From: Cognatundibacterium griseum
GTDB lineage: Bacteria > Pseudomonadota > Gammaproteobacteria > Burkholderiales > Burkholderiaceae_D
Length of the DNA: 64,000 nt
Assembly: GCF_014284195.1 (NCBI RefSeq)
Contig: NZ_JACOGC010000001.1
Span: forward strand, 1-64,000
Direction of reading: 5' to 3'
The position numbers and the translations under genes are program-made. Positions 1 through 64,000 of this stretch are shown one piece after another (position 1 is the stretch's first letter; every line of letters begins with the position of its first letter). Under the pieces are notes generated by a model, which saw only the letters and a program-made list of their open reading frames with translations, was not told the DNA's origin and ran no database searches.

Positions 1-119
1 TTTCTGAACTCCTTCTTGCGAAGGTGTCGCTCACTCAAAATACTGACAGTTCGGCTTCCATTGCTGAAAACCGTCTTGCTTTGTTATTTCTTGCGAACAT
101 TTGATATTTTTTAAGCATG

Positions 120-142
120 CCGGCCAGTTACACTGACCGGTG
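120..142 (-). other. Imperfect hairpin in the rRNA leader
   Basis: Arms CCGGCCAGT and ACTGACCGG pair around a 3-base loop with one mismatch. It lies downstream of boxA and upstream of the expected 16S start. A processing or leader structure is possible, but its role is not shown by sequence. Confidence 0.4.
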
Positions 143-178
143 CGCTTTCATCAAGTGCCCACATTTATTGACTGTTAA

Positions 179-190
179 TTGTTAAAGATC
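179..190 (-). promoter_or_regulatory. rRNA antitermination boxA
   Basis: The minus strand reads GATCTTTAACAA, matching the bacterial boxA core (CTTTAACA) that recruits the NusB/NusE antitermination complex. It lies about 65-75 nt downstream of the predicted transcription start, a normal position for an rRNA leader. Confidence 0.75.
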
Positions 191-199
191 GCTGTCTTG

Positions 200-251
200 T
201 CTGCTGGCTTTTAGAGCTTGCTGGCGAAGCGTTTTGTTCGTCAGCAGCAGA
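200..251 (-). other. boxB-like stem between rrn promoter and boxA
   Basis: TCTGCTG (245-251 read on the minus strand) and CAGCAGA (200-206) can pair as a 7-bp stem enclosing about 38 nt. A stem just upstream of boxA is typical of rRNA leaders. The pairing is seen; the function is inferred. Confidence 0.45.
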
Positions 252-259
252 GAAACGAG

Positions 260-288
260 ATTATGAACGACTTAACGCACACTGTCAA
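260..288 (-). promoter_or_regulatory. Strong sigma-70 promoter of the rrn operon
   Basis: On the minus strand, TTGACA (288-283) and CATAAT (265-260) are separated by exactly 17 bp. The consensus -35, optimal spacer and near-consensus -10 match an rRNA promoter. Start of transcription is expected near 253. The boxA that follows supports the assignment. Confidence 0.75.
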
Positions 289-454
289 CTACCCGGTTTA
301 AACAATCATCGTCCCGGACAATGTTTGAATGACATGCCCCTCCGATCAATCATTCGCGGTACCAGAAAATAGACGCACTCAGCAACTGCTTACCAGCTTC
401 GATGTCGTGTCATACCATCGAGGAGCAGCACTTTAAGCGCGTCATTTGGAAGAG

Positions 455-2902
455 TTACTTTTCCAATAATTCGGCAGAGCGGATCAGCGTATGAATAGCC
501 CGCTCAAATAAGGGCGCCGTTTCAACCAGCTTTACTGCGCCTTGCTGGGATAGCGCCACGAAACCGGGGGCACTCAGGATAACCGGCACTTCCTGCCCCT
601 CCACACTGAGGACGAAATTACTGTTATTGGGATTGACCCAGTTGATGCAGCCTTGTCCCATCAGATCCGGCATATTAAAAATTACAGGGGTGCCGCTTAC
701 CAAAGAACGCGGCAGCGCCTTGGATGATGGTGTTAATTTGACAGGTTCGGCAATACCAGCCATTTGCCCAGCCATCTCTTCTGCTGGCGATCCCTCGTTC
801 AGCAAAATTGCCTCGACCCCGACTTTGGCCAACACGTCTCTCAGGTATACCAGCATTTCTGCATATTCCGCCTCAGTCAGATTAGCAGGTGGCATGACCG
901 GCTGCTGTTGCAGGAATTCCCGAAATGCCTGACGCACCTCCGCCAGCGGCTCGGCCGGCATATCCCGTTCCGTTGTCCGCAGCGCGCGGCCATGCGCATC
1001 ATTGAGCCAATTTAGTAAGGCATTCTGTTTGAACTGACTCCAGGACAGCAACTCCATCCCAAGCCTCAGGTCGGCCAGTAACTGCGGCAATCTCACCGAC
1101 AGCTGAGTATTGTCTTCAGGGGACATCTTGGGCAACATGCTCCAGAGAATGTCGGGCACAAACATCCTGAGACGCCGGGCCAGCGCAGCATCACGCCGTT
1201 CGGCCATGTAAATGACGCGTATCCAATCATTTTCAAGGATATTGCGGAACTGATCCGGAACTGCGCGGGCACTCAGTATTCTTTTCAGTAAGGCAGCCGT
1301 TTGTACAAACTGGGTATAACGAATCTGGGCTTCCTCGATCGATTTAACGACACGCCGGATTTGTTTATTGTGGGATTTCAGTTCCCGTGAAACGAAAGTC
1401 TCAAAGCGATGATCAATCCGTTCAAACAATCCCGGCACACTGCAATCATGGCGCGCAAGGGTTTTGAAAATCCGGGTAATCTCTTCCTCCAGACGGGGAT
1501 TGAAGGCCGGCAGGTGTTGGGCTCCGATGGTTACGGTACTGATTCTGTTCAAGAGTACTTGTGCAGGATGTTCCGGCTGATGCAGAAAATCCGGTTCCAG
1601 CAAAGCGAGCTGCAACAGCAGATAGGCCAGCCGCCCCAGTTCCGTGCGCAGGGAGACGGTCAGCAGAGGATCTTTCAGCACAGATGCCATCAACATTGCC
1701 ATCATGTCGATCGTCATGGATTCTTTACCGGAATCCGCAAGCGCCATCAAGGCTGAACGCTGTTCATAAATCAGGTTGCGGACCTCATCCTCTTTCAGCA
1801 TTTGAGAACAATCCGGCACCTGAGATTTGTGCATCTCTCCCAGTGTGCGGATGAGCTGGTCACCGTGGGCTGTCTGATCGACCTGATCAACCTCCCCGGA
1901 CTTGCCGGTCACTGGCGCTGGTGTATTCCCAGCAAAAAACATTTGTGCCAGCTGATCGCGCAAACTGACTGCATGCGGCAACCAGTTTAAAGCCGAAGGT
2001 ACATGTGCAACAGACTGCGGCATCTGCAGAGATACCTGTGATCCGGGGGCGGCCCGATCAGCCCGTAAAACCTGAAACAGGCGTTCCATGCTGATTGCAG
2101 ACACGGGTTCCAGCGGCGGAAAATGAGTGCCACTCACTCCGCCTGCATAAGCGCCCGCAGACATCTCAGCAGATGGTGCATAACCGGCAGACGAGGTTGC
2201 ACCATATCGGAATTCACTTGCCTGCTGACCGACAGGACTGATGCTCTCAGGCGCCTTATTAATCTTCAGCGTCAGCTGGGCATAAATACCTTGCTTTTCA
2301 AGGGCGGTATTTGCCTCCTGATAAATGGTGGCAACTTTTTCTTCCAGACATTGCCCCAGGTGTGTCACCAGTATGCCGGTCACCTCCTGATTCAGCCGCA
2401 AAGCGTCCACCGACTGGGAAAGCGCGCGCAATAACAGGTAGGGACGAAACGGATTTTCCCGCTCAATGATGTCATCCTGACCGAACAAAACCGCGATGCG
2501 GATATTCAGATCAATCAGTTCTTGTCCTGCCGCATCACGCAACAATTGCGTGAGGCTGTTAAAACGCAAAGAGTCTTCAAAAGCCGATGAATCGAGCAAA
2601 CTCAGGGATTGTGCAGAAACGGATAAAGCAGATGAACTAGGGCGAAACGTCTGATAGGCCGTCTGCATGCTACGGTCAAGCAACTGCTGCATGTTTCCGC
2701 CGAGCAGCCGGAACAATTCTTCCCTGCGCTCCTGCAGCACAAGCCGTGCACTGAACACGTCCGCCTTTTCGCCTGCCGGATAATCAGTATCCGATTTCAG
2801 ATACAGTGACTCAATCGCATTTGGAACAATATCGGTGACCGCGCGTTCAAAGGCATTGAAAAATGCCGTGCGGGTAATCGAGAGAATATCAGTCAGTGCC
2901 AT
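455..2902 (-). CDS. DUF1631 family protein
   Basis: An 815-residue predicted cytoplasmic protein, with no signal peptide or membrane segment. It looks like the DUF1631 family, common in Burkholderiales and relatives and sometimes mislabelled thymidine phosphorylase. The N-terminal third and the helical middle are continuous, and the conserved-looking C-terminal region (from about residue 690) contains LVSGTPVIFNMPD and a beta-rich end. The function of the family is unknown to me. It is the last protein gene before the leftward rrn promoter, so read-through toward the rRNA operon is conceivable; I see no clear terminator between them. The start gives the family-like opening MALTDILS. Family assignment is by recognition, not by search. 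Confidence 0.75.
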   Translation of the reverse strand: MALTDILSITRTAFFNAFERAVTDIVPNAIESLYLKSDTDYPAGEKADVFSARLVLQERREELFRLLGGNMQQLLDRSMQTAYQTFRPSSSALSVSAQSLSLLDSSAFEDSLRFNSLTQLLRDAAGQELIDLNIRIAVLFGQDDIIERENPFRPYLLLRALSQSVDALRLNQEVTGILVTHLGQCLEEKVATIYQEANTALEKQGIYAQLTLKINKAPESISPVGQQASEFRYGATSSAGYAPSAEMSAGAYAGGVSGTHFPPLEPVSAISMERLFQVLRADRAAPGSQVSLQMPQSVAHVPSALNWLPHAVSLRDQLAQMFFAGNTPAPVTGKSGEVDQVDQTAHGDQLIRTLGEMHKSQVPDCSQMLKEDEVRNLIYEQRSALMALADSGKESMTIDMMAMLMASVLKDPLLTVSLRTELGRLAYLLLQLALLEPDFLHQPEHPAQVLLNRISTVTIGAQHLPAFNPRLEEEITRIFKTLARHDCSVPGLFERIDHRFETFVSRELKSHNKQIRRVVKSIEEAQIRYTQFVQTAALLKRILSARAVPDQFRNILENDWIRVIYMAERRDAALARRLRMFVPDILWSMLPKMSPEDNTQLSVRLPQLLADLRLGMELLSWSQFKQNALLNWLNDAHGRALRTTERDMPAEPLAEVRQAFREFLQQQPVMPPANLTEAEYAEMLVYLRDVLAKVGVEAILLNEGSPAEEMAGQMAGIAEPVKLTPSSKALPRSLVSGTPVIFNMPDLMGQGCINWVNPNNSNFVLSVEGQEVPVILSAPGFVALSQQGAVKLVETAPLFERAIHTLIRSAELLEK

Positions 2903-3007
2903 CGGTGTTTTTTGATTGCCGGAAATGATCCATACAATATAACGAATCCGTCATCCACTGTACAACCCTAGGCACAAAGCGGTTATAAAACCTCAAAAAC
3001 CTTCCGT

Positions 3008-5593
3008 TCAGGCCGCTTTTTTCTTGCGAACGGTTTTCTTTGGCGCGGCAGTTTCAGCAACAGCCTCCGCTTTGGCTGCCGCCGCCGCACCCGTCTTTTT
3101 GGCCGCCGGAGCCTTCGCCTTGCGCTCTTCAAATTCGAAGCTGACCTTGCCATCCTTCCCGCGCACCAGAAACGCTTTGAATGGACGGCGCGTGCGCTGA
3201 GAAACAAAGCCGGGCAACAAATCCGTTTTGCCATCGACCAGCAGCTTCGTCATCTGCTCAGGTAAAATTTCTTGCTGCAGAATGATACGTCCGCTGCGGA
3301 AATCACAAGCCTTGGGTTTGGCAACCGTTTTTTCGCACACGTAAGTCAGCCCCATTTCATACACGCCGCTACCGCATTTCGGACAAGGGCCAAGCGATTG
3401 CTGATCACTGAAATCGACGCCTTCGCCATCCTCACCCTCATCCTGGTTTTGTCCGAAATCGAATTCCAGCTTCAGATTATGGTGTTCCGTATCCGGCACG
3501 ATCTTGAGTATGGCGGCAAACGGTCTTCCCATTTTGGAACGGAATCCCTGCAATGGACCGATCTCGCGTTTCGCCAGCAATTCCTCGACTTCTGCAACTT
3601 CAAACTGCCGGCTGCCAGGCGTTTTGCTCATGGAAAATTCGCACTTGGTACAGGCAAAACGACGGTAATTTTCCTTGACCACACCGCCGCAATGCGGGCA
3701 GGGCGTATGCAACGTGGCATAGTCGCCAGGGATGGTGTCGTTGTCGTATTCCTTTGCGCGTTTGACGATGATCTGTGTCATCTGGGCAATTTCACGCATG
3801 AATTCATCGCGGCTGATCTTGCCTTTTTCCATCTGCGACAGCTTGTATTCCCATTCGCCGGTCAGCTCAGGGGAAGTCAGCTCGTCAACGCCGAGGCCGC
3901 GCAGCAAAGTCATCAGCTGAAACGCTTTTGCGGTCGGCATCAGTTCGCGGCCTTCACGCAGTAAATATTTTTCGGTCAGCAAGCCTTCAATGATCGCCGC
4001 GCGGGTCGCCGGTGTGCCGAGCCCCTTGCCTGCCATCGCTTCACGCAGGTCGCCGTCATCGACCAGTTTACCGGCGCCTTCCATTGCCGACAGCAGGGTC
4101 GCTTCCGAATACCGTGCAGGCGGTTTAGTGACCAGACCATGTGCGGCAATTTCTTCGGTCAGGACTTTTTCGCCTTTGGCGACCGGCACCAGCGTGCCTT
4201 TGCCTTCGCCGTCTTTTTCTTCCAGCGCTTCCTTGCCGTAAATTGCCAGCCAGCCGGCATTCGTCATGACCTTGCCTTCGGTTTTGAACTGATGGCCGGA
4301 GACTTCGGTGATGCGGGTTGTGACCTGGAATTCGGCCGCCGGGAAAAACACTGCCATGAAGCGACGCGTCACCAGATCGTATAGCTTTTGCTCAGGTTCA
4401 GATAAATTTTTCGGTGCCTGGCCGGTCGGGATGATCGCAAAGTGATCGCTGATTTTGCTATTGTCAAAAATCCGCTTGTTCGGCTTGATCCATTTGTTTT
4501 TCAGAATCTGGGCGGCGAACTGCTGATAGTTGTGATTTTCAGAAACGGTTTCCAGAATCTGTTTCGTCGTTTCCAGATAGTCTTCCGGCAGATGCCGGGA
4601 ATCGGTACGCGGATAGGTCAGTACCTTGTGTTTTTCGTACAGGGCTTGCGCCAGACCGAGGGTATTTTTGGCTGAAAAACCGAATCTGGCATTGGCTTCG
4701 CGCTGCAGGCTGGTGAGGTCGAATAAGGCCGGCGCCATCTGGGTCGCCGGCTTGGATTCCTCGGTCACCGTACCCTGACGGCTGCGGCAGGCTGCAACGA
4801 TGGATTCCGCTGCCGCTTTGCTCCACAGACGTTCGGCTTTCTTTTCCGGGTCGTGTTCGTCCTTTTTGAATTGCGGGTCGAGCCAGCGTCCTTCGTAAAT
4901 ACCGGCGGCGCAGACGAACTCGGCACGGACTTCCCAGAAGTCGCGCGAGACGAATTTCTTTATCTTTTCTTCACGCTCAACCACAATCGACAAGGTCGGC
5001 GTCTGTACCCGGCCAACCGTGGTCAGATAAAAACCGCCTTCTTTTGAATTGAACGCCGTCATCGCGCGGGTGCCGTTGATGCCGATCAGCCAGTCGGCTT
5101 CGGAACGGCAGCGCGCCGCATCGGCCAGCGGCAGCATTTCCGCATCGCTGCGCAATTTATGAAAACCATCGCGGATCGCAGCCGGCGTCATCGATTGCAG
5201 CCACAGGCGCTGCACCGGCTGTTTGGCCTTGGCATGCTGCGCGATCAGCCGGAAAATCAGCTCTCCCTCGCGGCCCGCGTCGCAGGCGTTGATCATGTTT
5301 GCCACATCTTTACGCTTGATCAGCTTGGTCAGCACTTTCAGGCGCGATTCAGTTTTGGCGATCGGATTCAGCGCAAAATGCGGTGGGATCATCGGCAAAT
5401 GGGTAAAACTCCATTTGCCGCGTTTGACGTCGTATTCTTCCGGAACGGTAATTTCGAGCAAATGACCAACCGCGGAAGACAGCACGTAGTCGTCAGATTC
5501 AAAAAAGTCATCATGCTTGGTGAAGCCCCCCAGCGCTTTCGCAATGTCAGCGGCAACGGAGGGTTTTTCGGCAATGATGAGCGTTTTTGTCAT
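3008..5593 (-). CDS. topB: DNA topoisomerase III
   Basis: Type IA topoisomerase that relaxes negative supercoils and decatenates replication or recombination intermediates by transient single-strand cleavage. The Toprim domain opens with IIAEKPS (Glu9) and carries DAGREGE near residue 105. The catalytic tyrosine is in TYPRTDSRHLP, about residue 327. Two C-terminal zinc-ribbon-like segments follow (CPHC...CTKC and CPKC...C), then a Lys/Ala-rich tail. That tail is typical of proteobacterial TopB and likely contacts DNA. At 861 residues it is long, because of the added zinc segments and tail. I chose the ATG at 5593 over an upstream in-frame TTG (5626), because translation beginning MTKTLIIAEKPS is standard. 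It lies downstream of smg on the same strand after 167 bp. Confidence 0.93.
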   Translation of the reverse strand: MTKTLIIAEKPSVAADIAKALGGFTKHDDFFESDDYVLSSAVGHLLEITVPEEYDVKRGKWSFTHLPMIPPHFALNPIAKTESRLKVLTKLIKRKDVANMINACDAGREGELIFRLIAQHAKAKQPVQRLWLQSMTPAAIRDGFHKLRSDAEMLPLADAARCRSEADWLIGINGTRAMTAFNSKEGGFYLTTVGRVQTPTLSIVVEREEKIKKFVSRDFWEVRAEFVCAAGIYEGRWLDPQFKKDEHDPEKKAERLWSKAAAESIVAACRSRQGTVTEESKPATQMAPALFDLTSLQREANARFGFSAKNTLGLAQALYEKHKVLTYPRTDSRHLPEDYLETTKQILETVSENHNYQQFAAQILKNKWIKPNKRIFDNSKISDHFAIIPTGQAPKNLSEPEQKLYDLVTRRFMAVFFPAAEFQVTTRITEVSGHQFKTEGKVMTNAGWLAIYGKEALEEKDGEGKGTLVPVAKGEKVLTEEIAAHGLVTKPPARYSEATLLSAMEGAGKLVDDGDLREAMAGKGLGTPATRAAIIEGLLTEKYLLREGRELMPTAKAFQLMTLLRGLGVDELTSPELTGEWEYKLSQMEKGKISRDEFMREIAQMTQIIVKRAKEYDNDTIPGDYATLHTPCPHCGGVVKENYRRFACTKCEFSMSKTPGSRQFEVAEVEELLAKREIGPLQGFRSKMGRPFAAILKIVPDTEHHNLKLEFDFGQNQDEGEDGEGVDFSDQQSLGPCPKCGSGVYEMGLTYVCEKTVAKPKACDFRSGRIILQQEILPEQMTKLLVDGKTDLLPGFVSQRTRRPFKAFLVRGKDGKVSFEFEERKAKAPAAKKTGAAAAAKAEAVAETAAPKKTVRKKKAA

Positions 5594-5760
5594 TTCGGAG
5601 TTCTCGAATAGTTTTTTGTGCCGCAAAAATGTCTAATAAACAACATTTTTACAAAATAAGCGTAAGACTAACCTAAATCAACGCGGAATGATAAACGTGC
5701 AGACCGGAAAATCGCGTTCTGGACACGATTTTTGTCAGAAATCTCCGATTCACGAAAAGA

Positions 5761-6225
5761 TTAATGCAAAAGACGCGGGGCACTGTCGTCATCTGACAAC
5801 AATAACTCATCAAACATCAGCATATCGGGCTCGGCACCCTGACTCCACAGCATCATCAGGACAATGATCCGCAATTTATCCAACGGTAGCGGCGACTCGT
5901 TGACGGCCAGCGCCCGTTCGATCACGATTTCGCGCTGGATCGGAGTCAGCAGGCCTGCAGACTCCAGAAACTGGATAAATCCGATGGCGGACATGCCCAG
6001 TGCAATCTGTTCCGGCTGGGCATAAATCCGGAAGCCCTGGGAAGTCCAGGTGGGAGTCTGTGTCTGCTGATTGGTATTGGCCAGGCCTGTGAGCCAGTCA
6101 ATGGCTTCAGAAATTTCATCTTCGGGAAAGCCGACAGCAGACAGTTTTTTGACCAGCGCCGCCGTGTCCGGACAGGCATCAGGACGATAATACGTTTCGT
6201 AGAGGTAAACAAGAATATCAAACAT
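5761..6225 (-). CDS. smg: Smg family protein (DUF494)
   Basis: A 154-residue cytoplasmic protein starting [12 protein letters not shown], the hallmark opening of the Smg/DUF494 family. It is usually encoded beside dprA in beta- and gammaproteobacteria, as here. The molecular role is not established. The N-terminal half is a helical domain (to about residue 75) and the C-terminal half contains [23 protein letters not shown], which resembles other Smg proteins. A possible promoter, TTGTTT-N17-TAGAGT, ends only a few bases before the ATG. Transcription from it would give an almost leaderless mRNA, so expression from the upstream LysM-dprA transcript is also plausible. Confidence 0.9.
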
Positions 6226-6356
6226 GCCCCTACTCTATCTGCTGAACGCTTTTCAAACAAGCCCCCTGCTCAGATATCCCCGCCTGATAGGGCGTTATCA
6301 CAGCATAAAGGGGGAGTATCTTTCCTTTTCGACCAGAGCTCCGCATATCGACTGGC

Positions 6357-6391
6357 TATCCCAATATACTCCCTGGGAGTATATTGGGATA
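6357..6391. repeat. 35-bp perfect palindrome in the dprA-smg gap
   Basis: Two 17-bp arms (6357-6373 and 6375-6391) are perfect inverted copies around a single T at 6374. The core is ATACTCCCTGGGAGTAT. No T-run follows on either strand, so it is a poor intrinsic terminator. The core fits the TACT-N7-AGTA layout of RcnR/CsoR-family operators. A related site stands upstream of the CsoR/RcnR-family gene at 59448-59762. A lone half-site, GGGAGTATC, occurs nearby at 6312-6320. Its operator role is inferred. Confidence 0.6.
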
Positions 6392-6400
6392 CAACTTTGC

Positions 6401-7507
6401 TCAGCCCAGACGGCGGTAGAAGCCGCCGGGCAAGGATTCCAGTTCGCCTGCCAGTTCCAGCGCCAGCAGCTGGCTGCTGAGTTCGGCAATCTCCAGCCCG
6501 CTGCGCATAGCCAGCACATCCAGCGGCAGAGGATCAAACCCCATCACAGTCAGCAAGGCCGGTACATCGGCAGTCTGTAATGCAGCATCGTTCTGGCTGG
6601 CAGGCGCTGCCTGCGGTATCGCAGTCAAAAAATAGTCCGGGAGTTCGTCAAGAATATCCTGTGCAGTTTCCACCAGTTTCGCGCCTTGCCTGATCAGCTG
6701 ATGACAACCTTTTGCCAGCGGAGAATGGATAGAACCCGGAATCGCAAACACATCCCGCCCCTGTTCGGCAGCCATGCGGGCTGTAATCAGGGAACCGGAC
6801 TGCGCCGCTGCCTCCACCACCAGCACGCCTTTGGACAAACCGGAAATAATCCGGTTGCGACGAGGGAAATTACTGGCAATCGCTGGCGTTCCCAGTGGGT
6901 ATTCACTCACAAGACAGCCCGTTTCGGCGATCTGATGCGCCAGACTGCGGTGCCGGGCCGGATAGACAATATCGGCGCCGGTACCGATCACGGCAATTGT
7001 GGAGCCTGCACCGCGCAATGCTCCCTGATGTGCCGCCGCGTCGATGCCGGCAGCCAGACCGGAAACCACCGTCAGCCCTGCCTGACTCAGTGCCTCGGCG
7101 AATTGCGCCGCATCACGGACACCCTGCGTACTGGCATGGCGGCTGCCGACCATGCCAATGCCAGCTGCGCGTAACAGTTCCACGCGGCCTTTCACATATA
7201 AGATCAGCGGAGGATCAGGAATTTCGAGCAGGTCAGAGGGATAGCGCGGGTCGGCGCGGGTCAGCACCTGATTCCCGGCTACGGCACACCAATCCTGTAT
7301 GCGTCCGTGCAGCTGCTGCAACGCTGGGTCCGGGGCGTTCAGCAAGGCGGCCGTCACTCTGGCGGATACCACGCTGCGCAAGGCATCCGGGCTGGCCGTA
7401 AAAATGGCTTGCGGGGTTCCGAATGCGGAAAGCAATTGTGCCGCCGTCGCCGGGCCAACGCCCGACGTCTGCTCCAGCCGGAGCCAGGAGAAGAAATCCT
7501 GTTCCAT
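6401..7507 (-). CDS. dprA: DNA-processing protein DprA
   Basis: In natural transformation DprA binds incoming single-stranded DNA and loads RecA; it is also kept in non-competent bacteria. The 368 residues show a short N-terminal helix-hairpin-helix region (SGVGPATAAQLL, about 15-26). A Rossmann-like DprA core follows, with GMVGSRHAS, VVSGLAAGIDAAAH and NFPRRNRIISGLS. A C-terminal winged-helix-like DprA_WH region starts after about residue 305 (LLTVMGFDPLPLDVL). It sits 14 bp downstream of the LysM gene and upstream of smg, the usual Burkholderiales order. A perfect palindrome begins 9 bp past its stop codon. Confidence 0.93.
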   Translation of the reverse strand: MEQDFFSWLRLEQTSGVGPATAAQLLSAFGTPQAIFTASPDALRSVVSARVTAALLNAPDPALQQLHGRIQDWCAVAGNQVLTRADPRYPSDLLEIPDPPLILYVKGRVELLRAAGIGMVGSRHASTQGVRDAAQFAEALSQAGLTVVSGLAAGIDAAAHQGALRGAGSTIAVIGTGADIVYPARHRSLAHQIAETGCLVSEYPLGTPAIASNFPRRNRIISGLSKGVLVVEAAAQSGSLITARMAAEQGRDVFAIPGSIHSPLAKGCHQLIRQGAKLVETAQDILDELPDYFLTAIPQAAPASQNDAALQTADVPALLTVMGFDPLPLDVLAMRSGLEIAELSSQLLALELAGELESLPGGFYRRLG

Positions 7508-7521
7508 CCGGACGTCAGGAA

Positions 7522-8649
7522 TTACTGCTGTGGAGAACGTGCGACGTCGCCCACTTTGACAAAATCAGTCACCTGCATCACCAGACCGTAAGAAATCGTG
7601 TCAAAAACACGGAAAATAAACACATTGCCATAATGCACATCCGGCAATTTGATCTTGCGGTTATTATCCGTACGGTCATTCATCACCTGTCCGTAGCGCT
7701 CCAGCGACAGCACTGTCCCGAGATCGAGCCCATGCTCCCGTCCGCGGTTGATGGCGATAATCTGGTTCTGGCCCGCTACCGAAACACCGCCGTATACACT
7801 GACGACGCGCGCATTGACCTCATCGGCCGGAGGATGCGGCACATAACTCAGGATCGGCGTCGGCGGAATCGGCAGCAAACGGTCGCCGATCGACATTTCT
7901 TCTTTGGTATTCACCACGCTGAACGTGTGTACGTCACTACGTTCGGTGTCGTCCGGTTCACGCACCAGCTTGACGGTACCGACAAAAGCAGCTTCATAGC
8001 CAATCACACTGCCGTTATCCGGATCTTTCAGCGGTACGCCAGGGCGAAATACCTGGAACGAGGTACCACCATCGAGATCGCCACGGACATACGCCGTTTC
8101 GCCCTGCCCCAGATTGACGCGGCTCTCGCTGGCCGAAACGATACGCGGCGTCCGCTCCAGCACTGACGGCTCGACAATCAGCGGCTGCGACAAGAACGGC
8201 TCAATCGCAGAAGCCGGAATCGACGGAATCGCATTCGTGCCCAGACCTTGCACCCGCGAACGCGGGGACAGTTTCACCGTTGGCACACCGCCCTCCATGC
8301 CGGAGGAGCCGGTGGCATTCGCCAGCCGCAAACGCTGATTGGCCCGGTCAAAATAAATAATCTGCCCCGGATAGATCCAGTGGGGGTTACGGATTTCTTC
8401 CCGGTTCATCCCCCATACCTGCGGCCAGCACCAGGGATTCCGGATAAACTGCCCGGCGATTCCCCACAGCGTGTCGCCGCTGACAACCTCATGTTTATCC
8501 GGTGCATCCGGCAAAAACGCGCATTGACTGCTGCGGGCAATCGCCTGTGCCTGGGCTGTGGTCGCCTCGCCGGGCGCTGCCAGCGCGAGACTGGTCATCA
8601 CTGGCAAACCACCAGCGAGAAAAGCGGCTATTGTGCTAAACTTTTTCAT
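7522..8649 (-). CDS. LysM-domain exported protein
   Basis: A 375-residue envelope protein. An N-terminal signal peptide (MKKFSTIAAFLAGG... to about ALAAPG, residue 26) is followed by a LysM peptidoglycan-binding motif (HEVVSGDTLWGIAGQF, about 52-67), ending near IRNPHWIYPGQII. The rest is a beta-rich region without a recognised catalytic site. The same protein is found upstream of dprA in many Burkholderiales; its exact role is unknown. I chose the ATG at 8649 because a GGA lies 8 bases upstream and a signal peptide follows directly. An ATG two codons earlier (8655) and a longer frame to 8745 are alternatives. It probably heads the LysM-dprA-smg operon and diverges from def. Confidence 0.85.
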   Translation of the reverse strand: MKKFSTIAAFLAGGLPVMTSLALAAPGEATTAQAQAIARSSQCAFLPDAPDKHEVVSGDTLWGIAGQFIRNPWCWPQVWGMNREEIRNPHWIYPGQIIYFDRANQRLRLANATGSSGMEGGVPTVKLSPRSRVQGLGTNAIPSIPASAIEPFLSQPLIVEPSVLERTPRIVSASESRVNLGQGETAYVRGDLDGGTSFQVFRPGVPLKDPDNGSVIGYEAAFVGTVKLVREPDDTERSDVHTFSVVNTKEEMSIGDRLLPIPPTPILSYVPHPPADEVNARVVSVYGGVSVAGQNQIIAINRGREHGLDLGTVLSLERYGQVMNDRTDNNRKIKLPDVHYGNVFIFRVFDTISYGLVMQVTDFVKVGDVARSPQQ

Positions 8650-8818
8650 GAACATGATCCGATGCAAAGTGCTGCAAAACAGCAAACTGGCCCGCAGACA
8701 CCTGCGTACAGGCGGCAGCTTGCAAAACTTGCCAAATTGAATCAAATTCTGCCCATAAATCCTTGAACTAGCAAGAAAAACAGCGCAATAGCCATCCTGG
8801 TTTGTTGTGAAATGTCTT

Positions 8819-9346
8819 ATGTCTATATTAAATATTTTGCGTTATCCCGATCCGCGCCTGCATAAAGTGGCCAAACCAGTCACCGTTTTTGACGCACGGC
8901 TCAAGCAACTGGTGGCTGATATGGCCGAAACCATGTACGAAGCGCCGGGCGTTGGTCTGGCAGCAACCCAGGTCGATGTACATGAGCAACTGGTGGTGAT
9001 TGACGTATCGGAAACAAATGACCAGCTGCAGGTATTCATCAATCCTGAAATCATCTGGGCCAGCGCAGAAAAAAAGGTCTATGACGAAGGCTGCCTGTCG
9101 GTGCCCGGCATTTATGACGGCGTAGAACGCCCGGCTGAAGTCAAAGTCCGCGCGCTGGATGCCGACGGCAATTCATTTGAAATCCATGCAACGGATTTGC
9201 TGGCGGTCTGCATCCAGCACGAAATGGATCATCTGAAAGGCAAAGTGTTTGTTGAATACCTGTCGCCACTGAAGCGTAACCGCATCAAAACCAGACTGCA
9301 AAAAGAAGAGCGGGAAATGCAGAAAAAATCGGGTGAGCGCCGATGA
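8819..9346 (+). CDS. def: Peptide deformylase
   Basis: Removes the formyl group from the N-terminal methionine of nascent proteins; a metal-dependent cytoplasmic hydrolase. All three family motifs are present: GVGLAATQ (motif 1), EGCLSVPG (motif 2, metal-ligand Cys) and [12 protein letters not shown] (motif 3, HExxH). The 175-residue length is normal. I chose the ATG at 8819 ([14 protein letters not shown]) because most family members open this way; a GTG at 8807 is in frame. It overlaps fmt by 4 bp (ATGA), so the two are translationally coupled, as in many bacteria. Confidence 0.95.
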
Positions 9347-10305
9347 AAGTCATTTTCGCCGGCACACCGGAATTTGCTGCCGTCGCCCTCAAAGCCCTGC
9401 ATGAAGCGGGATTCACCATCCCGTTAGTGCTCACTCAGCCAGATCGCCCTGCTGGGCGTGGTATGCAATTGCAGGCTTCTGCTGTGAAGCAGTACGCCAT
9501 CACGCACGGTATCCCAGTTGCACAGCCACAATCGCTGAAACTGGACGGTAAATATCCTGAGGCGGCAGCGCAGGCGCATGCACTGCTGCGGGAAACCGAA
9601 CATGATGTCATGGTGGTCGCCGCCTACGGCCTGATCTTGCCCTTATCGGTATTACAGATCCCGCGTCTGGGCTGTCTCAACATTCATGGCTCGCTGCTGC
9701 CGCGCTGGCGCGGTGCCGCCCCGATCCATCGCGCCATCGAAGCAGGCGACCATGAAACCGGCATCACCGTCATGCAGATGGAAGAAGGTCTGGATACCGG
9801 CCCGATGCTGCTCAGGCAAAGTCTCGCCATTGAAGAAAACGACACGACCGGCAGCCTGCATGCCAAACTGGCGACCCTCGGTGGCCAAATGATCGTGCAA
9901 GCGCTGAAGCAACTTGAACAGCAGGCATTACCGTCAACCGTCCAGCCAGAAAACGGTGTGACGTATGCCGCCAAAATCAGCAAAGAAGAAGCCGCACTGG
10001 ATTTCCGCCTCACGGCATCGCAAATCGCCCGGAAAATCCGCGCATTCACCCCATTTCCCGGCACCCACGCCGCATATCAGGGACAAACGATCAAAATCTG
10101 GGCCGCAGAAGCACTCAGCATGCAGTCAGATCAACCCGCCGGACAGATACTCAGCGCCCACCCACACGACGGCGTTCTGGTCGCCTGCGGCCAAGGCGTG
10201 CTGAAACTCACCGAACTACAAAAACCGGGTGGAAAACGCTTGCCTGCAGCGGAATTTTTGCAGGGATTTCCGCTTGCATCAGGAACCTGTTTCACAACGT
10301 TTTAA
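9343..10305 (+). CDS. fmt: Methionyl-tRNA formyltransferase
   Basis: Transfers a formyl group from 10-formyltetrahydrofolate to the methionyl group of initiator tRNA. The 320 residues comprise an N-terminal formyltransferase fold with the catalytic segment [19 protein letters not shown] (near residue 109), the downstream active-site Asp region ([10 protein letters not shown]), and a C-terminal OB-like tRNA-binding domain from about residue 205 (AAKISKEEA). Its start overlaps the def stop, so formylation and deformylation enzymes are co-expressed. Confidence 0.95.
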
Positions 10306-10409
10306 GTTCGCTTGCAGCAAAAAAACGACATTTCGGAGGAAATAACGACCGAAATCATCAGCTTAATCAAAAATTAATTCTGTTAGTTATTGGTTAGAAG
10401 CAAATTCTT

Positions 10410-10457
10410 TGTTCCCAGATAAGACTTGTTGTATGCTCTTAGGCTGTTTATCAGCCT
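10410..10457 (+). promoter_or_regulatory. Candidate promoter and leader hairpin before the lipoprotein pair
   Basis: TTGTTC and TATGCT are separated by 17 bp just upstream of a hairpin with arms AGGCTG and CAGCCT (10441-10457). A second small inverted repeat (CCGG...CCGG) follows before the start at 10511. The motifs are visible; their function is inferred. Confidence 0.35.
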
Positions 10458-10510
10458 CACCGGACTTCTCGGGCCGGGACTCAACAGCAGTAAGTTAAAA
10501 AGGTAAGCGC

Positions 10511-11083
10511 ATGAAGAAATTGGTTTCTGTTGTCGTTGCTTCTTTATTGGTAACGGCATGCTCCACGCCGTTACAGCAAGGCAGTTCTGCTAACAATGCC
10601 GATGGCAAACATGCCGATCTGCAAGTGGTTTCAAACTGGTTATTAATTGCCAAGGACGTAGCAGATCAGATCAAGCTCGGCACGGACAAAATTGGCGCGC
10701 CTGTTTATGTGACGCCACCGGTCAATCCCAGCAATTTCAGTCAGGCGTTTTATACGCAGGTGGTCACCTCTCTGGTCAATCAGGGCGTACTGGTACGTAA
10801 GTTCAATGATGGCACCGCGCAAATTATTGATATTGATACGCAACTGGTGCGTTTTTCTTCCGAACGTCAGGTTAACCGGCGCTTCCTCGGTATTCCGGTC
10901 GCAGGCAATGGTAGCGGGACAACAGCGGCAACGCCCGCCTATGAAATCATTGTCACGACTTCACTGGTCAAAAATTCTCAGTATGTAGCACGTCGTACAG
11001 ACGCTTATCCAGTTAATGAATATGACGCCTCGCTGTATAACAGGGATGGCGGGTTTAATTTTAAAGTCACCGGGGGACAATAA
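10511..11083 (+). CDS. Small lipoprotein, upstream partner of a FlgO-like protein
   Basis: A 190-residue predicted outer-membrane or periplasmic lipoprotein: signal peptide plus lipobox LVTAC, with Cys17 as the acylation site. The mature part has no domain I can name with certainty; it includes FYTQVVTSLVNQGVLVRK, reminiscent of the FlgO-like fold of its neighbour. Its stop TAA overlaps the start of the next gene, so the two are translationally coupled and probably form one envelope unit. It lies 205 bp after fmt with its own candidate promoter. I cannot assign a function. Confidence 0.75.
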   Translation: MKKLVSVVVASLLVTACSTPLQQGSSANNADGKHADLQVVSNWLLIAKDVADQIKLGTDKIGAPVYVTPPVNPSNFSQAFYTQVVTSLVNQGVLVRKFNDGTAQIIDIDTQLVRFSSERQVNRRFLGIPVAGNGSGTTAATPAYEIIVTTSLVKNSQYVARRTDAYPVNEYDASLYNRDGGFNFKVTGGQ

Positions 11084-11649
11084 TGATGAAGAAGCTTGTA
11101 ATTGCAATCGGCTGCGGTCTGCTGTTCAGCGCATGTTCTAACATGAGCCTGGTAAACACTCCGCCGGCTTCTTCCGGAGTGATGTCCTGGAAAGAAGCTG
11201 AATCCAATGAATTTATCCCCATGAACCAGAAGGCCGCTAGCGCGCTGATTACCGCTGCCGGAGCAAGCCTGGATAAATCCCGTCCACTGATCGTTGCCAC
11301 CCTTGCCAATATCAACGCCCTGGAAGAATCCTCGCCATTTGGGCGGATTGTGGCGGAACAGGTATCCGGACAATTCACCCGTTCCGGCTATCCGATGCTG
11401 GAAATGAAATTCCGCGATAAAGTTTTCATCAAACAAAATGTCGGTGAGTTGCTGTTGACCCGTGAGATTAAAGAAGTTGCGCAAAATCACAGTGCACAGG
11501 CCGTGATTGTCGGCACTTACGCAGAGAGTGAAAAGCTGGTTTTCGTTAATCTGAAACTGATTCGTCCTGGCGACAATATTGTGCTCAGCACTTACGATTA
11601 CGCCGTTCCGATGGACCGGACAGTCAAATCGCTGCTCGGTCGCCGCTGA
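11083..11649 (+). CDS. FlgO-like domain lipoprotein
   Basis: A 188-residue lipoprotein with the lipobox LFSAC (signal peptide to about residue 17). The mature part resembles the FlgO domain: RPLIVATLANINALEESSPFG, then FTRSGYPMLEMKFRDKVFI and AVIVGTYAESEKLVFVNLKL. FlgO of Vibrio is an outer-membrane flagellar lipoprotein, but the domain also occurs away from flagellar loci, and no flagellar genes are visible here. ATG codons at 11083 and 11086 are both possible starts; a G-rich ribosome site sits about 7 bases before the first. A terminator follows at 11694. Confidence 0.75.
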   Translation: MMKKLVIAIGCGLLFSACSNMSLVNTPPASSGVMSWKEAESNEFIPMNQKAASALITAAGASLDKSRPLIVATLANINALEESSPFGRIVAEQVSGQFTRSGYPMLEMKFRDKVFIKQNVGELLLTREIKEVAQNHSAQAVIVGTYAESEKLVFVNLKLIRPGDNIVLSTYDYAVPMDRTVKSLLGRR

Positions 11650-11693
11650 TTACACACCAACGGCATCAAGCACACTGGCTTTACAGTCATCCG

Positions 11694-11727
11694 AATGCAC
11701 CTGATTTTTCAGGTGCATTTTTCTTTT
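11694..11727 (+). terminator. Intrinsic terminator after the FlgO-like gene
   Basis: A perfect 11-bp stem, AATGCACCTGA / TCAGGTGCATT, with a 4-base loop is followed by a T-rich run (TTTTCTTTT). It closes the lipoprotein operon 44 bp after its stop codon. Confidence 0.85.
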
Positions 11728-11760
11728 ACACCTCTAAACCGGGGGTGTTTCAACAACAGC

Positions 11761-11792
11761 CCCGCATAACCGGGCTGCCCAGGTTATGCGGG
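11761..11792 (-). terminator. Hairpin at the 3' end of the nhaR-like gene
   Basis: Arms CCCGCATAACC and GGTTATGCGGG form a perfect 11-bp stem with a 10-base loop. The second arm contains the stop codon of the minus-strand regulator gene. No long T-run follows on the minus strand. It could act as an mRNA 3' stabiliser or weak terminator. Confidence 0.45.
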
Positions 11793-12689
11793 TTGCGTCC
11801 AGTTCTGCTGGGCAGCCTGGCTGATGGCTAATACGGCAGGATGTGTCAATTTGCGCTGGACCGAGATGGCATAGAACTGCTCCCAGATTTCATCGGTCTG
11901 CCCGATCAGCTGCACATCGTATTGCCGCATCACCATACTGGCAATGACTGTCGGTGCCGCAAAAATCCCGGCGCCAGCCTGACCGAATGCGCTCATGAGC
12001 GCACTGTCATCAAATTCTCCGGCAATCCGGGGATGCAGTTCATGCTGATCTAGCCACTGCAGCAAGCGGGCCCGCAGTGCGGCATCCTCCCCCGGCAACA
12101 GAAAAGCTGCGCCTTCCAAGCACGCCGGAAAACCGGAACTGAGTTGCTGTTTTAAGCCAGCCGTGGCAAAGAAACTGATGCCGGACTCACCCAGCAGATG
12201 GCTGTAGGCACGCACACTGGCAGTGGCGGGCATCGGACTGTCTGACAGCACCACATCGAGTTTGTGTGCGGCCAGCTCCCCCAGCAAGATTTCCAGTTTT
12301 CCTTCACGACAATTGATGCGCAGCGTCTGTGGCAATTGCAGGGCCGACTCTAGCAGACGGTAGGCCACCGTTTTCGGTAAAGCATCCGATACACCCACCC
12401 GCAACTGCAGGGTGCGCTCTGTCGGACGGTGGTGTAAGACCTCCTCCAGCTCCTGTCCCAGCGTGAAGATTTCATCGGCATAGCTCAGCACCAGGCGTCC
12501 GGCTTCGGTCAGCGCCAGATTTCTGCCATTTTTGCGAAACATCGCTTCGCCCTGCATTTCTTCAAACAAACTCAACTGCGCGCTGATGGTCTGCGGTGTC
12601 AGATGCAGCTGCTCGCTGGCGCGGGCGATGCTGCCGGCTTTTGCCACAACCCAGAAATAATGCAGATGCTTGTAGTTCAATGTTGGCAT
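11784..12689 (-). CDS. nhaR: NhaR-type LysR-family transcriptional regulator
   Basis: A 301-residue LysR-type regulator. The N-terminal winged helix (MPTLNYKHLHYFWVVAKAG, then LTPQTISAQLSLFEE) is strongly like NhaR, the Na+/Li+-responsive activator of nhaA. The substrate-binding domain covers about residues 95-295. No nhaA antiporter gene is visible in the window. The divergently transcribed neighbour is the Bax-inhibitor-1/TerC pair (159 bp away), the most likely local target. The NhaR subfamily call rests on the HTH region; ligand and regulon are not shown. Confidence 0.82.
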   Translation of the reverse strand: MPTLNYKHLHYFWVVAKAGSIARASEQLHLTPQTISAQLSLFEEMQGEAMFRKNGRNLALTEAGRLVLSYADEIFTLGQELEEVLHHRPTERTLQLRVGVSDALPKTVAYRLLESALQLPQTLRINCREGKLEILLGELAAHKLDVVLSDSPMPATASVRAYSHLLGESGISFFATAGLKQQLSSGFPACLEGAAFLLPGEDAALRARLLQWLDQHELHPRIAGEFDDSALMSAFGQAGAGIFAAPTVIASMVMRQYDVQLIGQTDEIWEQFYAISVQRKLTHPAVLAISQAAQQNWTQPA

Positions 12690-12848
12690 TTGCCTTAACT
12701 CATCGATTTTTACGAAGTATTCATCAATTATATTCGACTTTTATTGTTCATCATCCGCCGCTACACTGAATGAGCCTTTATAAAAAAGGTTTTTCAGGCG
12801 CATACCCTGCCGACCCTGGCAAGCGCTTTCCAATTTCAGGAGAAAAGC

Positions 12849-13547
12849 ATGAGAATTCTGAATCGCTCTCTGGGCCGCACCGCTGCCCGTGATGTGCAGA
12901 CCGTTGACTATACCGATATTGGCGCAACGGACAGCCACCGGGTGTTACGCAATACCTATCTGTTACTGTCGATGACGCTGCTGTTTTCCGCGCTGACGGC
13001 TGCAGCGACGATCACATTCGCGATTCCCGGTCCCGGCATGTTCCTGACCCTGATCGTCTATTTTGGTCTGCTGTTTGCCACCAACAGGCTGCGCAACAGT
13101 GCCTGGGGAATTCTTACTGTCTTTGCGCTGACCGGCTTCATGGGCTACACCCTGGGCCCTGTCCTCAGTCATTATCTGCACATGCAGGGCGGCACCGGCA
13201 TCGTGATGTCGGCAATGGGCATGACGGGCCTGATCTTTCTCGGATTATCGGCCTATGTGCTGGTCAGCAAACGTGATTTCAGCTTCATTGGCGGCTTTCT
13301 GATCGCCGGCATGCTGGTCGCGCTGGCTGCCAGCCTGGGTGCGGTCTTCTTCCAGATTCCAGCGTTGTCGCTGACGATTTCAGCGGTCATGGTGCTGCTG
13401 ATGTCCGGCATGATTCTGTTTGAAACCAGCAACATCATTCACGGCGGCGAAACCAATTACATCATGGCGACCGTCAATCTGTATGTGACGCTGTTTAACC
13501 TGTTCACCAGCCTGCTGCAATTGCTGGGCGTCATGGAAAAAGAGTAA
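12849..13547 (+). CDS. Bax inhibitor-1 / YccA family membrane protein
   Basis: A 232-residue inner-membrane protein with about seven hydrophobic helices and the family's characteristic C-terminal segment (DTSxIIHG-like FETSNIIHGGETNYIMA, then VTLFNLFTSLLQLLG). Bacterial members include YccA, a modulator of the FtsH protease, and YbhL, and some act as pH-sensitive calcium leaks. Which role applies here is unknown. A good ribosome site (AGGAG) precedes the ATG. It is two bases upstream of the TerC-like gene and divergent from the NhaR-type regulator. Confidence 0.9.
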   Translation: MRILNRSLGRTAARDVQTVDYTDIGATDSHRVLRNTYLLLSMTLLFSALTAAATITFAIPGPGMFLTLIVYFGLLFATNRLRNSAWGILTVFALTGFMGYTLGPVLSHYLHMQGGTGIVMSAMGMTGLIFLGLSAYVLVSKRDFSFIGGFLIAGMLVALAASLGAVFFQIPALSLTISAVMVLLMSGMILFETSNIIHGGETNYIMATVNLYVTLFNLFTSLLQLLGVMEKE

Positions 13548-13549
13548 AT

Positions 13550-14506
13550 ATGCTGCATTCTGTTGCCCAGCCCTGGATGTGGGTGGTTTTTATCGGTTTT
13601 GTGCTGACCATGCTGGCGGTCGATGTCATCGCCCTCGGCGGCTCACGTGCACACAAAGTGAGTCTCCGCGAGGCCGCCGCCTGGTCAGTGGTCTGGGTCA
13701 GTCTGGCGCTCGCGTTTGATTTCGGCTTGTGGCTGTATCTGACAGAAACTATTGGCCGCGAGGCGGCAACCGCCAGGGCAATGGAATTCCTGACCGGCTA
13801 TGTGATCGAAAAATCGCTGTCGGTCGATAATATCTTCGTGTTTTTAATGATTTTCGGGCATTTTGCGGTTCCGCCCCACTACCAGCGCAAAGTGCTGCTG
13901 TACGGGGTACTGGGAGCAATCGTGATGCGCATCATCATGATTCTGGCCGGCAGCTGGGTGGTATCGCAATTTGCCTGGGTACTGTATCTGTTTGGTATTT
14001 TCCTGGTCATCACCGGCCTGCGCATGCTGGTCTCCAGCGAACAGGAGCCCGATCTGGAAAATAATCCGCTGCTGAAACTGGCGAAAAAACTGCTGCCCTT
14101 CACACCGGAATTTCATCAGGAAAAATTCAGCTTCCGGCAGCATGGCAAACGGGTATTTACCCCTTTGCTGCTGGTACTGATCTTAATCGAAGTGTCCGAT
14201 GTGGTGTTTGCCGTGGATTCCATCCCTGCGATTTTCGCAGTCACGACCGATCCGTTCATCGTGTTCACCTCGAATATTTTCGCCATCATGGGCTTGCGCG
14301 CGCTGTATTTCCTGCTGGCGGACATGGCGGACCGTTTTCATTTGCTGAAATTTGGCCTGGCATTCGTGCTGATGTTTGTCGGTCTCAAAATGCTGATCGT
14401 GAAATGGGTGCATATTCCCACAGATGTCTCCCTGATGGTCATCGGCGCCATACTGTGCAGCGCCATTACCGCCAGCCTGTTTGTGACACGCCATAAAAAA
14501 CATTGA
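13550..14506 (+). CDS. TerC/Alx family integral membrane protein
   Basis: A 318-residue multi-pass membrane protein of the TerC family, with about nine hydrophobic segments. The conserved acidic segment EKSLSVDNIFVF (about residue 85) and the second one EVSDVVFAVDSIPAIFAV are the family's likely metal-binding helices. Length and sequence are closer to Alx, linked to manganese export and alkaline response, than to the shorter YjbE type. It is co-transcribed with the BI-1 gene (2-bp gap). Unlike many alx genes it cannot have its own long yybP-ykoY leader here. A terminator follows at 14544. Confidence 0.88.
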   Translation: MLHSVAQPWMWVVFIGFVLTMLAVDVIALGGSRAHKVSLREAAAWSVVWVSLALAFDFGLWLYLTETIGREAATARAMEFLTGYVIEKSLSVDNIFVFLMIFGHFAVPPHYQRKVLLYGVLGAIVMRIIMILAGSWVVSQFAWVLYLFGIFLVITGLRMLVSSEQEPDLENNPLLKLAKKLLPFTPEFHQEKFSFRQHGKRVFTPLLLVLILIEVSDVVFAVDSIPAIFAVTTDPFIVFTSNIFAIMGLRALYFLLADMADRFHLLKFGLAFVLMFVGLKMLIVKWVHIPTDVSLMVIGAILCSAITASLFVTRHKKH

Positions 14507-14543
14507 CATAGCAGCACATCAGCCTGATTTATGCATTCCCTTT

Positions 14544-14580
14544 GGGTATATCTTTCTTGCGAGGATATGCCCTTTTTTTA
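14544..14580 (+). terminator. Intrinsic terminator after terC-like gene
   Basis: A stem of GGGTATATC with GATATGCCC (one G-T pair) is followed by seven or more Ts. It lies 37 bp after the gene's stop and insulates it from the metH promoter downstream. Confidence 0.8.
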
Positions 14581-14697
14581 TTTTCTTTCTGCAAAGAGTT
14601 TGTCGTTTTTCCGTAAAATTCATAAGCATCTGCCCAAAATGTATAAACAAAATTTGGCAAAACCTTGCCCTGGCGGGTCCAAGCCCTTGATTTGACG

Positions 14698-14703
14698 TAT
14701 AAT
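14698..14703 (+). promoter_or_regulatory. -10 element of the metH promoter
   Basis: A perfect TATAAT places the transcription start near 14710-14711, exactly where the riboswitch begins. No good -35 is visible at 17 bp (GGGTCC), so an activator or a weak -35 is likely. Confidence 0.6.
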
Positions 14704-14710
14704 TTACCAT

Positions 14711-14764
14711 CCAGCGCCGATTTGAGATTCAGATTGCGGGCGCATAATAAATGCTGCTAAAAGG
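14711..14764 (+). ncRNA. SAM-II-type riboswitch upstream of metH
   Basis: S-adenosylmethionine sensor expected to lower metH expression when SAM is abundant. The order of conserved blocks matches the SAM-II (SAM_alpha) class: P1 5' strand GCGC (14714-14717), GATTT, a loop ending ATTGC, P1 3' strand GCGC (14740-14743), an A/U linker ATAATAAATG and the terminal GCTAAAAGG. The loop CAG (14730-14732) can pair with CTG (14754-14756) as part of the H-type pseudoknot. Remembered comparison: the crystallised environmental SAM-II RNA has the same blocks in the same order and spacing to within about one base. SAM-II is best known from Alphaproteobacteria. Confidence 0.85.
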
Positions 14765-14769
14765 ACCCG

Positions 14770-14808
14770 ACCCGATCCGCCTGCATGCATCAGCCGATCG
14801 GGTTTTTT
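14770..14808 (+). terminator. Intrinsic terminator between the SAM-II riboswitch and metH
   Basis: ACCCGATC (14770-14777) pairs perfectly with GATCGGGT (14796-14803) and is followed by six Ts. An inner CTG/CAG pair lies inside the loop. It begins 6 bases after the riboswitch and ends about 94 bases before the metH start. That position suggests transcriptional attenuation rather than only ribosome-site masking. The ATG inside the hairpin (14785) is in frame with metH but unlikely to be used. Confidence 0.82.
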
Positions 14809-14901
14809 ATTTTCAGGACGCAAAGCGCAGCAGTCTGGATGACTGACTGCGGCGATCATCCGCCGCACCGTGCCCGCCTCCTTGTTGAACGAGTAAACAT
14901 C

Positions 14902-17900
14902 ATGACTACAACTGTGCCTGTCTCTGCTACCGAAACCCGTTTGCGCTCCCTGCTGCAACAACGCATCCTGATTCTGGATGGCGCGATGGGCACCATGATC
15001 CAGCGTTACAAGCTGACCGAAGCCGATTACCGTGGCGAGCGTTTTCAACACTTCACCGGCCCCGAAGGCGTGCGCGAGCTGTTCGTCAAAGGGAATAATG
15101 AATTACTGTCGCTGACCCGCCCCGATGTGATCGCTGAAATCCACGAACAATACCTGGCCGCCGGTGCCGATCTGATTGAAACCAATACCTTCGGCGCCAC
15201 CACGGTCGCGCAGGACGACTACCACATGGCGCATCTGGCGTATGAGATGAACGTGGAATCGGCCAGAATTGCACGCGCAGCCTGCGATAAATACTCGACG
15301 CCGGACAAGCCGCGCTTTGTCGCGGGCGCGCTGGGGCCGACCCCAAAAACTGCCTCCATCTCACCAGATGTGAATGATCCGGCGGCGCGTAATGTCACGT
15401 TCGACCAACTGGTGACGGCTTATCACGAACAGGTGCGCGGCCTGGTTGATGGCGGCGCCGATGTGCTGCTGGTCGAGACCATCTTCGATACGTTGAACTG
15501 TAAAGCCGCGCTGTTCGCTATCGATCAGTACTTCGAGGAAAGCGACCAGCGTTTGCCGATCATGATTTCCGGTACCGTCACCGATGCTTCCGGCCGTATC
15601 CTGTCAGGACAAACAGTGCCCGCTTTCTGGAACTCTGTACGTCATGCCAAACCGCTCACCATCGGCCTGAACTGTGCGCTCGGCGCCACGCTGATGCGTC
15701 CGTATGCCGAAGAATTATCCAAGATCGCCGATACCTTTGTCTGTATCTATCCGAATGCGGGTCTGCCTAACCCCATGAGCGACACGGGCTTTGACGAACT
15801 GCCGGCCGACACCTCCGCCCTGCTCAAGGAATTCGCCGAAGCCGGTTTCATCAACATTGCCGGTGGCTGCTGCGGCACCACGCCAGCGCATATCAAGGCC
15901 ATCGCCGATCTGCTGCAAACTCAGGCGCCACGCCAGTTGCCGCAAATCGCACCGGCCATGCGCCTGTCCGGGCTGGAGCCATTCACCATTGATGAACACA
16001 GCCTGTTCGTCAATGTCGGTGAGCGTACCAACGTCACCGGCTCCAAAGCCTTTGCCCGTCTGATCCTCAACGAGCAATACGATGAAGCGCTGGCGGTTGC
16101 GCGTCAGCAGGTGGAAAACGGTGCCCAGATCATCGACATCAATATGGATGAAGCGATGCTTGATTCGCTGGCAGCGATGACGCGCTTCCTGAATCTGATT
16201 GCATCGGAACCCGATATTGCGCGCGTCCCTATCATGATCGACTCCTCCAAATGGTCAGTGATCGAAGCGGGTCTGAAATGCGTGCAGGGTAAGGCGATCG
16301 TGAACTCGATCTCCATGAAAGAAGGCGAAGCCGAATTCCTGCGTCAGGCCACGCTGTGCAAACGCTATGGTGCAGCCGTGATCGTGATGGCATTCGACGA
16401 AACCGGTCAGGCCGATACCTATGCGCGTAAGACGGAAATCTGCGAACGCGCTTACCGTCTGCTGGTGGATCAGATTCAGTTCGATCCTCAGGATATTATT
16501 TTTGATCCGAATATCTTTGCGGTCGCGACCGGTATCGAAGAACACAATAACTACGCGGTAGACTTTATTGAAGCGACGCGCTGGATACGTCAGCATCTGC
16601 CGGGTGCCAAAATCAGCGGCGGCGTATCAAATGTGAGCTTCTCTTTCCGCGGCAATGATCCGGCACGCGAAGCCATCCATACCGTGTTCCTGTATCACGC
16701 GATTCAGGCTGGCATGACCATGGGCATTGTGAATGCGGGCATGATAGGGGTGTACAGCGAGCTCGATCCTGAACTGCGCGAACGGGTCGAGGACGTAGTG
16801 CTGAACCGGCGCGATGATGCAACTGAGCGCATGATCGAATTCGCCGCCACCCTCAAAGCCGGCGGTAAAAAAGAAGAAGCGACGCTGGAATGGCGCAACG
16901 ACCCGGTTGAAAAACGCCTGGCCCACGCGCTGGTACACGGCATCACACAATGGATCGTGGAAGACACCGAACAGGCGCGCCAGCAATTTGAGCGCCCGAT
17001 TCAGGTGATCGAAGGCCCGCTGATGGATGGCATGAACATCGTCGGCGATCTGTTCGGACAGGGCAAAATGTTCCTGCCACAGGTAGTCAAATCGGCGCGT
17101 GTAATGAAGCAGGCGGTGGCGCATCTGGTGCCCTTCATCGAAGAAGAAAAGAAACGCAGCGGCGACCACAAACCGAAAGGCAAAATCGTGATTGCCACCG
17201 TCAAAGGCGACGTGCATGACATCGGCAAAAACATCGTGACCGTGGTCCTGCAATGTAATAACTTTGAAGTGGTGAACATGGGTGTGATGGTGCCCTGCTC
17301 AGAAATCCTGGCCAAAGCCAAGGCGGAAAATGCCGACATCATCGGCTTGTCCGGTCTGATCACGCCATCACTCGAAGAAATGGCCTATGTCGCCAAAGAG
17401 ATGCAGCGCGATCCGCATTTCCGCATGATGAAGATCCCGCTGCTGATCGGCGGTGCCACCACCAGCCGCGCCCATACCGCCGTCAAGATTGCACCGAATT
17501 ACGAAGGTCCGGTGGTGTATGTGCCGGATGCCTCGCGCTCGGTATCGGTTGCGCAGTCGCTGCTGACACCGGAAAGCCGGGAACAATACATCGCCGAACT
17601 CGGCAGTGATTACGACCGCATCCGTACCCAGCACGCAAACAAAAAAACCACGCCGATGCTGACGCTGGAACAGGCACGTGCCAATAAAATGCGCGTCTCG
17701 TTCACTGGCGCTGACGCACCGGTCAAACCGAAATTCATCGGCCGCCGCTTGTTCAAAAACGTCGATCTGGCTACCATCGCCAACTACATCGACTGGGGTC
17801 CGTTCTTCCAGACCTGGGATCTGGCCGGACCGTTCCCGGCCATCCTGAGCGACGAGATCGTCGGCGATGCCGCGAGCAAGGTGTATGCCGAAGGCCAGGC

Positions 17901-18654
17901 CATGCTGAAAAAAATCATCGAAGGCCGCTGGCTCACCGCCAATGGTGTGATCTCACTGCTGCCTGCCAACAGCGTCAACGAAGACGATATCGAAATCTAT
18001 ACCGATGACAGCCGCAGCGAAGTCGCATTCACCTATTACGGCGTGCGCCAGCAGACCGAAAAGCCGGTGGTGGATGGCCCCGATGGACAAAAAATCCAGC
18101 GCCCGAATCAATGCCTGGCCGACTTCATCGCACCAAAAGCCAGCGGTATCGCAGATTACATAGGGATGTTTGCCGTGACCGCTGGTCTGGGTATAGAAAA
18201 ACACGAAAAGCGCTTTGAAGACGCGCATGACGACTACAGCAGTATCATGCTCAAATCGCTGGCTGACCGTCTGGCCGAAGCGTTTGCCGAATACCTGCAT
18301 GAGCGCGTGCGTAAAGACCTGTGGGGTTATGCAGCGGATGAGCAATTGAGTAATGAAGATCTGATCCGCGAAAATTATCGCGGCATCCGCCCGGCTCCCG
18401 GCTATCCGGCCTGCCCGGAACACACCGTCAAAACGGCCATGTTTGCGCAAATGCAGTGCCAGGATATCGAGATGTATGTGACCGAATCCTGGGCCATGAT
18501 TCCCGGTGCTGCAGTGTCCGGTTTTTACTTTGCTCATCCGGCGTCCAAATACTTCAGCGTCGGTAAAATCGGGGATGACCAGGTCAGCGACATGGCTGCG
18601 CGCCGCGGCGTGGCCAAAGAAGACGTGGAACGCTGGCTGGCACCGAACCTGTAA
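14902..18654 (+). CDS. metH: Cobalamin-dependent methionine synthase
   Basis: Transfers the methyl group of 5-methyltetrahydrofolate to homocysteine through methylcobalamin, making methionine and tetrahydrofolate. All modules are in one 1250-residue chain (E. coli about 1227). The homocysteine-binding barrel has zinc ligands in GGCCGTTP (Cys323/324) and an upstream Cys in GLNCALGA. The folate domain starts [13 protein letters not shown]. The B12 domain has DVHDIGKN (lower-ligand His772). The C-terminal AdoMet reactivation domain has [13 protein letters not shown] chose the ATG at 14902 (MTTTVPV) because the in-frame ATG at 14785 lies within the terminator hairpin. It is controlled by the riboswitch and terminator upstream. 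Confidence 0.97.
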
Positions 18655-18660
18655 ACATTT

Positions 18661-18705
18661 TTCCGGTCGCGGACTGCAGTTCCTGTGACCGAACTGTGAC
18701 CGGAA
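18661..18705 (+). other. Extended hairpin just downstream of metH
   Basis: Outer arms TTCCGGTC / GACCGGAA and inner arms CAGTTC / GAACTG can form one long stem-loop starting 6 bp after the metH stop. There is no adjacent T-run, so it is either a weak terminator or a 3'-protective structure. The TGTGACCG element is also directly repeated inside. Confidence 0.45.
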
Positions 18706-18779
18706 CATCGATGTTGTTCCAGACGAAATATTTTTTTTATGCACTGAACACTGCCTTACAATAGCAGCTACGTCATTGC

Positions 18780-19811
18780 ATGAGAAATGAAATGGTGCTG
18801 GATAATTTATCGTACGGTTCCGATCAGTCTGGTCTGGTGTGTGGTTACCTGTTTGAGCGCGGACAGGCCGGACGGGCGTTACCGACCCATGAAGCACTGG
18901 AATGGCTGCACCAGCCGCATCATGCCAAAGAAAACAGCTTCATCTGGCTACACTTCAATCTGAGCAATGTCGCCGCTGAAAAATGGCTGCACGAACATCT
19001 GCAATTGCCGCAGGAGTTTTACGAAACCCTGCATGAAGGCTCGCGCTCCAGCCGCATCGAACACGCCGGTCATAATCTGATCGCGGTGATCAATGACGTT
19101 CTGCATGATTTTTCCTTTGAAGCATCCGATATCGCCACACTCTGGCTCAGCGTTACCAGCAATGTCATGATCAGCGCGCGGCGTAAGCCTTTGCAGGCGA
19201 TCGACCGCCTGCGCAATGCGGTGAATCGCGGCGAATCATTTCATTCTCCGGGTGCGCTGCTGATTCATCTGCTGCATGATCAGGGTGACGTGCTGGTCGG
19301 TATCGTGCGCGAAGTCGTCCGCAAGATTGACGAGATCGAAGACACGCTGCTGGCCGACCGGCTCAATCATAAACGCGCTAATCTCGGCGCCATCCGGCGG
19401 GTATTGGTACGTCTGCAGCGCCTGCTGGCGCCGGAGCCGGCTGCCTTGTTCCGCTTATTGCAAAAACCTCCGGTCTGGCTGGAAGAACACGACGTGCAGG
19501 AATTGCGTCAGTCCACCGAGGAATTTGCCGTAGTACTGAGCGATATGGCAGCGTTGCAGGAGCGCATAAAATTATTGCAGGAAGAAATCGCCGCCAGTGT
19601 CAATGAACAAAATAACCGTTCATTATTTGTCCTGACCGTCGTCACCGTTCTGGCATTACCGATTAATATGATTGCCGGTCTGCTGGGAATGAACGTAGGC
19701 GGCATTCCATTGTCACAGCATGAGCACGGATTCTGGATTATCGTCGCTATCGTGGTGACCTTTACTTTTATGGCCGGCTGGCTGGCATTCCGTAACAGGG
19801 ATAGAGACTGA
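18780..19811 (+). CDS. zntB: ZntB/CorA-family divalent cation transporter
   Basis: A 343-residue member of the CorA superfamily. A large cytoplasmic N-terminal domain with a long helix (about 165-280) is followed by two C-terminal transmembrane helices. The pore signature after TM1 is GMNVGGIP (near residue 304), the form seen in ZntB zinc transporters rather than the GMN-MPEL of classical CorA. It therefore probably moves Zn2+ across the inner membrane, though direction and metal are inferred from the family. ATGs at 18780 and 18792 are both in frame; a GAG-type ribosome site favours the second (339 residues). It stands alone downstream of metH. Confidence 0.85.
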   Translation: MRNEMVLDNLSYGSDQSGLVCGYLFERGQAGRALPTHEALEWLHQPHHAKENSFIWLHFNLSNVAAEKWLHEHLQLPQEFYETLHEGSRSSRIEHAGHNLIAVINDVLHDFSFEASDIATLWLSVTSNVMISARRKPLQAIDRLRNAVNRGESFHSPGALLIHLLHDQGDVLVGIVREVVRKIDEIEDTLLADRLNHKRANLGAIRRVLVRLQRLLAPEPAALFRLLQKPPVWLEEHDVQELRQSTEEFAVVLSDMAALQERIKLLQEEIAASVNEQNNRSLFVLTVVTVLALPINMIAGLLGMNVGGIPLSQHEHGFWIIVAIVVTFTFMAGWLAFRNRDRD

Positions 19812-19956
19812 AATTTATTCCCCTTTGCCAGATCATTCGATGTTTGCACGATAAAAAGTCAAATCAATAAAAAAATTCGCTTTTTTAGATGTTTAATGAT
19901 AAATATACAACTAGACGATTCATTGCAATATTTCCCGGTTTTCTTTGACGGATACC

Positions 19957-21231
19957 ATGGCTGATATCCATACACAGTTCATCGACCTTTCCCAGTTGCG
20001 GGTAGGGATGTTCATTTATCTCGACGTGGGCTGGATGGATCATCCATTCCCGGTCAGCAATTTTAAAATCAGCAGCCAGGAACAGATTGATTCCATACGC
20101 TCACTGGGTATAGAACGTATCCGTTATGCCCCCGACCGGAGCACGCCTGTGGTGGCGGAAACGGAAAAAAACGAATCTGCCGTCAATTCCAAGCCTGAAG
20201 AAACACCGGAAGAAACCGCCGTCAGAAAACGGCGCGACCTGCTTGCCAGCCAGGCTGCCAGCCTGCAGGTCTGTGAACGCCAGTTCAACCATGCAGCACA
20301 GACATTCAAGCAGATTACCGATGTGGTACACGCGCAGCCGGCCTTTGCCAAGCAGCTCACCGAGCAGCTGATACAGGGCTTTCTCGGCCAGATACTGGGA
20401 GAAGACGAAGCAGCAATCCGTCTGCTGTCCGAAAAGGCCGGGGAAAAAACCTCGCTGCATTCGATTAATGTGACCGTCATTTCCCTGCTGCTCGGCAAAG
20501 CATTAAATCTCAGCAAAACAGACATGCTGAATCTGGGTGTCGGAGCGCTGGTGCATGACATCGGGAAAATCGAACTGCCTGACCGCCTGCGCTGGATGGA
20601 TGAGCATTTCACTTCGGCAGAAAAACAGATTTACCATGAGCATGTGATGCACAGCGTCAATCTGGCGCGCAAAATGGATCTGGCACCGAACTCCATGCTG
20701 CTGATGGCGCAACATCACGAACATTTTGATGGCAGCGGCTATCCGAGCCGGATTCCGGGTGAAAAAATGTCGCCGCTCAGCCGGATCGTCGCCCTGGTGA
20801 ATCATTACGATAATCTCTGCAACCCGACGAATCCGGCACAGGCGATTACACCGCATGAAGCCCTGTCACAGATATTCACCCAGTACAAAGCGCACTTCCA
20901 TGTCCCGACACTGACTTCCTTCATCCGCATGATGGGTATTTACCCGCCCGGCTCCGTCGTGCAGCTGACGGACCAGCGCTATGCACTGGTGGTCTCCGTC
21001 AATTCCTCACGTCCCATCAAGCCCAAAGTAGTGATTCACGACACATCGGTCAACCGGGAGGAAGCGCTGGTGATTAATCTCGAACATGAACAGCAGCTCT
21101 GCATCCACCGCAGCCTTCGTCCGGTGCAGCTGCCAAGAGCTGCCTATGATTACCTGTCGCCACGCAAGCGTCTCTGCTATTTCTTTGAGCGGGGTATGGA
21201 AGCCGACGATGCGGCTGAAAGCCAGTCATGA
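19957..21231 (+). CDS. HD-GYP domain c-di-GMP phosphodiesterase
   Basis: Predicted cytoplasmic hydrolase of cyclic-di-GMP, 424 residues. The N-terminal DUF3391-like region (FIDLSQLRVGMFIYLDVGW, residues 7-25) precedes a linker and an HD-GYP domain. That domain carries the metal-binding HD in HDIGKIELPDR and the signature HHEHFDGSGYP. I chose the ATG at 19957 over an upstream TTG at 19945. Its last four bases overlap the start of the next gene, a GGDEF-EAL protein, so proteins with opposing and overlapping c-di-GMP activities are translationally coupled. Confidence 0.9.
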   Translation: MADIHTQFIDLSQLRVGMFIYLDVGWMDHPFPVSNFKISSQEQIDSIRSLGIERIRYAPDRSTPVVAETEKNESAVNSKPEETPEETAVRKRRDLLASQAASLQVCERQFNHAAQTFKQITDVVHAQPAFAKQLTEQLIQGFLGQILGEDEAAIRLLSEKAGEKTSLHSINVTVISLLLGKALNLSKTDMLNLGVGALVHDIGKIELPDRLRWMDEHFTSAEKQIYHEHVMHSVNLARKMDLAPNSMLLMAQHHEHFDGSGYPSRIPGEKMSPLSRIVALVNHYDNLCNPTNPAQAITPHEALSQIFTQYKAHFHVPTLTSFIRMMGIYPPGSVVQLTDQRYALVVSVNSSRPIKPKVVIHDTSVNREEALVINLEHEQQLCIHRSLRPVQLPRAAYDYLSPRKRLCYFFERGMEADDAAESQS

Positions 21232-23663
21232 AACCGCATCAGCTGCAGGCGCTCATCGAAGGCATGCTGGAAGCAGTGATTCTGGTTGATCCGATCAGTC
21301 TGCGCATTGTTGCCGCCAATCATTCGGCACATCAGTTACTGAAAGTTCCGGAAAACAGCCTGCGCGACAAAGGTATCGTCGAACTGACCGCCGCGCCGGA
21401 AGACCTGTTTTTCTGGGAAGACGTCGCTGCCGGTTTATCTGAAAACATTTATTCGGAAACATTGCTGGAATGTGCCGACAAAACCGTGATCCAGGTTGAG
21501 CGCCGGGTCAAACTGGTGCGCGTCGGTATGGACACCTCTATCTTTGTAGTCGCAATCCGTGACCGGACCAGCCAGAAACAGACTGAGAATGAACTGGAAA
21601 AACTGATTGCCGAACTGCGGGCCACGCTGGAATCCACCGCCGACGGCATCCTGGTGACCGATCTGAACGGCGGTATACGGAGTTATAACCATCTATTCGC
21701 AAATCTGTGGGGGCTGCCTGACGAACTGATGACGCAGCGCGACGATCAGGCGATTTATGCCTGGATGGACAAATGCATGATCGATCTGGTGCATTACAGC
21801 GAACGCCTGGACATGATTGCGCGCACGCCGCTGATGGAAGCCAGCGATGTGCTGGTGCTGCGTTCAGGAAAAATTCTTGAGCGCGTGACCTTGCCTCAGT
21901 ACGCCCGCGGCAGACCGATCGGCCGGGTTTTTTCTTTCCGCGACATGACGCAGAAAGTCACGGACGATGTACGTCTGCAACTGGCCGCCAAGGTTTTTGA
22001 ATCCAGCACCGACGCCATCTTCGTTACCGATGCCGATCAGAAAATCATTACCACCAACCCCAGTTTTGAAACACTGAGCAGTTATTCCGAACTGGACATG
22101 CGGCAAAAAACACCGCGTGATTTTTTCGGGAAAGAAAGCGATGTCACGCTGATTGACCAGTTGCTCGATAAGCTGGAAAAAGAAGGTGCCTGGGAAGGTG
22201 AACTCTGGAACCGCCGCAAAGATGGTTCCGCTTATCTGGCGATGGTCACACTGGTCAAAGTGCAGGATGAGCTCGGTAATACGCTGCATTACATCGGCTT
22301 TCTGAAAGACCGCACAGAAACCCACGCGGCCAAGCAAAAAATCGAGGAACTGGCGTTTTCCGACGCGCTCACCGGCCTGCCAAACCGCCTGTTGCTGTCC
22401 GAACGGATTCACCAGTGTATTACGATTTCCAGCAGAAATCACAGCACCTTTGCCCTGCTGTTTCTTGACCTCGATCACTTCAAGCAGATCAACGATGCGC
22501 TTGGCCATCCTTTCGGTGACCGGGTTTTATTGCAGGTCACCGAGCGTCTGCAGCGCTGTGTCCGGCAGGTCGATACGGCGGCGCGCCTGGGCGGGGATGA
22601 ATTTATCCTGCTGCTGCATGAAGCCGATGCAAACGGTGCTGAAATCTGCGCCCAGCGGGTGCTGGAAGAACTGGCGACGCCCTTCAATCTGGATGGCATG
22701 AATTTTACGGTGACCGCCAGTATCGGGATTGCGCTGTACCCGGATGACGGCACCAGCATGGATGATCTGATCAAAAATGCAGACAGCGCCATGTATCACG
22801 TCAAGGAACGGGGGCGTTCCGATTTCCGCTTTTATCAGCGCCAGATGAACATCGGCCTGCTGTCCCGCATGAAACTCGATCACGCTATGCGGCAGGCGCT
22901 GGAGCACCAGTTATTCCGTCTGCATTACCAGCCCCAGATCAATTTGCATACCGGTGAAATTTTTGGCGTCGAAGCCTTATTGCGCTGGAACGATAAGGAT
23001 CTGGGCGAAATCAGCCCGAGCCAGTTTATTCCGATCGCCGAAGAGTCCGGCGTGATCGTGCCGATCGGTCAGTGGGTCATTCAGCATGCGATACGTCAGG
23101 CGGCACAGTGGAATCAGGCCGGCCATGTGCTGCGCATGGGATTCAATGTATCAACGCTGCAATTCCAGCAGGCGAATTTTGTTGACCTGATTGCCACCAC
23201 GCTGGCGGAAAATCAGCTCAGTCCGGACCGGATTGAACTGGAACTGACCGAATCGGTCCTGATCCGCGATGTCGATGAAAATCTGAAGAAACTCGAATCG
23301 CTGGCAAAACTGGGGGTGAAGTTATCGATTGATGATTTCGGGACCGGTTATTCCAGCCTCAGTTATCTGAAGCGTTTTCCGATTCACAAACTGAAAATCG
23401 ACCGCTCTTTTGTCGACGATCTGCCGCAGGATGACAGTGATGTCGCCATCGTTACCGCAATTATTCATCTGGCACATGCCTTAAAACTGCAGGTGATTGC
23501 CGAAGGTGTGGAAACGGAAGAGCAAAAAGAGTTTTTGCAGACGATGCATTGCGATGAATATCAGGGCTATCTGTTTTCACCCGCAATTTCTGCTGAAGAA
23601 TTTGAGCAACAATTTCTTTCGAAAACTCAGAGACCAGACTGCCAGTTGCGCGTCTCGTCCTGA
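21228..23663 (+). CDS. PAS-GGDEF-EAL c-di-GMP enzyme
   Basis: An 811-residue soluble protein with tandem PAS-like sensor regions: about 10-110, 125-235 and 245-365 (last one SSTDAIFVTDADQKIITTN, then a PAC-like GSAYLAMV). A GGDEF domain with intact RLGGDEF (about residue 455) and an EAL domain follow. The EAL catalytic set is complete: VEALLRW, FNVSTLQ, ELTES, DDFGTGYSSLSYL and VIAEGVETEEQ. Both synthesis and breakdown of c-di-GMP are possible; net direction cannot be told from sequence. It has no membrane segment. Its start overlaps the HD-GYP stop by 4 bp, and its 3' end overlaps the convergent Sel1 gene by 37 bp. Confidence 0.92.
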   Translation: MKPHQLQALIEGMLEAVILVDPISLRIVAANHSAHQLLKVPENSLRDKGIVELTAAPEDLFFWEDVAAGLSENIYSETLLECADKTVIQVERRVKLVRVGMDTSIFVVAIRDRTSQKQTENELEKLIAELRATLESTADGILVTDLNGGIRSYNHLFANLWGLPDELMTQRDDQAIYAWMDKCMIDLVHYSERLDMIARTPLMEASDVLVLRSGKILERVTLPQYARGRPIGRVFSFRDMTQKVTDDVRLQLAAKVFESSTDAIFVTDADQKIITTNPSFETLSSYSELDMRQKTPRDFFGKESDVTLIDQLLDKLEKEGAWEGELWNRRKDGSAYLAMVTLVKVQDELGNTLHYIGFLKDRTETHAAKQKIEELAFSDALTGLPNRLLLSERIHQCITISSRNHSTFALLFLDLDHFKQINDALGHPFGDRVLLQVTERLQRCVRQVDTAARLGGDEFILLLHEADANGAEICAQRVLEELATPFNLDGMNFTVTASIGIALYPDDGTSMDDLIKNADSAMYHVKERGRSDFRFYQRQMNIGLLSRMKLDHAMRQALEHQLFRLHYQPQINLHTGEIFGVEALLRWNDKDLGEISPSQFIPIAEESGVIVPIGQWVIQHAIRQAAQWNQAGHVLRMGFNVSTLQFQQANFVDLIATTLAENQLSPDRIELELTESVLIRDVDENLKKLESLAKLGVKLSIDDFGTGYSSLSYLKRFPIHKLKIDRSFVDDLPQDDSDVAIVTAIIHLAHALKLQVIAEGVETEEQKEFLQTMHCDEYQGYLFSPAISAEEFEQQFLSKTQRPDCQLRVSS

Positions 23664-24391
23664 ATTTCGGCGATCTGTTCGGCAGTCAGTGTGGCATTGA
23701 CCAGATCGCGGCTGTCAATCGCCTTGCTGCCGACATGAATGCTGGCCATGATCAGGTACTGGTAAGCAAGCAGCGTATCCTGTGCAACGCCGCAACCATA
23801 CAGATAATGCCGTCCCAGCTCGAACTGGGCAGACGATAATCCCTGATGCGCCGCCTGCTGCAGCCAGCGCACTGCCATCGGCTCATTTCTGGGAATACCG
23901 GATCCGTGGCTGTACAACAAGGCAAGATGATACTGGGCGCTGGCATTTCCCTGCGCAGCGGCCTCCTGATACCAGACCGCAGCATCTGCGTCACTGCGGC
24001 TGACGGCCTTTCCGGTTTCGTACAGATAACCCAGCATGAATTCCGCAGCACTGAAGTCCTGACGAGCGGCTTGCTGTAACAACTGGAATGCCCTGGCATC
24101 ATCCTCCATCTCAATACCGCTGGTCAGGTACAGCAATCCCAGATTGGTCTGCGCCCCGGGATGTCCCTGTTCCGCTGCCCGCTCCAGCCACATCCTGGCT
24201 TCGTCCAGATTCTGGTAACCGAAATCGCCATTCATATAAGACAGAGCCAGTGCATTCTGTGCCTGCGTATCTCCCAGCAATGCCCAGTGCTGGATCTGGT
24301 AGGCATCTTCATCCAGATCATCATCACCGACCGCTGTTGCGCACGAAGACATGATTGCGATAGCCAAGAAAACATGGCGCCACTTTTTCAT
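23627..24391 (-). CDS. Exported Sel1-repeat protein
   Basis: A 254-residue protein. An N-terminal signal peptide carries a lipobox-like AIMSSC, so it may be a lipoprotein. It is followed by about five Sel1-type tetratricopeptide-like repeats with the ALxxYxxG / A..WLxxAAxQGxxxAQ pattern (ARMWLERAAEQGHPGAQTNL, AAVWYQEAAAQGNASAQYHL and AVRWLQQAAHQGLSSAQFEL). Such repeats scaffold protein-protein contacts. The start at 24391 has a good AGGAG site and begins the signal peptide; a longer frame upstream lacks one. Its 3' end runs 37 bp into the convergent GGDEF-EAL gene. Partner and function are unknown. Confidence 0.88.
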   Translation of the reverse strand: MKKWRHVFLAIAIMSSCATAVGDDDLDEDAYQIQHWALLGDTQAQNALALSYMNGDFGYQNLDEARMWLERAAEQGHPGAQTNLGLLYLTSGIEMEDDARAFQLLQQAARQDFSAAEFMLGYLYETGKAVSRSDADAAVWYQEAAAQGNASAQYHLALLYSHGSGIPRNEPMAVRWLQQAAHQGLSSAQFELGRHYLYGCGVAQDTLLAYQYLIMASIHVGSKAIDSRDLVNATLTAEQIAEIQDETRNWQSGL

Positions 24392-24555
24392 GATTTTCTC
24401 CTGCGATTCATTTTTTTCAATGATGTTACGTCGCCCCGGCTGACCGGCATATTTCCGTCCTGACTGTTTCAGTAACAAAATGTAGGGAAACTACTGACGG
24501 CAGAAACAAGTCCCGCTACACTGCCGGATATCCGCAACCGTTTCAGGATTTTACT

Positions 24556-25455
24556 GTGACTCTGCCATCTGTGAAAAAATTACGTATCGGCCTGATCGCC
24601 AACCGCTCTCATCAGGATGCGGCAAATTCCGCCCTGGTGCAACTGATCAGCGGCGCACGCCATGCGATTCATTTTCTGCAGCCTGAATTCGTGGTCGTCG
24701 GCCGTACACTGGATGCCATGATAACGCATGGCCTGCTGGATATCTGCCAGCATGTCGAACGTTTTCCTTATGGCCGCGAAGGTGGCCTGATGAAACTGGT
24801 GTCGCGGGTTGTCGATACTGATCCGGCGCGTGCCGTCGATGCAGTGATTTATCTGATTGATCCGGTCGATCCTTCTTCCGTGTTTCCTGAGGCCGTCGCG
24901 CTGAAACGGCAATGCGTGATTCATAAAAAACCCTTTCTGGCCACACTGGCCAGCGCCCGCGAATGGCTGGAACTGGAAGCCGTTTCGCGCGGTGCAGCGG
25001 CCGATGCCAGTCTGCAGTCCAGCTTCGATTTGCAGCACGAAGGCATCGCCCTGATTGCGCATGATGCAATGAAAGAAAAAATGCTGACGCTGGCTGAAAA
25101 ACACTTTGCCCTGCTGGACCGTTTTGCACACCGCTACGCCACCGGAACCACGGGCGGATTACTGAATCAGCTGGCACAGAAAATCAAAGGCGAGGAAGCC
25201 GGTCGCAACTGGGTCAGACCTTTTCTGTCCGGCCCGCTGGGTGGTGATGCCCAGCTTGCCGAACTGGTGCTGGAACGCGCAATCCGCCGCATTCTTTTTC
25301 TGGAAGACCCGCACGTGGCACGCCAGCATGAAGCGGATATCCAGCTGCTGGAACGTGCTGCCCGCACCGTGACCGGCTTTGCACAGGTCGTCAGCGAAGT
25401 GGGTGGCGCAGACCACTGGCTGACTTGCCTGAACCAGCGTGCCCGCCTGTCCTGA
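24556..25455 (+). CDS. mgsA: Tandem methylglyoxal synthase, first copy degenerate
   Basis: Methylglyoxal synthase converts dihydroxyacetone phosphate to methylglyoxal and phosphate, relieving sugar-phosphate stress. Here the chain is 299 residues, about twice the usual ~150. The C-terminal half (about 160-299) keeps the family motifs: LIAHDAMKEKM (His169, Asp170), YATGTTGGLL, GPLGGD (Asp231), FLEDP and the following H..D. The N-terminal half (about 10-150) has the same fold pattern, but the key motifs are changed: IANRSH for IAHDxK, VVGRTL for ATGTTG, and PYGREGG for GPLGGD. I read it as an internal duplication with a non-catalytic first domain. It starts at GTG with CAGGA 7-8 bases upstream; no internal ATG fits better. 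Confidence 0.8.
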   Translation: MTLPSVKKLRIGLIANRSHQDAANSALVQLISGARHAIHFLQPEFVVVGRTLDAMITHGLLDICQHVERFPYGREGGLMKLVSRVVDTDPARAVDAVIYLIDPVDPSSVFPEAVALKRQCVIHKKPFLATLASAREWLELEAVSRGAAADASLQSSFDLQHEGIALIAHDAMKEKMLTLAEKHFALLDRFAHRYATGTTGGLLNQLAQKIKGEEAGRNWVRPFLSGPLGGDAQLAELVLERAIRRILFLEDPHVARQHEADIQLLERAARTVTGFAQVVSEVGGADHWLTCLNQRARLS

Positions 25456-25515
25456 TCTGTTTTCCGGTGTGATTTTTCCGTTAATTTTTGAGTTTATTTT
25501 TTTTCAGCCATTTTT

Positions 25516-26004
25516 ATGACCCGCAAATATTCCGATATGAACCAGCACGATGCGCTGTATAAGGTTGCCCGTGCCTACCCCGGTGGACTGGAGGCACTGG
25601 CAGCCCGTCTGGATATGTCGGTCAATGTTCTGAGAAATAAACTGGCGCCGGGCATTGAAACTCATTACCCGTCTTTTGAAGAACTGTCACTGATCATTGA
25701 GCATTGCCATGCAGCAGGCGTCAAAGAAGCCCATCTGCCTTTGCACGCACTGCTCGGCAGACACGGACTGGCGGCGTTTGTCGTCCCGGAACCGGCCGAA
25801 GTCAGCGAAGACGATCTGTCGCAAACCGTGTGCCGGGTGATGAGCCAGGTCGGCGATGTGGCCGAAGCGGTTTCCACCGCCCTGCTTGATGGCATTATCA
25901 CGGATGCCGAAGCGGACCTGATTGAACGGGAATTTCAGGGTGCGCTGACTGTGCTGGGCGAGTGGCGCGCCCGCATCCGCGCGCGCCGCCGCGCGCAGGA
26001 CTGA
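25516..26004 (+). CDS. Phage regulatory CII (CP76-like) family protein
   Basis: A 162-residue cytoplasmic protein resembling the phage regulatory CII-type family of P2-like phages. MNQHDALYKVARAYPGG is followed by LAARLDMSVNVLRNKLAPG (likely helix-turn-helix) and the H-P-F/L region HYPSFEELSLIIEHC. The C-terminal part (about 100-162) is helical and charged. There are no other phage genes nearby, so it is either a domesticated regulator or a remnant. An alternative start is Met8 (25537). It lies 60 bp after the methylglyoxal synthase gene on the same strand. Confidence 0.7.
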   Translation: MTRKYSDMNQHDALYKVARAYPGGLEALAARLDMSVNVLRNKLAPGIETHYPSFEELSLIIEHCHAAGVKEAHLPLHALLGRHGLAAFVVPEPAEVSEDDLSQTVCRVMSQVGDVAEAVSTALLDGIITDAEADLIEREFQGALTVLGEWRARIRARRRAQD

Positions 26005-26077
26005 AAACGGGCGATTGCCAGCACAAGCGCCAGCACCGCATTACAATCAGGGCTCCAGCACCATTTCACAGCCGACG

Positions 26078-26653
26078 ATGTCCAGCGAACCGACCGAACC
26101 TCACCCGCAACCCGCTTCCCTGGCGGATCTGTTTTTTTCTTTCACCCTGCTTGCCTTGCAAGGTTTCGGCGGCGTGCTGGCGATTGTCCAGCATGAGATC
26201 GTGGAGCGCAAACGCTGGCTGACGCCGGAAGAATTTGTCGAGGACTGGGCAGTGGCGCAAATCATGCCGGGCCCGAATGTCATGAATCTGTCGATGATGG
26301 TCGGCAGCCGTTATTTCGGCCTGCCGGGTGCCATCACCGCGCTGGCCGGCATGCTGCTGGTGCCCATGATGATCGTCTTGCTGCTGGCGCTGGTATATGC
26401 GCAATACGCCCAGCATCCGGGCGTCACTGGTGCGTTGCGCGGCATGAGTGCCGTCACATCGGGGCTGATTTTTGCAACCGGTCTGAAATTAATCCCTGCG
26501 CTCAACAACCATCCTCTGGGACGCCGGCTGGCGCTGCTGTTTAGCCTGTTGTGCTTTATCTGCGTGGCCTTGTTCCGCCTGCCGCTGGTTTACGTGTTGC
26601 CCGGACTGGGTTCGCTCAGCTGGTTTATGGTCTACAGGAAATTCAAATCATGA
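26078..26653 (+). CDS. chrA1: Chromate transporter, N-terminal-type half
   Basis: A 191-residue short-chain CHR protein with about five or six hydrophobic segments. It carries the N-terminal CHR signature GFGGVLAIVQHEIVERKRWL, followed by the PGPNVMNLS motif. It probably pairs with the protein from the overlapping next gene to form a complete chromate efflux unit in the inner membrane. I chose the ATG at 26078; a TTG at 26015 would add 21 residues of low-complexity sequence. Its stop overlaps the next start (ATGA, 4 bp). Confidence 0.88.
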   Translation: MSSEPTEPHPQPASLADLFFSFTLLALQGFGGVLAIVQHEIVERKRWLTPEEFVEDWAVAQIMPGPNVMNLSMMVGSRYFGLPGAITALAGMLLVPMMIVLLLALVYAQYAQHPGVTGALRGMSAVTSGLIFATGLKLIPALNNHPLGRRLALLFSLLCFICVALFRLPLVYVLPGLGSLSWFMVYRKFKS

Positions 26654-27243
26654 CTGCCGCACCGCATTTCCTGCATATTTCTATGAGCGGCGCAGAGTGG
26701 TTCGATCTGTGGCTGCATTATCTGATGTTGTCGCTGCTGTCGATCGGCGGCGCAATATCGACCCTGCCGGATATGCACCGTTATCTGGTCGATCATCAGC
26801 ACTGGCTGACGGATGCGCAATTCAATGCTTCCGTGGCGATAGCGCAGGCAGCACCGGGGCCGAACGTGCTGTTCATCGCATTGATGGGCTGGAATGTCGG
26901 CATCAATACCGGCAGCATGTGGATGGGACTGTTCGGGGTGTTGGTCACGATGTCGGGCATCCTGCTGCCCAGCACCACGCTGACCTATACGGCAGCGCGC
27001 TGGGGTCATAAAAACCGGGAATTACGGGTAGTGCGCAGTTTCAAACTCGGGATGGCACCGATCGTGATCGGTCTGTTGCTGGCAACCGGCTGGATCATGA
27101 CCAGCGTACACCAGGTGCCGCAGCGCGACTGGCCGCTGTGGCTGCTGTCGGCCTTGTGCGCGCTGGTGGTATGGCGCACGCGGCTGCATCTGCTGTGGCT
27201 GCTGGCGCTCGGTGCCGTGCTCGGCTGGTTCGGACTGGTCTGA
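26650..27243 (+). CDS. chrA2: Chromate transporter, second half
   Basis: A 197-residue short-chain CHR protein with the same layout as its neighbour: SIGGAISTLPDMHRYLV, the AAPGPNVLFIALMGW motif, then several hydrophobic helices. Tandem CHR halves of this kind insert in opposite orientations and work as a pair in chromate export. The 4-bp overlap with the upstream gene gives equal expression. Its stop is only 9 bp from the convergent DUF1501 gene, leaving little room for a terminator. Confidence 0.88.
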   Translation: MTAAPHFLHISMSGAEWFDLWLHYLMLSLLSIGGAISTLPDMHRYLVDHQHWLTDAQFNASVAIAQAAPGPNVLFIALMGWNVGINTGSMWMGLFGVLVTMSGILLPSTTLTYTAARWGHKNRELRVVRSFKLGMAPIVIGLLLATGWIMTSVHQVPQRDWPLWLLSALCALVVWRTRLHLLWLLALGAVLGWFGLV

Positions 27244-27252
27244 ACCAGCTGC

Positions 27253-28653
27253 TCAGACAAAACCCAGATTGCGGCTGCTGGCGTTGTAATTCACCAGATT
27301 CGGCAACAGCATCAGCAGGTCGCTGTCCGACACGCCAAACCATTTTCCCAGCGTCGCGGCATACTGATCGACCGAAGTAGTCGGCAGCAATCTTCCCTGT
27401 CCCACATCATCCGGGCCATTCGAGGCAATAACCGGCGGCGTGCCGAAATAACGCTGGCCGTTCACTGCGCCACCCAGCACAAAATGCATGCTGCCCCAGC
27501 CGTGATCGGAGCCGTCATTATTTCCACTCAGGGTGCGGCCAAAATCGGAGGCCGTGAATGTCGTCACCTGATTCGCCACACCCAGCTCAACAGTCGCCTG
27601 ATAAAAAGACGATAAAGCATCGCCCAGCGTTTTCATCAGATTCGGATGCACGGTCAGCAAACCATCGTGCGTATCAAAACCACCGATAGAAACGAAAAAT
27701 ACCTGCCGCTTTGCACCCAGCGTCCCGGCGACGGAAATCATGCGCGCAACCAGTTTGAGCTGATCCGCCAATCCATTTTTAGCAGGAAAAGCCGTCTGCA
27801 GGGCAGGTGCTGCCGCCAGTGCACCGGACAGTACGGCATTGGCATCAATCGCCCGCTGGCTGATGCGGTTATATTCGTTTTCAAACAAATGCGTGCGGCT
27901 TTGCGTAACCAGCGTCTGCAGGGCCGCCGAACAGGCAGAAGATCCGAACAAAGGCGCCTGCAGCCCGCTAAAAGGCACCGAACCATTGGTTGATACCTGG
28001 TATTGCACCGCGGTATTACCAGACAAATACACTGCATTGCCGGATACATTGACGCAGGTAAATGTCGAATGGGTATTCCCCGCCTGAAACAGGTCACCAA
28101 TGCGCCCGCCCCAGCCGGTCCGGGCACCTTCCGGCGAACTGGATTGCCAGACCGATTGCTGGTCGTTATGCGAAAACAGTTTAGGCGGCAACGGCACGCT
28201 TTTATTCGTGTATTGCAGCTTGCTGGTCGGCTGCACCAATGTACCAACATTCAGCACGACCCCCATTTTCCCGGACTGAAACAGCGGCACCAGCGGCGCC
28301 AGATTCGGCGCCAGCGCATATTGGTGGCGAAATCCGGCACTATCGGCCGGATCAGACAAAGCGGTCAATGCGGTCGCTGTCACCGCATCACGGCTGTAAC
28401 CCAGCGTGGGACGCAGCTGGTAGTAAGCGTTATAGCCGCTGGTATCATAAGGAATCAGCGTGTTGCCGTAGTCATTGCCGCCATACAGAAACACGCAGAC
28501 CATCGCCTTGTAATCGCTGGCCGTAGCCGCTGCAGCCTCCGACATGGCCGCCAGATTCACCGCCCAGGGCGTGGCGATGCCGGCGACGGACAAAGCAGAA
28601 GCACGTTGCAGGAAAGCACGGCGGGAAGCATTCATCGAACCTGGATTGTGCAT
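27253..28653 (-). CDS. DUF1501 family Tat-exported protein
   Basis: A 466-residue protein with a twin-arginine signal (SRRAFLQRASALSVAG, residues 10-25) and cleavage expected near AAAATA. The mature part is the DUF1501 family, related to sulfatase/alkaline-phosphatase-like folds: MVCVFLYGGNDYGNTLIP at the start of the domain, VSIGGFDTHDGL, and FTASDFGRTLSGNNDGSDHGWG with likely metal-binding His/Asp residues. The substrate is unknown. The upstream gene is DUF1800; the two families are regularly paired in bacteria and here are 7 bp apart. Co-export or complex formation is inferred. Confidence 0.88.
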   Translation of the reverse strand: MHNPGSMNASRRAFLQRASALSVAGIATPWAVNLAAMSEAAAATASDYKAMVCVFLYGGNDYGNTLIPYDTSGYNAYYQLRPTLGYSRDAVTATALTALSDPADSAGFRHQYALAPNLAPLVPLFQSGKMGVVLNVGTLVQPTSKLQYTNKSVPLPPKLFSHNDQQSVWQSSSPEGARTGWGGRIGDLFQAGNTHSTFTCVNVSGNAVYLSGNTAVQYQVSTNGSVPFSGLQAPLFGSSACSAALQTLVTQSRTHLFENEYNRISQRAIDANAVLSGALAAAPALQTAFPAKNGLADQLKLVARMISVAGTLGAKRQVFFVSIGGFDTHDGLLTVHPNLMKTLGDALSSFYQATVELGVANQVTTFTASDFGRTLSGNNDGSDHGWGSMHFVLGGAVNGQRYFGTPPVIASNGPDDVGQGRLLPTTSVDQYAATLGKWFGVSDSDLLMLLPNLVNYNASSRNLGFV

Positions 28654-28660
28654 AGTTTTC

Positions 28661-30385
28661 TCACTTCTGAACGATAAATTCCGGAGACGCCAGCACCAGC
28701 GTCAGGGCTGCGTAGATTCGGTTGTAACGTTTCGCATCGGTTCCCACCGGCATGCTGCTGATCGCTGTGCTCAGCTGGGACAAAGTTGCATCGCTAAGCT
28801 GGCCTGCTGCCAGCACTAGATTGATTTCATTCAACAGTGCCCGCTCATTTTCCGCCAGCGGCAGCAAACTGCTGTAGTCCGGCACCAGATCAGCATTTCC
28901 CAGACTCACGATACGTTGCATGAAATTCACATAACCCACTACCGTCGATTCATTCGTGATCTGAAATTCCGGTGCAACCAGTGTCGCAGCAGCGATCGAT
29001 GTATTCGGCGGCACATAACCGGGCCGGAAAAAATTGAATACCGAAGGTGAGCGCAAAGGACTCTGCCCCAACCGGCCGGCCGTATCGCTGGTATTACCGA
29101 TATTCCACAGGTCGCTGGCAGAACTGACGTTGTACGCTCTGGCCCAGTTTGCAAAACGCAACACCGGTTCACGCAATTTGCCAAACTGCGGACTGCTGGC
29201 AATTGACGTATTTCGTGCTTCATCATCGAGCAAAATTGCTTTGATCACTGCGCCGAGAGAGCCCCTGACACCTTTGCCGTCATTCAGAAACACCGCGCTG
29301 ATACGCTGCACGTAAGCCGGAGAAGGATTGCTGGTCACCAGACGCTGGATCAGTTGGCGGCTGATAAACGGTGCAACATTCGGATGCGCAAAAATAATAT
29401 CCAGCGCCGCTTTCAGACTTTGCTCACCCGTCAGACCTGCAGGTACGGTGCTGCCGAGAAAAGTCGAAGCGCCGGTTTCATGACGGGCCGCAATCTGAAT
29501 CATCGGACGGCGCAAGAAATCCGGTGTATCCGTTTTGCTGACCGTCAGGTCAAAATCCCAGCCGGTAAAAACTCTGGCCAGCCCGGTAATATCATTGAGG
29601 CTGTAAGTTTCCTGCGGCACGCCATTGGCCAGCGCAGGCGTCCCGTCGGCATTCAGTTTCAGCAGTCCGATGGAAAACAGCTGCATGATTTCACGTGCAT
29701 AGTTTTCATCCGGCAAAGCGCCGGTTTTCGGATCGTATTTCACATTACCGCGGAATGTCAGGTATTGCCCCATCGCGGCGCTGGTAGAGATCGCCTCCAG
29801 CAGGTTGCGATAATTGCCGAAACAGTTGGCTGCCAGCAAATCCACGTAGCTGGCAGCAGAAAAAGCGCGCCAACCGGCACCGACCAGACCATCGATGCTG
29901 ACGACGAAAATTTCCGATAAAGCCAGCGTGACGCGCTGGCGCAGGGTATCTGTTGAATAGATCAGCTTGCGCCAGATCGCCGAATCAAAACCGTTTTCGG
30001 TATTAATGTTCGTCGCTGCGTTATACCCTTTTGCCATCAGCCAGTCCCAGCAGCTCATGGACACAGGCAGCGCCATCTGCTCATCAATCCAGCCGGCATA
30101 CCCTAAGGTCTGCACCCGCGTAATCTGGTCGTGAGTGGCGCCCATCGAAACCTGCGCCAGAAAACGTGACGCCTGTTGGGCAGAAATCGCGCCTCCGCCG
30201 GTATTCGCCGGCGGGGTATTGTCGGGAGGAACCGGACTCTGCGAACCTCCTCCGCCTCCGCCGCAAGCGCTCAGCAAAGCAGCACTGGCGGCCAGCGCGG
30301 CAGGTATTCTGGCAGAAAAACCCTCTGCGACCGGCATCGTCTCGGCGAGCGTTGCCGACTTCACATCATTATTCTCATCCAGCAT
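28661..30385 (-). CDS. DUF1800 family exported protein
   Basis: A 574-residue protein. A hydrophobic N-terminal segment ends in a lipobox-like ALLSACGGGGGG (Cys about residue 41), then a Pro-rich linker and a DUF1800 domain from about residue 68 (AQQASRFLAQVSMGAT). Recognisable family blocks are WRKLIYSTDTLRQRVTLALSEIFVVS, PDENYAREIMQLFSIGL, ARVFTGW, and FNFFRPGY near the end. The family's biochemical role is unknown. It is transcribed together with the Tat-exported DUF1501 protein. The start at 30385 has an AAGGGAAGAG ribosome site. The long 30-residue lead before the hydrophobic stretch is unusual for a lipoprotein. Confidence 0.87.
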   Translation of the reverse strand: MLDENNDVKSATLAETMPVAEGFSARIPAALAASAALLSACGGGGGGSQSPVPPDNTPPANTGGGAISAQQASRFLAQVSMGATHDQITRVQTLGYAGWIDEQMALPVSMSCWDWLMAKGYNAATNINTENGFDSAIWRKLIYSTDTLRQRVTLALSEIFVVSIDGLVGAGWRAFSAASYVDLLAANCFGNYRNLLEAISTSAAMGQYLTFRGNVKYDPKTGALPDENYAREIMQLFSIGLLKLNADGTPALANGVPQETYSLNDITGLARVFTGWDFDLTVSKTDTPDFLRRPMIQIAARHETGASTFLGSTVPAGLTGEQSLKAALDIIFAHPNVAPFISRQLIQRLVTSNPSPAYVQRISAVFLNDGKGVRGSLGAVIKAILLDDEARNTSIASSPQFGKLREPVLRFANWARAYNVSSASDLWNIGNTSDTAGRLGQSPLRSPSVFNFFRPGYVPPNTSIAAATLVAPEFQITNESTVVGYVNFMQRIVSLGNADLVPDYSSLLPLAENERALLNEINLVLAAGQLSDATLSQLSTAISSMPVGTDAKRYNRIYAALTLVLASPEFIVQK

Positions 30386-30731
30386 GGAACTCTTCCCTTC
30401 TTTCGATACCCAATCAGCAGCACTGCCGTTCGGCAGCAGGAGTCAGACTTGGGCTTAGCTTAGATCAGTTTGAGAAAATTACCTATATGCATTTGTAAAA
30501 ATGTACACTGAATCTTGTGAGGTTTCGAAAGAATTTTGAAAGAAAACAGCGACATCAGAGGCAAGGTCAGCTTTCCAGTCTGTTTTTACGTTAAGTCTTG
30601 TTACATTTTTTTAAAAGGGAGTCCAGTTTGATCGGCCAGGCAATGGAAAATCTTCAATCTTTGTTACAGTGACCGACTGAGATTCGGTTATCCTTGCGAA
30701 CTCGTCATACAGGCATTCCTGACCACTATCC
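30386..30731. other. 346-bp divergent intergenic region
   Basis: A gap between the DUF1800 gene (leftward) and the TonB-like gene (rightward). It holds one compact hairpin, CTGCCG-TT-CGGCAG (30423-30436), in the predicted leader of the DUF1800 mRNA, and AT-rich stretches that should include both promoters. I see no convincing coding frame or named regulatory motif. Confidence 0.5.
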
Positions 30732-31583
30732 ATGAAGTTGAGTATCGAAGCACCCGGCAATGAGGTGACAGAACCCGGTGAAATTCATCTGCACATCCGG
30801 TTCCGCCCTGCCAGCATCACCGGAATAGTGGTTGTTTTGCTGATTCATGCGCTGCTGCTGTATTTTCTGCTCAATATGCATCCGCTCAAGAAGCAGAAAC
30901 AGGGTGACGATGCCGCCTCGCAAGCGCCAATGGTGCTGATTCTGGATAAAACGGCCATCGCCAAAATGACGCAGCCGGAACCCAAAAAATCCGCACCGAA
31001 GCCGCCGGTAATCCCGCACACCAAAAAATCGATCACCCCGCCGACCCCGCAACAGACAGCCCCTGTCGTCACCGCCCAGACCACGGTGACGCCGCCAGCA
31101 CCGATTGTTGAAACACCGCCGGCACAAGACATGATGAGCATGCTCAATGCTGCCCGCGAACGCCGGCGGGCGCAGGAAGAAGCGAATCAGGATCAGGCCG
31201 CCAACCAGACCGGACGCGGCATGACGCCGCAGGAAGTGGCCGAGGCGAATGTGCGGCACAGCATGCAGCGTGCCGCCGGCAGGGAAGGCACTGGCGGTGT
31301 ATTCCAGATTCTCAGCAAAAGCACGCGCATGGGCAGTTTTTCCTTCCGCGGCTGGCGGCCAAACTCCAATAGCAGCTGGAAGCAGGTCATTGAAGTCGAT
31401 GCCGGTCTGGGTGGTAATGTCGAGCTCGCCATTGTCCGGCGCATGATTGAACTGATACGCACCCATTATCAGGGTGATTTCAGCTGGGAATCACGCCGCC
31501 TTGGCCGCGTGATCACCCTGTCAGCGCGGCCACAGGACAGCGCCGAGCTGGAAGCATTCATGATGAAAGAATTTTTCGACTGA
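30732..31583 (+). CDS. TonB-like single-pass membrane protein
   Basis: A 283-residue protein. A short cytoplasmic N-terminus is followed by one transmembrane helix (ITGIVVVLLIHALLLYFLL, about 29-47), a Pro/Lys-rich periplasmic linker (about 75-135) with KPPVIPHTKKSITPPTPQQ, a charged segment and a C-terminal domain of about 90 residues (GGVFQILSKSTRMGSFSF onward). The layout is that of TonB or TolA, but the C-terminal sequence does not look like a standard TonB domain. No ExbB/ExbD genes are nearby. The last 26 bp overlap the convergent DUF2917 gene. Function unknown. Confidence 0.75.
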   Translation: MKLSIEAPGNEVTEPGEIHLHIRFRPASITGIVVVLLIHALLLYFLLNMHPLKKQKQGDDAASQAPMVLILDKTAIAKMTQPEPKKSAPKPPVIPHTKKSITPPTPQQTAPVVTAQTTVTPPAPIVETPPAQDMMSMLNAARERRRAQEEANQDQAANQTGRGMTPQEVAEANVRHSMQRAAGREGTGGVFQILSKSTRMGSFSFRGWRPNSNSSWKQVIEVDAGLGGNVELAIVRRMIELIRTHYQGDFSWESRRLGRVITLSARPQDSAELEAFMMKEFFD

Positions 31584-31887
31584 GCATCCGCCATTGCATG
31601 CGCAGCCGCGACAGCCACGCGGCACCCAGGCGTATCAGCGCCCCCTGTTCTGCCGGCGGTGCTTCATATAGCAATTCACTTGAGCGGCAGGCCGTCAGCA
31701 ACAGCCAGCCAGAACGGGGAACCGTATAAATCCCCCCGTCTTGCAGCGGTAGCGCCACATCAAAGCGGAGCCTCTCCAAATCACGGCTTTCGCTCACTGT
31801 CACCTGACCTGTACTTAAATGAAGGCGGCTGCCTTTGCTGGCATAGAAATGTACCGTCTGCTGCGCCCGTAACGTCGTGATATGCAT
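31558..31887 (-). CDS. DUF2917 family protein
   Basis: A 109-residue cytoplasmic protein matching my recollection of DUF2917, a small beta-rich family common in Burkholderiales: VHFYASKGSRLHLSTGQV, then LPLQDGGIYTVPRSGWLLLTA. Function unknown. I chose the ATG at 31887 because AGGAG lies 7-8 bases upstream; a longer frame to 31974 adds a Cys-rich lead that is probably not translated. It diverges from the MocR regulator, a likely controller by position, and overlaps the TonB-like gene by 26 bp. Confidence 0.78.
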   Translation of the reverse strand: MHITTLRAQQTVHFYASKGSRLHLSTGQVTVSESRDLERLRFDVALPLQDGGIYTVPRSGWLLLTACRSSELLYEAPPAEQGALIRLGAAWLSRLRMQWRMLSRKILSS

Positions 31888-31996
31888 GATGACTCCTGTC
31901 TGCTGCGTTGGACAACTGGCGCAAATACGCCCGTTGCATGGAAAACCACAGCGTAAACAGAGACTGCCTTGCATAACAGGGACAGAAAAGCACTAT

Positions 31997-32058
31997 CTGT
32001 ATCGCATCACAGTATTTTTTTTAAAGCTGTTATTATCAAAATTTACTGAAACTGTATC
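31997..32058 (+). promoter_or_regulatory. Direct CTGTATC repeats before the MocR gene
   Basis: CTGTATC occurs at 31997-32003 and again at 32052-32058, in the region between DUF2917 and the MocR-type regulator. MocR proteins commonly bind direct repeats near their own divergent promoter, so these are candidate operators. The repeats are seen; binding is inferred. Confidence 0.3.
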
Positions 32059-32078
32059 TTTGTCGCCCGCGCTCAAGG

Positions 32079-33551
32079 ATGGATCATCTGTTCATGCACA
32101 CCACGCCCCTCTACCGCCAGCTTGCCGATTATTATCTGAGCGCCATCCGTGCCGGAACGCTGGCCACCGGCGACCGCATGCCGTCGGTACGCAAACTGAT
32201 GCAGAATCATGCCGTCAGTCTGTCGACTGCCTTGCAGATGTGCCGCTATCTGGAAGCAGAGGGCTGGCTGGAGGCGCGTCCACGTTCCGGCTATTTCGTG
32301 CGCCAGCCGCGCCGCATCCGGCTGGCGCCGGCGTCCGAGCCGCGACCAGCCACCATGATCGATCCGGCGCAGTTCGTCGGCATCCACGAACGGGTATCCG
32401 CCATCATCGCGCAGGGTCAGCGGCCAGTGCGGATCAACCTGGCGCGCGCAACCGGTGCGCCGGAACTGTATCCGCACCAGCAATTGCGCCAGCTGGCCAG
32501 CAGCCTGCTGCGCCAGCATCCTTACCTGCTGACCAAGGCCATTTCGCCCGGCGGCAACCGCGAATTAAAGGCAACGCTGGCAAAACGGTCACTGGATGCC
32601 GGAATCAGCACCTCCGCCGAGGAAATCACTATCACGCATGGCTGCATTGAAGCGCTGAACCTGGCGCTGCGCGCCGTTGCCCATGCCGGGGACATCATCG
32701 CCGTTGAATCGCCGACGTTTTACGGTTTGCTGCAGGTACTGGAAAGCCTGGGCATGAAAGCGCTGGAAATCCCGACCAGCCCCAGTACCGGCATCTCGCT
32801 GGAAGCGCTGGAGCTGGCCATGCAGACCTATGACAATATCAAGGCCGTGGTGGTGGTGCCGCATCTGCAGAATCCGCTCGGCAGCATCATGCCGGACGAC
32901 CACAAGCAAAAACTGGTCAGGCTGTGCGAAGCCCGGCAGATTCCGCTGATTGAGGATGACTCGTACAGCGCGCTTGCCAGCAGCGACCGCATCCCGACCG
33001 CGGCAAAACACTGGGACCATACCGGCAATGTGATTTATTGCGCTTCCCTGCACAAAGTGCTGGCGCCCGGCCTGCGGATCGGCTGGATGCTGGCGGGGCG
33101 CTGGCAGGCGCGGGTCAATATGTTCAAGTATGCACAGACCCGCTATAACGAAGAACTCTCGCAACTGATTGTCGCCACCTTTATGCAATCGAGCAATTAC
33201 GACCGGCACCTGCGCAAACTGCGCGCCACCCTGAGCGCGCAAAGAGAGCAGATGGCCGAAGCGATTGCCACCTATTTCCCGGAAGGAACCCGTCTGACGG
33301 TGCCGGATGGCGGCGTCTCGGTATGGGTCGAAATGCCGGAGCAAGTCTCATCGAAAGCCGTTTTTGAGGCTGCGTTGCAAAAAGACATCCTGATCTCGCC
33401 CGGCCTGTTGTATTCCAATTCAAATCGTTTTAACCATTTTTTACGATTGAATTGCGGCACCCGTTATTCTGACGGGCTCGACTCCGCCCTGCGCACACTG
33501 GGCAAAATCATTCTGGAAGCCAGAGACGCCACCCAGTCTGCCGCCGCCTGA
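32079..33551 (+). CDS. MocR/PdxR-type GntR regulator with aminotransferase domain
   Basis: A 490-residue transcription factor. The N-terminal GntR winged helix (LYRQLADYYLSAIRAG, MPSVRKLMQNH, residues about 11-75) is fused to a fold-type I aminotransferase-like domain (about 115-475). The PLP lysine is Lys326 in SLHKVLAPGLRIGW, and the NPLG and DDSYS motifs are present. Such regulators sense PLP or amino-acid derivatives. No vitamin B6 or taurine gene adjoins; DUF2917 is the divergent neighbour. An alternative start is Met6 (32094), which gives a more typical family opening. Confidence 0.88.
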   Translation: MDHLFMHTTPLYRQLADYYLSAIRAGTLATGDRMPSVRKLMQNHAVSLSTALQMCRYLEAEGWLEARPRSGYFVRQPRRIRLAPASEPRPATMIDPAQFVGIHERVSAIIAQGQRPVRINLARATGAPELYPHQQLRQLASSLLRQHPYLLTKAISPGGNRELKATLAKRSLDAGISTSAEEITITHGCIEALNLALRAVAHAGDIIAVESPTFYGLLQVLESLGMKALEIPTSPSTGISLEALELAMQTYDNIKAVVVVPHLQNPLGSIMPDDHKQKLVRLCEARQIPLIEDDSYSALASSDRIPTAAKHWDHTGNVIYCASLHKVLAPGLRIGWMLAGRWQARVNMFKYAQTRYNEELSQLIVATFMQSSNYDRHLRKLRATLSAQREQMAEAIATYFPEGTRLTVPDGGVSVWVEMPEQVSSKAVFEAALQKDILISPGLLYSNSNRFNHFLRLNCGTRYSDGLDSALRTLGKIILEARDATQSAAA

Positions 33552-33637
33552 ATAACAACAATCTAACAACAATTTGCTTAACGTGTGGAAAGCCACAATT
33601 GCCGCTGTCTGAAGCATTTTCGATAATGCGCCCATCC

Positions 33638-33688
33638 ACGGAAATATATCCGTAGGGCTGTCACATATCTGCGTCCCGATCTGTGACA
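33638..33688 (+). promoter_or_regulatory. Two inverted repeats upstream of dctA
   Basis: ACGGAAATATATCCGT (33638-33653) is nearly palindromic. TGTCACA (33659-33665) and TGTGACA (33682-33688) form a 7-bp inverted repeat 16 bp apart. Both lie 25-75 bp before the dctA start and may be operator or leader structures. No protein can be named. Confidence 0.35.
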
Positions 33689-33713
33689 TGGTCACTCACA
33701 CCGGAGACTCAGT

Positions 33714-35024
33714 ATGCGTTCGCAACCTATTTATAAATCCCTGTATTTTCAGGTGATCTCTGCCATCGTGATCGGCGTTCTGCTCGGTCATTTTTATCCC
33801 GAAACCGGCGCTGCCATGAAACCGCTGGGCGATGGCTTCATCAAGCTCATCAAAATGATGATTGCCCCGATCATCTTCTGTACCGTCGTGGTTGGCATCG
33901 CGGGCATGGAAGACATGAAAAAAGTCGGTAAAACCGGCGGCATGGCACTGCTGTATTTTGAAGTTGTCAGTACCCTGGCACTGATCGTGGGTCTCGTGAT
34001 CGTCAATGTGCTGCAACCTGGCGGCGGTATGCATATCGATGTTCACAGTCTCGACACCAAAGGCATCGCCGCCTATACCGGCCCGGGCAAAATGCAGACC
34101 GTGACAGACTTCCTGATGTCGATCATCCCCAGCACTTTCCTGGACGCGTTTGCCAAGGGTGAAATCCTGCAGGTTCTGCTGATCGCTGTATTTTTCGGCT
34201 TTGCCCTGCACCGTTTCGGCGGGCGCGGCACGCTGATTTTTGATTTTGTTGAAAAATTCTCCCACGTCCTGTTCGTGATCGTCGGCTACATCATGAAAGC
34301 CGCCCCGATCGGCGCATTCGGCGCGATGGCATTCACCATCGGTAAATTCGGCGTCAGCTCCCTGCTCTCTCTGGGTTATCTGATGATGACGTTTTACCTG
34401 ACCTGCCTGATTTTCATCTTTGTCGTGCTGGGTGTGATCGCCAGATTTCACGGCTTCAGCGTCTGGAAATTTGTGAAATACATCAAGGAAGAATTACTGA
34501 TCGTGCTCGGCACATCCTCGTCCGAATCTGCATTGCCGGGCATCATGGCCAAACTGGAAAAGCTGGGCGTGAAAAAATCCGTGGTAGGTCTGGTGATCCC
34601 GACCGGTTATTCGTTCAACCTCGACGGCACCTCGATTTATCTGACCATGGCTGCGGTGTTCATTGCGCAGGCAACCGATACCCCGATGAGCCTGATGCAG
34701 CAGATCACCCTCTTGGCCGTGCTGCTGCTGACCTCCAAAGGGGCGGCAGGCATCACCGGCAGCGGCTTCATCGTGCTGGCAGCGACACTGTCCGCGGTTG
34801 GCGGCATTCCGGTTGCCGGCCTGGCCCTGATCCTGGGAATCGACCGTTTCATGTCAGAAGCCCGTGCGCTGACCAACCTGGTCGGTAACGGCGTCGCCAC
34901 CATCATCGTGGCGAAATGGGGCAACGATGTGGATATGCGCAAGCTCAGCGACGGTCTGAATCAGGTCGCACAGGATGATGAAACCGATTATGAACACATG
35001 ATCGCCACCCAGAAGCATCTGTAA
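33714..35024 (+). CDS. dctA: C4-dicarboxylate transporter DctA
   Basis: A 436-residue inner-membrane symporter of the DAACS/glutamate-transporter fold, importing succinate, fumarate, malate and often aspartate with protons or sodium. Visible family features are [19 protein letters not shown] (about 45-63), the re-entrant serine-rich loop [11 protein letters not shown] (about 265), [21 protein letters not shown], and [19 protein letters not shown]. Length is normal. No dctBD regulator genes adjoin. It is followed by a strong terminator. Confidence 0.95.
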
Positions 35025-35055
35025 GCCATCACCGGCATAGCCAGCTTTCCCCAAC

Positions 35056-35083
35056 AGGCGGACACAAAGTGTCCGCCTTTTTA
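35056..35083 (+). terminator. Intrinsic terminator after dctA
   Basis: AGGCGGACAC and GTGTCCGCCT form a perfect 10-bp stem with a 3-base loop, running into TTTTT. It lies 31 bp after the dctA stop. Confidence 0.9.
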
Positions 35084-35179
35084 TTGCCTGCCGAATCCGG
35101 CAAGACAACAGCGCTCCTGTCATTTTGCGGATGCCTTCATGGTATATGATCATGACATCTGACGAACTGAGGAGTGAAC

Positions 35180-36520
35180 ATGGCTCTGTTTGATCACTTT
35201 CTGGTGATTGCCATTCTGGTTGCCTGCAGCGCTTTTTTCTCGATGGCAGAAATCTCGCTGGCAGCCGCGCGTAAAGTCAAGCTACAGGTGCTGGAGGCCG
35301 AAGGAGAAAGCCGCGCAGCGCGGGTGCTCGAACTGCAGCAGGACCCGGGGCATTTTTTTACCGTTGTGCAAATCGGCCTGAATGCCGTCGCGATTCTCGG
35401 CGGTATTCTGGGTGAACAGGCATTGACCCCGTATTTCGCCGGCGTGCTGCATTCGCTGTTCGGCAACGACGCATGGATAGACAGCGCCGGCTTTCTCGGC
35501 TCTTTTCTGTTTGTGACCTCGCTGTTCATTCTGTTTGCAGATCTGATGCCGAAAAAACTCGCGATGATTGCGCCGGAAAAGGTGGCGATGCTGGTCGTCA
35601 CCCCGATGCAATGGTGCGTGCGTCTGTTCAAGCCGCTGGTCTGGCTGTTTAACGGTCTGTCGGAGCTGCTGTCCCGCGCCCTGCATCTGCCGACCGAACG
35701 CGATGAGCAGATCACTTCCGACGAAATCTATGCGATGGTGGATGCCGGTGCGGAAGCCGGCATCCTGCAGGCACGGGAACATCACATGATCGGCAATGTG
35801 TTTGAACTCGAAAGCCGCACCGTGCCGAGCGCCATGTCACAGCGCGACAGCATCGTCTACTTCACCCTGCAAGACAGCGATGTCACGATCCGGCAGAAAA
35901 TTGCCGATCATCCGCACACCAAATTTCTGGTTTGCGATGGCCACATTGATCACGTCGTCGGTTACGTGGAATCCAAAGACATCCTGAAACGGGTTCTGAC
36001 CAATCAGGCTTTTTCCAAAGTGCAGGAATTATCCATCCGCACCGCGCTGGCGGTGCCCGATTCGCTGACCTTGTCCGAAATGCTGGAACAATTCAAAGGC
36101 ACGCGGGAAGACTTTGCCGTCATCCTCAATGAATATGCGCTGGTGGTCGGCGTGATCACGCTCAACGATGTCCTCAGCACGCTGATGGGCAATCTGGTGC
36201 ATCCTTTCCTTGAAGATCAGATCGTCCGGCGCGATGCGGACTCCTGGCTGATAGACGGCGCCACCACGATTGAGGATGTGTGCCGGGCGCTGGAAATCGA
36301 TGCCTTGCCGGAACAGGGCAGCTATGAGACCATTGCGGGCTTTATGATGACGATGCTCAAAAAAATCCCGAAACGCACTGATTTTGTGATGGTCGGCGAT
36401 TACAAATTTGAGGTTGTCGATATCGATCATTACCGGATTGATCAATTGCTGGTCGTGCGCTGCGGCGATAAAGCGACTCCGGAAGCGGAACCGGCGCGGA
36501 ACGCAGCGCGTCAGTCATAA
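35180..36520 (+). CDS. CNNM/CBS/CorC-domain membrane protein (HlyC/CorC family)
   Basis: A 446-residue inner-membrane protein of the UPF0053 or hemolysin C/CorC family. The N-terminal CNNM (DUF21) region has about four hydrophobic helices (LVIAILVACSAFFSMAEISLA; NAVAILGGILGEQAL). Two CBS domains follow (about 205-330), then a C-terminal CorC_HlyC transporter-associated domain (WLIDGATTIEDVCRAL onward). Family members are linked to Mg2+ or Co2+ efflux; hemolysin is a historical label. I chose the ATG at 35180, preceded by GAGGAG. YegD-type Hsp70 follows after 89 bp on the same strand. Confidence 0.88.
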   Translation: MALFDHFLVIAILVACSAFFSMAEISLAAARKVKLQVLEAEGESRAARVLELQQDPGHFFTVVQIGLNAVAILGGILGEQALTPYFAGVLHSLFGNDAWIDSAGFLGSFLFVTSLFILFADLMPKKLAMIAPEKVAMLVVTPMQWCVRLFKPLVWLFNGLSELLSRALHLPTERDEQITSDEIYAMVDAGAEAGILQAREHHMIGNVFELESRTVPSAMSQRDSIVYFTLQDSDVTIRQKIADHPHTKFLVCDGHIDHVVGYVESKDILKRVLTNQAFSKVQELSIRTALAVPDSLTLSEMLEQFKGTREDFAVILNEYALVVGVITLNDVLSTLMGNLVHPFLEDQIVRRDADSWLIDGATTIEDVCRALEIDALPEQGSYETIAGFMMTMLKKIPKRTDFVMVGDYKFEVVDIDHYRIDQLLVVRCGDKATPEAEPARNAARQS

Positions 36521-36609
36521 CAAGCGCCAAGCGCACCCCGGATTCCGCCGCCACCGTTAACCGTCATGCCCTCTTGCACCGAGAGGCGTATTCGCTATCA
36601 GGAAGTTTC

Positions 36610-37884
36610 ATGTCACAGGCTTGTGGAGTAGATTTTGGCACCTCAAATTCAACCGTCGGCTGGCAGCACGCCGGACACACCGGGTTGCTGGCGCTGGAGC
36701 AGGATAAGCTGACGCTGCCGTCGGTGGTTTTTTTTAATGCGGAAGATCACCAGACCAGCTATGGCCGCGCAGCACTGGCCGATTATCTGGCAGGCTATGA
36801 AGGGCGGCTGATGCGGTCGATGAAAAGCCTGCTCGGTACCAGCCTGATTGATGGCCAGACTGAAGTGGGTGGCAAGGCTCTGCCGTTCCGTGAATTGCTG
36901 TCACGGTTTATCGGCGAGCTGAAACGCCGCGCCGAACAGTCGGCTGGCCGTTCCTTTTCGCAGGCTGTATTCGGGCGTCCGGTCTTTTTTGTCGATGACA
37001 ACCCGCAGGCTGACCGGCAGGCACAGGACACCCTGCAGGAAATTGCGCAGTCCGTGGGTTTCCGGGAAATTCATTTTCAGTTTGAACCGATTGCTGCTGC
37101 ATTTGATTATGAATCACGGATTGAGCGCGAAGAACTGGTGCTGGTTGCCGATATCGGCGGCGGCACATCGGATTTTTCACTAGTACGCCTGTCGCCGCAA
37201 AGAGCCCATCTGACTGACCGGCGTGACGATATTCTGGGTAATGGCGGGGTTCATATCGGCGGAACTGATTTTGACAAATACCTGAGCCTCGCACACGTCA
37301 TGCCGCTTTTGGGCATGGGCGGACAACTGTCTACCGGCGTGGATGTCCCGTCCAGCTATTACTTCAATCTGGCCACCTGGCACACCATTAATCTGGCTTA
37401 CACGCAAAAAGTATGGCGCGAACTGCAGGAAGTCTATCGTGACATCCAGAATCCGGGATTGCGGCAGCGGTTTGAACGCCTGCTGCATCTGGTAGAAGAC
37501 CGTGACGGCCACTGGCTGGCAATCAAATCCGAAGAGGCCAAAATTCTGCTGTCGAGTCAGCCCGATATCCTGCTGCCGCTGGAACGGCTGCGCAGCAAAA
37601 CGCCGGCGCCCGCCTGCATGCTGGCACTGGATCAGGCCGGGCTGGAATCAGCGATTGCCCATCTGAGCCAGAGCATTGCCGCAGCCGTCACCCAGGTCAT
37701 ACTGCAGGCCGGTGTCGCTCCGGAACAGATTGACACGATCTTTTTCACCGGCGGCTCCAGCGGAGTGTGTGGTCTGCGCCAGCAGATCGCCAGCGTGATT
37801 CCTCACGCCCGCCAGGTGGAAGGCGATCTGTTCGGCAGCATTGGCAGCGGCCTGGGCATGGACGCCGCACGACGTTTTTCCTAG
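36610..37884 (+). CDS. yegD: YegD-type Hsp70 family chaperone
   Basis: A 424-residue cytoplasmic Hsp70-like protein with only the nucleotide-binding domain and a short tail. Phosphate-1 loop VDFGTSNSTVGW (residues 6-17), phosphate-2 VADIGGGTSDFSLV (near 180) and the adenosine motif FFTGGSSGVCGLR (near 385) are intact. The usual substrate-binding domain of DnaK is absent, as in YegD. Clients are unknown. I chose the ATG at 36610, with CAGGAA upstream; a longer frame starts at 36574. It lies between the CNNM/CBS gene and a response regulator. Confidence 0.9.
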   Translation: MSQACGVDFGTSNSTVGWQHAGHTGLLALEQDKLTLPSVVFFNAEDHQTSYGRAALADYLAGYEGRLMRSMKSLLGTSLIDGQTEVGGKALPFRELLSRFIGELKRRAEQSAGRSFSQAVFGRPVFFVDDNPQADRQAQDTLQEIAQSVGFREIHFQFEPIAAAFDYESRIEREELVLVADIGGGTSDFSLVRLSPQRAHLTDRRDDILGNGGVHIGGTDFDKYLSLAHVMPLLGMGGQLSTGVDVPSSYYFNLATWHTINLAYTQKVWRELQEVYRDIQNPGLRQRFERLLHLVEDRDGHWLAIKSEEAKILLSSQPDILLPLERLRSKTPAPACMLALDQAGLESAIAHLSQSIAAAVTQVILQAGVAPEQIDTIFFTGGSSGVCGLRQQIASVIPHARQVEGDLFGSIGSGLGMDAARRFS

Positions 37885-37956
37885 GCTGGAACACGCTGAC
37901 AGTCTGGGTTATACTCCAACGCGGTTCCCCTGCAGGATCATCCAACCGGAGGCGGC

Positions 37957-40206
37957 ATGTCTGATGACAATGATGAGGCGCTGTTCATTGAGGAAGACAC
38001 CGACGCGCATGCACCGCAACAGCAAGAGCGCTGCTGGAAAATCGCCATCGTCGATGACGATGAAGACGTCCACAAAACCACCTGCTTTGCACTGCAGTTT
38101 TCACACATCCTGCAACGCCCGCTGAAATTCATTCATACCTACTCCAAAGAAGAAACCCGCCGCGTCTTTTCCACTGAATCTGATATTGCCGTGATTCTGC
38201 TCGATGTCGTCATGGAAACCGAGCATGCCGGACTGGAGCTGGTCAGCTACATCCGAGATGAACTGAAATGGCGCGACACCCGGATTATTTTACGTACCGG
38301 CCAGCCCGGTTATGCTCCCGAAGAAGATGCCATCCGCGACTACGACATCAACGATTACAAGACCAAAAGCGAGCTGACCCGTAAAAAATTGCTGACTTCG
38401 CTGACCGCAGCCATCCGTTCGTACGAGCAGATCCGGATGATCGATGCCAGCCGGCGTGGCCTGCAACAGATCATCGAATCCAGCGCAACATTGACCTTTG
38501 ATCACGGCATCCAGGCCTTTGCTGCCGGCGTCATTACCCAGATCGCGGCGCTGTGCGGCGTTCCGCCGGAAGGCCTGTTATGCGCACAGGGAGAGCCGGA
38601 AGAAGAAAACCGGATCCAGCAGTTCAATGTGGTCGCTTCCGCCGGACAATACAGCCATCTGATGAATTGCAGCATTAGCGAAATTGCACATTCCGGTATC
38701 CGCGATGCCTTGCAATACGTGCTCACACGGCACGAACCGCTGTTCACGGAATACAGCATGACCCTGTATTTTTCCGGCCGGAACAAACGCCCGCTGGCCG
38801 CCTATATTGATCTGCCTTATGCCCTTACAGAAATCAATCAAAATCTGCTGGAGATATTCTGCTCCAATATCGGTGTCTGCCTGGATAACCTGAATCTGGT
38901 GAACCGGCTCAAGAATCATGCCTTTCACGATCAGTTACTGGATCTGCCGAACCGCGTCAAATTCATTGAAGAAATCAACAACCGCATCACCGCACAATAC
39001 CGGCATCAGATGCTGGCACTGATTGATATTGATGATTTCGCTGAAATGAACGACGTGCTCGGTCATCACTACGGTGATCTGCTTTTGAAAGCAGTGGCAG
39101 ACCGCCTGCGTCAGCAACTGGGACAGAATATTTTTCTGGCGCGTATTTCAGGCGACGTGTTTGGCCTGCTCGGCGAAGAACAGCAACTGCTACCGGAAAC
39201 ACTGAAAGCATTGTTCGCCACCCCGTTCAGCTTTGAAGAAACGACCCATGCCGTTTCGTCGTCGGTCGGAATGGTGGCGCTCGACGGCTATGAAGGCGAT
39301 GGCGCAGAAGCCCTGAAAGATGCCAGCATTGCGCTCAAACGCAGCAAGACAACGCAGCGCGGCAGCTGCACGCTGTTCACCCGTCAAATGGGAATCGAGA
39401 TCCGGGAACGTGCAACGCTGATGCAGCATCTGCACAAGGCATTTGATGCAAAACGTTTGTTCCTGATGTATCAGCCGCAGCTCGATCTGCGCAGCGGCAG
39501 GCTGACCGGACTGGAAGCGCTGATACGCTGGCGCACCGACGATGGCGCGCTGATACCGCCGAATGAGTTTATTCCGCTGGCAGAATATTCCGGCCTGATC
39601 GTAAGCCTCGGAGCCTGGGTCATGCGTACCGCCTGCTTCACCATGCGGCGTCTGCAGCAGATGGGTATCGCGCCGGATACCATGGCGGTGAATGTTTCCG
39701 TTGTTCAGTTCCGTCAGGATGACTTCATCGACTATGTGCGCCAGGCACTGGAAGACAGTGGATTATCGCCGCACCAGCTGGAACTGGAAATGACCGAATC
39801 GGTCACGATGGAAGGTTCAAAGGTATTTGCGCAGCGCCTGCATACGCTGCGGCAAATGGGAGTGCATATTGCGATTGACGATTTCGGCACCGGATTTTCG
39901 TCGCTGAGTTACCTCGACAAACTGCCCGCCAACAAGCTGAAAATTGACCGCGCTTTTGTGCGGCAGATCGACACCCCGGACGGGCCGAAAATCGCCGAAC
40001 TGATTCAGCAGCTGGGTCAGAAACTGGGTCTGCAGGTCATCGCCGAAGGTATAGAAACCCGTCATCACTGGGACACGCTGTTACGCATGGGCTGCGAGCA
40101 GGGCCAGGGGTTTTTCATTGCCCATCCGATGCCGGAAGAGGCGCTGACGGCATGGATACAGGCACACCGGTCATCCGCAGGAGACGAAAAAAAGGGCGCT
40201 GTTTAA
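37957..40206 (+). CDS. Response regulator with DUF3369, degenerate GGDEF and EAL domains
   Basis: A 749-residue cytoplasmic signalling protein. The N-terminal receiver domain has IVDDDEDVHK and phospho-acceptor Asp83 (VILLDVVM). A DUF3369 linker domain spans about 175-320. The GGDEF-like domain has RISGDVF in place of RxGGDEF, so cyclase activity is probably lost. The EAL domain looks intact: LEALIRW, NVSVVQF, ELEMTES, DDFGTGFSSLSYL and VIAEGIET. It most likely acts as a phosphorylation-controlled c-di-GMP phosphodiesterase. No histidine kinase adjoins it in the same operon. A GGAGG ribosome site precedes the ATG. Confidence 0.9.
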   Translation: MSDDNDEALFIEEDTDAHAPQQQERCWKIAIVDDDEDVHKTTCFALQFSHILQRPLKFIHTYSKEETRRVFSTESDIAVILLDVVMETEHAGLELVSYIRDELKWRDTRIILRTGQPGYAPEEDAIRDYDINDYKTKSELTRKKLLTSLTAAIRSYEQIRMIDASRRGLQQIIESSATLTFDHGIQAFAAGVITQIAALCGVPPEGLLCAQGEPEEENRIQQFNVVASAGQYSHLMNCSISEIAHSGIRDALQYVLTRHEPLFTEYSMTLYFSGRNKRPLAAYIDLPYALTEINQNLLEIFCSNIGVCLDNLNLVNRLKNHAFHDQLLDLPNRVKFIEEINNRITAQYRHQMLALIDIDDFAEMNDVLGHHYGDLLLKAVADRLRQQLGQNIFLARISGDVFGLLGEEQQLLPETLKALFATPFSFEETTHAVSSSVGMVALDGYEGDGAEALKDASIALKRSKTTQRGSCTLFTRQMGIEIRERATLMQHLHKAFDAKRLFLMYQPQLDLRSGRLTGLEALIRWRTDDGALIPPNEFIPLAEYSGLIVSLGAWVMRTACFTMRRLQQMGIAPDTMAVNVSVVQFRQDDFIDYVRQALEDSGLSPHQLELEMTESVTMEGSKVFAQRLHTLRQMGVHIAIDDFGTGFSSLSYLDKLPANKLKIDRAFVRQIDTPDGPKIAELIQQLGQKLGLQVIAEGIETRHHWDTLLRMGCEQGQGFFIAHPMPEEALTAWIQAHRSSAGDEKKGAV

Positions 40207-40213
40207 GCGCCCT
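40186..40213 (-). terminator. Minus-strand terminator of the Spy-like gene
   Basis: On the minus strand AGGGCGCT and AGCGCCCT form an 8-bp stem with a 5-base loop, followed by seven Ts (the A-run at 40186-40192). It stands 26 bp past the Spy-like stop. It lies inside the 3' end of the opposite GGDEF-EAL gene, whose stop codon is in the loop. Confidence 0.85.
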
Positions 40214-40238
40214 GAAAGTGAAGAGAACCGGTGTCAGT

Positions 40239-40796
40239 TCAATGATGCGGGGTGTCGGGTTTATCCATCGGCGGCTTGTCCATCATGCCGGGCATCTGGT
40301 CTTTTTTCTGCATCTGCTTTGCCATATTCTGCTGTGCATCCTTGCGCATGCGCTGATGCGCTTCGTCAAACGCTTTCTGCTGTTCTGGCGTCAATACGGC
40401 ATAGAAAGTTTTCACGGCGGCCAGACGGTCCTGCATCTGCGCCTGATGCTCTTTCATTCTTTCGAGTGATTTTTCCATGCGTTGCGGCGTCGTCATTTTT
40501 TCCATCACCTTCGGGTCTTCCGGTACCGGCATGGTCTTTGGCGTCATCGACTGCGTAAATGTCTTCCAGGCAGGTTCCTGGGCCGCAGTGATTTTCAGGC
40601 TGTCGTGCAATTCTGCCTGATGCTTTGCCAGACGCTCTTTCATCATTTCACGCATCTGTTCCGGTGTTTTCCCCGGCTCTCCCGCCGGCGGACGCGGCGG
40701 ACGGGGGTCCGGTGCCGACTGAGCCATAACTCCTGCACTGATGCTGCAACCGGCAGCAATCACGATTGCCAATAAGCGCTGTTTGAAGTGATTCAT
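40239..40796 (-). CDS. Spy/CpxP-like periplasmic protein
   Basis: A 185-residue exported protein. A signal peptide (to about VMAQSA, residue 26) precedes a Pro-rich start, a helical body with LTXXQ-like motifs (LTPEQQKAFDEAHQ near 140; ITAAQEPAWKTFTQ near 72), and a Met/His/Asp-rich tail ending DKPDTPHH. It resembles the Spy/CpxP family of ATP-independent periplasmic chaperones and stress sensors. The tail could bind metal; that is inference. It diverges from an OmpR-type regulator and kinase (292 bp), suggesting it is their target or feedback partner. AGAGAG serves as ribosome site. Confidence 0.82.
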   Translation of the reverse strand: MNHFKQRLLAIVIAAGCSISAGVMAQSAPDPRPPRPPAGEPGKTPEQMREMMKERLAKHQAELHDSLKITAAQEPAWKTFTQSMTPKTMPVPEDPKVMEKMTTPQRMEKSLERMKEHQAQMQDRLAAVKTFYAVLTPEQQKAFDEAHQRMRKDAQQNMAKQMQKKDQMPGMMDKPPMDKPDTPHH

Positions 40797-41088
40797 GATT
40801 TTCTCTCTGTTAATGCGTAAAATCCCGGTTCTATTTTCTCACTGGCAAAGGCTGTGTGTAGCCCCGGAAATCAATGCCTGCCACAGAATTTCTGCTCACT
40901 GCACCAGGCAACGATGCCATTCTGCATGGCTCTTGTATCCTGTAAATATCAATTTTTCCGTGCTTTGTATCCCTGTGTAACAATGCCAGACTGGCAGTGA
41001 TCCGGATGTGTCGCACTGTGTCGCTCCGGGTTTATCATAACAAGACGATACAAACACCCCATTTTTTCCCCTGGAAACAAGGTTCATA

Positions 41089-41826
41089 ATGAAAAGCATG
41101 GATACTACAAACAAAATACTGATTGTTGATGATGACCGTGAAATCCGCAGTCTGCTGGCGGAATATCTGGATCACAACGGCTACACGGCGATCATGGCAG
41201 CCGACGGCAATGCCATGTGGGCGGCATTGCAGGAACACCAGTTTGAGCTGGTGGTGCTGGATCTGAACCTGCCCGGCGACGATGGGCTGACCCTGTGCCG
41301 GAATCTGCGCAGCAAGTCCAATATGCCGGTCATCATGCTGACCGCGCGCAGCGAGCCGCTGGACCGGATTCTCGGACTGGAAATGGGGGCCGATGATTAT
41401 CTGCCGAAACCGTTTGAACCCCGTGAATTACTGGCCCGCATCCGCAGCGTGCTGCGGCGGACCCAGAGTAACCAGATCACACTCAACGCTGATCATCTGC
41501 AAAAACTGAAATTCGCCGGCTGGACGCTGGACATGACGGCACGGCATCTGGTCGCGCCCGACGGGATGATCGTGTCGCTGTCCGGTGCCGAATACCGGAT
41601 GCTGAATATTTTCCTGGAGCATCCGAACCGGATTCTGAACCGGGATCAGCTGCTGAATATGACACATGGCCGCGATGCCGATCCGTTTGACCGCTCCATT
41701 GATATTCAGATCAGCCGCCTGCGCCAGAAACTGCGTGAAGATGCCCGTTCGCCGCAGATTATCAAAACCGTGCGCAACGGCGGCTATGTGCTGGCAGTGA
41801 CAGTCACTGCGGAAAAAAACGGATAA
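41089..41826 (+). CDS. OmpR-family response regulator
   Basis: A 245-residue DNA-binding response regulator. The receiver domain has DDD (14-16), phospho-acceptor Asp58 (VVLDLNLPGDDG) and the signalling Lys in YLPKPFEPREL. A C-terminal winged helix (about 150-240) has SGAEYRMLNIFLEHPNRIL and RSIDIQISRLRQKL. The kinase gene follows after 6 bp. It diverges from the Spy-like gene. An alternative start is Met4 (41098). The closest named relatives by eye are OmpR/RstA types, but I would not give a symbol. Confidence 0.93.
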   Translation: MKSMDTTNKILIVDDDREIRSLLAEYLDHNGYTAIMAADGNAMWAALQEHQFELVVLDLNLPGDDGLTLCRNLRSKSNMPVIMLTARSEPLDRILGLEMGADDYLPKPFEPRELLARIRSVLRRTQSNQITLNADHLQKLKFAGWTLDMTARHLVAPDGMIVSLSGAEYRMLNIFLEHPNRILNRDQLLNMTHGRDADPFDRSIDIQISRLRQKLREDARSPQIIKTVRNGGYVLAVTVTAEKNG

Positions 41827-41832
41827 AACCGG

Positions 41833-43185
41833 ATGAGGATTCTGCCATCCATGTGGGCCAGGGTACTGGCGGCGTTGCTGGTCGGCGTATTGCTGTCGGC
41901 AGCACTGACCGTATTCCTGGCGTTTGGCGAACGTGAAAAGACGCTGATGCAATACCGCGAGTCCCATTCGATTGAACGGGTCGAGCAACTGGTGCGGGCA
42001 CTGGATGCGTTGCCGACCGCAAACCGCGAAAGCTTCCTGGAAACCGCACCGCGGCTTGGCCTGAAAGTCACGACCCTGCCGGAACATGCAACAGACACGC
42101 CGCCACATTCCGACTATGCGAAAGCCGTCAGCGAAAAGCTGGGGCGGACATTCAAGGTTCATTCCCTGCCGGCCGACCCGTCACTCTGCCCGCCCTCGCC
42201 GCCGCAGCAGCATAATCCAAATATTGTCCGTCTTCCCTGCGAAGCATTGAGCATCACCCTGCATGACGGCACCATCCTGCGCCTGACCGTCATGCCGCCG
42301 CGCACCCCGGCGCCGCCCTTACGCGATGATTTTGTGCAGTATTTCCTGCTGTTTCTGGTCTTTATTGCGATCCTGGCGCTGATCATCGCCCGCATGACCA
42401 TGCGTCCTTTGCAGAAAATGGCGGAAGCGGCCACTGCACTTGGCCAGGACATCAACCGGCCTCCGCTGCCGGAAACCGGCGCTTCCGAAATCGTGCAGGC
42501 GACCCGGGCTTTCAACGCCATGCAGGCGCGCATCCGCAACCACATTTCTCAGCGCACCCATATGCTGGCAGCCATCACGCATGATTTGCAGACGCCGCTG
42601 ACACGGCTGCGGCTGCGGCTGGAAAAGGTGAATGATTCCGAGTTGCGCGAAAAGCTGATTAACGATTTGTCCGGCATGCAGCTGATGATCCGGGAAGGGC
42701 TCGATCTGGCGCGCAGCATCGAAAGCAGCGAAGGCTTACGTCCGGTCGACATTGATTCGCTGCTGGACAGCGTCTGCAGCGACGCTGGCGAAGCTGGGCA
42801 GAATGTCACTTTCGAAGGTAAGCCCGGAATCACCGTCCTGGCCAAACCGCAGGCGCTGCGGCGCTGCCTGACCAACCTGATCGACAATGCCGTCAAATAC
42901 GGGCATTACGCCAGAGTCAGCCTCACCAAAGGCAAAGCCGCTGGCAACGATGTGCTGGACATCTTTATCCGCGACGGCGGCAACGGCATTCCGCAAGAAT
43001 TGCAGAGTAAGGTTTTTGAACCTTTCTTCCGGATTGAGACGTCGCGTTCGCGTGAATCCGGCGGTACCGGACTGGGACTGACGATTGCACAGAATATCGT
43101 GCAACAGCACGGTGGCCGCCTGCAACTGCACAATCTGCCGGAAGGCGGGCTGGAAGTGCAGCTGACCCTGCCGCTGCCCGCCTGA
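41833..43185 (+). CDS. Sensor histidine kinase (EnvZ/RstB-like)
   Basis: A 450-residue inner-membrane kinase. TM1 is at about 8-30. The periplasmic domain (about 31-165) carries two Cys flanking a Pro/His-rich loop (SLCPPSPPQQHNP ... RLPCEAL). TM2 is at about 168-190. HAMP, DHp with His250 (AAITHDLQTPLTRLRLR) and the ATPase domain (NLIDNAVKYG, DGGNGIP, GGTGLGLTIAQNI) follow. The periplasmic Cys pair could form a disulfide or bind metal, which fits the Met/His-tailed Spy-like neighbour. The stimulus is not determined. Confidence 0.93.
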   Translation: MRILPSMWARVLAALLVGVLLSAALTVFLAFGEREKTLMQYRESHSIERVEQLVRALDALPTANRESFLETAPRLGLKVTTLPEHATDTPPHSDYAKAVSEKLGRTFKVHSLPADPSLCPPSPPQQHNPNIVRLPCEALSITLHDGTILRLTVMPPRTPAPPLRDDFVQYFLLFLVFIAILALIIARMTMRPLQKMAEAATALGQDINRPPLPETGASEIVQATRAFNAMQARIRNHISQRTHMLAAITHDLQTPLTRLRLRLEKVNDSELREKLINDLSGMQLMIREGLDLARSIESSEGLRPVDIDSLLDSVCSDAGEAGQNVTFEGKPGITVLAKPQALRRCLTNLIDNAVKYGHYARVSLTKGKAAGNDVLDIFIRDGGNGIPQELQSKVFEPFFRIETSRSRESGGTGLGLTIAQNIVQQHGGRLQLHNLPEGGLEVQLTLPLPA

Positions 43186-43197
43186 CGCTGCAGCAGC

Positions 43198-43983
43198 TTA
43201 CCGCTGGTCTGTCACCACGACCGACATCATGCTGATCGAGCCCAGATCCATACCCTCCGCCACAATGCTGATCTGGTCATCGGCCGTCACGCTGCCTGCG
43301 ATATACAGCAAGGGCAGGAAGTGTTCGGTGGTCGGCACCGATAAAGCAGCATCCTGACCAAACTGTTCATAGTGAATCAGTTTATCCTTGTCCTGAGCCA
43401 GGATCGCCTCCCGCATGACATCGTTGAAACGCTGCGCCCAGTCGTAAGCCGGCGCATGCAGCGCCACCCGGCGCAGGTTATGCACCACGTTACCGCTGCC
43501 CATCAGCAGGATTCCCTGTTCCCGTAATGCACTCAGCCGGCGGCCGAGTTCAAAATGCCATTCCGCCGGCTGCGTCATGTCCAGACTGAGCTGCAACACC
43601 GGTATCTGCGCCTGCGGATACATTTTGACCAGAACCGACCAGGTGCCATGATCCAGCCCCCATTCCTGATCCAGCGCCACCGGCAGCGGCGCCAGCCATG
43701 CTGCAATCTGCGCCGCCAGCGCCGGGTCGCCCGGAGCCGGGTAGCGGATATCAAACAATGCCTGGGGAAAACCGCCAAAATCATGGATAGTGGGAGGCGC
43801 AGCCATCGCCGTGATACCGACGCCATGCGTCATCCAGTGCGCAGAAATCATCAGGATCGCCTTCGGCGCCGGAAATCGCTGCCCCAGCTGCTGCCATGCG
43901 CGGGTGTAATCATTGTCCTCAATCGCATTCATCGGGCTGCCATGTCCGACAAAAATTCCTGGCATACGCTGGCTGGGTTGCAT
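43198..43983 (-). CDS. ygiD: LigB-type extradiol dioxygenase (4,5-DOPA dioxygenase-like)
   Basis: A 261-residue cytoplasmic member of the class III extradiol dioxygenase family, as in E. coli YgiD and plant betalain enzymes. Metal-ligand candidates are His in FVGHGSPMNAI (near 14), SAHWM (near 48) and NVVHNLRR (near 168); the acid-base region HGTWSVL is present. It opens catechol-type rings with O2; the natural bacterial substrate is uncertain. An AGGAG ribosome site precedes the ATG at 43983. It converges with the sensor kinase gene, 12 bp away. Confidence 0.88.
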   Translation of the reverse strand: MQPSQRMPGIFVGHGSPMNAIEDNDYTRAWQQLGQRFPAPKAILMISAHWMTHGVGITAMAAPPTIHDFGGFPQALFDIRYPAPGDPALAAQIAAWLAPLPVALDQEWGLDHGTWSVLVKMYPQAQIPVLQLSLDMTQPAEWHFELGRRLSALREQGILLMGSGNVVHNLRRVALHAPAYDWAQRFNDVMREAILAQDKDKLIHYEQFGQDAALSVPTTEHFLPLLYIAGSVTADDQISIVAEGMDLGSISMMSVVVTDQR

Positions 43984-44108
43984 TATTTTTTCACTCCTGT
44001 GTCACAGATCAGGCTTCAGCATAGTGTATTTTCAGAAAACCGGTAAAGTTATGGCGCAAACCGGACACGGAGCAAGGTAAAATTTCGCAACAATGAAAGG
44101 ACTGCACC

Positions 44109-44561
44109 ATGATCAATCTTCAGCTTGGCGATGTCAGCCACATTATTCAACTGGCGATTGCCCCCGTCTTTTTACTGACCGGTGTCGGCACCAAACTATC
44201 GGTTCTGACCAGCCGCCTGGCGCGCATCATCGACCGGGCGCGGGTGGTTGAAAATGCCTTACAGAATAAGGAAACGGCCCGCCCCGGCCTGCAGGAAGAA
44301 CTGATCGAACTGTACCGGCGTTCCCATCTGATTAACCGGGCGATCACGCTCAGCGCCACCTGCGGCCTGCTGATCTGTCTCGTGATCGCTGCATTGTTCA
44401 TGGGCGATGCGCTGGGCATCAATCTCGACAAACTGATTGCCGCGCTGTTTGTCGGCGGCGTGCTGTCGCTGATCGGCAGTTTCGTCTTTTTCATGCGTGA
44501 AATTTTTGTCGCGACACAGACGCTGTACCGCCAGCATCAGCACGATAAAATCATCCACTGA
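44109..44561 (+). CDS. DUF2721 family membrane protein
   Basis: A 150-residue inner-membrane protein: an N-terminal hydrophobic segment (IIQLAIAPVFLLTGVGTKLSVL, residues 12-33 region), a charged helix (LARIIDRARVVENAL) and two further hydrophobic helices (about 75-98 and 105-128). The pattern matches DUF2721, a family without an assigned role. An AAAGGA ribosome site precedes the ATG. It stands alone between the divergent dioxygenase gene and a convergent lipoprotein gene. Confidence 0.88.
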   Translation: MINLQLGDVSHIIQLAIAPVFLLTGVGTKLSVLTSRLARIIDRARVVENALQNKETARPGLQEELIELYRRSHLINRAITLSATCGLLICLVIAALFMGDALGINLDKLIAALFVGGVLSLIGSFVFFMREIFVATQTLYRQHQHDKIIH

Positions 44562-44567
44562 TCCATC

Positions 44568-44600
44568 AAAAATGGCGTCCGGCAAAGACACCGGACGCCA
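44568..44600 (-). terminator. Intrinsic terminator of the Ig-like lipoprotein gene
   Basis: TGGCGTCCGG and CCGGACGCCA form a perfect 10-bp stem with an 8-base loop. On the minus strand it is followed by TTTTT, so it ends the lipoprotein transcript. On the plus strand it could also slow DUF2721 transcription. Confidence 0.8.
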
Positions 44601-44632
44601 GCAAATACGTTACACCCAACTATGCTTGCCGT

Positions 44633-46018
44633 TCAGCTTTTCGGCAATACCTGCACCAGCAGATCCACACTGGCGCTGCCCGGATTGGCCACCGTGATCG
44701 GCTGATAATCTGCCGATACCCGGAAAGTCAGGGTGGTAGCCACCGTGACGGTCGGCGCGATGAAACCGGCGATCTGCGAACTTGTCCCCACCAGTGCCAC
44801 GACTGGCAGGCTGGTCTGGGTCCAGCTGAAATACAAGGGCGCGGACCCTGTGTAATTCGGCGTTTCCGCCTTCAGCTGCACGCTGGCGCCACTCTGCACC
44901 ACCTGCACCAGATTGTAGGAAGTCAGCGTAATCGGCGGTAACGGGCTGACGACAAACACCACATCGCGCTGTTTCACCGGATCGGCAGAAGTACCGTCTG
45001 CGGCTATCGGCGCCGTCGAGGCATTCAGCGTAAACACATACATCGATGTGGCGGTCACCACACTTGGGAAGACGACACTGGCCACACTGCTGGTCGCGTT
45101 ATACACCTGCAGCGGCAAGGCTGAAGCCGGACCGGATTTGAATTGCCAGAGGTAGTAAATCGTGCCGCTGGTCAGATTGCCATTCGCATCGTACATCACC
45201 GTTTTGCTGCCATCGAGCGACACCGCCGCCCCCGGCTGGACGGTGCCGCCGCTGTAAGAAATCGGCACCACGGTCGGTTTCACTACCGGGTTGATGGTGA
45301 TTTTCTGGATTGCCGTGCCAGTCTTTTGCTTGTCATCGGTCACCCGGCACTGCAGCTTGACGGTCGTCGCTGTCTTGACTACCGGAGCGACAAAACTGTT
45401 GGCAGCACCGGTTGTGCCTGCCAGCGAAATCGTCAGTCCGGCAGCATCATTCACCACCCATTGATAGGAATACGCGTCGCCCGTCGCTGCCGGCGTACCG
45501 CCGCTGCCGCTGCAGTTCAGGGAAACTTTGTCACCGGAAGTGACCGTGGCATCTGCACCGACCTGCACAGTCGGGTTATTGGTCACCGAAGCTGACTGCA
45601 ATACCTGCAGTGTGGTGGAAGAACTGGAGGTATTGCCCTTCGCGTCGACCGCAAAAAAGCTGAGCTTGTATGTGTAATCCGCCGTCAGCTTGGCCGGTGG
45701 CGTCACTTGCAGGACACAGTTCACCGTATTGCCGGAAGTCGTCGTGCTCTTGCAGTCGGCATTCGTGACCGAGGTCAGCGCATTGGCTCCCAGAGTCAGG
45801 GTATCAATCTGCCAGTACATCTTGGTAATCTGTCCTGCCGAGCTGCTGGCCTGCCCGGTAAAACTCAGTGCATCGCCGGAAGAAACGGTCGATGGCGCCG
45901 GGACCGAGACGATGACCGGGCTGGCTGCCGAACCGGAAGAGCTGCTGCCGCCACCGCCACATGCGGCCAGCAGCAGACTGGCTGCGGCCAGGAGGGTAAA
46001 TCTGATTTCTGAGTACAC
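44633..46018 (-). CDS. Secreted lipoprotein with Ig/PKD-like repeats
   Basis: A 461-residue predicted surface or periplasmic lipoprotein. Signal peptide with lipobox LLLAAC (Cys about 20), then Gly/Ser-rich GGGGSSSSGS, then about four beta-sandwich-like repeats of roughly 100 residues. These have recurring SGDALSF / SGDKVSL / PGAAVSL / SGASVQL openings and conserved Cys pairs in the first two. This suggests Ig- or PKD-like adhesion or binding modules, but no ligand is evident. I chose the GTG at 46018, with GGAG 7 bases upstream and immediately ahead of the signal peptide; a longer frame to 46138 lacks this logic. Confidence 0.78.
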   Translation of the reverse strand: MYSEIRFTLLAAASLLLAACGGGGSSSSGSAASPVIVSVPAPSTVSSGDALSFTGQASSSAGQITKMYWQIDTLTLGANALTSVTNADCKSTTTSGNTVNCVLQVTPPAKLTADYTYKLSFFAVDAKGNTSSSSTTLQVLQSASVTNNPTVQVGADATVTSGDKVSLNCSGSGGTPAATGDAYSYQWVVNDAAGLTISLAGTTGAANSFVAPVVKTATTVKLQCRVTDDKQKTGTAIQKITINPVVKPTVVPISYSGGTVQPGAAVSLDGSKTVMYDANGNLTSGTIYYLWQFKSGPASALPLQVYNATSSVASVVFPSVVTATSMYVFTLNASTAPIAADGTSADPVKQRDVVFVVSPLPPITLTSYNLVQVVQSGASVQLKAETPNYTGSAPLYFSWTQTSLPVVALVGTSSQIAGFIAPTVTVATTLTFRVSADYQPITVANPGSASVDLLVQVLPKS

Positions 46019-46266
46019 GTGCGCTCCAATCCGGCAGAGAAGATGAATGGCACATTGTAACTTTACCTGAGCGGGATGCGCATTTTCAAAAGCACAATTT
46101 TGAAGTCCGCCTGCGCAATTTTCCGAACGATAGTGCAAAAAAAGTTTACATATGGCACTCTACAAAAAACCCATCCGGAAATGGAGAACCGCAAACAGTG
46201 CATTCATATGGGTGCCTCGTGCCAGTCTTCGTTCCGGAAAATAATGATTCATTTCCGGAGACGTGC

Positions 46267-47934
46267 ATGAATACTGCGCATTACGCTCACTGGCCCCAGG
46301 GCCTGCCGCATCATCTGATTACCCCGTCCACCAGCGTGTATGAAAATTTGCGGATTTCAGCGTTGCGTTATCCGGATAAAGCAGCCATCATTTTTTACGA
46401 CTCCGTGCTGACATATCGCCAGCTGCACCAGGAAGTGCTGGCATTGGCGGGCTATCTGCAACAGGTTGCGGGAATAGGCAGAGGCGACCGCGTGTTGCTG
46501 AACATGCAAAACAGCCCGCAGTTTGTTATCAGCTTTTATGCGATTTTGCGGGCGGACGCGATGGTGGTGCCGGTCAATCCGATGCTGATGACGGACGAGC
46601 TGGAACACTATCTGCAGGACAGCGGCGCCAAGGCTGCCATCGTGGCGCAGGAACTTTTCCCGCGCCTGCAACCGCTGATCGGCCATGCAGCGTTAAAGCA
46701 TGTCATCGTCGCCACCTACGCCGATCACCTGACGCGCGACACCAGTCTGAAAGTACCGGAATTCGTGCAGACTGCCAGCCAGGTTCAGGACAATGCACAG
46801 GTATCGGGCTGGCGCACCGTGATGCAGGCGGCATTGCAGCCGTCGGAACACCTGGCAGGCCCTGACGACCTGGCCTGCATGCCTTACACCTCCGGCACCA
46901 CGGGCAAACCCAAAGGATGCATCCATACCCATAGTTCGGTGATGTTCAACATCGTCGGCAGCCCGACCTGGTCAGGTGCGATCGTGCCGAACCATGTGTC
47001 GCTGGCGGTACTACCGTTTTTCCACGTCACGGGCATGCAGTCGGTGATGAACGCCATGATTTACTGCGGCGGTGCCCTGGTCATTCTGCCGCGCTGGGAC
47101 AGAGACACTGCCGGTCAGCTGATCACCCGCTACAACGTGACCAGCTGGACGCTGGTGCCGTCGATGATGATCGATTTTTTATCGAATCCCCGTATTGATG
47201 AATACGATATTTCCCGTCTCAACCGGGTATCCGGTGGCGGTGCAGCGATGCCGGCGGCGATTGCGCAGAAATTACTGGATCTGTCCGGTCAGATCTACAT
47301 GGAAGGCTACGGCCTGTCCGAAACCATGGCACCCTCGCATCTGAATCCGCCACAGAAAATGAAACAGCAATGTCTGGGTATTCCTTACTTCAACGTCGAT
47401 TCGCGTATCGTTGATCCGACGACTTTACAGGAAGTAAAGCAGGGCGAAACCGGAGAAATCTGGATACACGGCCCGCAGGTTTTCAAAGGCTACTGGAACG
47501 ATCCGAAAAAAACTGCCGAAGCCTTTGCGGAGCTGGATGAAAAACAGTTTTTCCGCTCCGGGGACTTGGGCTATATCGACCCCGACGGTTTTTTCTTCTT
47601 CACCGACCGCCTGAAACGCATGATCAATGCCAGCGGTTTCAAAGTCTGGCCGGCCGAGGTCGAGTCCATGATGTATCAGCATCCGGCGATTCAGGAATGC
47701 TGCATCATTGCGGCGCGCGACGCTTACCGGGGCGAAACCGTCAAAGCAGTGGTCGTGCGCAAGCCAGGCAATGAAGTCAGTGCCGACGAGATCATCCGCT
47801 GGGCGCACGAAAAAATGGCTGCCTACAAAGTGCCGCGGCTGGTGGAGTTTGTCGATGCCCTGCCCAAATCAGGAACCGGTAAAGTCATGTGGCGCACCCT
47901 GCAGGAAAAAGAAGCCGCAGCGCAGACCAGCTGA
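46267..47934 (+). CDS. Long-chain acyl-CoA synthetase (AMP-binding)
   Basis: A 555-residue ATP-dependent ligase that activates fatty or related carboxylic acids to acyl-CoA through acyl-adenylates. The P-loop motif YTSGTTGKPKGCIHTHSS (near 215), the MEGYGLSET motif and the C-terminal catalytic Lys region (KSGTGKVMWRTLQ) are present. Substrate chain length cannot be told. I chose the ATG at 46267 with CGGAG upstream; a longer frame starts at 46198. The convergent neighbour is a hotdog thioesterase acting on the same class of product. Confidence 0.9.
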   Translation: MNTAHYAHWPQGLPHHLITPSTSVYENLRISALRYPDKAAIIFYDSVLTYRQLHQEVLALAGYLQQVAGIGRGDRVLLNMQNSPQFVISFYAILRADAMVVPVNPMLMTDELEHYLQDSGAKAAIVAQELFPRLQPLIGHAALKHVIVATYADHLTRDTSLKVPEFVQTASQVQDNAQVSGWRTVMQAALQPSEHLAGPDDLACMPYTSGTTGKPKGCIHTHSSVMFNIVGSPTWSGAIVPNHVSLAVLPFFHVTGMQSVMNAMIYCGGALVILPRWDRDTAGQLITRYNVTSWTLVPSMMIDFLSNPRIDEYDISRLNRVSGGGAAMPAAIAQKLLDLSGQIYMEGYGLSETMAPSHLNPPQKMKQQCLGIPYFNVDSRIVDPTTLQEVKQGETGEIWIHGPQVFKGYWNDPKKTAEAFAELDEKQFFRSGDLGYIDPDGFFFFTDRLKRMINASGFKVWPAEVESMMYQHPAIQECCIIAARDAYRGETVKAVVVRKPGNEVSADEIIRWAHEKMAAYKVPRLVEFVDALPKSGTGKVMWRTLQEKEAAAQTS

Positions 47935-47959
47935 CACCCGCGTATGGCCGGCAAGCCGG

Positions 47960-48397
47960 TCAGACCTGCGGCTTTGGATACAACAGCATCTGGGTGCAGC
48001 GGAACAGCGCAATCACTTTACCCTGATAACTGACTTCCGCATCCCAAAGCTGCGTCGTGCGTCCCAGATGGCGCGCCGTCGCCAGCACTTCGATACAGCC
48101 TTCGCGCGCGGTGCCGGTGTGATTCGATTTCAGTTCGATGGTGGTAAAACTCTGGGCGCCTTCCGGCAGACTGTGCAGGCAACCGTAACCGCAAGCCGTG
48201 TCCGCCAGCGTCACCACGCTGCCGGCATGCAGATAGCCGTTCGGCGCCAGCAGATGCGGCAGCACCGGCAGTTCAGCCCTGACCCTGCCCGGTTCCGCTG
48301 TCAGGATACGGATACCCAGATACCCCGGTAAAAAGCCGCTGCCTGCAGCATTCATCTGCGCTGCCTTTTCCTCTGCACTGATTGTCATTGCTGTCAT
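47960..48397 (-). CDS. PaaI-type hotdog-fold thioesterase
   Basis: A 145-residue cytoplasmic acyl-CoA thioesterase. The hotdog helix carries the conserved HAGSVVTLADTACGYG (near 55-70), and FTTIELKSNHTGTAREG follows. It probably cleaves aromatic or medium-chain acyl-CoA. I chose the ATG at 48397, with GAGGAA 5-6 bases upstream; ATGs at 48418 and 48388 are alternatives. It converges with the acyl-CoA synthetase gene, 25 bp away, suggesting related metabolism. Confidence 0.87.
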   Translation of the reverse strand: MTAMTISAEEKAAQMNAAGSGFLPGYLGIRILTAEPGRVRAELPVLPHLLAPNGYLHAGSVVTLADTACGYGCLHSLPEGAQSFTTIELKSNHTGTAREGCIEVLATARHLGRTTQLWDAEVSYQGKVIALFRCTQMLLYPKPQV

Positions 48398-48719
48398 TTT
48401 TTCCTCATTCATCGTCATGTCTTTCGTTCCGGCCGGGCTACACTCAGCGTCCCGGCAACCGTTATGCCCATCACGTCATTTTGCGCATGGTTGTGCATTT
48501 TTTATAGTACCTGTGATTGCCGGCCGCCGCTTTGAGCGGGTATGAGACAGTCACCGCACAATGCGGCAAAACCTGCTTTGCGCTGAAGAAATTTTGGCAT
48601 AGTATGGACGGGAGGGCACGGAACTTGCGTCACAGCTACACATGCGGAATTCCATCTTTCATGCCCGGATTCTGTTTTGTGTTAATTGATTTACATATAT
48701 TGATTCACAGGGAGCCGGT
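48398..48719. other. Intergenic region with a candidate chemoreceptor promoter
   Basis: TTGCGC (48578-48583) and TAGTAT (48600-48605) are 16 bp apart and form a plausible sigma-70 promoter for the downstream chemoreceptor gene. A small hairpin CCGCA-CAA-TGCGG lies at 48553-48565. I found no good sigma-28 (flagellar) promoter and no convincing small gene. Confidence 0.4.
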
Positions 48720-50390
48720 ATGAATCTTCGTCAGTTGCGCATTGGAACCCGCCTGTCCATTGGCTTTGGCATCATCCTGTTGTCTCTGATGACGATGATC
48801 GTCGTTGGCAGCATGCTGAGCGCCCGTAATCGTCAGCAGATGGTCGCCGGCATTGATGCTTCCCATCAGAAAACAACGCTGGCAGTCAGCATGAAAGTCA
48901 GCATTCTGGAAGGCGCGCTGGCGGTTCGCAATATCGGCCTGCAAACCGATCTGGGCGAAATCGATAAGCAAAAGCAGCTGGTCAAAAAACAGCACGACAG
49001 CTTTGTTGCCGCGCGCGACAAGCTGGTGAAACTGGGGCTGACGGCGGATGAAAAGAAAGTGCTCGACAATGTCTCCGACATCGACAGTCAGACCGATGCG
49101 CCGACCAAGGAAGCCTTCAAAATGCTGCTGTCGTTTAACGGCGAGGAAGCCGTCAAACTGATCGCGACCCAGATCGATCCGTTACAGCAGAAGGCACTGC
49201 AAGAGATCAATAAACTGATTGCACAGCAGGATGCCGCCTCGGTGACTGTTTCGCAGAGTGCAGAAAGTGCTGCCAGCAAACTGGTGTTCTCGCTCGGTGT
49301 GGCCGGACTGCTGATTCTGATTGCCGGCGTCGCGTTTTCGGTTTACCTGACCCGCAGCATCACCACGCCGCTCAAAGGCGCGCTGGAAATTGCCAAGCAA
49401 GTCGCCGCCGGTGAGCTGTTTCACCATGACGCGGCTGAAGGCAAGGATGAAATCAGCGAATTGCTGGATGCCTTAAAAGAAATGAATGACAATCTGTACC
49501 GGATCGTCAGCGAAGTGCGGCAGGGCACGGATGCCATCGCCACGGCGTCCGGTGAAATCTCGACCGGCAATGCCGATTTGTCATCCCGCACTGAGCATCA
49601 GGCCGGTGCGCTGGAAGAAACCGCCAGCTCAATGGAAGAGATTACCGCCACTGTCCGCCACAATGCCGATAATGCCCGCCAGGCCAACGGTCTGGTGATG
49701 TCCGCCTCCGGTTTCGCCGTCAAGGGCGGCGAGGAAGTCGGCAAAGTTGTCGACACCATGAATTCGATCAAGGAAAGTTCGCGTAAAATAGTCGACATCA
49801 TCAGTGTGATTGATGGTATTGCCTTTCAGACCAATATTCTGGCATTGAACGCCGCCGTGGAAGCCGCGCGCGCCGGCGAGCAGGGCAGGGGATTTGCGGT
49901 TGTTGCTTCCGAAGTCAGGAATCTGGCGCAGCGCAGCGCCAGCGCCGCCAAAGAGATTAAAACCCTCATCGGCGACTCGGTGGAAAAAGTGGAGGCTGGC
50001 GACAAGCTGGTCGAAGCCGCCGGAAAAACCATGCACGAGATTGTCAATTCCGTCCGGCATGTGGCCGATATCATGAGTGAAATCACCGCAGCCGGTCAGG
50101 AGCAGAGCGCCGGTATCGAAGAGGTGAACCGTGCCATCACACAAATGGATGAAATGACCCAGCAAAATGCAGCCCTGGTGGAACAGGCTGCCGCCGCCGC
50201 GGAAAGCCTGGAAGAACAGGCCGCCAATCTGGCGCAAACGGTGTCGGCATTTAAGCTGGCAAACGATCTGCAGCATCAGCGTCCGGCATACCATGCCGGT
50301 CCGGCGGGAACCGGTGCCCATGGCCCGGCATCCATACTGTCCGGTGCTGCAGGAAAAATAGTCAAAGCAATAGGAATGAAAAAAGAATAA
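48720..50390 (+). CDS. Methyl-accepting chemotaxis protein
   Basis: A 556-residue inner-membrane chemoreceptor. TM1 is at about 10-33. The periplasmic four-helix-bundle-like sensor (about 34-188) has [15 protein letters not shown]2 is at about 190-212, followed by HAMP and a long signalling domain with the tip [20 protein letters not shown]. The C-terminus ends AIGMKKE and lacks the NWEEF-type tether seen in the second receptor (55150-56880), so adaptation may rely on other receptors. AGGGAG precedes the ATG. An HDOD gene follows after about 49 bp. Confidence 0.94.
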
Positions 50391-50439
50391 CCGTGACCCG
50401 ACTGGCAGCGCCAGCAGGAACCGGTTATTGCTGTCAGTT

Positions 50440-51288
50440 ATGAATAAGTTGGAAGCATTACAAAATATCGTCAGACAGGCCGATGCCGGTGATCTGATTT
50501 TTCCCACCAATGTCCGCGCGACCCTGAAAATTCAGGAAGCGCTTGACGCGCCGGATTGCGGCATCGAATCGGCGGCCCGGCTGTTATTGCAGGAGCCGCT
50601 GATCACCACCCGCATCATTGCGATTGCCAACTCCGTTGCTTACAGCCGGTTTGGCGGCGGCATCACCAATGTCCGCACCGCGATCACCATCCTCGGCTTC
50701 AGCACGTTGCGCTCCGTTGTCGCCGCGATCGTGATGCGGCAGCTGATGCAGGCCGTCACCACGCCAGCGATCGTGGCGAAGATGGAAGCCTTGTGGGAAC
50801 ACTCCGCGCACGTTGCCGCGATGACGCATCTGCTGGCGCGCAAGGTCAGCAAAATCGATCCGGAAACGGCGCTGTTTGCCGGGATCGTGCATGAGGTCGG
50901 CTGTTTCTATCTGCTGTCGCGGGCAGAGGAATTTCCCTCCCTGCTCGAACCGCACCTGCCGGTTTCTGACAATCCGCTGGAGGAACCACTGGAAATCGTG
51001 ATCGGCCGGGCTGTCCTGCATAAGCTGATGGTGCCGAAACGGGTCATCAGCGCGATTGAAACGCTGTGGTACGGCATGCAGATGATTCCGCCGGAAAGTC
51101 TCGGCGACACGCTGCTGCTGGCCAACAGCCTGACCATTCCGGCCTCGCCGCTTGATCTGCGCAGCGCCGCCGAGATCGCAGAAACTGCCGGCAAACTCGA
51201 TTTCCCTCTGGAAACGGGTACCCTGCGCCAGTTGCTGGACGAATCTGGCGACGATCTGCAATCGCTGGCGAACGCGCTGATCCATTGA
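50440..51288 (+). CDS. HDOD domain protein
   Basis: A 282-residue cytoplasmic protein made almost wholly of an HDOD domain: LIFPTNVRATLKIQEAL, LLLQEPLITTRIIAIANSVAYSR, ITNVRTAITILGFSTLRSVV, and a degenerate HD site in FAGIVHEVGCFYL. HDOD proteins act in signalling, often with c-di-GMP or chemotaxis proteins, and lack the metal-binding residues needed for hydrolysis. I chose the ATG at 50440 over the TTG at 50428. It probably shares a transcript with the upstream chemoreceptor gene. Confidence 0.88.
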   Translation: MNKLEALQNIVRQADAGDLIFPTNVRATLKIQEALDAPDCGIESAARLLLQEPLITTRIIAIANSVAYSRFGGGITNVRTAITILGFSTLRSVVAAIVMRQLMQAVTTPAIVAKMEALWEHSAHVAAMTHLLARKVSKIDPETALFAGIVHEVGCFYLLSRAEEFPSLLEPHLPVSDNPLEEPLEIVIGRAVLHKLMVPKRVISAIETLWYGMQMIPPESLGDTLLLANSLTIPASPLDLRSAAEIAETAGKLDFPLETGTLRQLLDESGDDLQSLANALIH

Positions 51289-51436
51289 ATCCGGCGCCTC
51301 GTTTCCGGGGCGCGACACCGGCAGCGGTACATGCCGCCCGTCTCAGCATGTTTCCGGTTTCTTAGGCATAATCATTGTCTTTGCTTCACCCGTTTCCACA
51401 TTCATTGCCCCATCACTGATCCCGAAGGAACAACTC

Positions 51437-52399
51437 ATGAAAGCATCGTCACTGATTACCGCCGCTGTGCTGGCTCTGTCGGCAGGCATCACCCTGTCAC
51501 CGTCCACCGCCCATGCCGCCGCACCGCAGGTCAAGAGCGCCGCTCCCGGCTTTTACCGCACCATGCTGGGCGACTTTGAAATTACCGCCTTGTCTGATGG
51601 CACCGTGCAGCTGCCGGTCGATCAACTGCTCAATGCCGACCCAAAAAAAACCGGACAGGCGCTGGCGAAATGGCATCAGCACAGCCCTCTGGAGACTTCG
51701 GTCAACGGCTACCTGATCAATACCGGCAGCAAACTGGTGCTGATCGACGCCGGTGCGGGCACGCTGTTCGGGCCGACACTGGGCAGGCTGGCAGCTAATC
51801 TGAAAGCAGCAGGTTATCAGCCGGAGCAGGTCGATGAAATTTATATCACGCACATGCATGCCGACCATGTCGGCGGACTGATGAGCGGCGACGCGATGAC
51901 CTTCCCGCACGCCATCGTCCGTGCCGACCAGCACGATGCCGATTTCTGGCTGAGCCAGGCCAATCTGGATAAGGCACCGGAAGACAAAAAGGGCTTTTTC
52001 CAGGGTGCGATGGCTTCACTGAATCCCTATGTCAAAGCAGGTCAGTTCAAAGCCTTTGAGGGTGACACCGAATTGCAGCCGGGCATCCGCGCGATTCCGG
52101 CACATGGCCATACCGCCGGTCACAGCATTTACCGGATTGAAAGCAAAGGGCAGGTTCTGGTGTTGTGGGGTGACCTGATGCACGTCGCTGCCGTGCAGTT
52201 TGAAAATCCGGCAGTCACCATCAAGTTTGATTCGGACGCCAAGGCTGCCGCCGCCGAACGCAAAAAGGCTTATGCCAGCGCGGCGCAACAGGCCTATCTG
52301 GTCGGCGCGGCCCACCTGTCGTTCCCTGGGCTGGGCTATCTGCGCAAAGACGGCAAGGGTTACGCCTTCACACCGCTGAACTACGCACCGCAGCCCTGA
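51437..52399 (+). CDS. Exported metallo-beta-lactamase-fold hydrolase
   Basis: A 320-residue protein with a signal peptide (to about THAAA, residue 27) and an MBL fold. Metal ligands are HMHADH (His139, His141, Asp143, His144), AHGHTAGH (near 221) and WGDLMHVAA (Asp near 244). It resembles periplasmic MBL proteins related to quorum-quenching lactonases or methyl parathion hydrolase-like enzymes; the substrate is unknown. The ATG at 51437 is preceded by GAAGGA. A terminator follows at 52447. Confidence 0.88.
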   Translation: MKASSLITAAVLALSAGITLSPSTAHAAAPQVKSAAPGFYRTMLGDFEITALSDGTVQLPVDQLLNADPKKTGQALAKWHQHSPLETSVNGYLINTGSKLVLIDAGAGTLFGPTLGRLAANLKAAGYQPEQVDEIYITHMHADHVGGLMSGDAMTFPHAIVRADQHDADFWLSQANLDKAPEDKKGFFQGAMASLNPYVKAGQFKAFEGDTELQPGIRAIPAHGHTAGHSIYRIESKGQVLVLWGDLMHVAAVQFENPAVTIKFDSDAKAAAAERKKAYASAAQQAYLVGAAHLSFPGLGYLRKDGKGYAFTPLNYAPQP

Positions 52400-52446
52400 T
52401 CCGCGCGGTCAGCCGCAGGTAATCAGCACAAAACAGCACAAAACAC

Positions 52447-52475
52447 AAAAGGGCGGCAACAGCTGCCCTTTTTTA
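52447..52475 (+). terminator. Terminator after the MBL-fold gene
   Basis: GGGCGGC and GCTGCCC pair with one G-T pair around AACA, then TTTTTT follows. An A-run on the other side makes it a plausible bidirectional terminator for the convergent slyX gene as well. Confidence 0.82.
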
Positions 52476-52501
52476 ACCTTCCCAGACTTTCGCTGACGAT
52501 A

Positions 52502-52714
52502 TCAGTAGTGCGGCGGTTTTTCATCGATCACGGTATTTTTCTGCGCCGCCATCACAGCCAGTTCTTTCAGACGCCCCGCCAGCGCCACGCACAAGGCTTC
52601 GAGTTCATCAATTTTCTTTTGCTGGCGGTAGACCTGGGTATTGAGTGTGTCCACCAGGTCATCCTGACGGGACAACCGCAGCTCCAGGTCAATTAAACGT
52701 TCTTCGGTATTCAT
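52502..52714 (-). CDS. slyX: SlyX family protein
   Basis: A 70-residue cytoplasmic coiled-coil protein: EERLIDLELRLSRQDDLVDTL then VYRQQKKIDELEALCVALAGRL, ending in the family's typical PPHY. SlyX function is unknown. I chose the ATG at 52714 (MNTEERL), the normal opening; an ATG 15 bases upstream is in frame. It is monocistronic by appearance. Confidence 0.9.
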   Translation of the reverse strand: MNTEERLIDLELRLSRQDDLVDTLNTQVYRQQKKIDELEALCVALAGRLKELAVMAAQKNTVIDEKPPHY

Positions 52715-52886
52715 TACATATCCATTCACGGCATCTATTCATGCCGCAGTATGCCATACCAGTTCACGGCAGCGGCGCTGCTGGTCTGCGACCGGTCAGG
52801 GAGCGGGCAGGGCAGTGGTATCTGCGCTGATGCCGGCAGATGAAAAACCTGTTGACCGTCGCCGCCTGAAGCCGCATTCTGCGGCC

Positions 52887-54302
52887 ATGAATCTACTGAC
52901 CCGACTCCTTCACGCCAGCCTGCTGACGATGGCCGCTACCCTTTTACCTGACGCCTGCGCGGCTGGCAGGCCGGTCGTGATCGGCTATTACCATCTGGAT
53001 ACAGCCGACATCAATCAGTATCGCAGTGGCCACATCGATTTTCCGGTCTCGCGCATCACGCCGGAGCAGGCGCGTATGCTGACGCATATTAATTTTTCTT
53101 TCATCGCACTGGATCAGCAAGGCCGTTGCAGCTTTCCAGAGGGTACCGATAGCGCGCAGGCGGCCGGGGTGCTGCAGGCGTTGCGTCAGCTCAAGCGTTT
53201 TAACCCCGGACTGCGCATCCTGTTTTCTTTAGGCGGCTGGAGCGCCACCAATGACGACAGCCCGGGCGCCGCCCGTTACCGGCAGGCCGCTGCCACAGCG
53301 GCAGCCCGCAGCCAGACTGTCGCCTCCTGCATCGCGCTGATGCGGAAACACGGACTGGATGGCATCGACATTGACTGGGAATATCCGCGTGCAGACGATG
53401 CAGCGCATTTTGTCGCGCTGTTGCAGGAATTCCGTCAGCAACTGGACCGGCTGACACCACCCGCCACCCGCCGCCGCTACCAGCTCACCATGGCTGCCGC
53501 CGGAGGAGCTTTCAATCTGGCGCGAACCTATACCAGCCTTCCCGCGATAGCAGCCCAGCTGGATTACATCAATCTGATGACCTATGACCTGAATGGTCCC
53601 TGGGAAAAGAAAACCGGCCACAATGCCCACCTGTTCGGCGATCCGGCGGAAGCCCTGTTCGACAACCCGCTGCGCGCCGTACAGCCGGCACCGGCAGAAG
53701 GAACGGGGATTACGGCCCCATCGTTGCCGTCACCGTTTGTACTGACGGTGGATGCCGCCGTACAGCAATACCTGCAGGCCGGCGTGCCGCCCGGAAAACT
53801 GGTGCTGGGCGTTCCTTTTTACGGACGCGCCTATTTTGAAGTGGCACCGGAGCAGCATGGCCTGCACCAGCCTTTCAATACACCGGCCGGCGATGATTAC
53901 CACGGTAACGTGGAGCTGCTGCCGGGCTGCGCATCCTGTCTCCGTCTCCAGGACCCGCGCCTGCCGGCATATGCCGATATCCGGAACATGCTGGCCGCGG
54001 ATCTGGGTTATGTGCGCTATTTTTCAGAAGACAGCAAAGTTCCCTGGCTTTACCATCCGCAGCAACACATATTCGTGAGCTACGAAGATGCCGAATCGCT
54101 GCGCTATAAAGTTGCCTATCTGCGGCAGTATCACCTGGCTGGCGTCATGTTCTGGCATCTGGGTCAGGACGATACGCAGGCGACCCTGTTGCGCACGCTG
54201 CATCAGGCCCTGCACCAGCCGCCGCTGCCAGCGGACAAACTGTTTTCCGGTCACGGGCTGCGCTATCTGCCGCGGCCTGTCGCAGACAGGCAAAATCCGT
54301 GA
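52887..54302 (+). CDS. Family 18 glycoside hydrolase (chitinase)
   Basis: A 471-residue exported chitinase or related endo-N-acetylglucosaminidase. Signal peptide to about CAAGR (residue 27), then a (beta/alpha)8 GH18 barrel: VIGYYHLDTADIN, ILFSLGGWSATNDD (SxGG motif), the catalytic DGIDIDWEYP with acid Glu165, YINLMTYDLNGPW and VLGVPFYGRAYFEV with the inserted domain after it, closing with GVMFWHLGQDD. No chitin-binding module is visible. I chose the ATG at 52887, giving a signal peptide directly; a GTG at 52815 would extend it by 24 residues. Confidence 0.9.
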   Translation: MNLLTRLLHASLLTMAATLLPDACAAGRPVVIGYYHLDTADINQYRSGHIDFPVSRITPEQARMLTHINFSFIALDQQGRCSFPEGTDSAQAAGVLQALRQLKRFNPGLRILFSLGGWSATNDDSPGAARYRQAAATAAARSQTVASCIALMRKHGLDGIDIDWEYPRADDAAHFVALLQEFRQQLDRLTPPATRRRYQLTMAAAGGAFNLARTYTSLPAIAAQLDYINLMTYDLNGPWEKKTGHNAHLFGDPAEALFDNPLRAVQPAPAEGTGITAPSLPSPFVLTVDAAVQQYLQAGVPPGKLVLGVPFYGRAYFEVAPEQHGLHQPFNTPAGDDYHGNVELLPGCASCLRLQDPRLPAYADIRNMLAADLGYVRYFSEDSKVPWLYHPQQHIFVSYEDAESLRYKVAYLRQYHLAGVMFWHLGQDDTQATLLRTLHQALHQPPLPADKLFSGHGLRYLPRPVADRQNP

Positions 54303-54530
54303 CCGAACCCGCCGGGCAACACTGATGCAGACACCGTAGTGGCAGATGTATTCAGTCATTGCATCTGCCGCACCGGATGACGCCTGCTGCAGCGGCGAAT
54401 GGCAGGAACCGGATTATCAAAGCAAAATACACGCAAGCTCAGTGCCGCAGCAGCTCAGGGGGAAGGCATTTCACTTTGCTTTGACAACACAGCCCGTACC
54501 GGAGTCATTCTTGCCAGTCATCAACACAGT

Positions 54531-54848
54531 TCAGATAGCGGAATGGCGGGCGGCGGCGACTGCCACACTTTTCTGTGCAAATTCCTGTTCCTGATCCATG
54601 GCCAGCTTCTGTTCTGAAGTCAGTTTTCTGGCGCTGATGACGACCGTCTGAATGCCGGATTCTGCGGCGTCGTAAGCCAGTTTCTGGTCGGATGTCATCC
54701 GCGCTGCGGTGATCGTTACAGTCTGCATCGCAGCAGTGGCGCTGTTGCCCGTGGCGGTGCCGGATACGCTGAATGCCGAACCCAGCGCGCAGACAGCGGC
54801 AACAACAGCAGTCATGATCACAGCGCGTGTTTTGAATGTAGCAGTCAT
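54531..54848 (-). CDS. Small secreted protein with two internal repeats
   Basis: A 105-residue protein with a signal peptide (cleavage near residue 30). The mature part contains two copies of a roughly 22-residue unit: MQTVTITAARMTSDQKLAYD (about 41-60) and IQTVVISARKLTSEQKLAMD (about 66-85). The shared pattern is QTV-I-A---TS-QKLA-D. I do not recognise the family. A long hairpin (54866-54902) lies in its 5' leader, just upstream of the AAGGAG ribosome site. Translation from 54848 is well supported. Confidence 0.75.
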   Translation of the reverse strand: MTATFKTRAVIMTAVVAAVCALGSAFSVSGTATGNSATAAMQTVTITAARMTSDQKLAYDAAESGIQTVVISARKLTSEQKLAMDQEQEFAQKSVAVAAARHSAI

Positions 54849-55149
54849 TTCATTTCTCCTTCAGTGGTGAGTGGATGGTGTCACTGTAGAACACCCCTCA
54901 CCCAGCTGCGAGCACGATGCGACGAACTGCAGAAAAGCGGGAATAAAAGCACAAATTTGCGTCTTTACCATCCTAGTATCTGCTTTTTCCCAATGTGAAC
55001 TTTTGTCAGTTTTACTTAACGAAACACTTTTCCGGCAAAGTTACTTTTAAAATCCTATAGTGTAAAAAACAGCGTTGCTATAAACCAGTTTTTGTACGTC
55101 CGCCCTCCCTTCATCGCCGATTGCTTTATCAGAAAAAAGGAAAACCACC
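54849..55149. other. Intergenic region with a leader hairpin
   Basis: A bulged hairpin with arms GGTGAG/CTCACC and GGTGT/ACACC (54866-54902) lies in the leader of the leftward small secreted gene. The rest is AT-rich and should include the chemoreceptor promoter. I did not find a clear sigma-28 match. Confidence 0.45.
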
Positions 55150-56880
55150 ATGACCATCGCCAGACGGCTGTATCTGCTGATTTTCGTGTCGTTTCTCGGC
55201 CTGTCCATCACCGCCGGCATTGGCATATATCAGATGAACAAGGTCTATACGATCACCAATTTTACTAACGTGAATGTTGTCCCGAGCATCATTGAGTTGC
55301 AACACAGTAATCGCTATGCCCTCGAAACCCGCTCCAAGATGTGGCAATACCTTATCGCCGATAATGCGGAGAAAAGAGACCGCATTCGTCAGACTATCCA
55401 GTCCGATGAGACAAAGTTGCAGGAATCGCTGAACCGCTATGAAAAAAACGACATCGCCGACGAGAAAGATGCTGCCCTGCTGAAAGAAGTCCGCCGGACA
55501 TACGCCGAATTTGCAGCGCTGCTCGGCAAGGCAATGGCGATGATGGATGAGGGACGGGCGGCCTCCGAAGCGGGTGACTTTATTCTGACCAATCAGGCGA
55601 CGGTCAATAATTTTCTGAATGCCCTGGAAGCCCACAGCGCGTATAACGCCGAAATCGGACAACACGCTTCCAAAAATGCGGAAGAGACACTGACCAACTC
55701 GCATATTTTTGCGATTGTCTCTGCCCTGATTGCCGTCAGCGGTATCAGCGTCATGGGCATCCTGATTATCCGCAATATCGTCGCATCGCTGACCTATGCC
55801 GTGGAAGTGGCCGAAACCGTTGCGCGCGGCGACCTGACCAGCACGATCAGTGTGCAATCCGACGACGAAGCCGGTAAGGTATTGCATGCGCTGAGAGACA
55901 TGAACAACAGCCTGCTCAATATCGTGTCGCAGGTCCGCAGCAGCACCGACCATATCGCATCGGCATCGACGGAGATTGCAACCGGAAATATGGATCTGTC
56001 GGCACGCACCGAGCAGCAGGCCGGTTCGCTGGAAGAAACCGCCTCCTCCATGGAAGAGCTGACCAGCACCGTGCGCCAGAATGCGGACAATGCCCGTCAG
56101 GCGAATCAGCTGGCAGTGTCGGCATCCGAAGTAGCGGTCAAAGGCGGCTCGGTGGTGTCGGATGTGGTGGATACGATGAACGGCATCAACGATTCTTCCA
56201 AGAAAATCGTCGATATCATCAGCGTGATTGATGGCATCGCCTTCCAGACCAATATTCTGGCATTGAATGCCGCGGTGGAAGCGGCGCGCGCCGGCGAACA
56301 GGGCCGTGGTTTTGCGGTGGTGGCGGCAGAAGTACGCAATCTGGCGCAGCGCAGTGCCAGCGCCGCCAAGGAGATCAAGACCCTGATTGATGATTCGGTC
56401 GAAAAAACAGAACGCGGCACCCATCTGGTGAATGAAGCCGGAATCACCATCAGCGAGGTGGTCAACAGTGTGCGGCGCGTGACGGATGTGGTCAGTGAAA
56501 TTACCGCGGCCAGCCAGGAGCAGTCTGCCGGTATCGATCAGATCAATCTGGCAATCACGCACATGGATGAGGCCACGCAACAGAATGCCGCACTGGTAGA
56601 ACAGGCGGCAGCAGCAGCGGCATCGATGCAGGATCAGGCCAATACCTTGGCTCAGGTAGTCAGCGTCTTTAAAATCAACCCGCATCAGGCTGCTGCACCG
56701 GCATCGCGCGTGACGCCTGCGCCAGCCGTAACCGCTGCCAGACCGGCGGCGTCGACAACGCAGCGCGCCTTACCGCACAAGACGGCGACGGTGCAAAAAC
56801 CAGAGAAAGCGGAAAAGACCGCATCGACCAGAAAAGCCATGCCCACCTCCGATGCAGGCGGCGACTGGGAAGAGTTTTAA
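55150..56880 (+). CDS. Methyl-accepting chemotaxis protein with C-terminal DWEEF tether
   Basis: A 576-residue chemoreceptor. TM1 is at about 8-28. The periplasmic domain (about 29-190) is helical, TM2 is at about 190-212, and HAMP is followed by a signalling domain with the same [20 protein letters not shown] tip. A Pro/Ala/Lys-rich tail (about 515-570) ends GGDWEEF. The final WEEF resembles the NWEEF/NWETF pentapeptide that tethers CheR and CheB to receptors. Signalling regions of this and the 48720 receptor are near-identical, so they likely share an array. An AAGGA site precedes the ATG. Confidence 0.94.
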
Positions 56881-57025
56881 ATATATTTTCTACCCTGATA
56901 TTGCCGGACAAGGACGCTGAAGCACGCGTCCGGCCATCCCGCAGCGGCGCTGCTCCCGGCGATGGAAAGGGCGGCAGCGCGGCATCAGCGTACAATAGCG
57001 GATTGACTGCTGTTTCTGTTGCGCC

Positions 57026-58561
57026 ATGACTATCCTGCTGACCACCCTGAACGCCCGCTATGCCCATGCCTCGCTGGGTTTGCGCTATCTGCTCGCCAAC
57101 ATGGACGAGCTGGCGGCGCAGACGCAGCTGCATGAATTCGTGATCGGGGCGCGCAGCACCGATATCGTTGAAAAAATCCTGAGTTATCGGGTTCCTGGTG
57201 AACCGCTGATTGTCGGTTTCGGCGTGTATATCTGGAATGTGACCGAGATCACGCAGGTCGTTGCCGTGCTCAAACGGGTGGCTCCCGAAGTGGTGATTGT
57301 GCTGGGCGGCCCGGAAGTGTCGCATGAAACCGGCGATCAGGACATTATCCGCCTCGCCGACTATGTGATTACCGGCTGGGGCGACGTCACGTTTCCGGCG
57401 CTGTGCCGCCAGATATTGCAGGGCCCGCAGCCGCTGATGAAAATCCATGCCGGCCAGCAGCCGCCGATGAACGATATCCGCCTGCCTTACCACCTGTACA
57501 CCGATCAGGATATCCGTCACCGCACACTGTATGTGGAAGCGTCACGCGGCTGTCCTTTCAAATGTGAATTCTGCCTGTCGGCGCTGGATAAAACCGCCTG
57601 GCCGTTCGATATCGACCAGTTTCTCGCTGAGATGGAGAGCCTGTACCAGCGCGGGGCGCGGCTGTTCAAATTCGTTGACCGCACGTTTAATCTGAACGTC
57701 AAGACCAGTCTCAAAATCATGCAGTTTTTCCTGGATAAGCTGGCCGCCGCGCCGCACGATCCGGTGTTTGCGCACTTTGAGGTCGTGCCGGATCATCTGC
57801 CGGATGCGCTGAAAGACTCGATCCGGCAGTTTCCGGAAGGGGCGCTGCAGTTTGAAATCGGCATCCAGAGTTTCAATCCCGAGGTGCAGAGCCTGATCAG
57901 CCGCAAGCAGAATAACGAAAAAGCCGCCGACAATATCCGCTGGCTGACCACGCAGTCGCATGCGCATCTGCATGTCGACCTGATTGCCGGACTGCCCGGA
58001 GAAACCATTGCCAGCTTCGCTGCCGGGTTTAACCAGCTGGTGGCGCTCGGCCCGCATGAAATCCAGTTCGGCATTTTAAAACGCCTGCGCGGCACGCCGA
58101 TCATCCGCCATACCGACACCTTTGCACTGGCATTTGACCCCCAGCCACCGTACACGATCCTGGCGAACCGGGACATCTCTTTTGCTGACATGCAAAGGCT
58201 GGTGCGGTTTGCCCGCTACTGGGACATGATAGCCAATTCGGGCCGGTTTGCGCACACCCTGCCGGTGATTCTGCACGATGCGCCGTTTGAAAATTTCATG
58301 GAATTGTCCGACTGGATTTATACCAATACCGATGCCACGCACCGCATTGCGCTTGACCGGCTGGCAGGGCTGGTGGCGACCTGGCTGCAGGAGCAACGCG
58401 GCATGCCGCAGGCAACCGTCGTGGCGCTGATCAGCAGCGATTACGCCGGCAACGCCAAGCATATTCAGGGCGGCGAAAAATCAAGGTCAACCGGGCAGAC
58501 TCAGGAACCGGCCGCAGCGCGGGCCACACCGCAACGCCAGAGCCGCCATCTGGCGGCCTGA
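57026..58561 (+). CDS. B12-binding radical SAM protein
   Basis: A 511-residue enzyme. The N-terminal cobalamin-binding-like domain (about 1-140) has VVIVLGGPEVSHE. The radical SAM core has the CxxxCxxC cluster ligands Cys176, Cys180 and Cys183 (SRGCPFKCEFCLSAL). A C-terminal DUF4080-like region follows. The reaction is unknown; related proteins modify lipids, tetrapyrroles or small metabolites. The frame ends one base before the convergent solute-binding gene. The last ~30 residues are Arg/Gln/Ala-rich and look disordered. Confidence 0.86.
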   Translation: MTILLTTLNARYAHASLGLRYLLANMDELAAQTQLHEFVIGARSTDIVEKILSYRVPGEPLIVGFGVYIWNVTEITQVVAVLKRVAPEVVIVLGGPEVSHETGDQDIIRLADYVITGWGDVTFPALCRQILQGPQPLMKIHAGQQPPMNDIRLPYHLYTDQDIRHRTLYVEASRGCPFKCEFCLSALDKTAWPFDIDQFLAEMESLYQRGARLFKFVDRTFNLNVKTSLKIMQFFLDKLAAAPHDPVFAHFEVVPDHLPDALKDSIRQFPEGALQFEIGIQSFNPEVQSLISRKQNNEKAADNIRWLTTQSHAHLHVDLIAGLPGETIASFAAGFNQLVALGPHEIQFGILKRLRGTPIIRHTDTFALAFDPQPPYTILANRDISFADMQRLVRFARYWDMIANSGRFAHTLPVILHDAPFENFMELSDWIYTNTDATHRIALDRLAGLVATWLQEQRGMPQATVVALISSDYAGNAKHIQGGEKSRSTGQTQEPAAARATPQRQSRHLAA

Positions 58562-58562
58562 G

Positions 58563-59390
58563 TCACTTGCGGCCTGCGTTCATGATGCGGGCAATGTCGC
58601 CGTTTTTCTTCCCGGAACGGATCACGCCGTTGAGCTTGCGTATCCAGAGATCGTAGCGGCCAGGCACGGCGGCAAAACACAGTTCATCCACCAGCAGCGG
58701 TTTCGGCAAAACCGTGAAGTCGGGCTCATTGCCGTCAGCACGCACCATGTCACGCGCCGTGACCTGATGCAAATAGGCCGCTACCTCGTCTGCCCGCTCA
58801 TGGAAATCCCCGAACAGCATGGCATCCATGCGGCGGCTCATCAGCTTTTTCAGGCGGGGGATATCGGAACTGACATCTTCTTCCACTTTGAATTTCACCT
58901 GCCGCTGCGCCTCGAATTCATCGCCATAACTGGAACCCCGGGTGATGCCGACAGTTTTTCCCTGCAGATCCGCCACACTGTCAAACGGAAACACCGCATC
59001 GCTGCGCACTACCAGCCACACGTAATTGGCATAGAAAGTATCGGAAAATGCCAGATCGGACAGACGCTTTCCCTTGCTCAGTCCAAACGCCAGACCTTCG
59101 CCCTGACGCACATTGTCAATCAGGCGGGGATAGGGGTAACGGCGGATATCGAAACGGATCTGGAGACGCCGTTCAAAATAGTCCAGTAAATGCCGCACTT
59201 CGGGACGCAAAGGCTGCATGTCGCCGGATTCGTTGCGGTTTTCCCGGATGAGCAACACCACTGTGGCAGACTCGGCCGCTGCGGTCTGTACCGGAGTCGT
59301 CAATAGCCAGGACAGGAGCAGGCAGCAGCAGGCGCGCAGGCTGCGCCGCCTGAACCATTCAACACTCCTGCTGTCCGTTGCTGATGCCAT
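58563..59390 (-). CDS. Periplasmic solute-binding protein (SBP family 3-like)
   Basis: A 275-residue exported protein. The signal peptide (to about TAAAE, residue 40) is followed by a type II periplasmic binding fold: LAFSDTFYANYVWLVVRSD, LQGKTVGITRGSSYGDEFE and DAMLFGDFHERADEVAAYL. It resembles the amino-acid-binding family but has no permease or ATPase genes nearby, so the ligand is unknown and a sensory role is possible. I chose the ATG at 59390, with AGAGGAA upstream; a longer frame reaches 59426. Confidence 0.8.
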   Translation of the reverse strand: MASATDSRSVEWFRRRSLRACCCLLLSWLLTTPVQTAAAESATVVLLIRENRNESGDMQPLRPEVRHLLDYFERRLQIRFDIRRYPYPRLIDNVRQGEGLAFGLSKGKRLSDLAFSDTFYANYVWLVVRSDAVFPFDSVADLQGKTVGITRGSSYGDEFEAQRQVKFKVEEDVSSDIPRLKKLMSRRMDAMLFGDFHERADEVAAYLHQVTARDMVRADGNEPDFTVLPKPLLVDELCFAAVPGRYDLWIRKLNGVIRSGKKNGDIARIMNAGRK

Positions 59391-59447
59391 GCTATTTCCT
59401 CTGCGCGTTACTTCATCATAACGCACAGCGGGAAAATAAAATTTCTT

Positions 59448-59762
59448 TCAGGCAAATTTTTCCAATAAAATGGCAAGGCGCTGACTGCTGGCCAGCATTT
59501 CTTCACGGGTCGTCGCCTGTCCGGCATGAGTCGTCACGGAATCAGTCAGCAGCGTCACGAAGGAACGGTCGAGCGCTTTGCGGGCCGCAGACATCTGCTG
59601 TGCAATACCTTCGCAATCGGCCGGGTCATCAGCCTTGGCGATCAGCTTCTGCACGCCGCGCAACTGACCTTCGATACGCGCCAGGCGATGCAGTAAATCT
59701 TTTTTCTGGGCATCGCTCAGTGCCTTGCCAGAAATGATCTTTAATGGGGGAGTATCTGACAT
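59448..59762 (-). CDS. CsoR/RcnR/FrmR-family regulator with an altered sensor site
   Basis: A 104-residue all-helical repressor of the CsoR (DUF156) family, which senses copper, nickel/cobalt, formaldehyde or other reactive species. The core RLARIEGQLRGVQKLI is intact and the conserved Cys is Cys50. The residue 25 positions later is Ser75, where CsoR, RcnR and FrmR have His; the +29 position is His79 (Cys in CsoR, His in RcnR). The ligand specificity is therefore unpredictable. I chose the ATG at 59762 (MSDTPPLK); 59780 is also in frame. No metal transporter adjoins. A candidate operator lies just upstream. Confidence 0.85.
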   Translation of the reverse strand: MSDTPPLKIISGKALSDAQKKDLLHRLARIEGQLRGVQKLIAKADDPADCEGIAQQMSAARKALDRSFVTLLTDSVTTHAGQATTREEMLASSQRLAILLEKFA

Positions 59763-59812
59763 ATTGCTCTTTCTGCTCATGTGGAATAAGGGGTTCTGTG
59801 CTACTCAAAGAC

Positions 59813-59828
59813 ATACTCTACCCAGTAT
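59813..59828 (-). promoter_or_regulatory. Candidate CsoR/RcnR-type operator upstream of the regulator
   Basis: On the minus strand the site reads ATACT-GGGTAG-AGTAT, i.e. TACT-N6-AGTA with a G-rich centre, in the style of RcnR operators. It lies about 50 bp before the regulator's start, consistent with autoregulation. Binding is inferred. The dprA-smg palindrome has the same half-sites. Confidence 0.55.
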
Positions 59829-60022
59829 AGCTCTCACATTCAAGAATGGCGCACAACATCGCATGCCGTCTTTTGCAGCGGCACGACAAACTTGTCCGGC
59901 ACAGATCCGCTCCGGCAAAGAAATTTCCGCTAAAAAACATTACTTTTCAGGAAAAATTTCGCTGTGGAAATTTTATTGCCGGTTTCGGCCACGACTCACA
60001 ATTTAACGTCGCTAAACAACGT

Positions 60023-60037
60023 GCAAATGCCATTTGC
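60023..60037. promoter_or_regulatory. 15-bp perfect palindrome before the MASE1-GGDEF-EAL gene
   Basis: GCAAATG-C-CATTTGC stands about 50 bp upstream of the start and just upstream of a CATAAT -10-like element. This is a good position for an operator. No binding protein can be named. Confidence 0.4.
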
Positions 60038-60086
60038 CTGCAGCTTATGCCGCATAATAAAGCCTGTCTGATTCTGTTCTCCTGCC

Positions 60087-63056
60087 ATGCCGAATTCGCT
60101 GCAAACGCCTCTCTCTGTTTTGCCATCTGCCAAACTTCGATTGCCTCTGGTACTGCTGGTCGCGCTATTGTATTTTCTGGCGAGCAGAATGACGTTTGCC
60201 GTGTCTCACAGTTATCCGAATGTCAGTCTGATCTGGCTGCCGTCCGGCATTGCCACGGCAGTGCTGTTCCGGTTTGGCCGCCCGATGATGGCGGTAATTT
60301 TTGTTTCCGGCCTGCTCATGGAACTGAGCTGGAACCTGCAACTCCACATCGCCGTGCCGCTGGCGCTGGGCAATCTGCTCGGCCCGCTGCTGGCAAGCTG
60401 GATCATGCACCGGCAGCGTTTCAATCCCCGCTTTGCCCGGCGGCGCGATGTCGTCAGCTTTACCGCAGCAGCGATGCTGGGTGCAGCCATCTCGTCGTCT
60501 GCCGGCATGCTGACCGTGATGGCGCTTGGGCAGCATCCCGTTTCCGGCAGCGCCTGGTTCAGCTGGTGGGCAGGTGATGCGGTCGGCACATTGCTGATCG
60601 GCCCTTTGCTGCTGAGCCTGTCGGCACATTTTCTGACCACATTACAGATACGGGGCAAGGAGCTGCTGATTTTCCTGCTGGTGCTGTGCAGCGTGCACTG
60701 GTTTGTGTTCTTATCGCCGTACAATCACCTGAACATGATTTTCATCGTGGTCGGCACGCTGATCTGGGCTGCGATTCGTTTTGACATCACGCTGGTCAGC
60801 ATTTCCACCCTGGCTTCCGCATTGTTTGCCGCCTGGGCGGCGTCCAGAAATCAGGGACCGTTTTCAGACAGCGATTCTGCCGGTTTGTTTACCTTGTGGG
60901 CATACGTCACCACGATTGCCCTGATCACGCTGCTGATTGCCGCCCTGCAATCGGAAACCCGCGCTGCACGCCAGCAAATCCATGATGCTTACCAGCGTAT
61001 TCACAAAGTGGCTTCGCGGCTGCCCGGTCTGGTCATGCAATACCGGGTCAGGGACGACCATACTTCCAGCGTGCCGTTTGCCAGCGACACCATCCGGCAA
61101 ATGTTTGAAGTCGCCGCCGATGAGGTCAGAGAAAATGCACGCGCCCTGTTTCAGCGGATTGACCGGCGTGACATCGAAACCGGCAGGCGTCGCCTGCATG
61201 AAGCCGCCGCCCAGCTGTCCGCCTGGCAGACGGAATTCCGCCTGCACCGGCGCGATGGCAGTATGCGCTGGCTGTATATCGATGCGCTGCCGGAGCCGGA
61301 ACCGGATGGCGCGATGCTGTGGCACTGTTTCGTCACCGATATCACCGACCGCAAACAGGCCGATACCGACCTGCGGATTGCAGCCTGCACCTTTGAATCG
61401 CAGGAAGGAATTTTCGTCACCGATGCCAACTGGCGGATTTTGAAAGTCAACCAGACCTTCACCCGTCTGACCGGTTACAAAGCCGGCGAGCTGACCGGTT
61501 GTCGCCCGCCGGTGCTGCGCAACCGGGAGCAGCATGAAGGATTTTTCCAGGAAATTTTTGACGCCCTGCATCAGCATCATTTCTGGCACGGGGAATTATG
61601 GAACTCTCGGAAGAACGGTGACATCTATCCGCAGATGATCACGCTGACCGCCATCATGGACGATCACGGCGAGGTCAGCAATTACATCGGCTCGTTCACC
61701 GATATCAGCCAGCACAAGGGCTATGAAGCCGAAATCCGCAATCTGGCTTTTTACGATTCCCTGACGCAGCTTCCGAACCGCCGCCTGCTGATGGACCGGC
61801 TGGCGCATCTGATTTCCATCCACCAGCGCAACAGCAGCCACAGCGCGATTTTCTTTATCGACCTCGACAACTTCAAGACCCTCAACGACACCCGCGGCCA
61901 TGATGCCGGCGACCTGCTGCTGGTTGAAACGGCAAAACGGCTGTGCGATTGCGTGCGGGACAGCGACACCGTGGCACGGCTGGGCGGTGACGAATTCGTG
62001 GTGGTGCTGGAAGAACTCAGCGACAACAAGGAAGAAGCCCTGCAACAGGCCGGCAAAGTCGCGGAGAAAGTGCGTCAGGTGTTAAGCGAGCCGTATCAGA
62101 TCACCGATTTTGAACACCACGGCTCCAGCAGTATCGGCGTCTGCCTGTTTCAGGGCGGCGACATCACCGTCAAAGACCTGTTCAAACGCGCCGATACCGC
62201 CATGTACGAAGCCAAGACCGCAGGCAGAAATGCGGTGCGCTTTTTTGATCCGGCAATGCAGGCCATCCTGGTGGTGCGCATGCTGATGGAATCGAACCTG
62301 CGCGCGGCGCTGGCGAACAACCAGTTCCAGCTGCATTACCAGGTGCAGGTGAATGCCGATGGCAAGCTGATCGGCGCGGAAGCCCTGCTGCGCTGGAAGC
62401 ATCCTGACCGCGGCTTTACTTCTCCGGCCGATTTCATTCCGATTGCCGAGGAAACCGGCCTGATCCTGCCGATCGGAAAATGGGTGCTGGAAACCGCCTG
62501 CGCCCAGCTCAAAAAATGGGAAGCCGACCCGGATACGGCTGAGCTGACGCTGGCGGTGAATGTCAGCGCCAAACAATTCCAGCAGCATGATTTTGTCGAT
62601 ACGCTGTGCGACATGGTCAGCCGGCATCAGATTAACCCGACCCGGCTGAAACTGGAACTGACAGAAAGCACGATTCTGGACAATGTCGATGCGACGACAG
62701 AAAAAATGCATCTGCTCAAAAAAATCGGCATTGCCTTTTCAATGGACGATTTCGGCACCGGCTACTCCTCGCTGGCCTACCTGCAGCGCCTGCCTTTGAA
62801 TCAGCTGAAAATCGACCAGTCATTTGTGCGCGACCTGAGTGAAGATGAAAATAACGCCACCATCGTCAGAGCGATTATTTCGCTGGGTGTGAATCTGGGA
62901 CTGAACGTGATTGCCGAAGGCGTGGAAACCAAGGCGCAGCGCGCCTTCCTGATCGCGCATAACTGCTATGCCTTCCAGGGTTACCTGTTTTCCAGACCCT
63001 TGCCGCAGGAAGGCTTTCTGGCCCTGATCAAAGAGCCGGCCTCAAACGATACCTAA
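60087..63056 (+). CDS. MASE1-PAS-GGDEF-EAL c-di-GMP protein
   Basis: A 989-residue inner-membrane signalling protein. A MASE1 sensor with about eight hydrophobic helices (to about 290; SLIWLPSGIATAVLF is typical) is followed by PAS-type regions at about 305-430 and 440-555. A GGDEF domain has intact RLGGDEF (near 634). The EAL domain has AEALLRW, NVSAKQF, ELTES, DDFGTGYSSLAYL and VIAEGVETKAQ. Either synthesis or degradation of c-di-GMP is possible. Its 3' end overlaps the convergent peroxidase gene by 15 bp. The start at 60087 has TCTCCTG upstream, a weak ribosome site. Confidence 0.92.
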   Translation: MPNSLQTPLSVLPSAKLRLPLVLLVALLYFLASRMTFAVSHSYPNVSLIWLPSGIATAVLFRFGRPMMAVIFVSGLLMELSWNLQLHIAVPLALGNLLGPLLASWIMHRQRFNPRFARRRDVVSFTAAAMLGAAISSSAGMLTVMALGQHPVSGSAWFSWWAGDAVGTLLIGPLLLSLSAHFLTTLQIRGKELLIFLLVLCSVHWFVFLSPYNHLNMIFIVVGTLIWAAIRFDITLVSISTLASALFAAWAASRNQGPFSDSDSAGLFTLWAYVTTIALITLLIAALQSETRAARQQIHDAYQRIHKVASRLPGLVMQYRVRDDHTSSVPFASDTIRQMFEVAADEVRENARALFQRIDRRDIETGRRRLHEAAAQLSAWQTEFRLHRRDGSMRWLYIDALPEPEPDGAMLWHCFVTDITDRKQADTDLRIAACTFESQEGIFVTDANWRILKVNQTFTRLTGYKAGELTGCRPPVLRNREQHEGFFQEIFDALHQHHFWHGELWNSRKNGDIYPQMITLTAIMDDHGEVSNYIGSFTDISQHKGYEAEIRNLAFYDSLTQLPNRRLLMDRLAHLISIHQRNSSHSAIFFIDLDNFKTLNDTRGHDAGDLLLVETAKRLCDCVRDSDTVARLGGDEFVVVLEELSDNKEEALQQAGKVAEKVRQVLSEPYQITDFEHHGSSSIGVCLFQGGDITVKDLFKRADTAMYEAKTAGRNAVRFFDPAMQAILVVRMLMESNLRAALANNQFQLHYQVQVNADGKLIGAEALLRWKHPDRGFTSPADFIPIAEETGLILPIGKWVLETACAQLKKWEADPDTAELTLAVNVSAKQFQQHDFVDTLCDMVSRHQINPTRLKLELTESTILDNVDATTEKMHLLKKIGIAFSMDDFGTGYSSLAYLQRLPLNQLKIDQSFVRDLSEDENNATIVRAIISLGVNLGLNVIAEGVETKAQRAFLIAHNCYAFQGYLFSRPLPQEGFLALIKEPASNDT

Positions 63057-63917
63057 CGCGCTCCAGTCCACCTTGCCATTGCGCAGCGGCGGGCACCAGA
63101 AATAGCTGGTGGTCAGCGGCAGGGTAAAGCGGAACAGGTCGTCGGTGATGCCGTCTTCCGCGCCGGACATGCGCCGCAGCTGCGCCTCAAACGCGGCGAA
63201 CGAGGCAGCAAACGCCACGAACACCAGTCCCGCCTGATGCGCGTCCGCCCAGGGCATGGAACGGCGCAGCACAAATGCTTCCGGCTCAAAATCTTCCTGC
63301 GCGGTACGCTTCACATGCGCCGATGCGGGAGCCTCTTCCAGTTCTTCATTGTCCAACGCACGCCGTCCTATCGTCTGATCGCGCTCGTCCTGCGACATGG
63401 CATCCAGTTTGTCGAAACGGTGTTCCCATTGCTGAACTGCGGCAAAGCTGCCGCCGTCTGCCGTCAGCGCCACCTGCAACGCCTCCTCGCCCTGCGGATT
63501 TTCGGTGCCGTCTTCATACCCGCTGAGATCGCGTCCGTCCTGATAGCGGAAAGCGCAGATTGCCTGCCGCAGGATGAAAGCCGGTGCCAGTATCTGTTGT
63601 ACATGGCGCTGCACATGCACCAGCGCCCCGCGCTCGCTGTCGCGGCACCACAGCCATAATGCCGCCGGTGTCGCTGGCAGGCGCATTTTCGCTCCCGGAA
63701 TTTCCGTAAAATCATACAGACCGGGAATCGCCGCACCGAACAGGGCGGCCAGCTGCGCACCGATACCGGCCACCACCCGCTCGCCGTCTGCCAGTGACTG
63801 CACTGCGCGCAATGCTGCCTCTGCGGCAGAACGGTCTGCCTGCGGCGACAGGTCAAAACTCAGATAAACCGCCTGCGCCGGAATCGCCTGCAAAATCCCT
63901 TTCTGATACGCCTTCAT
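63042..63917 (-). CDS. Dyp-type heme peroxidase
   Basis: A 291-residue DyP peroxidase that uses H2O2 to oxidise bulky substrates. The signature GYEDGTENP (GxxDG, catalytic Asp near 132-136) and the proximal heme-ligand His in SAHVKRTAQED (near 200) are present, with the conserved Arg region QAGLVFVAF...AQLRRM. There is no Tat signal, so it is cytoplasmic or carried inside an encapsulin shell; no encapsulin gene is visible in the window. An AAGGAAG ribosome site precedes the ATG at 63917. It overlaps the c-di-GMP gene's end. Confidence 0.9.
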   Translation of the reverse strand: MKAYQKGILQAIPAQAVYLSFDLSPQADRSAAEAALRAVQSLADGERVVAGIGAQLAALFGAAIPGLYDFTEIPGAKMRLPATPAALWLWCRDSERGALVHVQRHVQQILAPAFILRQAICAFRYQDGRDLSGYEDGTENPQGEEALQVALTADGGSFAAVQQWEHRFDKLDAMSQDERDQTIGRRALDNEELEEAPASAHVKRTAQEDFEPEAFVLRRSMPWADAHQAGLVFVAFAASFAAFEAQLRRMSGAEDGITDDLFRFTLPLTTSYFWCPPLRNGKVDWSALGIV

Positions 63918-64000
63918 TTCCTTCCTCCATCAGTGCCAAAACCGAACCGCTGTCCAGACCATAGTGTAATGCGGCGCGGCCCGTCGCGCTCGCCGCCGGA

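Follow-up and report, generated by a model that had tools for sequence, protein, structure and literature searches.

A perfect palindrome between dprA and smg in Undibacterium is one end of a dispersed two-site element, probably bound by a ligand-poor CsoR-family protein

The window analysed here, a stretch of 64,000 nucleotides, is the start of contig C10 of an Undibacterium genome (3.61 Mb, 19 contigs). About 10 bp from the dprA stop codon, ahead of smg and within the intergenic region between the two genes (Table 1), lies a perfect palindrome whose arms (6357-6373 and 6375-6391) are 17 nt long, 100% complementary and separated by 1 nt. The preliminary description of this DNA had called this exact 35-bp symmetry very unlikely by chance and, for want of a T-run, not a normal terminator. 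Both statements held: arithmetic gives an expectation of ~1e-5 for such 17-nt arms in 64 kb, no T-run was found at the palindrome, and there was no Rfam match. A second copy of the arm was not found in the window at up to 3 mismatches. The right operator within the palindrome reads TATACT-CCCTGGG-AGTATA, and the centres across the family are mostly C6 or C7. Its TACT-N7-AGTA arrangement had been likened to RcnR/CsoR operators, in agreement with the definition of type-1 CsoR/RcnR operators by their TACT/AGTA layout (PMC5146963). The outer arms (TATCC/GGATA) are not the same in U. oligocarboniphilum, where the palindrome shrinks to CAATATACTCCC-N-GGGAGTATATTG; the 35-bp symmetry is therefore specific to this genome, and the core alone is conserved.

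Table 1. Features of the dprA-smg element and of the CsoR-family gene in the window
Feature	Position	Strand	Remarks
smg/DUF494	5761-6225	-	family match
whole composite element, dprA-smg intergenic	6310-6391	.	~82 bp; the palindrome is one end
left half-site GGGGGAGTAT	6310-6319	+	54 bp before the right operator; position fixed in other copies too
interior spacer, degenerate in the dprA-smg copy	6320-6364	+	position frequencies over 98 elements; no RNA-pair covariation
full 35-bp perfect palindrome	6357-6391	.	outer 5 bp of each arm genome-specific
right operator TATACTCCCTGGGAGTATA, type-1 CsoR/RcnR layout, TACT-N7-AGTA	6365-6383	.	likewise conserved at the orthologous locus in U. oligocarboniphilum and U. 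aquatile
dprA	6401-7507	-	family match
ligand-poor CsoR-family protein, 104 aa, proposed binder	59448-59762	-	PF02583
TATACTGGGTAGAGTAT, candidate operator for autoregulation of the CsoR-family gene	59813-59829	-	TACT-N6-AGTA-type site, likewise upstream of orthologues

Each copy of the composite element consists of a TACT-N6/7-AGTA operator and a second half-site, ATACTCCC or GGGAGTAT, with the two centres ~62 bp apart, a distance close to six helical turns. In this genome, every operator has the half-site on one side only, with GGGAGTAT starting 54 bp and ATACTCCC 62 bp before it; a few elements carry the variant half-site GGGGTAT. In a set of 127 elements drawn from several species, the offsets concentrate at 54 (GGGAGTA) and 61 (TACTCCC), and the exceptions deviate by 1-2 bp. 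The nearby lone half-site pointed out earlier at 6312-6320 is, given this fixed spacing across copies, the left end of the palindrome's own element. All four combinations of end orientation were seen, with a preference for mirror orientation (37 of 50 non-redundant elements, p = 0.0008). Between the ends there is a weaker, oriented consensus, CCTGATG/CTCC..ATAAAnAAAGG..TTTAAAT (98 elements), and the AT/GC profile of the element alternates with a period of ~11 bp (p about 0.004 by column shuffling, a test that takes no account of autocorrelation); periods of about 15 and 19 bp were equally strong. Among elements of G015 and G035 (L086, L082), L086 has an inverted repeat, TTGTCC-N11-GGACAA, as its interior and an operator centre that is no longer a pure GC tract.

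The preliminary description took the palindrome for a unique, unexpected operator inside a single housekeeping operon. We instead found it to be one of dozens of intergenic copies: the core pattern ATACTCCCN{0,6}AGTATA has 56 matches in the genome, compared with 0 for the reversed pattern, which rules out a unique operator. Merging both strands of symmetric copies leaves ~53 loci, of which none (0/53) lies in coding sequence, in a genome with a coding fraction of 0.86 according to a simple gene caller. The neighbouring genes are tandem, convergent and divergent in 33, 11 and 7 cases, respectively, a distribution no different from that of intergenic regions as a whole (p 0.14-0.22). There was no significant preference for the stop or the start of a neighbour, and a bias toward 3´ ends was dropped, as the copies are at most slightly nearer to the upstream stop (21:12, p = 0.16). 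Among the genomes compared, G015 and G035 have the most sites (107 and 116); the 4.7-Mb main contig of G015 carries 49 sites, found in every tenth of its length, with no significant origin/terminus bias and no significant replication polarity (28 of 46 run in the direction of replication, a hand count from listed positions and skew). Control of a promoter in dprA-smg is unsupported, since the elements favour neither promoters nor the replication origin nor one strand. A position in the promoter of a regulated gene, as expected of an operator, was found only for the 59813-59829 site and not for the dispersed elements; of the properties of a site-specific chromosome organiser, they have dispersed, dedicated, non-coding sites and lack domain bias and strand polarity. 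Many dispersed copies unrelated to promoters had been named beforehand as a result that would refute the CsoR assignment. Such copies were what the genome scan returned, but the link to CsoR is not undone by them: the dispersed copies are themselves the finding.

Comparison between species indicated that the sites are under selection. With a matrix partly trained on these copies, we scanned 464 kb of the genome studied here, 400 kb from U. oligocarboniphilum and 400 kb from U. aquatile; the scan gave 10, 7 and 16 elements, respectively, and 0 in reversed controls. Nearly all matches score high, pointing to few decaying copies. In collinear flanks, 6 of 7 positions were shared in the same orientation with U. 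oligocarboniphilum and 4 of 4 with U. aquatile (one of them, 168963, placed via the U. oligocarboniphilum orthologue), though occupancy differs by species and some U. aquatile element positions are empty here. Empty orthologous sites were too diverged for breakpoints to be read in a comparison of target-site duplications. At the shared positions, the left half-site is identical at 40/40 bases in U. oligocarboniphilum and 31/32 in U. aquatile and the operator halves at 50/50 and 40/40, so that half-sites are 97-100% conserved overall in the two other species; the 41-bp interior is 76% and 49% identical, respectively. At one orthologous locus, the central C-tract has become a G-tract in place. 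The conserved half-sites, the drifting interior and this exchange together indicate protein-binding sites under selection. The dprA-smg element itself is present in the same orientation in U. oligocarboniphilum (G013), U. aquatile (G033) and U. rivi (G028) and reversed in G018, G021, G015 and G035, and is absent from most other genomes compared.

Toward the other end of the window, the CsoR-family protein matches PF02583 with 61.9 bits (cut-off 22.8). It retains the family signature and is missing the canonical X-Y-Z metal-ligand triad (Cys - His - His/Cys): the Y position is Ser or Ala in all aligned members, Z is Gln in U. aquatile, and the X Cys is lost in genus g27. As the g27 orthologues (L309, L310 and L312) are without even the conserved cysteine, the whole subfamily seems to lie outside metal sensing. 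An AlphaFold model from one sequence was all-helical with a pLDDT of 62 and was set aside. The only TACT-N6-AGTA of the window (59814-59827) lies in the promoter of this gene. A palindrome of this type is found upstream of the orthologues in the genus, though the divergent G003 gene has no clear one, and the same upstream site is present in genera g190 and g167 and missing where the gene closely follows another gene (g26, g27, g31, g162). A canonical, DmeR-like CsoR paralogue was also observed (G000:C12:481344, L212; L237 in G033; L239 in G035), adjoining a dmeF-type CDF efflux gene in G035.

Presence of the protein and of the sites largely coincide within the genus. Two or more TATACTN{6,7}AGTATA sites were found in 20 of 21 genomes with the protein versus 0 of 11 without it, the divergent relative in G003 being counted as without. 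For the second half of the genomes, a prediction drawn from the first half and written in the same round as the search held for 5 of 5 presences and failed for 2 of 7 absences (G022 and G026); G026 has 12 sites with other centres. On the tree, six basal species have neither protein nor sites, and joint absence recurs in G001, G012, G005 and G003, a pattern that leaves only two to three independent contrasts for the co-occurrence. Outside the genus, many family members in several genera have the protein without such sites, and genus g189 (G482 and G499) has 6 and 9 sites.

The operator class itself extends further. Scanning AATATACTCCCN{3,4}AGTATATT over species genomes gave at least 110 stretches. 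Among the matches listed, the copies beyond Undibacterium and its close relatives are mostly single. Acinetobacter, Herbaspirillum, Bordetella and Pseudomonas viridiflava have the same 23-mer just upstream of genes that begin MSHLHQDKK.. or MPHSP.. and are RcnR/FrmR-like by sequence, as read by eye, with the Pandoraea copies left unassigned. In Acinetobacter (L107 and L153), two TACT..AGTA sites ~30 bp apart near an RcnR-like gene may form a natural double operator. The published motif for RcnR is TACTGGGGGGNAGTA; sites can stand in tandem, and the flanking DNA has been suggested to be wrapped (PMC5146963; PMC12724321).

We conclude that the palindrome is probably the full operator of a composite double-site element bound by a ligand-poor CsoR-family protein, with a putative architectural role at dispersed sites. 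The element is dispersed and intergenic, has two sites with selected half-sites, and belongs to the CsoR type-1 operator class. Recognition of the full operator and the half-site of each element by a CsoR/RcnR-fold tetramer is putative and well supported. The CsoR-family protein of the window is a moderately supported candidate for the binder and would also repress its own promoter at 59813-59829. Less firmly supported is the suggestion that, in the manner proposed for RcnR, the bound protein would wrap the ~80 bp of DNA between and around the two sites and so would have an architectural role at dispersed, specific sites instead of repressing adjoining genes; such an architectural function is possibly correct and is the least certain part. 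We tentatively entertain a fuller scenario, which we regard as conceivable without expecting it, in which a former metal sensor of the CsoR family lost its ligands and turned to chromosome architecture, its tetramers sitting on two phased sites with ~80 bp wrapped at 50-100 intergenic places and its synthesis autoregulated.

Other readings are weaker than a CsoR-bound composite element. The elements might be small REPIN- or MITE-like repeats that are mobile, or once were, scattered by a transposase, with ends that resemble CsoR operators by chance and genic insertions that were lost. The many dispersed intergenic copies with a common interior consensus, the differences in presence between species, the mirror-oriented ends in 74% of non-redundant copies (possibly a trace of terminal inverted repeats) and the two Y1-transposase genes of the genome fit this idea, which we nevertheless consider improbable. 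Neither Y1 gene is flanked by an element (both 3-kb loci examined), so that a REPIN/RAYT linkage was rejected; direct ends in about a quarter of the copies (13 of 50 non-redundant ones) are at odds with the always inverted terminal repeats of MITEs, as is an end flip at one orthologous locus; nearly no decayed copies exist; the interior drifts while the half-sites stay conserved; and the ends match a known operator class. One of the Y1 genes (G000:C14:79129, L069), RAYT-like, lies beside a glutamate synthase-like gene. A structure at the RNA level, a terminator or other fold, is suggested by a perfect palindrome near the dprA stop, but we give this very little credence given the missing T-run, the lack of any Rfam family at gathering score, the absence of pairing covariation in 71 non-redundant copies, in which the strongest signals reflect only the left-end flip, and the occurrence of half-sites in both orientations.

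A classical regulon, in which a repressor or activator would act through the sites on adjacent promoters, here that of smg, is about as doubtful as a mobile repeat. The operator layout (PMC5146963) and the position of the copies between tandem gene pairs, all between genes and some 0-20 bp from a start codon, would agree with it; the flanking-gene orientations are, however, those of all intergenic regions, including the 11 convergent pairs without a promoter, and the copies lie if anything closer to the upstream stop. Slightly less unlikely is a different binder, either the DmeR paralogue or another regulator that also controls the CsoR-family gene. The 23-mer upstream of an RcnR/DmeR-like gene in Acinetobacter is consistent with such a protein, and a third gene is compatible with the co-occurrence. 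DmeR itself was rejected, as its presence does not track site number: it is missing from the element-rich G006 and G021 and present in G005 and G022, which have hardly any sites. Its own promoter moreover carries a different site, ATAGTAtaCCCCCCtaTACTAT, unlike the dispersed ones.

The literature searched yielded no paper that connects Undibacterium to repeats of this kind or to CsoR, and none on CsoR together with the nucleoid or ChIP-seq. CsoR/RcnR proteins are regarded as acting locally, each repressing one metal or formaldehyde operon. Binding of the composite elements by the ligand-poor protein, if true, would give the family a new role, that of a sensing-free relative with dozens of conserved, non-promoter double sites; it would also be a natural experiment in the passage from a one-operon repressor to a genome-wide DNA-binding protein, and would offer an unusually large evolved set of operators for reading the CsoR/RcnR DNA code.

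Among known systems, REP, BIME and REPIN sequences with their RAYTs are dispersed intergenic palindromic repeats of ~80 bp, often in inverted pairs. The Undibacterium elements are alike in these respects but have no flanking RAYT and no hairpin covariation, and their half-sites flip and are under selection. The chromosome organisers MatP-matS, Noc-NBS and SlmA-SBS combine one small DNA-binding protein with dozens of short, dispersed, palindromic, non-promoter sites. The elements share this kind of site, whereas they are composite, strictly intergenic and, in G015, without origin/terminus bias, and the protein fold is unrelated. The type-1 operators of CsoR, RcnR and FrmR (E. coli rcnR-A and frmR; PMC5146963) also have AT-rich TACT/AGTA inverted repeats on either side of a GC tract of 6-7 bp and likewise occur as paired sites, with DNA wrapping proposed for RcnR. 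Unlike them, the Undibacterium elements number dozens per genome without promoter preference, have the second site cut to one half-site at a fixed distance, and do not adjoin a metal or formaldehyde gene.
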